From positions 1 through 30,964 of the IMG/VR virus record IMGVR_UViG_3300010354_000360: a stretch of 30,964 bases of DNA. One strand, 5' to 3'. The notes under the pieces were generated by a model that saw only the letters and a program-made list of their open reading frames with translations, did no database searches and was not told the DNA's origin. How positions within the stretch are numbered: position 1 is the stretch's first letter; every line of letters begins with the position of its first letter. The DNA is from a virus. A program made the position numbers and the translations under genes. This document shows, in pieces, positions 1-30,964 of this stretch.

Positions 1-879
1 ATAACTGCTGAGAGTAAGACACAAACTCAAGTTATCGCTCCAGCAGACTTCCAGACTTCTGTTTCTAGAGTTATTGAATTAGAGGTTCAACCAGAATTAA
101 ACATCAACTCTATTGTTTCTACGATCGAGGAGACAACTACAATATATGAAGTTGGAGCAGATGTTGTTTCCGTAACCGATTCAATTTCACGTATTGAAAC
201 TATTGTACTTGGAGAATTGCAGACAGTACAATCCGAATTCATAATATCTAGGAATCAGACAGAATTTCTCATAATTCCACCTCCAAGTGGTGTGGTTGAT
301 GGTTACGAAGAAAATATTTACATCAGTGATCCTTTGAAAACAAGATTAAATGGGTTTGTTGATCTTGATAATGATTATGGAGTTGTTAGAAGAAATCTGT
401 CTGTAATTTACGTATCTAACAGTTTGTTTAACGCATCATCTGAATACATTGGTACTTATGCAAAGACAAATGCTGGTCCAACTATTGGCAATTGGAGTTA
501 CGTTTCTTATGATGATGGAACTGCTAATGTTTCCAATGTCACTATAGAACAGCTTGAATCATATTATCCAGCATTGACGCTTAGGGATTTTGTTGATAGA
601 AAAAAATCTAGTTACACTTTGTCTGGAGCATATTTTAATTTAGCAAATCCTTCTATCCAAAGTCCAGTTACTATTAGTTCTTCTACTGGAACTATTGGTG
701 GTGAAATAGTTGTTCAAAACACAGATTACTTCCCAGTTTCTGGATATCTATTTACATCTGGTGGAACTGTGATTGAATACACTGGTAAGACATCCACATC
801 ATTTACTGGATGCACACTAGTAAATGGATCAGATGCCATCACTTCTGGTGATGAAATTATTCCGTTTGCAATTTCCTGA
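1..879 (+). CDS. Virion structural protein, probably baseplate-associated (5' truncated)
   Basis: The reading frame is open from base 1, so the true start lies upstream of the window; the first ATG inside (217) is internal, since good coding sequence precedes it. About 292 residues are visible, ending at a TGA at 877-879. The N-terminal visible part is rich in V, I, T and E with alternating beta character. Near the C-terminus is a short module (YLFTSGGTVIEYTG, then SFTGC) of the kind that recurs in phage baseplate and fibre proteins. It lies directly before gp8, where marine T4-like phages usually carry gp6 and other baseplate wedge genes, so a baseplate role is inferred from position. No T4 homologue is recognised by sequence, and a fibre-attachment protein is an alternative. 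Confidence 0.6.
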   Translation: MTAESKTQTQVIAPADFQTSVSRVIELEVQPELNINSIVSTIEETTTIYEVGADVVSVTDSISRIETIVLGELQTVQSEFIISRNQTEFLIIPPPSGVVDGYEENIYISDPLKTRLNGFVDLDNDYGVVRRNLSVIYVSNSLFNASSEYIGTYAKTNAGPTIGNWSYVSYDDGTANVSNVTIEQLESYYPALTLRDFVDRKKSSYTLSGAYFNLANPSIQSPVTISSSTGTIGGEIVVQNTDYFPVSGYLFTSGGTVIEYTGKTSTSFTGCTLVNGSDAITSGDEIIPFAIS

Positions 880-886
880 ATAACGG

Positions 887-900
887 TATAAATATAAATA
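887..900 (+). promoter_or_regulatory. Tandem overlapping T4-type late promoters
   Basis: Two exact copies of TATAAATA, the T4 late promoter -10 element, overlap by two bases (887-894 and 893-900). They lie just after the preceding stop codon and 34 bases before the gp8 ATG at 934. In T4 this element is read by RNA polymerase carrying gp55 and gp33; using the same mechanism here is inference. Confidence 0.8.
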
Positions 901-933
901 ACTCAGGCACAAACACTACGTCGGAAAAAACCA

Positions 934-2745
934 ATGGCTGCTATTATCTCTGATAAGTTTAGAATTTTTAATGCTAAACAATTTCTTGAATCTCTAACTG
1001 AAGGTGCTACGGATACTAGCGCCGAGCGTTCCAGAATGTATTTCTTTGTGGGTCGCCCACAACCCTGGAAAGCGTACTTAGAAGTTTATTCTAAGTCTGC
1101 GACTAACTTTACTGTTGGCAATGAAGTTTATGTCGGAACATATGGATCAACAGCGTTCCGTGCCACAGTTTCTGCCGTTTATGATAGTGCCCTCCTTCTA
1201 ACCGACGTTTTTGGCAGCAACGGCGTTAATTCTGCTCCTCCTCTAGGCAGCACTCTAAAAGAGACAGCAAACGGTGGTGTTAGTGATACTGCAGCAACAG
1301 CAACCACTGGTGTCTATCGCTACGGTACTGAGGACGTTCCCCCTCTTCCTCTAGATAACCAGAGAGAAAAGATTTCTCTATACGACGAGATCATTGCTGC
1401 TAAGCGCATCACTGATTCATATGCAAGAACAGTTGTTCGTCGTTATAACTGGGATTTAGTTGCAAATCCCAAGTTTGACATGTGGAAGCCCGATTATTCT
1501 GCTACTCCTGGTGGTGGCGGTCAAGTTGGTAAGCAATCTGCAACTGGTGCAGATAGCATTTCCGATGCTAAGTTCTATGTAATGAATTCTGCATATGAAG
1601 TATTCAAGTGCCTCTATAATGGAGAGAATCCTTCAAATGCTACTGGACAGAATGCAACTGAAGAACCAATCACTACTGGTGGCAACTATGATGCTAGCAC
1701 TGGTCTCTATACAGAAACTACTGGTGCTGGTTACATCTGGAAGCACATGTACACCATTCCAACTGACGATGTTCTGAAGTTCCTTTCTTCGGACTTCATG
1801 CCAATCGTTCTTCCATCACAACCTTCAAGAGTGTCAGTTGTTGGACTTGCAGTTGCTGGTGCTATTGATGTTGTTCTAATCGAAGCTCGTGGTAGCAATC
1901 TCCCTGCTTCCCAAACTCTTTATACTGCAATTAAGGGTGATGGAACTGGTGGCGTAATTGAGTTTATTACAGATGGTAGTGGAAGCATCACTTCTGCATC
2001 TGTTGTTGCTCGTGGTTCTGGATACACTTATGCCAATGTTCTTCTTGGAAATGGCAATCTATTCTCAAACCAAGCACTATCATCTGCCGTTACAACTGCA
2101 GCTGGAGCAACTGGAGCTCTAGAGGTTGTAATGCCTCCTCAAGGTGGTCACGGTTCAGATCACGAGACTGAACTAAATGGTAAGCGTGTTATGACGAATA
2201 TTCGTCTAACTTATGCAGAAGGTTCTGGAGACTTCCCAGTTGATAACGATTTCCGTAGAATTGGAATCATTAAAGATCCATACAACTATGGAACAACAAC
2301 GTATTCAACTGCAGATACTTTATCTGGTCTTCGCGCAGTTAAGATCACAGGAGCATCTGCAGACTTCATTCCAGATGAAACAATTCAACAGACTGTAACT
2401 GGTGGTACTGCTTACGGAACAGTTGTTTCTTGGACACTAGATTCTGGTTCAACAACTAGTGGTGTTCTTAAGTACATCCAAACTAATGATGCACACACAG
2501 ATCAAGGTGTCGTAAGAGCTTTTGCAAGCAATGGTTCTAATGCAATTTCTGGTGCACTCTCTGCTGCCTCTGGTAATGTTGATACTGGATATGCAAATAC
2601 ACTTCTAGGATCAACATTTGCTGCTGGTTTGGCAAATCCAGAAATTGAAAACAACTCTGGAGATGTCATCTACATTGAAAATCGCCGTCTAATCACCCGT
2701 GCTCCTGACCAGATTGAAGATATTAAACTGGTTATTGAATTCTGA
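934..2745 (+). CDS. 8: Baseplate wedge subunit gp8, enlarged
   Basis: This 603-residue protein is the homologue of T4 gp8 (334 residues), a dimeric wedge component of the tail baseplate. Matches to T4 gp8 run end to end: an N-terminal SDKFRIFNAKQF, then a strand ending in GRPQPW (T4 GRSEPW), the GYIWKHMYTIP segment near residue 270 (T4 GYVWEYLFEIP), RRIGIIKDPYNYG (T4 RQISIITNP) and the C-terminus, where YIENRRLITRAPDQIEDIK parallels T4 YMENRPPIIMAMDQTEEIN. The extra length is in beta-rich insertions at about residues 46-130, 300-400 and 455-560. One carries a GSGY repeat and one a GTAYGTVVSW module, both also seen in downstream genes. The start at 934 has a weak GGA-containing leader. Expression is probably late, from the promoters at 887-900, ending at the terminator at 2764-2794. 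Confidence 0.88.
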   Translation: MAAIISDKFRIFNAKQFLESLTEGATDTSAERSRMYFFVGRPQPWKAYLEVYSKSATNFTVGNEVYVGTYGSTAFRATVSAVYDSALLLTDVFGSNGVNSAPPLGSTLKETANGGVSDTAATATTGVYRYGTEDVPPLPLDNQREKISLYDEIIAAKRITDSYARTVVRRYNWDLVANPKFDMWKPDYSATPGGGGQVGKQSATGADSISDAKFYVMNSAYEVFKCLYNGENPSNATGQNATEEPITTGGNYDASTGLYTETTGAGYIWKHMYTIPTDDVLKFLSSDFMPIVLPSQPSRVSVVGLAVAGAIDVVLIEARGSNLPASQTLYTAIKGDGTGGVIEFITDGSGSITSASVVARGSGYTYANVLLGNGNLFSNQALSSAVTTAAGATGALEVVMPPQGGHGSDHETELNGKRVMTNIRLTYAEGSGDFPVDNDFRRIGIIKDPYNYGTTTYSTADTLSGLRAVKITGASADFIPDETIQQTVTGGTAYGTVVSWTLDSGSTTSGVLKYIQTNDAHTDQGVVRAFASNGSNAISGALSAASGNVDTGYANTLLGSTFAAGLANPEIENNSGDVIYIENRRLITRAPDQIEDIKLVIEF

Positions 2746-2763
2746 TTCAGACAAAACCTTATT

Positions 2764-2794
2764 AAATCCCCCGAGAAATCGGGGGATTTTTTTT
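2764..2794 (+). terminator. Intrinsic (Rho-independent) terminator after gp8
   Basis: An 11-bp perfect stem (AAATCCCCCGA pairing with TCGGGGGATTT) closes on a GAAA tetraloop at 2775-2778 and runs into a tract of eight T. It starts 18 bases after the gp8 stop codon. It is the only convincing intrinsic terminator seen in the window. Confidence 0.93.
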
Positions 2795-2801
2795 ATCTCT
2801 A

Positions 2802-2809
2802 CTAAATAC
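2802..2809 (+). promoter_or_regulatory. Probable late promoter for the DUF4815 gene
   Basis: CTAAATAC, a one-base variant of the late -10 core, sits just after the terminator and 33 bases before the ATG at 2843. A CGGAG ribosome binding site at 2834-2838 follows, 4 bases before the ATG. A terminator followed at once by a late promoter fits a transcription boundary between gp8 and the next gene. Confidence 0.55.
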
Positions 2810-2842
2810 TAAAGACTGGATACTAGTATTTGGCGGAGTACG

Positions 2843-5800
2843 ATGCCTCAGAAGACTAACCTTAATGTAAATCCTTATTATGAGGACTTTGACGCGAAGA
2901 AGAATTTTTATAAAATTCTATTCCGTCCTGGATACTCTATTCAAGGTAGAGAGTTAATACAACTCCAATCAATCCTCCAAAACCAAGTAGAAAGTTTTGG
3001 AAGATTTGCATTTAAACAGGGTCAATTAGTTATTCCTGGTGAAGTTTCACTTAACACAAAATTGGACTATGTTAAGCTGTCTTCGGTAACTGAGGTGGCG
3101 GTAAATGATGGAAATGATATTGTTTATAAAAAATATGATATCACCCAGTTAATTGGACAAACTCTGAGAGGTATAACCTCTGGGGTTAGAGCAACTGTAT
3201 TGACAGCGAATTTAGCAACCGCAGATTCTGCCGATACTCTATACGTAAATTATTTAAACAGCGGCAATTCAAACACAGAAGAAACTTTTAGACAGGGTGA
3301 AACTCTAGAAGTTGTTAATGGTATTAATACTCCGTTGATGGTTGTTGGAACAGATGGAAGTGTTCTCCCAACAAGTATCAGTGTGAAAGATCCAGAATCT
3401 GGATTGATTACATCATTAGAAAGTCCAGCAATGGGTTATGGATCTGCTGTAAAGGTAGAAGAAGGAATTTATTTTGTAAATGGTTACTTCGTTCGCAATG
3501 ACGAACAACTTTTGGTAATTGATGAATACTACAATAAGCCATCTGCCAAAGTTGGATTTACTATTGTCGAGGAGATTATAACTCCAGAGGAAGATTCTAG
3601 TCTATATGATAATTCCATTGGATCTTCAAATTATACAGCTCCTGGAGCACATAGATTAAAAATTAGTCTGGCGCTGAAAGAATTTGCATTAGATGCAATA
3701 ACAGATAAGAATTTTATTCAGTTACTTACTGTATTAAAGGGTACAGTTCAGAGAAAAATTGCTGCAGCAGATTATACGCTGTTAGAGCAAACTTTAGCAC
3801 GCAGAACCTTTGATGAAAGTGGGGATTATGTAGTAGAAAATTTCTCGGTTGATATCAGAGAATATGCCCAACAGAATAGCAATATGGGCATATATTCTGC
3901 AGATGAATTTGGTTTATACAATGGATTAACTTCGGCAGAAGCATCCAAAAAAATGGTTGCTAGTATTGGTCCAGGTAAAGCATACATTAAAGGTTATGAA
4001 ATTGTAAATAAAGAGACTAAGTATCTTGAGATTAACAAAGCAAGGGAGAGTCTAACAAGCGATAACGTAACAATAAAAACAAAGGGACTTCCAACTTATA
4101 ATATTTCTAATGTTTATGGTAGTGTTCCATTAAACAAGGAAGGATCTCAATTAACAGCATATCCAACGGTATATCTATACAATCTTTTTAATGATGGATA
4201 TGTTGGTTTAAATGGAACCGAGTCCAATACAAATTATCGTCAAACAATTGAAAGAAGAGGTTTATTCTTTGATTCAAATACGGCTGTAAAGACAATAACG
4301 TTGAATATAGTTGATGTTAATATTCCTATTACATCCATCTCACCAGATGAGCTTGAAACTACATTTGCAAAATTGTGGTATGTAAAAACTAGAGCTGGCA
4401 CCAATGTCGTTTCTAGTGTAGATGTTCTTTCATATACTAAAGTATTTAAACCATTAATAAATCCTGGCACCACAGAGGAATCAAAATTTCTTGAGGTAAC
4501 TGTTGCTGGTTTAAAGTCGGATCTTGAAAATGTATTTAAGGACTATGATGAGAGTTCCAGTGACAAGAGAAGAAAGTTATTCATAACTCAAAATGATGCT
4601 ATTGGTGATGAAAAGGAAGGACTATCTTCAACAATATTTGCATACATTGTTGATTATAGTGATAGCATTACTCCTGTAATTGGCACTGCAAAACCAAGTA
4701 ATTTTTATTTGCAGCGCAGAGGAGATGGATTTAATCCAGATTCAAATGTTGTGATTTCTAAAGGAATTCTTCCTCAAGGAACAGAAGCATACAATGCTTC
4801 CTTCGGATTTTCATATTTTGATCCCCAATTCTTCACAAAATTAAAATTAGATTCCACTCCACCACAAGGATCTTATGATGTTGGTGTTTATGTATATGGA
4901 TTGACCAGTGGTGCCTACGGTGTTGTCGAAGGTGCTCCAGGTGGCGTATATTCAACTGGAAATCTTTTATTTGTCAAAACTCTTTCTGGAAAATTTGTTC
5001 CAGGAGAAACAATCAGAGACGAAGAAGGTAATCTTGTAAAAATTTCCCAAGAAAATACAATTTCACATTTCATTGTTCAAAATAGAGGTCTTGGATATCC
5101 AACAACTACAAAGATTATTATTGATGGCGTAACTTATGATTCCTCTCAGTTTGAAGTAGGCACTATTGCCACTGGCGTCTATAAAATTTCTATTAACGAC
5201 ACTTCTGCGCTGGTTCAATATTCAAAACCACCAGTTATTACTTTTGATACTGGATCTGCAAATCCAACAGAAAGTGCTTCTGTTTTAGCCGTTCTTAATA
5301 AGAACTCAGTAACAACATATACACCACAGAATGTAAAATCATTTGGTGCATCATATGGATCTGGAAATGAGAATAAATTTACAGCAGATGTTATTGCTGA
5401 TAGCAGAACATATTCAGATATCACACCAATTACAGATTTCACTTTCTTTGGTTTAAAAGGAACAAAATTTTTAGAATCTACTAGTTTTAGTGCCGATGCA
5501 AGTTCAGTTGTTCAACAGGGAGATTTAGTTCAATTTTCTGATGCGGCAAATAATACAATTAGAGCAATTGTTCAATATGCAACCAGCCCAAGTGGATCAT
5601 CAAAGACAAGAATCTATCTAGATGAAACACTATATGATGATGTAACAGGAACAACTGTTGTTCGTTTGCGTCCAAAAGTAGCAAATTCTAATGCTGGAAC
5701 ATTACTATTTCCAACTGGCAGTAAACAGGTATCAAAAATTTCTGCTGGATCTGAGGATAGCAAAATTAAATATTATTTCCGTAGAGATTTTGTAACCACT

Positions 5801-8800
5801 GGTTCAACCGATGGTGGTTTAATCACGTTTGCTGCTCAACTTCCATTTGGAACACAAAGATTTGCAGCATTTAATGAAAACAATTACATCATTACTGTCC
5901 TCAACAAAAATAGTGCGGACTTGGTAGAAACTGGAGACATTATATACATTGATCCAGACTTTGTTACTATTTCTTCATCTACTGATACAGCAAGTGGTCT
6001 AACAGCTGGAAGCATTGAATTTGAACTTCCAAAATCATACTTTACAGCAAACTACGAAGGAGTAGCAAATTACGTTGCTCCAGATCTTAAATTAACAGCA
6101 ACTCTTGAAGTTACTAACGCAAAACCAAGATTAAAAACAGCAGTTAGAAATAGAAGAATTGTTGTTAATTCTGCTGGTGATAGAGTCCTTCCATTTAGAG
6201 GAACAAATTACGATAGTGATAGTGTAGAAATACTATCATACTCAGATGCCTTTAAATTGAGATATGTTTATGAAGGTACAAGCACACAACCACCCGAAAT
6301 TGATAGAGCTGGAAATTTAGTATCTGGAACTGATGTTACAAACAGATATACGTTCGATGACGGTCAAAGAGATACAATTTACGATGTTTCTAGGATCATA
6401 ATTAAACCTGGATTTGAACCAGCAGTAGGTCAATTAGTGATAGCATTTGATTATTTTGAACAGTCTCAGGGAGATTTCTGCACAATTGATAGTTATCTAC
6501 ATGAGTCTGGTGTATCTGAAGATGAAATTCCATCATTCAATTCTTCTGTACTAGGAAATGTTGATCTAAAAAACCTTATTGATTTTAGACCAAAAGTTAA
6601 TAATCAAACAATTATTGCTGGATTCCAGGATACATCTTCTCTTGAAGTTACCAGCAGCAATTTCTCTGGAGCTGGAGCGATCGTTGCAAGTACACCTGCT
6701 CCAGATATAAATCTGGAATATACATTCTCCTTTAGTCAAGTTCAATATCTTGATAGAATTGATGGTATTTTCTTGAATAAAAATGGAGAGTTTGTTGTTA
6801 AGGAAGGCAATTCTTCTTTAAATCCATCCAAACCAGATCAAATTAAAGATGCTATTCCTTTGTTCTATGCATATATCCCAGCTTATACTAATACAAGTAA
6901 AGATGTAAGAATCACTCCAGTTGAACATAAGCGTTATACAATGCGCGATATTGGTAAATTGGAGAAGCGCATTGAGCGCCTAGAATATTACACAACTCTT
7001 AGCATCCTTGAACAACAAGCTTTAAACATGCAAGTTAAGGATGATATTGGATTGGATAGATTTAAGTGTGGATTCTTTGTAGATAATTTTGAAGCACATA
7101 AAGTAGGAAATCTTGTTTCTGCTGATTACAAGTGCTCTATTGACAGTAAGCAATCGGTTTTACGCCCACAATCAAAAGAAGACTCCTTAAAACTAAAAGA
7201 AGTTTATACCAGACAAGATCAGAGATCAGTAGCAGGATATCAAAAATCAAAAGATATTGTTACTCTTCCATATTCTTCAGTGAAATTATTGGGAAATGAT
7301 TTTGCTTCAAAAACAATCAACCCAAATCCATTCGTTGTATTCCAATATGTTGGAGATGGTAAAATTTCCCCAGAGATCGATCAGTGGTATGATCAATCCA
7401 TTGATCCCCTGGTTGTAGATACAAATACAAGCATCTTCAACATTTTCTTAGCCAAAGATGATTCTAGGGAGAGTTTTGCAAGTCTTCATAATTCATTCAT
7501 CGTTAATTGGGTTGGAACTTCTCCTTCATTCACTTCTATTAATTCTCTTGGAGAATCAAATAGTTCAAATGCAAAATCAACGGTGAGTGCTGCTTCGGTT
7601 GGAAGTTCTTCGAACATTAGTCCGCAAAATAATGAGATTGGCAAGGGAGTTCAATCAAAGTCTATTGGAGAAAATATTGTTTCTACTTCTCTGCAATTCT
7701 TTGCCAGAACTCAACCAATCAAATTTGTAATTGGAAGACTAAAACCAAACACTAAGGTTTCCGTTTTCTTAGAAGGAAGAAATATTAACCGTTGGGTAAA
7801 TCCAGATCTTAGATTCACTGGAGTTGCTGGAAATTCTCTATCTGCTTTTAATGGCGATATTGTAAGTGACGAAAGTGGAAATGCTAGCGGTCTAATTCTT
7901 TTACCTGCTGGATATCCACCAAGAGAAAATGCCACTTGGACTGGTGATATTGGAACTGTAGATTATGACACCTCCGCAGAGGAATTGAGATTTACTGTTG
8001 GTACTTTAACTTTTAGATTTACTTCAAGTTCTGTAGATGCATCTAAGGAGACCGTAGATACCTATGCAGAAATTAAATACTATGCCACTGGAATTCTCCC
8101 AGAAAATCCAGCAGGTATTGTTTCCACAAAACCTTCATATTTCAAATCGAATGAAGGTGTTCAGTTTGTAGATAGCAATACTGATAATCCATTGAGACCA
8201 AATCCAATGGCACAAACATTTAAGATTGAAAATTATGATGGTGGATTATTTGTTACTGGAGCTGATCTGTATTTTAAAACCAAGAGTGCTGAAGTTCCCA
8301 TCAAAGTATATCTAACAAATGTGGATTATGACAAACCAGGAAAAAATATCATTCCTGGAACAGAAACAACTCTCACTCCTTTAACATATCTAAAATGTTA
8401 TGCAAATGGTAATGCTAATATTACCCTTGGAGAATATGTTATTGGAACCAGTTCTGCTGCCTCTGGACCAATTTCTGCCGTTTATGACAAAAATGGTGTT
8501 GAATTAACTCCAACATCCACTGGCATTTATTCTTTAACCAACGAGCAAGTATATACACTTGTTCTAAGCAACCATAACGGCAAATCTTTCTCGCAAAATG
8601 AAGATCTTGAGATTCCTTCAGTAACATTAGCAAACGCAATTGGCGGAACTAATATCAAATTAACCATTGCTAAAGATAGTGGAAAACTTTCCGATATTAG
8701 AATTATAAATCCTGGCGCAAATTATGATAGCGCAGTTTTAACAATCGAGAGTCCTCAACTTCCTGGCGGGTCTGTTGCTACTGCAAGAATTAATGTTTCT

Positions 8801-10978
8801 GGTGGCAAGATTTATAATGCCGAGGTTTCTATCCCTGGATATGGATACACCGAAGCACCTGCAGTGGTCATTAAAGGCGTCGGAAATGGCGCTGGAGGAT
8901 GCACAATCGAAACCTTTATAGAGATTGACACTCCAGCAGTTAGAATGGGCGTAGCGACCGATTTTGAGGGTCTAACGCAATCTACAACACCAACTCAATT
9001 TAAGTTTGATCACCCAGTATATCTACAAAATGATACAGATTATGCTTTAGTTGTTGAGACAGACTCGATTGATTATGAAATGTGGGCTTCTAGATTGGGA
9101 GAAACAGATCTTTCCACCAGCACTGTTATCACATCGCAACCATCTCTTGGATCTGTTTATAAATCACAGAATACTGAGAATTGGACCGAGGATATTTTTG
9201 AAGACATCAAGTTCTCCTTATACAGAGCAGAGTTTGATATTACAAGACCAGCAGAATTGCTTCTCAAGAATGAAAGTCTTGGATATGAGAAATTAGATTC
9301 AAATGCATTTGAAACAAATGCATCCTCCGATTCTATTGCTACATCAAAATTATTCAAGAATAATAATAGTGTAGTAAAAGTAAGTCACAGAGATAATGGT
9401 TTTGAAGATGGTGGCAAATCTTATGTATTCTTCAGAACAGTTTCTGATGTAGGTGGAATCACCTCGGAAGTATTAAACACAAACTTGTTTGAAGTTACAA
9501 ACGGTGGATTGGACTCTTATAATATTAGAACCATCACAAAAGCTTCTCAAAGCACATTTGGTGGTGGATCAAATGCATATGCCACTTATAATAGAAAATT
9601 TGAAACTCTATATCCACAAGTTCAGTACTTAACTGTTACTGGAACAAAACTAGATACTGTCGTAAAGACCACTAATATTATTCCCGTTGATTCCTTTACT
9701 CAAAACTACAGTTCTTATTCACAAACTGAATATGAAAAAACATTCTTGAACGAACCACACTATTTTGATAATCAAAAAGTAATTGCATCAGAGATTAATG
9801 AGACCCTCAATAATATCGATAGGTCACTTACATATAAGATGACACTATCATCTACTGTTTCATATTTGTCTCCAGTAGTTGATCTATCCAGTGCTTCTCT
9901 TAAAACTGTCACAAATAGAATTGAAAACGGCAACGGACAAGAAAATAGATATGGCAGAAGAAATCAGATTCTTGAATTTTATCCAATATACACTTTCTCA
10001 CTAGCTACATCAACTGTTGGCGTAACCTACACAAATCTCCAGAGTATCAAGGGAAAAACATCACAAGCTACAGGTTCGATTGTTAAGGTAGATGGTAGTA
10101 ACGTTTGGGTTAAACTTTCAACAAAGCAAGGTTTTGTAAATGGGGAAGAGGTAGATCTAACACAGTCCATTGCAAATCCAGTCACAGTTGGTTCCATCCC
10201 AACTCCAATTACGCCTAATATCAATAGTTCGACACAATCTCCTGCTGGTGAGTCGATTACTATCGTTGCTCGAAATCCAATTGAATCCAAGATTCTGGAA
10301 ACTTATGATAATAGAATTACTGGTAAATCTATCATTTGGAATAAAACATCCAGAGAATTAATCCTGCGAACAGATATTAATCCAATTAATGATAACTACA
10401 CTGCTAGAATAATTGATAATAATTTATATGCCAGAGCAAATGAGGTCACAGATCAAATTGCTGATATTTTCCGTGTAGGTGATATCATCTCATATCCAAA
10501 TCAACCAAATGATGAGGCGTTCTTCATGGAGGTTTCCAAGGTTACATACAGCAATGGTATTGATTTTGTTGCTGAAGATACATCTAAAAATAGTTCGTCT
10601 GTTGCAAAATATGTCACCAAAGAGGTATACATTAATAATCCAGCAACAGCGATTGATGTTCATCTTCTTGCAAACGTGAAAGACATCTCAAATATCCAGG
10701 TTCTCTACAAGTATAAGAGAGCATCAAGTCAGGAGAATTTTGAAGATTCGGAATGGTTCTACTTTAATGATGATGGACAACCAGATTCATACGAGATTGC
10801 TACTGCTGAAAATACTATTTCTAGCATTGTTGAGAAGCAGTCTGCATATCAAGATCTTAAGTACAGTATTGCTGACCTTCCAGAATTCTCATCCTTTGCA
10901 ATCAAGATTGTTATGAAGGGTGTTGATCCAGCATATGTTCCTAAGATTCAGGATATTCGTGCCGTTGCTGCATTCTAA
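2843..10978 (+). CDS. DUF4815-type giant baseplate/tail structural protein
   Basis: A 2711-residue protein. The N-terminus (GRELIQLQSILQNQVESFG, about residues 32-54) and the central IGKLEKRIERLEYYTTLSI segment (about 1369-1387), followed by RFKCGFFVDNF (about 1406-1416), are hallmarks of the DUF4815 virion proteins of marine T4-like phages. A later NPMAQTF block (about 1786-1792) followed by a beta region with FKTKSAEVPIKVYL is also typical. The charged IGKLEKRIERLEYY segment is probably a coiled coil. Beta modules are inserted at several places: TSGVRATVL near residue 110, TSGAYGVVEG near 690, paired GANY/GYGY repeats near 1950-2020, and KTSQATGSIVKV near 2400. It follows gp8, and cyanophages lack recognisable gp7, gp9 and gp10, so a role as the peripheral baseplate organiser is a reasonable inference. 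No enzyme motif is seen. Confidence 0.8.
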   Translation: MPQKTNLNVNPYYEDFDAKKNFYKILFRPGYSIQGRELIQLQSILQNQVESFGRFAFKQGQLVIPGEVSLNTKLDYVKLSSVTEVAVNDGNDIVYKKYDITQLIGQTLRGITSGVRATVLTANLATADSADTLYVNYLNSGNSNTEETFRQGETLEVVNGINTPLMVVGTDGSVLPTSISVKDPESGLITSLESPAMGYGSAVKVEEGIYFVNGYFVRNDEQLLVIDEYYNKPSAKVGFTIVEEIITPEEDSSLYDNSIGSSNYTAPGAHRLKISLALKEFALDAITDKNFIQLLTVLKGTVQRKIAAADYTLLEQTLARRTFDESGDYVVENFSVDIREYAQQNSNMGIYSADEFGLYNGLTSAEASKKMVASIGPGKAYIKGYEIVNKETKYLEINKARESLTSDNVTIKTKGLPTYNISNVYGSVPLNKEGSQLTAYPTVYLYNLFNDGYVGLNGTESNTNYRQTIERRGLFFDSNTAVKTITLNIVDVNIPITSISPDELETTFAKLWYVKTRAGTNVVSSVDVLSYTKVFKPLINPGTTEESKFLEVTVAGLKSDLENVFKDYDESSSDKRRKLFITQNDAIGDEKEGLSSTIFAYIVDYSDSITPVIGTAKPSNFYLQRRGDGFNPDSNVVISKGILPQGTEAYNASFGFSYFDPQFFTKLKLDSTPPQGSYDVGVYVYGLTSGAYGVVEGAPGGVYSTGNLLFVKTLSGKFVPGETIRDEEGNLVKISQENTISHFIVQNRGLGYPTTTKIIIDGVTYDSSQFEVGTIATGVYKISINDTSALVQYSKPPVITFDTGSANPTESASVLAVLNKNSVTTYTPQNVKSFGASYGSGNENKFTADVIADSRTYSDITPITDFTFFGLKGTKFLESTSFSADASSVVQQGDLVQFSDAANNTIRAIVQYATSPSGSSKTRIYLDETLYDDVTGTTVVRLRPKVANSNAGTLLFPTGSKQVSKISAGSEDSKIKYYFRRDFVTTGSTDGGLITFAAQLPFGTQRFAAFNENNYIITVLNKNSADLVETGDIIYIDPDFVTISSSTDTASGLTAGSIEFELPKSYFTANYEGVANYVAPDLKLTATLEVTNAKPRLKTAVRNRRIVVNSAGDRVLPFRGTNYDSDSVEILSYSDAFKLRYVYEGTSTQPPEIDRAGNLVSGTDVTNRYTFDDGQRDTIYDVSRIIIKPGFEPAVGQLVIAFDYFEQSQGDFCTIDSYLHESGVSEDEIPSFNSSVLGNVDLKNLIDFRPKVNNQTIIAGFQDTSSLEVTSSNFSGAGAIVASTPAPDINLEYTFSFSQVQYLDRIDGIFLNKNGEFVVKEGNSSLNPSKPDQIKDAIPLFYAYIPAYTNTSKDVRITPVEHKRYTMRDIGKLEKRIERLEYYTTLSILEQQALNMQVKDDIGLDRFKCGFFVDNFEAHKVGNLVSADYKCSIDSKQSVLRPQSKEDSLKLKEVYTRQDQRSVAGYQKSKDIVTLPYSSVKLLGNDFASKTINPNPFVVFQYVGDGKISPEIDQWYDQSIDPLVVDTNTSIFNIFLAKDDSRESFASLHNSFIVNWVGTSPSFTSINSLGESNSSNAKSTVSAASVGSSSNISPQNNEIGKGVQSKSIGENIVSTSLQFFARTQPIKFVIGRLKPNTKVSVFLEGRNINRWVNPDLRFTGVAGNSLSAFNGDIVSDESGNASGLILLPAGYPPRENATWTGDIGTVDYDTSAEELRFTVGTLTFRFTSSSVDASKETVDTYAEIKYYATGILPENPAGIVSTKPSYFKSNEGVQFVDSNTDNPLRPNPMAQTFKIENYDGGLFVTGADLYFKTKSAEVPIKVYLTNVDYDKPGKNIIPGTETTLTPLTYLKCYANGNANITLGEYVIGTSSAASGPISAVYDKNGVELTPTSTGIYSLTNEQVYTLVLSNHNGKSFSQNEDLEIPSVTLANAIGGTNIKLTIAKDSGKLSDIRIINPGANYDSAVLTIESPQLPGGSVATARINVSGGKIYNAEVSIPGYGYTEAPAVVIKGVGNGAGGCTIETFIEIDTPAVRMGVATDFEGLTQSTTPTQFKFDHPVYLQNDTDYALVVETDSIDYEMWASRLGETDLSTSTVITSQPSLGSVYKSQNTENWTEDIFEDIKFSLYRAEFDITRPAELLLKNESLGYEKLDSNAFETNASSDSIATSKLFKNNNSVVKVSHRDNGFEDGGKSYVFFRTVSDVGGITSEVLNTNLFEVTNGGLDSYNIRTITKASQSTFGGGSNAYATYNRKFETLYPQVQYLTVTGTKLDTVVKTTNIIPVDSFTQNYSSYSQTEYEKTFLNEPHYFDNQKVIASEINETLNNIDRSLTYKMTLSSTVSYLSPVVDLSSASLKTVTNRIENGNGQENRYGRRNQILEFYPIYTFSLATSTVGVTYTNLQSIKGKTSQATGSIVKVDGSNVWVKLSTKQGFVNGEEVDLTQSIANPVTVGSIPTPITPNINSSTQSPAGESITIVARNPIESKILETYDNRITGKSIIWNKTSRELILRTDINPINDNYTARIIDNNLYARANEVTDQIADIFRVGDIISYPNQPNDEAFFMEVSKVTYSNGIDFVAEDTSKNSSSVAKYVTKEVYINNPATAIDVHLLANVKDISNIQVLYKYKRASSQENFEDSEWFYFNDDGQPDSYEIATAENTISSIVEKQSAYQDLKYSIADLPEFSSFAIKIVMKGVDPAYVPKIQDIRAVAAF

Positions 10979-10987
10979 TTTCCGCGT

Positions 10988-11194
10988 ATGGATTATATTA
11001 AAGTTAGTGGTCATGATGGTCTTGTAAGGGACCAAAACACAGGTGCAATCATAAATCAGGATATGTCTGCTATTGAAGCTAGACGCAAGATAAAACACTT
11101 GAATTCCGCGTTAGAAGACATAAATATGTTGAAGGATGAAATTTCTGAAATCAAATCCCTACTTCGAGAGTTAATCAAAAATGCCAGCAATTAA
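10988..11194 (+). CDS. Small conserved phage protein with C-terminal coiled coil
   Basis: A 68-residue protein. The N-terminus (YIKVSGHDGLVRDQNTGAII) matches a motif I recall from short hypothetical proteins in tail regions of marine T4-like phages. The C-terminal half, from about residue 35, is a heptad-patterned helix (LNSALEDINMLKDEISEIK, then a Leu-rich end) that should form a coiled coil. It starts 10 bases after the DUF4815 stop, and its end overlaps the next ATG (11181) by 14 bases, so translational coupling is likely. It could be a small structural or assembly partner of the following fibre; this is inferred from position only. Confidence 0.75.
   Translation: MDYIKVSGHDGLVRDQNTGAIINQDMSAIEARRKIKHLNSALEDINMLKDEISEIKSLLRELIKNASN
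11119..11126 (+). promoter_or_regulatory. Candidate late promoter inside the 68-residue gene
   Basis: CATAAATA, seven of eight bases of the late element, lies within the coding sequence of the small gene and 54 bases before the ATG at 11181. The same octamer precedes the genes at 27014 and 29872. It could give the 1808-residue protein its own transcript. Confidence 0.5.
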
Positions 11195-14100
11195 TGTCGC
11201 TAGAACCGATACCTTTGAACAGCAAAGGGTAAAGATTAATCAGATTGGAGATCAGATTTTTACTATAACTCAGGGTGGTAGTGATCTATCAACTGGCAAT
11301 TTGAAACTTGGCGATGGAACAATTTCAGGACCAAGTTTAGCTTTTGTAGCAGATGCTTCTCTTGGAATCTACAGACCTTCTGGAGATACTATAGGTTTTG
11401 TAAGTTCATCAAAGAAAGTTTTTGATATCTCTCAAACTTATCTAAAATCATACAAAGATTTTTCTATTGAGAAAAATAGTTTAGATAGTTTATACCTATC
11501 AATTACAAATGCTGGACAAAATTATGATGCTGGAAGTTATCAAGATATTCCAGCGATTGGAGGAACTGGTGATGGTGCTACATTTGCTATTACAGTAGAT
11601 GGTTTTGATGGAACTATAACAGATACTGGTTCTGGATATACTGCTGGTGTTTATCAAAATATTCCTCTTTCTGGTGGATCTGGTTCTGGAGCGAAATTCA
11701 ATTTTACAGTTTCCGACGTTGATGGTGATATTACAAATGCTGGATCTGGATATACTCCTGGAACTTATACTAATGTAGATCTGACTGGCGGATCTGGTTC
11801 TGGATTGACAGCTGATATTACAGTATCATCTTTCAATTTCGATGTTCAGCAGGGAAGTAATTATCCCAGCGGAACTTTCAAATCAATTCCACTTACTGGT
11901 GGATCTGGTTCTGGATTCAAAGCAAATATAGTTGTATTGAATGGGAATATCCAAGCATTTGGTGGTGTTTTTGGTAGTGTTCTAGTAAGTTCTGGATCTG
12001 GATATCAAGTAGGAGACGTACTAACCTATACATTCCCAACAGGAATCACACAAACTTTTGCAGTTACTGCTGGTGGAGGAAAGTATTATCTCGATGGAGT
12101 TATTGCAAATAGTTTCACATTTTTACGTGGCAATACTTATGTTTTTGATGCCAGTGATGCTTCAGCACAAAATCATCCACTTTACATTGGATCTGCTCTA
12201 AATGATACAAACAGCATTTTAGGAAGTGCAGCTGGAGTAACCTATGAGCTAGACAGTGTTGTTGTAACACCCCAAGATTATCTTGCAAATTATTCCTCAG
12301 CAACATCAAGAATTGTTACTGTAGTCGTTTCAAATAATCCTCCAAATAACCCAATATATTTGAATTGTTCTCTCCATCCAGACATGGGAGGATCAATTGA
12401 TTTGGTAACTGCAACTACTGGTTCTGGATTTAGTATGGAAATTCTACAACTCGGTGGAGTTGTAGAGACAGTAAATATTGTCAATTCTGGAAATGGATAC
12501 GCGGTTGGAGATGTTCTTGGTGTAGATTCGGCAGATGTTGGTGGTTCTGGATCTGGATTCCAATTTACTCTTGGCGGAAATATTGGAACAATCAATACAC
12601 TAACAGACATTCCAGATTTTGGTATTGGTTATCAAGTTGGAGATGTTCTAACATTAGCTCCTTCTGTAAATAATGTAACAACATATGCAAGAGGACAACT
12701 AGAATTTCTTGGAATCAATTTAGTATCCAATGCTTCTGTAGATGAGATTTCATACGCTGGTTCAGCTGGCGGAAATGCAGCAACTTACACAAATATAACT
12801 CCAACTAGAATCAGTGGAAACGGAACTGGTCTTACCGTTACTGTCGTAAAGACAGTTCCCCAAGTTGGAAATCCAATTTATGCAAGTGTAACTATCGTAA
12901 ATGCTGGTAGTGGATATAGACAAGGAGACACTTTAAGAATTCTTGGTTCTGTTCTTGGTGGTGCTGATGGAGGAAATGACCTAACAATTACTGTTTCTGT
13001 TATTGAACCTTGCAATCCACAGATCAATGTCGGGGATACCACTGGAATATCTCCTGGAGATTCTGTAGAAACTATCCAGAATTTCCTAAATGATGGGCAA
13101 CTAGGAACGAATACAACTGTCCTTAGTGTTGATAGTGCTTCTCTAATTACTCTTAGTGTTGCTCCACCAACTCCTGGAACAGTTGATATCAGGGTAATCA
13201 ATCAGAATATAACTTATCTAACTGTTCCAGATTCTTCTCTGATAAAAGTTGGATTCAATGTAGTAAAAGTAAGTGGTACTGGAACTATTGTTGTTGGAAC
13301 AAGCGTCACTTCTATTATAGATGCTACTACAGTAGCATTAGGACTACAACCATCAACTCCTGGTCCAATTGTTGTAAATTTCGAACCAACTTATGGAAGT
13401 GGTTCTGGATTCGAATATACTATTTCCGATGTTGGCATTGTTTCCGAGGTTAGTGTCACAGAGGGAGGAAATGGATATTCTGTTGGAGACACCTTGACGG
13501 TATCTTCAACTCTACTCACTTCGGAAATTGAATATCTTGTTACAAACGAGACACTCACAAAAGTATATTTTACTAGCGCATCAATTCCAGATTCTACATT
13601 CCAAGTTGGAGATAATGTAAGGGACCCTGGAGGAAATATTTTATCCAATACAGTAACATCATCAACAAACACAGTTCCTGATGCTGTTTATAGTGGAGTT
13701 ATTCCTATATCAACATCTGGCAATGGAGTTGGAGCTAGATTTGATGTTCAAAGAGGAAATACTGGATCTGTTTTATCTGCAACAATTACTATCGGTTATG
13801 AAGGAACCTTCTATGCTGTTGGTGATACTATTACTCTCCCAGGTGCATCTGTTGGCGGAACGACCCCCGCAGATAACATTGTAGTTACTGTTACAAATGC
13901 TGGCGCGGCAGGACAAAATCTTGAAGTATATAAAGTTGGATCTTCTGGTGGATTTGTTCAATATTTGATTGTTGATCAGGTATCGTTCTCATCTGGTGAT
14001 CAAATTGTAGATGTATCCGCTCCAACAGTTGGTTATGAAGTAGATTATTCTGAAAATGAATTTAGGTATTTCATAGATCTTCAAGATGGAAATGGACCTC

Positions 14101-16607
14101 AGATTACACCAAACCTAACTTTCTATGCTGGAAACACATATAAGTTTGATCTATCTGATCAATCTAATGGTTCTCATATTTTTGCTCTCAGTAGATTCAG
14201 AGATGGTCAGTGGTCTCCAAGTTTATTTGAAGACATTGCAACTACTGTAAGCACAACTTCGGCACAAATTACAATTGGAAATACAGCAGGAATATTTCCT
14301 GGAATGGTTGTCGAAAAAGTATCTGGCGATGGTATTCTTCAAACAGATACAAAAGTTCTTTCTGTAGATTCTGGAACGACTCTAACTTTAGATAAACTAC
14401 CAACTGTTCTCGGATCGATTGTAATCAACATATTTGGTGCAGAATACACCGATGGAGTTACCAGAGAATCTGATTACTTATCAATAAGAGTTACAGAATC
14501 AACACCAACTTTATATTATTATTGTGACACAGACAATAATACTCATGTGAATGAAGGTGGAGATGATAACGAAGAAGCTGTAATTACAATTGACCTCAAT
14601 AATCCAAAACAATTTGGATCTGGATTTGAAGTATTGGTGACAGATGTTCTAAAAGAAGTTTTGATCAGTCAAACTGTAGATGGACTGATCACATGTTCAG
14701 AACTACAAACAACAGATTTATCATCAACAAATGGATCCATCAATATATTTGATGCAGATGAGATTACGACAGATGAGATTACCACACCATCTATAATCTC
14801 AACCACAGGACTAACTGTTACAACTTCTGGAAACACAACATTTACAACAAATAATTTTAGAGTTGGGACAAACTTACTCATCAATGGGTCAAGTGGAGAT
14901 GTAAGCAGTTCTGGATACTTTAGTTCTTCTGAGTATCGTGTAGGCACTAACCTAAAATTATTAGATAGTGGATCTACTCTTGCGACTATTAAAAGCTTTA
15001 ATGGAAAGGATATCAGCATTGTTGCTGACTTAGGTAGAGTTGTTGATGTTGATATTCCAACTGCCTTGGCAATTCCAGTTGGTGATACGAATAATCGACC
15101 AGTTGCTGGTATTGTTAGAGATGGATGTATTCGTTTCAATACAGATACTAATCAGTATGAAGGTTATAGTACAGCAACAGCAACATGGTCTTCTCTTGGA
15201 GGAGTTAGAGACTTAGATGGAAATACCTATATTTTAGCAGAAGAAACGGTTGGAGCAAATGATAACACATTATGGTTTATCAACGATAACATCAATACTG
15301 TAAAATTCACACCAACACATTTAGAGTTTAGAAATGTAAAATCTATTAGATCTTCAAACGTTTCTGCTCCAGCATATACTAATTGGGCTGCAAATACTCC
15401 AGTAACTTTAGGACAATATCTGAAGTATAAGAATAATCTCTATGAAGTTACTGTTGCTGGAACTACTGCGACTTCTGGAAATGAACCAACGCATACATCT
15501 GGTGCATTAGCGAACGGAAGCGCAGAGCTAACTTGGTCACAATTAGCAGTAGCACCACTAACATTTGAAGATATTGAAGTTTTAAGAATAGGACCTCTCG
15601 GTGGATTGCCAGTTTCGATTAATAACGATTTGAGGTTGGCGAATAATGTATTATCAACTGATATCAGTGATTTGATTTTACGTCCAAACTCTGGAAAGAA
15701 AGTTATAATTGATTCAACAACTACTCTTGTTGTCCCTGCTGGAGCAGATGCAGATAGAGGTGTTCCATCTCAAGGATCTATTAGATTTAGCACGACTACA
15801 TCGCAATTTGAAGGATACGATGGTGTCAACTGGGGATCTTTGGGTGGAGTAAAAGATGTAGATCAAAATACTTATATCATTCCAGAACTATCTCCTGGAT
15901 CAAATGAAAATATTCTGTATTTTGTCAATGACAATAATAACACTCTTCAACTAACCACATCATCTTTAGATTTCTATTCTGTAGATACAATTAGATCTGT
16001 TGTAAGTGATGAATTAGAGATCACAGCATCTCTCCTAACATTTGATAATGGAGCATCTACGTTTGATAATACAGATCCAACTAAAACATTTTTACACACA
16101 GCGAAACAGTATTTTGATCTAGGACTTTCTGCTGGTTTAACAACAGATCCAGTTCTAAGATTGGATGATCAAGGTGATGTTTATTTGAATATTGGATTTG
16201 GTACTGGCGTTTATGATGGTGTGAAAATTTTTGATGGTGATTTGAAAGAGTTTGAACTGGCAGATATCAAAATAGTCACAGAAAAACTAGTTTTGGTAAA
16301 AGACACAGTTGATAATGGAAACTCTATAATCTATGATAGTTCTACATCTGCTGGATCAAAAACAACAGTTATTGCAGAAAATCCAACTTCAGGTGACAAA
16401 GAGTTTATTGAATTTGGAATCTTAGATGATGGAACCGATGTTTATCACACAGAATATGGAAATATTAGAACTGGAACACAATTGATTATTCCAACATTTG
16501 AATTTTCTGGATCTGGTAACATTGTCCTAAATATTGATTTAGGACCCAACATAAATCCAACCGAGACAGTAAGAATTACTGTTGTATCAAATATCACCAA
16601 GAAATAA
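11181..16607 (+). CDS. Giant fibre-like structural protein with cupredoxin-like domains
   Basis: A 1808-residue protein that starts like cyanophage virion proteins (MPAINVARTDTFEQQRVKIN). In order: four tandem beta repeats of about 38 residues (108-256); a cupredoxin-like domain (about 300-412) with H332, C396, H399 and M402; further GSGY modules (about 420-620); three PGxxV-type beta modules (about 610-740); a second cupredoxin-like domain (about 955-1145) with H999, C1115 and H1122, split by another PGMVV beta module; then two copies of a fibre shaft block (IRFNTDTNQYEGY and IRFSTTTSQFEGY, each followed by W, SLGGV and DxNTYI) around an NLYEVTVAG carbohydrate-binding-like insert (about 1394-1460). 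No signal peptide or membrane segment. It probably forms an elongated trimeric fibre or a baseplate appendage; the exact tail part is unknown. Confidence 0.72.
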   Translation: MPAINVARTDTFEQQRVKINQIGDQIFTITQGGSDLSTGNLKLGDGTISGPSLAFVADASLGIYRPSGDTIGFVSSSKKVFDISQTYLKSYKDFSIEKNSLDSLYLSITNAGQNYDAGSYQDIPAIGGTGDGATFAITVDGFDGTITDTGSGYTAGVYQNIPLSGGSGSGAKFNFTVSDVDGDITNAGSGYTPGTYTNVDLTGGSGSGLTADITVSSFNFDVQQGSNYPSGTFKSIPLTGGSGSGFKANIVVLNGNIQAFGGVFGSVLVSSGSGYQVGDVLTYTFPTGITQTFAVTAGGGKYYLDGVIANSFTFLRGNTYVFDASDASAQNHPLYIGSALNDTNSILGSAAGVTYELDSVVVTPQDYLANYSSATSRIVTVVVSNNPPNNPIYLNCSLHPDMGGSIDLVTATTGSGFSMEILQLGGVVETVNIVNSGNGYAVGDVLGVDSADVGGSGSGFQFTLGGNIGTINTLTDIPDFGIGYQVGDVLTLAPSVNNVTTYARGQLEFLGINLVSNASVDEISYAGSAGGNAATYTNITPTRISGNGTGLTVTVVKTVPQVGNPIYASVTIVNAGSGYRQGDTLRILGSVLGGADGGNDLTITVSVIEPCNPQINVGDTTGISPGDSVETIQNFLNDGQLGTNTTVLSVDSASLITLSVAPPTPGTVDIRVINQNITYLTVPDSSLIKVGFNVVKVSGTGTIVVGTSVTSIIDATTVALGLQPSTPGPIVVNFEPTYGSGSGFEYTISDVGIVSEVSVTEGGNGYSVGDTLTVSSTLLTSEIEYLVTNETLTKVYFTSASIPDSTFQVGDNVRDPGGNILSNTVTSSTNTVPDAVYSGVIPISTSGNGVGARFDVQRGNTGSVLSATITIGYEGTFYAVGDTITLPGASVGGTTPADNIVVTVTNAGAAGQNLEVYKVGSSGGFVQYLIVDQVSFSSGDQIVDVSAPTVGYEVDYSENEFRYFIDLQDGNGPQITPNLTFYAGNTYKFDLSDQSNGSHIFALSRFRDGQWSPSLFEDIATTVSTTSAQITIGNTAGIFPGMVVEKVSGDGILQTDTKVLSVDSGTTLTLDKLPTVLGSIVINIFGAEYTDGVTRESDYLSIRVTESTPTLYYYCDTDNNTHVNEGGDDNEEAVITIDLNNPKQFGSGFEVLVTDVLKEVLISQTVDGLITCSELQTTDLSSTNGSINIFDADEITTDEITTPSIISTTGLTVTTSGNTTFTTNNFRVGTNLLINGSSGDVSSSGYFSSSEYRVGTNLKLLDSGSTLATIKSFNGKDISIVADLGRVVDVDIPTALAIPVGDTNNRPVAGIVRDGCIRFNTDTNQYEGYSTATATWSSLGGVRDLDGNTYILAEETVGANDNTLWFINDNINTVKFTPTHLEFRNVKSIRSSNVSAPAYTNWAANTPVTLGQYLKYKNNLYEVTVAGTTATSGNEPTHTSGALANGSAELTWSQLAVAPLTFEDIEVLRIGPLGGLPVSINNDLRLANNVLSTDISDLILRPNSGKKVIIDSTTTLVVPAGADADRGVPSQGSIRFSTTTSQFEGYDGVNWGSLGGVKDVDQNTYIIPELSPGSNENILYFVNDNNNTLQLTTSSLDFYSVDTIRSVVSDELEITASLLTFDNGASTFDNTDPTKTFLHTAKQYFDLGLSAGLTTDPVLRLDDQGDVYLNIGFGTGVYDGVKIFDGDLKEFELADIKIVTEKLVLVKDTVDNGNSIIYDSSTSAGSKTTVIAENPTSGDKEFIEFGILDDGTDVYHTEYGNIRTGTQLIIPTFEFSGSGNIVLNIDLGPNINPTETVRITVVSNITKK
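11502..11948 (+). repeat. Four tandem ~38-residue GSGY beta repeats
   Basis: Four in-frame repeats begin near 11502, 11616, 11730 and 11838. Each has the pattern ITxxGSGYxxGxY, then IPLxGGSGSG, then a hydrophobic strand. The DNA copies share GGATCTGGTTCTGGA or close to it. The fourth copy has lost the ITNAG start and reads QQGSNYPSG. The repeats are protein modules, not mobile DNA. Confidence 0.8.
12070..12416 (+). other. Cupredoxin-like domain with a full ligand set
   Basis: The segment opens with YYLDGV and FTFLRGNTYVFDASD, has NHPLYIG with H332, and closes with YLNCSLHPDMGG, giving C396, H399 and M402. This His...Cys-x2-His-x2-Met layout resembles type 1 copper sites of small blue copper proteins. 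Copper binding is inference; in phage appendages such domains may serve only as beta scaffolds. Confidence 0.6.
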
Positions 16608-16609
16608 AA

Positions 16610-17110
16610 ATGGCAACTACGAAAGAAAAATTTGATTCTACTGGTGGATTTTCCATCGATAAAACTATTATTGTTGATGAGTTGAGAAATGCTAAAGATT
16701 TGAATAGCTTAGAAATCAAAAACTCTTTTTATGATGATAGCAAGGTAAGAAATTATATTCTTAGGGGTCTAAACACTAGTGTTTTAGAGTTGGATTTAGT
16801 TGGATCTCAAATTGTAATAGACAACAATACTTTGAATTTTATTACGGGTCATATCATTGCAGTAAATCCCCAGGGTTCTGTTTATTCTGCAAAATTAGAA
16901 ACAGCGTTACTGGCGGATTCTATTGGAAATACAAATGTCCTTTCTAGTATGAGAACTGTCATAAAAGATGACATCCCATCGGGACAAACCTGGGGAATAG
17001 ATCCACTTGGATCAGCAAATAGATTTAGTTATGCAACCATTAGAGCAGGAACAACTAACGATATTAAATGGGTTGTATCTACTCAAGTTATTAGTATCGA
17101 ATGGGCTTGA
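16610..17110 (+). CDS. Virion structural protein of unknown role (166 residues)
   Basis: The gene starts two bases after the stop of the 1808-residue protein, so it is probably co-transcribed and coupled. The N-terminal part (GGFSIDKTIIVDELRNAKDLN) is followed by mixed beta strands, and the C-terminus ends in alternating hydrophobic strands (IKWVVSTQVISIEWA). The composition is that of a compact soluble beta protein without signal peptide, membrane segment or catalytic motif. Position between two giant fibre genes suggests a connector, cap or fibre accessory protein. I do not recognise a T4 homologue. Confidence 0.62.
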   Translation: MATTKEKFDSTGGFSIDKTIIVDELRNAKDLNSLEIKNSFYDDSKVRNYILRGLNTSVLELDLVGSQIVIDNNTLNFITGHIIAVNPQGSVYSAKLETALLADSIGNTNVLSSMRTVIKDDIPSGQTWGIDPLGSANRFSYATIRAGTTNDIKWVVSTQVISIEWA

Positions 17111-17112
17111 TG

Positions 17113-17120
17113 CTAAATAT
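17113..17120 (+). promoter_or_regulatory. Probable late promoter for the 2901-residue fibre gene
   Basis: CTAAATAT lies two bases after the preceding TGA in a 46-base gap, 36 bases before the ATG at 17157. The spacing matches the promoters before gp8 and the DUF4815 gene. The only Shine-Dalgarno candidate is GGGAG at 17140-17144, rather far (12 bases) from the ATG. Confidence 0.55.
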
Positions 17121-17156
17121 AACTGAGGATAATAAGGGCGGGAGCTAGTAAGCACC

Positions 17157-20100
17157 ATGAGTTTTAATATCAATTCCGATAAAGAGTTTGTAAGAGGTTC
17201 TAAACCACAGCTCATCGGTGATAACGAACTTAGTATTAGGGGTGGAGTTGGATCTCTTGAAAGAGAAATCCTCAGAACACAACTAGATGCTAGTACAGGT
17301 CTTCCCCGTGTAGGTATCAATAGGACTGGTCAAAGAGTTAATAATATTAGCATTACAAATGCTGGAACTGGATATACACTTCAACCATCTGTAACTATTG
17401 ATCCTCCAACAACTGCTGGAGGAGTTCAGGCACTAGCTTCAGCATTTATCTTCAACGGTCAAGTAGTTAATATTGCTGTCAATAACCCTGGCAGTGGTTA
17501 TACAACTACGCCAAATGTTGTTATTAGTGGTGGTAATGGTGCTGGTGCAGCGGCAGAAGCATTCTTAGACACTGTTGATTTTGAATTGGATATCAACGGT
17601 GCTATTAGAACCTCAACCTCTATCATTTCAGATACTGCGAGAATTCTGAACCTTGATATTGATAACTTTGTTACCCCAGACCTAAACCTCAGAGGTCCAA
17701 GTCTTAAGACTTATGTAAATAACACTGGAACTCCTTGGGCAAGTAATGTTATTGTTCAAGAAAATGCCTACAGATATTTTGGTGCTAACGTATATCAAGC
17801 ACTGAATGGTGGTGAAACTGGATCATTAGCTCCAGTTCATACTGATGGTATTGCACTCAACGGAGAAGTAAATTTCAAGCACATCGGTTTCCGTGTAGTT
17901 GATTCACAAGCATTTGGGTTTGGAACTACTGGCGAAGCAGGATTATTCCCACGTTCTATTACTCCTCTACTTGGCGATAGATCAGACAAGATTGCTACAA
18001 CAGAATATGTCCTCAACCTAGCAACGAATGACGTTGGTGGTCGTATTTACGTTTCCGAGCAGATTGGTTCCGATCTCAACGACGGTCGTTCTGCTGTTGC
18101 TCCTGTTAGAACAATCAAAAAGGCAGCACAACTTGCTTGGGCAACTCCTGGTGTCAAGGAAACCATCATCGTTTCTGGTGGAGATTATCTAGAAGATAAC
18201 CCAATTTCATTACCACCAGATGCATCTATCGTTGGTGACAACCTCCGTCTGGTAATTATCCGTCCAAGGAATCCAGGCAAACACATCATGAAGTTCGGTG
18301 ACAAGAACTACATTATTGGTGTTACTTACAGAGACCAGATTGACTCAAATGGCGATCCAGTTGCTACTTGGGACTATGCTATGGTCTTTGACGATAAGCA
18401 AAGAATTATTGTTGATTATGATGTAAATGGAGATTTCGGAACAGAGTTTCCAATTGGTCACCAGATTTTTGGACCAGATCAGTTCCGCGTAGGATATCAA
18501 CAGAATACTGGTCTAAGTGCTCTTCAAACTGGCGTAGAGGTTATTGGTGTCAATACTGGTGCAAGAGCAAAAGTTATTGGAGTAACTTACACAACAACAA
18601 TTGGTGCTAGTGCATATATTAGTGGTACTGTTGATGTTAGACTAACGAGTGGTTCGTTTGTTGAGGGTGAGCAATTTAGATATATCACTTCAGCGACCCA
18701 AGGATCTTCCATTGCTCTAACAATCACTCAAACTTCGGGACCAAATACATTTAGAACCACAACAGATCCAACTGGAATCATTGCTGGTGGTACTTATATT
18801 TACCTAGATGACACAGATGATAGCAGCTTCACTGCTGGATATTATGAAGTTGCTGATGTAGCAGAAGATGATGAAAATAACCCAACTTACTGGGATGTTA
18901 CTGTTGTTCCTATCCTCAACTCTCCAGAGTGGAATACAACTCAGTCAGAAACTATTCAGATCTTCAACGCATCCGTAACAACATTTACATTTGACTCAAC
19001 ATCACTGAAGTCAATTAGAGCAGAAGGTGAAGTTGTATTCATTGATGAAGACATCACAAATACTCTACCAATCCAGAGAATTGACTTCTCGCAACAGGGT
19101 GGATTTACCGATGGTTTCCAAAGCGAACAGTTTGGTAACTCAGAGGATCTTGGAGGTATTGTCTTCTACACCAACGAACTAGTTGGTAGATCAAATACTC
19201 ACGATCTAAAGGAAGGTCAAGAGATTCTCATTCAAGGTCTTCCAACTGGAACACCAGATCTTTCATTCTTGAATGGAAGACAAAGAATTTACAAAGTTCT
19301 CGAAGATGCTGATGGTCGTGCAAGAAGATTTGTAATTCCAAAGAAAGCTGTTGGCATCAATGATGCAAACTTTGACCCAGGACAATTTGCAACTGTAAGT
19401 ACATATTCCAAGAGTATTACTTTATCACTACTCAACTCACCAAACACCTTCCCACTAGCAACTCCTGTCGATAGAAGATATCAAGATGCTTGCATCTACA
19501 TCAGAAACAACAGAGACTTTATTGCTGATGAAGTTGTCGGACGTATCAACAGCGAATTCAAGAAGGAATACTTTGCTGTATATGATATCTCTGGTCTAGA
19601 CTTCAAGATCTATCTTGGAACATCCAGATTTGAGCACACTTATATTAGTGGAGGAACAGTAACATTTGGTGGTGTTGATTACAATATCACTGGATTTACA
19701 TACGACACTTCAGTAACTGGTGTAGCTACAATCACAACTGATGTTTCAATCCCAGCACTAGCGGAAGATGATATTGTAAAACTGGCTGGCATTCTTGTTG
19801 AATGTGACAACGGACAAAAAGTATATCCAAGTTTCAACATTCCAGTAAGTGATACCCAATGTAAGCAAGATATTGTACATTTCCTCAACGCTCTTGTAAG
19901 GGACCTGGAGTTTGGTTCTAACCACAATATCATCGAAGCAGCTCAGAAGTACATTGTAGGCGCTAAGATTGACTATGTAGAGAACGAAATTATCCAGACT
20001 GTACGTGCTATCGAGTATGCTAGAGAGCTAGCAACTTATGCAATGTGTAACTGGAGAACTGGAAACAGAACTCAAAGTGATCCAGTTTATACTCCACAGT

Positions 20101-23100
20101 ATTCATCTATAACAAGATACTTTGATAATAGTGTTATTACAGCAACTGCTGGAACACCAGCTTGTGATGACGTAAGATCTGCTATCGATACGTTAGCATA
20201 TCTATGGGTAGATGTGATTTCAAATAATGCATCTGGTAGATACTTAGATGCCGCATATCTAATTGCAAGAAACAGAGATTTGATTGCAGATGCTTCATAC
20301 AATGAAACTCTCGTATCATATCCATCTCTTGGTTTAAGTAATATCAATGAGAGAAAATGCCGTAGAGATATCAATTATGTTTTATCAGGACTAATTAGAG
20401 ATCTTGTCCTTGGTGGAAATACTGGTGTTGTAACTGCTGCAGAAGCATATTTCTCTGGCACTTCTTTAGCAGGAATTCCACAATCAGAAGTTCCAGCTAC
20501 AAGACTTGCTTTCCAAAGAGCAGCATTAAATTCTATTGCTGCTATGAGAAATTGGACAGATGGTGCTGGTCAAGCAATTTCAACTCCATCTTCCCCAATT
20601 CCCCAATTTACAGATAACACAATCATTGCAGATCCATCTTCTCCAGATTGTGCTAATGTTGCTTCATCAATCAACACATTGATGACACTTCTTGATAATA
20701 TTTTGCTTCATGGAGAAAATCCATCTGATCCTGCTGCAATTGAACCAGGAGAAACTACAAAGACTACTGGAACTCTTTACGATACTGCAGATATTATTAC
20801 ATATCCAGATTCTTACATCTATGATAATAACAATGTAAGAATGGCAGTTCGTGGATATTACGATGACTATCCAATTATTGAGGCATCACCATATACACAG
20901 AACTCCTCTGTTATTTCGTTCCTGGGTGGTAGCGGTGCTCTGGTTGATGGTTCCAAGGTCAAGCAACCCAACTGCCCATTTGCTGGACTAGAACTTGATG
21001 GAACTGCTACTTATCCAAATCAGGGTAAGTCGATGGTTGCCTCGGCATTCACTATCGTTTCCTTTGGTGGTACAGGATATAAGGTTATTGAAGATGGTTA
21101 CACTCAGTTGGTTTCTGTATTCGTTATCTTCTGTGCTGATGGTGTCCTCGCTGAGTCTGGTGGTTACTGTTCGATTACTAACTCTGCTACAAACTTTGGT
21201 ATTGCTGCCCTTCGCGGTGTTGGATATAGAAGAGAAGCATATGAATTTGACGTTGCAACTATTGTCAATGTTTCTTCAACTCCAACTGGTAGAGCAATCC
21301 TAACAGTTGATGGTCTAGGAAGAGAACCACTTGAGCACTATGTTGTCAAGATTGATGGATATGAAAATACAAGTCCAAATATTGAATATTTTGTTGATTC
21401 TGTTGGTGCTGTAGGTGCTGGACCACCGTTCCAAGCAGAACTAACAATCGATGATGGTCAGGGACAACCCATGGACCTAACTGATAGTTCAACAGGTCTT
21501 CCAGTATCTCTTGGTAATGTTCAGGGTGCAACTATCAGACTACATAGACCATCTATCGTCAATAGCTCTTCCCACACTTGGGAATTTGCTGGTTCTGGTA
21601 CTAACTACCTTGCTCTGCCAGAGAACGGTGGAACTAAAGATGAAGCGCAAGAGCAGGTATCAGAAAACTACGGACGTGTTTATGTTTCTGGTACTGACGA
21701 ACTTGGTGACTTCAAGGTTGGTACGTTTGCTAGAATTGAGAACAGAACTGGTAACATCACTTTTACAGGTACAGTTACGATCTCTGAAGTTGAATTCCTC
21801 AAACTGAAGGGTGGCGACGTTGTTGTTACTGGATTCTCTGCTGATAATACCCTAGGTGGTGCTGGAACAAGTAACTCTGTTCTACCTACCCAGAAAGCAG
21901 TTAGAGATTACATCACCAACAACCTTGGACCATACATCAACAAACCATATTCAACTAACGCCGTTCCTAGAGCACTGGTTGAACTCACTGATTCTGGTAA
22001 GATTTCAATTGACCAGATCCCAGCTCTAAGACCATTCCAGGTTTATACTGTTGCTAATCAGACACAAAGACTGAATATTGAAGGAGCACTTGCTGGTGAT
22101 ATTGCGATTCAGCAAGACACAACCACTTCATATATTCTAAACAACGATCTAGACAGTCTGTTCCTTGCATTCCAACCAGATCCAACACTACAATTTACTA
22201 TTGGCGATATCTTTGATGGTAGTATAAGTGGTGGTCGCATTCAGGCAACTGAATACAGACAAGGTGTTGTATATAGAATCAACCTAACTGATGGTGGTTC
22301 TGGTTATGTTTCTCCACCAAACGTTGTAATTTCTGGTACTTTACAGCAAGGTGGTGTAGAGGCAAGAGCAACAACAACTATTGCTAACGGAGAAGTTGTA
22401 ACAATCACTCTTGTTCTGTATGACAACTACATTGGTGGTAAAGGATACACATCTGCCCCAACTATTACGATTGCGGCACCAGCGGGAACTGGAACTCAGG
22501 CAACCGCAGTTGCTCTAATTGAAAGCAGACTTTATGGCGATATCGTCAATAGAATTTCTCTAGAAGATACAGATACTATTGAAAGTAGCGACATTCCATC
22601 AGAGACCATCAATATTACAAGAGTTGTCAATACATCATCGTTTGATAATAACAACTGGGTATCTCTATCTTCCAACCAGATTGCAGCCACAGATATTGTA
22701 TCTGGTGTTATCGAAACTGACCGTCTTGCTTCTGGTGGTGCTGCAAACTCGTTCACATTCCTCAGAGGAGACCAAAACTGGGCACTTGCTGTTCAGTCTG
22801 TCAAAGGTGCTGAGATTAGATACTTCGATAAACTATACAGCACAGCAAGTAGCGGATCTAGCCAACTAATCTTCCAAACGAACTCTGATGTTCTCTTGGG
22901 TCACGAAGTTGTAAATAGCGTTCTTGGCATTCAGGCAAACACTAATATTACTGGTGTTATTACTGATGCTGGTCTAACAACAATTTCACTCAATAATCCA
23001 CTCACACAAACTATCAACGCTGGAACAATTATTGAATTCAAGCGTGGTTCTTCCCCAATGATCTTTGAGTCATCATACACTCAAGGAAACTTTGTTGATA

Positions 23101-25862
23101 GTATCATCATCGCAAATGGTGGAAGTGGATTTACAGATGGTCAGTATTTCGACGTAGAGTTATCTGGTGGAACTGGAACTGGTTTAAGATGTAATATTAT
23201 TGTTTCTGGTAATACAATTACTGATATTGCAGTTACCGATGGTGGATCTGGATATACTAACGATTTTAGCATTACAAATCCACCACCAGTTATTGGTTCT
23301 GGATCTGCGATGGTGCTTGCTGCCAAAATTTCCACAGTCAATAGACAGTACGCAAACGTTTCTCTTGATATTCAAAGAGTAACTAATCTCACAATTTCCT
23401 CTGATCTATATGGTACGATTGGTGTTTCTAGATTCAAGAAAGATCAATTCAAGATTGGTGAAGCTGGTAATGGATCCATCGAACTCAAGACTGGTCCTGG
23501 ATCTGGTCTAGATGCTGACTTACTTGATACAAGGCAAGGTTCATTCTATCTCAACTCAAGTAACCAAAACCAAGGTACTCTCCCAACTGATAGACTTGCT
23601 GGCACATATAACATTAGCGTTTCTGGTTCTTCTGGAAATACCATCCGTCTTGCAACTGGTACTAACAACCCAACTTCAAACCCAACTCCAAACAACTTTG
23701 TTGAGGGTCTTGTTGCTAACACGATCAACAACTCTGCGGACCAACTATTCGATGGTGGATCTCAGCACCTTGTTCTCACAATCAGAAACAAAGGTCAGGG
23801 TCTAACTGCTGAAGGTGGTGTCAGACAGATGGCATTTACCGACAACGATAATATTTGGTTGCGTGGTTCTGGAACTGGCGTCACAGCATTTGGTACATGG
23901 GCAAAGATGTGGACATCCCTAAATGATGGTATTGGTTCTGGTCTAGACGCCGATAGATTAGATGGCAAGCAGGGAACTTGGTATCAGAATGCCCTGAATA
24001 TCAACACAGGTACTGTTTCTGATAACAGACTACCAAGATTTATTAGTGCTACTAAGGTAAGAGATACACTAACTGTTCAATCATTCAACGGTGATCCTAA
24101 GTATAGAATTTATCTCTCTGGTAGAATTCTAAATGTTTCTCCATTCACCCCTGGAAATACTGTCAATTTATATGATGCAAATGCTCAGGCAACTGGACAG
24201 ATTGCGATTGACAACTTGATTATCAATGATGTTGCAGATATAACAGAAGATTATACAATTATTGTTGGACGACTAACAACTGGTAACTTTGTTGGTGCTC
24301 TAACAATTGGTACTGCTGCCAATAGAGAAGAGTTCCAAGATTTCACAATCGATGATGATAACGTCGTACAAGTTGCAAAACTTGAGAGTGATGGTGGAAC
24401 TGCTAATCTAAGACTTGGAAGAAGAGATGGAGTTGCAACATCTCCTGGTCTTTATTTCACAAGTGCTCAATTAGTACCAAATAGCTATAATGCTGCTATT
24501 GTTGCTACTGGTGGTAATGCTACGGATGGTTCAGGTACTCTGAACGTTCTTGTGGCAAATGCTAATGGTTTCAACGTAAATGGAAATATTGTTTGGAACG
24601 CTGGCAATATTACATTCCAATCAACAAACGTTGCCAATACTGCTGTCAAGCGTGATGCCTCTGGTAATTTCTCCGCTGGAACAATTACAGCATCTCTAAC
24701 TGGTGCTGCTTCACTAAACGTCTTGAAGACTGGCGATACCATGACTGGTCCTCTGACCTTAACTGGTGCATCTTCAAACCTAAGTGTTTCTGGAACTGGC
24801 ACATTCTTATCAACTGTTTCTATCACGAACGACCTTGCAGTTGATACAGATACACTATTCGTTGATGTCTCTGACGATGAAGTTGGTATCAACGCTGGTG
24901 TTTCTCCAAGATCAACTCTTGACATTGTTGGTGATCTTGGTGTTTATATTAGATCTGCTACTAACGGTGCTGGTGCTAAACTGAAATTTAGTGATTCAGC
25001 TGGTTCTGACTGGGCACAACAAGGAACTATTAATTATGTCCATGCCGATGCATCTACTCCTAATGCTGCATACGGAAATGCTTTCCTCGTTAGTGGTACT
25101 GAAACAACATTAGCATTCCAAGTTACTGGTGATGTTATTGCTACCAGAAGAATTGGTATCAACGTTACTGCTCCTGGTCTTGCTCTTGATGTTGGCGGTG
25201 GTGCTAAATTTACTGAGGCACTTACAGTCGAGAATACTTCAAATGGTGCTATCAACTTCTACAATAACACGGCAACAAGATACTGGAGAATTGGTAGCAA
25301 TGCTCAATCAAATAACTTCTTCACATTCCAAGCATCAACTGCTGCTGGTGGAACTACGTTTAATTCCACTCCTGCTCTTGGAATTAGTGGTATCAATAAT
25401 GCTGTTACTATTAACACTACAGCAACTTCTGGAACTGATCCACTTGATGGCACAACACAAAGAAATTACAAACTCAATATTCAGGGTGACGTTAATATCA
25501 ACGGTCAGTTGTTCCAAAACAATTCTGAGTTTGTAACTTCAAGATGGACTAAATCAACCAACGGTAGTGATATCTACAGACTATCAAGAGTTGGCATCAA
25601 TAAGGTCGATCCTACTTACACATTACATATTGATGGTTCCGTAAATATCGAAGGAAGCACAGATGCTGGTAACAGAGTTCTCTATGCTAACGGTGAGAAG
25701 CAGTGGTTGGATAAGTGGGGTGTATTCAAAGCAAATAGAAACTTTGTTTCGGAAAACGTCACCATTCCAGCAAACGTCAATTGCGTAACCGCTGGACCAA
25801 TCACTATAAATAATGGCGTAACTGTTACTATCAACAGTGGTGGTAACTGGGCGATTGTATAA
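17157..25862 (+). CDS. Giant tail fibre/appendage protein with split beta-helix
   Basis: A 2901-residue protein. In order: a cyanophage fibre N-terminus (FNINSDKEFVRGSKPQLIGD); two GSGY modules (63-138); a short AYRYFGANVYQALNGG binding-like module (about 193-246); the start of a right-handed beta-helix (RIYVSEQIGSDLNDG near 294, LPPDASIVGDNLR near 350); a large insertion (about 415-1225) with two helical modules (DACIYIRNNRDFIADE at 777, DAAYLIARNRDLIADA near 1031); resumption of helix-like coils (SMVASAFTIVSFGGTGYKV near 1290); more GSGY modules near 1710-1790 and 1985-2055; two LDAD-x-LD-x-(R/K)-QG-x-(F/W)-Y motifs as in T4-type fibre shafts; an LKTGDTMTGPLTL block; and a C-terminal tip (PITINNGVTVTINSGGNWAIV minus its last residue is near 2881-2900). 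It is probably a long fibre or a whisker-like appendage. No protease motif is seen. Confidence 0.78.
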   Translation: MSFNINSDKEFVRGSKPQLIGDNELSIRGGVGSLEREILRTQLDASTGLPRVGINRTGQRVNNISITNAGTGYTLQPSVTIDPPTTAGGVQALASAFIFNGQVVNIAVNNPGSGYTTTPNVVISGGNGAGAAAEAFLDTVDFELDINGAIRTSTSIISDTARILNLDIDNFVTPDLNLRGPSLKTYVNNTGTPWASNVIVQENAYRYFGANVYQALNGGETGSLAPVHTDGIALNGEVNFKHIGFRVVDSQAFGFGTTGEAGLFPRSITPLLGDRSDKIATTEYVLNLATNDVGGRIYVSEQIGSDLNDGRSAVAPVRTIKKAAQLAWATPGVKETIIVSGGDYLEDNPISLPPDASIVGDNLRLVIIRPRNPGKHIMKFGDKNYIIGVTYRDQIDSNGDPVATWDYAMVFDDKQRIIVDYDVNGDFGTEFPIGHQIFGPDQFRVGYQQNTGLSALQTGVEVIGVNTGARAKVIGVTYTTTIGASAYISGTVDVRLTSGSFVEGEQFRYITSATQGSSIALTITQTSGPNTFRTTTDPTGIIAGGTYIYLDDTDDSSFTAGYYEVADVAEDDENNPTYWDVTVVPILNSPEWNTTQSETIQIFNASVTTFTFDSTSLKSIRAEGEVVFIDEDITNTLPIQRIDFSQQGGFTDGFQSEQFGNSEDLGGIVFYTNELVGRSNTHDLKEGQEILIQGLPTGTPDLSFLNGRQRIYKVLEDADGRARRFVIPKKAVGINDANFDPGQFATVSTYSKSITLSLLNSPNTFPLATPVDRRYQDACIYIRNNRDFIADEVVGRINSEFKKEYFAVYDISGLDFKIYLGTSRFEHTYISGGTVTFGGVDYNITGFTYDTSVTGVATITTDVSIPALAEDDIVKLAGILVECDNGQKVYPSFNIPVSDTQCKQDIVHFLNALVRDLEFGSNHNIIEAAQKYIVGAKIDYVENEIIQTVRAIEYARELATYAMCNWRTGNRTQSDPVYTPQYSSITRYFDNSVITATAGTPACDDVRSAIDTLAYLWVDVISNNASGRYLDAAYLIARNRDLIADASYNETLVSYPSLGLSNINERKCRRDINYVLSGLIRDLVLGGNTGVVTAAEAYFSGTSLAGIPQSEVPATRLAFQRAALNSIAAMRNWTDGAGQAISTPSSPIPQFTDNTIIADPSSPDCANVASSINTLMTLLDNILLHGENPSDPAAIEPGETTKTTGTLYDTADIITYPDSYIYDNNNVRMAVRGYYDDYPIIEASPYTQNSSVISFLGGSGALVDGSKVKQPNCPFAGLELDGTATYPNQGKSMVASAFTIVSFGGTGYKVIEDGYTQLVSVFVIFCADGVLAESGGYCSITNSATNFGIAALRGVGYRREAYEFDVATIVNVSSTPTGRAILTVDGLGREPLEHYVVKIDGYENTSPNIEYFVDSVGAVGAGPPFQAELTIDDGQGQPMDLTDSSTGLPVSLGNVQGATIRLHRPSIVNSSSHTWEFAGSGTNYLALPENGGTKDEAQEQVSENYGRVYVSGTDELGDFKVGTFARIENRTGNITFTGTVTISEVEFLKLKGGDVVVTGFSADNTLGGAGTSNSVLPTQKAVRDYITNNLGPYINKPYSTNAVPRALVELTDSGKISIDQIPALRPFQVYTVANQTQRLNIEGALAGDIAIQQDTTTSYILNNDLDSLFLAFQPDPTLQFTIGDIFDGSISGGRIQATEYRQGVVYRINLTDGGSGYVSPPNVVISGTLQQGGVEARATTTIANGEVVTITLVLYDNYIGGKGYTSAPTITIAAPAGTGTQATAVALIESRLYGDIVNRISLEDTDTIESSDIPSETINITRVVNTSSFDNNNWVSLSSNQIAATDIVSGVIETDRLASGGAANSFTFLRGDQNWALAVQSVKGAEIRYFDKLYSTASSGSSQLIFQTNSDVLLGHEVVNSVLGIQANTNITGVITDAGLTTISLNNPLTQTINAGTIIEFKRGSSPMIFESSYTQGNFVDSIIIANGGSGFTDGQYFDVELSGGTGTGLRCNIIVSGNTITDIAVTDGGSGYTNDFSITNPPPVIGSGSAMVLAAKISTVNRQYANVSLDIQRVTNLTISSDLYGTIGVSRFKKDQFKIGEAGNGSIELKTGPGSGLDADLLDTRQGSFYLNSSNQNQGTLPTDRLAGTYNISVSGSSGNTIRLATGTNNPTSNPTPNNFVEGLVANTINNSADQLFDGGSQHLVLTIRNKGQGLTAEGGVRQMAFTDNDNIWLRGSGTGVTAFGTWAKMWTSLNDGIGSGLDADRLDGKQGTWYQNALNINTGTVSDNRLPRFISATKVRDTLTVQSFNGDPKYRIYLSGRILNVSPFTPGNTVNLYDANAQATGQIAIDNLIINDVADITEDYTIIVGRLTTGNFVGALTIGTAANREEFQDFTIDDDNVVQVAKLESDGGTANLRLGRRDGVATSPGLYFTSAQLVPNSYNAAIVATGGNATDGSGTLNVLVANANGFNVNGNIVWNAGNITFQSTNVANTAVKRDASGNFSAGTITASLTGAASLNVLKTGDTMTGPLTLTGASSNLSVSGTGTFLSTVSITNDLAVDTDTLFVDVSDDEVGINAGVSPRSTLDIVGDLGVYIRSATNGAGAKLKFSDSAGSDWAQQGTINYVHADASTPNAAYGNAFLVSGTETTLAFQVTGDVIATRRIGINVTAPGLALDVGGGAKFTEALTVENTSNGAINFYNNTATRYWRIGSNAQSNNFFTFQASTAAGGTTFNSTPALGISGINNAVTINTTATSGTDPLDGTTQRNYKLNIQGDVNINGQLFQNNSEFVTSRWTKSTNGSDIYRLSRVGINKVDPTYTLHIDGSVNIEGSTDAGNRVLYANGEKQWLDKWGVFKANRNFVSENVTIPANVNCVTAGPITINNGVTVTINSGGNWAIV
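19485..20460 (+). repeat. Two copies of a helical module, the first with a beta insertion
   Basis: Copy 1 reads DACIYIRNNRDFIADEVVGR (from 19485), then resumes at about 19861 with a Cys and DIVHFLNALVRDLEFGSN. Copy 2 (about 20248-20460) reads DAAYLIARNRDLIADA, then CRRDINYVLSGLIRDLVLGG. Copy 1 carries about 100 extra residues of beta character (about 19562-19860) between its two halves; copy 2 has only a short linker. Similar modules occur in other large cyanophage structural proteins. Confidence 0.7.
25805..25812 (+). promoter_or_regulatory. Late promoter embedded in the fibre-tip coding sequence
   Basis: An exact TATAAATA lies inside the last codons of the 2901-residue gene, where it encodes part of the TITINNG tip motif. 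It is 56 bases before the ATG at 25869 and probably drives the adhesin cassette. Confidence 0.65.
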
Positions 25863-25868
25863 AAAATT

Positions 25869-26624
25869 ATGGCTGGTATTCTAAAGGTAGATCAGATCCA
25901 AAACACCGCTGGTGTCAATATTATGGATCTGCAAAATGGTAACATGAGAATGTGGAATGGGAGTTCTTATGAAGAATTCAAAGTTCCTGGAGCATTGATT
26001 AGTATAAACGTCTATACATCACAAGACGGAAACTGGAATAGTAAATCAACTTCTGGTGGTTCTGGAACATGGACTAAACCAGCAGGTTGCAGTCACGTTT
26101 TAGTTTATGTTACTGGTGGTGGCGGTGGTGCTCGCATCAACGATAACTCCTATAGAGGAGCTGGCGGTGGTGGTGGAGCTACTGCTATCAAATATATCGA
26201 TGTCTCTGGTGTAAGCAGCGTTTCATATACTTATGGTGAAGGTGGCGCATACGTTAGAAATGGCGGTAGGGGAGCAACTGGAGGAACTAGTTCTTTCGGA
26301 TCATATTGTTCTGCATCTGGTGGTCAAGGAGGTCAAACAGATGTCCCCCACCAAGGAGGACCAGGAGGATCTGCTAGTGGTGGTGACATCAATATTCCTG
26401 GCGGTGGTGGAGAAATGGCACACGACTCCAATAGAGAAGGCGGCGGTGGCATGAGTTTCTGGCATAAAGCTGGATCATCACACCATTATTATAATCAACA
26501 AGAAGAAGTTACTCACGGTCAGTGGGGATCTGGTGGTGGTTATGGTTACTATTCGCAAAATGATTTTGCATATAATAACTCAAATGGTGGTGCTGGTTGC
26601 GTGATTGTTTGGAATTATACCTAA
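25869..26624 (+). CDS. Glycine-rich adhesin-like fibre tip protein
   Basis: A 251-residue protein. The N-terminus (MAGILKVDQIQNTAGVNIMD) is of the type that starts many cyanophage fibre proteins. From about residue 65 comes GTWTKPAGCSHVLVYVTGGG, the entry of the glycine-rich beta domain found in phage tail tips. Long glycine runs follow (GAGGGGGATA, GGPGGSASGG, IPGGGGE, REGGGGM, GSGGGYGYY), and the protein ends on a strand (GCVIVWNYT). Such runs can pack as polyglycine-II helices, as in the gp38 adhesins of T2- and S16-like phages, where loops between them contact the receptor. It follows the giant fibre gene after six bases, so it is a good candidate for a receptor-binding tip. Identity with gp38 is not claimed. 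Confidence 0.68.
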   Translation: MAGILKVDQIQNTAGVNIMDLQNGNMRMWNGSSYEEFKVPGALISINVYTSQDGNWNSKSTSGGSGTWTKPAGCSHVLVYVTGGGGGARINDNSYRGAGGGGGATAIKYIDVSGVSSVSYTYGEGGAYVRNGGRGATGGTSSFGSYCSASGGQGGQTDVPHQGGPGGSASGGDINIPGGGGEMAHDSNREGGGGMSFWHKAGSSHHYYNQQEEVTHGQWGSGGGYGYYSQNDFAYNNSNGGAGCVIVWNYT

Positions 26625-26628
26625 GGAG
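26622..26628 (+). promoter_or_regulatory. Ribosome binding site that fixes the start at 26633
   Basis: TAAGGAG overlaps the stop codon of the glycine-rich gene and lies 4 bases before ATG 26633. It supports this ATG over an upstream in-frame TTG at 26597, which would overlap the adhesin gene and has no such site. Confidence 0.85.
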
Positions 26629-26632
26629 AATT

Positions 26633-26986
26633 ATGTATCAATCATTAGTAGATAAAAGAAACGGAAGAGTTCTTCAGTTTGTAAAAGGTGGATCAGAAGC
26701 AAGATTTGAAGTTCATGAAAACTTCACTTGGGTAGATGGTCCATATGAAATCGAGAGAGGAAAAGATACCTCAGATTATTGGTATTATGAAAATGATAGA
26801 GAAGTTAGATTAGTACCAGTAAAACCACCATCATATGATCTGAGTAGAAGATTAGAATATAAGGGTATTCAAGATCAACTTGATATGTTGTACCATGATA
26901 TGAATAATGGTCTGATTCCAGGAAAAGAAACTTCAACTTGGTTTGCTCATGTGAGCTCTGTCAAGGAACAGTATCCAAAACCATAA
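26633..26986 (+). CDS. Small XkdW-like tail protein (117 residues)
   Basis: The start is set by the strong ribosome binding site at 26622-26628. The N-terminal half (DKRNGRVLQF, then FEVHENFTWVDGP) resembles small phage proteins that sit next to fibre genes. The C-terminal part reads YKGIQDQLDMLYHDMNNG and ends with VKEQYPKP; this Y-x-x-I-x-DQLDMLYHD ... VKxxYPKP pattern is shared with XkdW-type proteins and with the ends of many tail-fibre assembly proteins. It lies between the glycine-rich protein and the propeller-like protein, so a role in folding or attaching one of them is inferred. A small structural role is equally possible. Confidence 0.66.
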   Translation: MYQSLVDKRNGRVLQFVKGGSEARFEVHENFTWVDGPYEIERGKDTSDYWYYENDREVRLVPVKPPSYDLSRRLEYKGIQDQLDMLYHDMNNGLIPGKETSTWFAHVSSVKEQYPKP

Positions 26987-26989
26987 ATA
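26982..26989 (+). promoter_or_regulatory. Probable late promoter for the 419-residue protein
   Basis: CATAAATA overlaps the stop codon (TAA, 26984-26986) of the preceding gene and lies 24 bases before the ATG at 27014. It is the most compact promoter-to-start spacing in the window. Confidence 0.6.
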
Positions 26990-27013
26990 GAATTATAGAA
27001 AAGTAGTGTAACC

Positions 27014-28273
27014 ATGTCTCAATTAACAGTTGGAACAGTTGTTACTGGAAATGCAAGTCTGACTACACAAGGTCTAAAGCTTCCATCCTTCAGCAACGCA
27101 GGAAGACCAGCAACACCAAATATCGGTCAGTTGATTTATAACACCGATGAAGGTAAAGCTCAAATTTGGAATGGAACTGAGTGGGATGAAGTTGGTGGTG
27201 GTATTCCAGAACCTCTAGATGCTACCAGAGGTGCTTATCTAGTATCTGATGGAGCTAATGGAGTTTTCTGGGCATATCCAGGGACAACAGTTGCGTCTGC
27301 TCCTCTAACTGGATTTAGATACAGAAGTATCATTACCCATGGTTATCTACTTGCTGGTTACAAAGGATCACAACCTTGGAAAACTGTAAATAAAACTTGG
27401 CATCCAACTGACATTACTTTCTATTGCGGTGAGCAATTAGACAGAGCAGGATCTTACATGGACTGCTGCTGGAGTGATTACAACGGTTATGCCTACGGAA
27501 CTGTTGATTCTTTCACTGGAAACTCTTCCCACACATCTTCAATCAATTTACATAGTGGTGTAAAGAGACAACAAGGAGATGGAACATATCAACCATCCAA
27601 CTATGGTTTTGATGGTGATGATCCAAGAGGTGTGATGGGATATAACGTTGCTGGTGGTTGGGATATGCCAGTTGGACGTGACTATCACGCAGGTGCTACA
27701 GCTCAAGTTCAGCAGCATGGGTACAACCTTGGTGGTGGAAGTTCAACGGTAGGTAAGCATCATTTCCCAACGGAAATTATGTATTCTACTAATTCATCTC
27801 CTGGTGGTGGAAACTGTGCGGCATGTGGTGATGAGGTTTATTCGTGGGCTTCAATGTCTGGCAACAGAGCATATATTAATAATTCCAATGATAGCTGGGC
27901 TGGATGGTCTTCAAACGCTGCTCCTGATGGTATTTGCAAATTCTTACCTTCCAAGTGGGGTCATTTTTATGCTGGAACTGGAAATAACGTCACTTCACCA
28001 TGGACTAAATACAGCGGAAGTAGTGGTGCTGGTCTAGTGAATGGAACTAAGGTTCGTGCTTATGGTGAAGAAAATTTCGAGATGGGTCAAGATTGGGGAT
28101 ACCTAATGGGTCAATATGATGGTCAGCAAAATAATCACACAACAAAGTGGAATTATAGCACGGATGTCGAAACAAATATGGGTGCTGCTACTAGACCAAA
28201 AGGACATTATGGACAATCATCAGGTGGATGTTGTTCTGCCGCAGCTACCGTAACAGCACAGAGAGCACAATAA
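27014..28273 (+). CDS. Propeller-like fibre protein, candidate receptor-binding protein
   Basis: A 419-residue protein. The N-terminal 65 residues form a fibre-type attachment segment (MSQLTVGTVVTGNASLTTQG, then IGQLIYNTDEGKAQIWNG and TEWDEVGGG). From about residue 105 come repeated kelch-like blocks: HGYLLAGYKGSQPWKTVNK, HGYNLGGGSSTVGKHHFPT, WGHFYAGTGNNVTSPWTKY and WGYLMGQYDGQQNNHTTKW. Spacing is irregular. The repeats suggest a beta-propeller. The end is cysteine-rich (SSGGCCSAAATV), and Trp, His and Tyr are abundant, as is common for host-contact surfaces. I recall similar proteins in many cyanomyoviruses. Its place at the end of the fibre cluster, with its own late promoter, fits a receptor-binding or tip protein. 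A neck decoration is an alternative. Confidence 0.65.
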   Translation: MSQLTVGTVVTGNASLTTQGLKLPSFSNAGRPATPNIGQLIYNTDEGKAQIWNGTEWDEVGGGIPEPLDATRGAYLVSDGANGVFWAYPGTTVASAPLTGFRYRSIITHGYLLAGYKGSQPWKTVNKTWHPTDITFYCGEQLDRAGSYMDCCWSDYNGYAYGTVDSFTGNSSHTSSINLHSGVKRQQGDGTYQPSNYGFDGDDPRGVMGYNVAGGWDMPVGRDYHAGATAQVQQHGYNLGGGSSTVGKHHFPTEIMYSTNSSPGGGNCAACGDEVYSWASMSGNRAYINNSNDSWAGWSSNAAPDGICKFLPSKWGHFYAGTGNNVTSPWTKYSGSSGAGLVNGTKVRAYGEENFEMGQDWGYLMGQYDGQQNNHTTKWNYSTDVETNMGAATRPKGHYGQSSGGCCSAAATVTAQRAQ

Positions 28274-29082
28274 TGAGATACCTAATTATCAACGAAAAGG
28301 AAATTAGACAAGAGCAGTTTGTCAATATGTCTGCTACTGGCGATACCCGCCTTCATTATAATGAAATGTTTTCTCTCATGCATTTCTCATGTGTTGAGGT
28401 AAGTGAAACAATCTTCCAAGTAATTTACAAAGAGTGGCAACACAAATACAAAGAAATTAGCAGAGAGCAGGCAGTAAATGGATCCAACTTCTTCTCTGAA
28501 GTTAGACCATATGGAAAGGTTTTAGCAACAACAACACAGCAAGGTTTTGCATATACACCAGCAAATCCTGGTCTGAAGGTTCAGGTAGAAATTACTGATG
28601 CTATCAGAAAAGAAATCGTAGATTTCATGTGTATCTTTGCAAAAGAAATCATCGAAGATGAGTATAATACTCGTTTTAGAGTTCTCAAAGATACCACTGA
28701 TCTAGAACAAGCATCGTGGGAAATTCAAAAGCACGAAGCAAGAGAGTGGCTCACATACAGAGGAGGAGATGGACACAGAACTCCTTTCTTAGATTATCTA
28801 GCAGTTGAAAGAGAATTAGACAAAGATTTTCTAGCAAATAAAATTCTAGAGAAGTCTGAAGAATATGAGGATAGATTATCAACCATGTTGGTTGAATATC
28901 AAAAACTACTCAAGAAATTTGAATCTTGCGAAACCGTATGGGACCTAAATATCCTATATGAAGATTATCTTGGAATTATTATGCCAACCAGTCAAGCAAT
29001 TGAACTCGGCAGAACTATTTCCGCAGATAATTGGGACAGAAAACCAGAGTATGAGGTAGATGCGTATGTCTTTAAGTTCTGA
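28273..29082 (+). CDS. Soluble phage protein, possible fibre assembly factor (269 residues)
   Basis: The start chosen is ATG 28273, which overlaps the preceding stop as TAATG; an ATG 45 bases upstream would add 15 residues that lie inside the previous gene and have no coding look. The protein (MRYLIINEKEIRQEQF) is charged and mostly helical. A Leu-rich helical C-terminal half (LANKILEKSEEYEDRL, then YQKLLKKFESC) suggests coiled coil. There is no signal peptide, membrane segment or enzyme motif that I can see. The stop-start overlap indicates translational coupling to the propeller-like protein, hence the inference that it helps fold or attach it. I do not recognise the family. Confidence 0.65.
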   Translation: MRYLIINEKEIRQEQFVNMSATGDTRLHYNEMFSLMHFSCVEVSETIFQVIYKEWQHKYKEISREQAVNGSNFFSEVRPYGKVLATTTQQGFAYTPANPGLKVQVEITDAIRKEIVDFMCIFAKEIIEDEYNTRFRVLKDTTDLEQASWEIQKHEAREWLTYRGGDGHRTPFLDYLAVERELDKDFLANKILEKSEEYEDRLSTMLVEYQKLLKKFESCETVWDLNILYEDYLGIIMPTSQAIELGRTISADNWDRKPEYEVDAYVFKF

Positions 29083-29875
29083 ATTTATCAATGATGTAAG
29101 AGCGATAGTTTCATCAAATACTGGAGATATCAAATTATCAAAAAGTTTTGTTGATGAGTTTGGTCTCACTGATAAAGATATGGCAGCTTTAGAAGCTAGC
29201 CTTCATTTCAACAGTGGGATGACGGAATATCAGTGCAAGCATTTTGTTGCTGATAGTCAATTGACTCCATGGAGAAAGGTTAGACAATCTTTCATGGAAT
29301 TGGAAACAAGATATCATGCTTATATTGAAGTAAGAAATAGCCTCAGAAAAGCAGAGATTCTCAGAAAAAAATTTGAGAAATCTATTGAGATGGCATGTGA
29401 TGAATTAGACAGAGAACTTATCATTATTGATAAAGAGAAAAATGATTATGATATTACTATCTGGAAAAGAAAGATTCGTCAAGCAGAATTAGAAATCAAA
29501 TATTTCCTAGACATTGTAGATAAGTATGTTGATGAAGATCATCCTCTAGAATACTTCATGGAAGAGCAAGAGGATGAGGAAAGAGTATATTGGATTGCTC
29601 GCATGGGTAAGCAAGCAGCAATGGATATTGTTTCTTACGGTCGCATCGGATCTGGCAACATGACATCGATTATGGATATGCCAGAGGAAGATCAAGTAAA
29701 AACTTTAGAAGTTGCCGTTCAGTATTCTGCAATGATTGGTGGTGGAATTGATAAACTCAATAAAATTATGGCACCGCAGATTCAAAATCAAATGCAAGCT
29801 GCTGGAATTCATTTGCCAAAATTGGAGCAGCATAAATATACAGGACAGTTGAAGTTGGAAGGAGATAACAAATGA
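29066..29875 (+). CDS. Coiled-coil phage protein of unknown function (269 residues)
   Basis: Two in-frame ATGs, 29060 and 29066, are possible. A GAGG at 29053-29056 is 9 bases from 29066 and only 3 from 29060, so 29066 (MSLSSEFINDVRAIV) is preferred. The start overlaps the end of the preceding gene by 17 bases. The middle is a long charged helix (RNSLRKAEILRKKFEKSIE and on to about residue 150), probably a coiled coil. It is followed by an acidic stretch (EEQEDEERVYW) and a Met/Gln-rich C-terminus (MAPQIQNQMQAAG). It looks cytoplasmic. A role in tail or fibre assembly is inferred from the operon; nothing in the sequence fixes the function. Confidence 0.65.
   Translation: MSLSSEFINDVRAIVSSNTGDIKLSKSFVDEFGLTDKDMAALEASLHFNSGMTEYQCKHFVADSQLTPWRKVRQSFMELETRYHAYIEVRNSLRKAEILRKKFEKSIEMACDELDRELIIIDKEKNDYDITIWKRKIRQAELEIKYFLDIVDKYVDEDHPLEYFMEEQEDEERVYWIARMGKQAAMDIVSYGRIGSGNMTSIMDMPEEDQVKTLEVAVQYSAMIGGGIDKLNKIMAPQIQNQMQAAGIHLPKLEQHKYTGQLKLEGDNK
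29831..29838 (+). promoter_or_regulatory. Candidate late promoter near the end of the coiled-coil gene
   Basis: CATAAATA lies in the last part of the 29066-29875 gene, 33 bases before the ATG at 29872. A GGAAGGAG ribosome binding site (29859-29866) follows. The octamer is identical to those before 11181 and 27014. Confidence 0.45.
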
Positions 29876-30087
29876 GGCATCTAGAATTGCTTCCTATTAT
29901 CCACTATACGATTTACGAAAGATTTGATCTCGAAGATAAGAACAAAGATCTAGATCGAGTGGCGTTAGAAAAATTATGCGAAAAGCATAAACCTCTAATC
30001 AGCATCAATGATTATGCATTTATTACTAAAGTGGTAGAAGAGTATGGTGAAACAATTCTCGATCCCGATCAATACAAAGCTGAATGA
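29872..30087 (+). CDS. Small protein of unknown function (71 residues)
   Basis: The ATG overlaps the preceding stop as ATGA, and a strong GGAAGGAG ribosome binding site lies 5 bases upstream in the previous gene. The protein (MRHLELLPIIHYTIYERFDL) is acidic and helical, with a pattern of charged and hydrophobic residues (VALEKLCEKHKPLISINDYA) but no motif that I recognise. Its last 44 bases overlap the start of the next gene in another frame. The tight overlaps on both sides suggest that its product works with the neighbours. Confidence 0.6.
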   Translation: MRHLELLPIIHYTIYERFDLEDKNKDLDRVALEKLCEKHKPLISINDYAFITKVVEEYGETILDPDQYKAE

Positions 30088-30964
30088 GGACTTTGTAGAA
30101 AATACATTTATTCCTTTTCTAAATCAATATAAAGATTATATTTACGATCTGTATTTTACATGTCGTATGCCACCTTTCGTACAAGATGCGATGGGTGATA
30201 CAATTGATGGCGATATCAGAGAGACGACATATAATGCTCTCTATATCTCAGAAAAAACTGGCATTCCATTGTCTGCCACATTCAATAATATCCAGGTAAT
30301 TCCAAACCAGGAAAACCTGGATATTTTTATTATGAATTTTAGACCTCTATATGAGGCTGGAGTTCGTATTGTCACTATCCCACATACATCATGGGTAATG
30401 ACAGGGCAGATTCAAAAGGAATTTCCAGAACTGTTTATAAAGAACACTATTCTCAGAGAGGTTACAAGACCAAATGAAATAGTGTCTTTAGCAAAGGCAG
30501 GTTTTCATTATATCAATCTAGATCGTGATCTCATGAGAGACCGCGATCAACTCAATAGGATTATGGAAGCAAAGGAATACTGTGCTTCTATTGGAAAACC
30601 AGTGAAGATTTCTTTGCTAGCAAATGAATGGTGCTGGGGTGGGTGTCCTATCATGCCAGAGCACTATCATTATAACATGACTAGAAGACCAGAGAACCCT
30701 CAGTATTTTCATTCTGATATTAGTAGGATCTCTTGTTCTTCGTGGGATGAGTATGATCCTGCAACTGCATTGAAAGCAGCAACACTTCCACCATGGAAAA
30801 AAGATTGGGAAGAATTTCTTGATCTTGGTATTGATGTTTTTAAAATGCATGGCAGAGAAAATGCCATGCGTTTGATGGAAACCATGGATATCGTGAAGCG
30901 TTGGGATGCTAACGAAGAATTGCTTTATCCACAATTCAACGACTATATCCAAGATGTGACATTG
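30044..30964 (+). CDS. Peptidase-U32-like protein with cysteine motif (3' truncated)
   Basis: The frame is open from an ATG at 30044 to the window edge (307 residues, no stop). The start MVKQFSIPINTKLNEDFVEN gives a plausible first beta strand, and an AGAAG sits a few bases upstream. The sequence follows the U32 TIM-barrel pattern: a YIYDLYFTCRMPPF strand with C40; LREVTRPNEIVSLAKAGFHY, then INLDRD; KISLLANEWCWGGCP followed by EHYHYN; and LGIDVFKMHGREN, which matches the Gly-Ile-Asp...Phe-Lys...Gly-Arg end of the U32 core. C197, C201 and C231, with C40, could hold an Fe-S cluster as in the UbiU/UbiV branch. U32 members include hydroxylase-type and RNA-modifying proteins as well as reported proteases; the reaction here is unknown. 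It overlaps the 71-residue gene by 44 bases. Confidence 0.6.
   Translation, partial: MVKQFSIPINTKLNEDFVENTFIPFLNQYKDYIYDLYFTCRMPPFVQDAMGDTIDGDIRETTYNALYISEKTGIPLSATFNNIQVIPNQENLDIFIMNFRPLYEAGVRIVTIPHTSWVMTGQIQKEFPELFIKNTILREVTRPNEIVSLAKAGFHYINLDRDLMRDRDQLNRIMEAKEYCASIGKPVKISLLANEWCWGGCPIMPEHYHYNMTRRPENPQYFHSDISRISCSSWDEYDPATALKAATLPPWKKDWEEFLDLGIDVFKMHGRENAMRLMETMDIVKRWDANEELLYPQFNDYIQDVTL

Follow-up and report, generated by a model that had tools for sequence, protein, structure and literature searches.

A probable U32-superfamily barrel protein of T4-like cyanophages and its possible role as a fused hydroxylase and methyltransferase

The window analyzed here is a 30,964-nucleotide stretch of viral DNA (IMG/VR record IMGVR_UViG_3300010354_000360). 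To judge from sequence similarity, the source is a T4-like cyanophage; the baseplate wedge protein shares 84% identity with its counterpart in Synechococcus phage ACG-2014j. Upstream of the gene considered here (30044–30964), fibre and virion structural ORFs are followed by homologues of T4-GC 351 (27014–28273; sericin-like, PHROG 1417, the last fibre-like gene), T4-GC 352 (28228–29082; PHROG 1604) and T4-GC 353 (29060–29875; PHROG 1409), and then by a 71-aa ORF (29872–30087), all on the plus strand. This order is common to most of the loci compared; 53 of 91 contain a match to the 71-aa ORF, which has no assigned family, its one PHROG match having an E-value of 0.23. An earlier note on this DNA, made from the letters alone, had placed the gene directly after fibre genes and coupled to them by overlap. 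A 44-nt overlap does exist at the start of the gene, but with the 71-aa ORF, and three hypothetical genes (28228–29082, 29060–29875 and 29872–30087) intervene between it and the last fibre-like gene. In phage S-ShM2, a stretch of about 6 kb containing other genes separates T4-GC 353 from the T4-GC 354 gene (the counterpart of 30044–30964). Genes for 2OG-Fe(II) oxygenases are found in the same region in relatives.

The frame at 30044–30964 (plus strand) begins with ATG and runs for 307 codons, with no stop, to the window edge, just as the earlier note described it. The five cysteines listed there (C40, C180, C197, C201 and C231) are all exactly placed, with C40 encoded at 30161–30163, C180 at 30581–30583 and C231 at 30734–30736, and the NEWCWGGCP block reported in it is present, beginning at residue 194 (residues 194–202, including C197 and C201; 30623–30649). 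Two further motifs are EHYHYN (residues 206–211; 30659–30676), of which E206, H207, Y208, Y210 and N211 are invariant in a 30-sequence phage alignment, and KMHGR (residues 267–271; 30842–30856). All of these features lie on the plus strand. The nearest relative, at locus L012, is 92% identical in protein and 86% in DNA, and the comparison indicates strong purifying selection (dS 0.90, dN 0.05). Because protein identity exceeds DNA identity, dS is far above dN, and the protein matches PHROG 1458 with an E-value of 2e-143, the frame is a real gene, namely the 5' part of a T4-GC 354 / PHROG 1458 gene, encoding a U32-type barrel domain.

The part in the window matches 123 isolate records, all of them cyanophages (121 at 60–80% identity), and at least 531 confirmed IMG/VR stretches; records of T4-GC 354 / PHROG 1458 are annotated as hypothetical. 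Both orthology and synteny place the gene in this family: Syn19_046, PSSM4_035 and PHM2_101 (T4-GC 354) are orthologous, with 60–69% identity over the window part and the same gene order, although several family records start inside the conserved N-terminal region. At L002, L004, L007 and L008, for example, the gene is annotated about 30–50 codons late, and conserved N-terminal sequence is lost. Since complete relatives are mostly of about 560 aa (about 562), the window holds the N-terminal 55% or so of the protein. Just past the position of the window edge, relatives have a CxxxCxxCxxC motif (C322, C326, C329 and C332 in L012), and in 26 of 30 full-length family members the C-terminal part matches the Pfam class I SAM methyltransferase family Methyltransf_24 (E-values up to 0.01, the best being 5e-11). 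For this C-terminal part, too, 123 isolate records match, broken down by name exactly as for the U32-like domain, and the window virus's own copy presumably has its C-terminal half as in these relatives. Two contigs from metagenome-assembled genomes, L010 (labelled Euryarchaeota) and L011 (labelled Dehalococcoidia), carry the phage gene and look like mis-binned cyanophage DNA.

Neither the window protein (P0001) nor the full-length phage relatives scanned matched Pfam U32 (PF01136) above the gathering cut-off, and the cyanophage domain alone gave only a weak signal (12%) in a direct single-profile comparison with TrhP, RlhA and UbiU. So, the U32 assignment rests on a chain of intermediates. 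The phage profile finds Chloroflexota homologues of about 410 aa (E-values near 1e-26) and also a 355-aa protein, L101, in genome G347, which exceeds the Pfam U32 cut-off (31.1 bits against 22.4) and matches the U32 structure 5d88 by sequence (E-value = 1.2e-7). Both of the two U32-like bacterial relatives scanned pass that cut-off (31.1 and 41.1 bits). A hidden Markov model built from 13 cellular U32-like proteins, including these two, and run with the database size set to 100,000, recovered P0001 (E-value = 8.2e-14) and all cyanophage members, the U32 proteins of phages RB69 and Thanatos (161 bits), and TrhP (1.6e-7) and RlhA (3.8e-5) of E. coli; UbiU appeared at an E-value of 25, UbiV was not listed, and the TIM-barrel controls MetF, TpiA, DapA and IspG were absent from the list. 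Likewise, hhalign matched the merged family profile to the U32 hydroxylases TrhP, RlhA and UbiU with a probability of 97% (E-value = 8.9e-11), whereas the reversed profile scored 0.1% and none of the same four controls exceeded 1%. Sequence comparison through these intermediates makes it very probable that the phage protein is a member of the U32 superfamily. The U32-like character proposed earlier is thus upheld by the indirect route, and the profile check suggested with it gave a divided answer, in that the direct Pfam search misses the family and the intermediate-based profiles match it. Among the papers searched, none tied U32 proteins to cyanophages in a relevant way.

An alignment of 21 sequences, drawn from cyanophages, T4-like coliphages, Chloroflexota and bacteria, has C197, C201 and C231 in every one (21/21), C40 in 10 and C180 in 14. 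C40 is unlikely to be a ligand because it is Ser or Thr in other cyanophages and absent from cellular relatives, and C180, kept in cyanophages, is missing from Chloroflexota and bacterial relatives. Both were rejected as Fe-S ligands, and with them the UbiV-style ligand set suggested earlier. The profile alignment puts C197 and C201 at C170 and C177 of TrhP and C231 at or near C193, with K267–R271 matching the KIEGR motif shared by TrhP, RlhA and UbiU. C170 and C177 are essential in vivo in TrhP (PMC6599085). The phage protein shares with TrhP/RlhA (PF01136) the TIM barrel, equivalents of these three cysteines, the KxxGR motif and profile similarity. It differs in that the essential E162 of TrhP aligns with Ser190, which is invariant in the 30-sequence phage alignment, and in that three of the four cysteines of the CX6CX15CX3/4C ligand set are present and four others follow further on, in the extra C-terminal CxxxCxxCxxC; the fused methyltransferase is a further difference. 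The family's own pattern has seven cysteines, made up of a central three and a C-terminal four. A reasonable guess would be a site-differentiated cluster on the central three and a second metal site on the C-terminal four. As the earlier note also supposed, the protein probably binds Fe-S, to which the conserved cysteines point. A scan of viral contigs for NExCxxxCP, with Trp excluded, gave two matches only, both unrelated and primase-like.

The gene neighbours of cellular relatives bear on the possible reaction. In three Dehalococcoidia (Chloroflexota) genomes, G093, G266 and G042, an O-methyltransferase gene lies immediately upstream of the U32-like gene and in the same orientation, and the two genes either overlap by 14 bp or are less than 30 bp apart; in G266 the O-methyltransferase belongs to Pfam Methyltransf_2, and those of G093 and G042 are homologous to it. 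This is the same pairing as that fused in the phages, although the three copies are closely related and the methyltransferase family differs. G252 and G347 each have a DAHP synthase gene immediately adjacent to the U32-like gene and in the same orientation, and in G681 a convergent DAHP synthase gene lies near it. G252 and G347 have three DAHP synthase copies each, and most of 18 genomes have one or two; assuming about two copies among about 1,700 genes, roughly 0.05 chance adjacencies would be expected in 21 loci, a rough figure that ignores relatedness. DAHP synthase is the entry to the shikimate pathway and so to prephenate. Prephenate has been proposed as the compound that supplies oxygen to U32 oxidases (PMC11574389), and these neighbours, together with the O-methyltransferases, give an independent hint of a shikimate-derived oxygen donor.

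U32 barrels are known as enzymes that put oxygen atoms on quinones and on the bases of RNA. In our working model, the gene product is a two-domain cyanophage enzyme. Its N-terminal domain, most of which lies in the window, would be a U32-superfamily TIM barrel with Fe-S held by C197, C201, C231 and the CxxxCxxCxxC motif; this barrel would hydroxylate a substrate without O2, with prephenate or a related shikimate-pathway metabolite as the donor of the hydroxyl oxygen, and the C-terminal class I SAM methyltransferase, outside the window, would then methylate the hydroxyl to give a methoxy group. We give this fusion of hydroxylase and O-methyltransferase about an even chance, the Fe-S cluster, the hydroxylation, the oxygen source and a single substrate shared by both domains all being inferred. 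The oxygen would probably come from a shikimate-pathway metabolite, and as a first guess the substrate may be a pyrimidine base, whether of RNA or of DNA. The complete and most specific version, in which a single chain uses prephenate as the donor and leaves a methoxy group on a nucleobase, either in the viral DNA or in the host's RNA, is rather unlikely. A single-chain hydroxylase and O-methyltransferase that places a methoxy group is, to our knowledge, so far undescribed in viruses. The nearest parallel is the tRNA pathway in which U32 hydroxylation by TrhP is followed by SAM-dependent O-methylation by TrmR (ho5U to mo5U; PMC6599085), with the difference that TrhP and TrmR are two separate proteins acting on tRNA.

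Several observations count against the working model. The phage protein has no match to Pfam U32, E162 is replaced by Ser190, the fourth cysteine of CX6CX15CX3C is absent, and the pattern of seven cysteines is a different one; in addition, methylenetetrahydrofolate reductase (MTHFR) barrels stand above U32 5d88 by Foldseek E-value, the cysteine loops are modelled with a pLDDT below 50, and the three genomes with an O-methyltransferase neighbour hold closely related copies, their methyltransferase moreover being of a different Pfam family. Cyanobacteria produce O2, so the need for an O2-independent route is not obvious. If the model is true, marine viruses may carry an enzyme that hydroxylates and then methylates in two steps. 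In any case, a testable function is proposed for a hypothetical gene present in 123 records of sequenced cyanophages as well as in hundreds of marine viral contigs, and a seven-cysteine, methyltransferase-fused branch would be added to the U32 oxidases, in viruses of oxygen-producing hosts.

Other readings were weighed against this one, beginning with the fold itself. The AlphaFold models have eight strand/helix units with confident barrel strands, and both cysteine regions are below 50 in pLDDT. The predicted fold resembles the TIM barrel of 5d88, though other barrels match too: the MTHFR chains that lead the Foldseek lists by E-value would suit an unrelated TIM barrel that is no U32 protein, and 5d88 has the highest target-normalised TM-score (0.64) among the matches listed. 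The fold alone cannot pick among TIM barrels, and the sequence does. MetF was silent in both hhalign and the cellular HMM search, on which ground MTHFR was rejected as the true relative, and the cysteines and the KxxGR motif agree with U32, so that the unrelated-barrel reading is scarcely credible. A quinone hydroxylase of the UbiU/UbiV type, serving as an auxiliary metabolic gene, would belong to the same U32 superfamily, and O-methylation also comes after quinone hydroxylation. The 4Fe-4S cluster has been demonstrated in UbiU/UbiV (PMC6747719), and the UbiV spacing of C39, C180, C193 and C197 (PMC6747719) resembles that of C40, C180, C197 and C201. Nevertheless, C40 and C180 vary in the family and the conserved cysteines differ; single-sequence hhalign comparisons with UbiU and UbiV gave probabilities at or below 0.7%, and the cellular HMM was close to silent on both. 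The UbiU/UbiV-type relationship put forward in the earlier note is therefore not borne out, and we consider this quinone reading very unlikely.

A U32-superfamily Fe-S barrel with altered chemistry, carrying out some other redox or group-transfer reaction whose product the fused methyltransferase acts on, is possible though doubtful. The substitution of Ser190 for the catalytic Glu of TrhP/RlhA, the seven cysteines in place of four, and the varied contexts of relatives, which include neighbourhoods of reductive dehalogenase genes and of fatty-acid synthesis genes, argue for it, whereas the DAHP synthase and O-methyltransferase neighbours fit a hydroxylation with a shikimate-derived donor. The position in a fibre operon could instead suggest that the protein modifies some component of the virion or of the cell surface, either a fibre protein or a glycan. 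Synteny with T4-GC 351–353 in most loci compared, and the nearby 2OG-Fe(II) oxygenase genes of relatives, would be in keeping with such a role; the separation of the gene from T4-GC 353 in S-ShM2, and the fact that known U32 enzymes work on nucleobases or quinones, make it quite unlikely.

The working model of a hydroxylase fused to an O-methyltransferase may also be compared with the proteins annotated as 'peptidase U32' in T4-like phages, RB69 ORF050c (L128:5983-7152) and Thanatos TH1_065 (L129:4992-6128). They belong to the same subfamily as the cyanophage protein and have equivalents of C197, C201, C231 and the CxxC motif, but they lack the methyltransferase domain and lie in a cytosine-arabinosylation gene cluster, near a thymidylate-synthase-like gene and sugar genes. 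The RB69-like protein may take part in making 5-hydroxycytosine; as the cytosine hydroxylase itself it was rejected, that step being assigned to the thymidylate-synthase-like enzyme (PMC13390438).

Other neighbourhoods were seen among cellular members. The Dehalococcoidia relatives at L119–L124 are near genes for reductive dehalogenase or Fe-S proteins, and at L119 a gap of 3 bp separates the U32-like gene from one resembling dihydroorotate dehydrogenase. Another clade of U32-like genes is found beside a type II fatty-acid synthesis cluster at L163, with a similar order at L165–L167, L169, L171 and L172.
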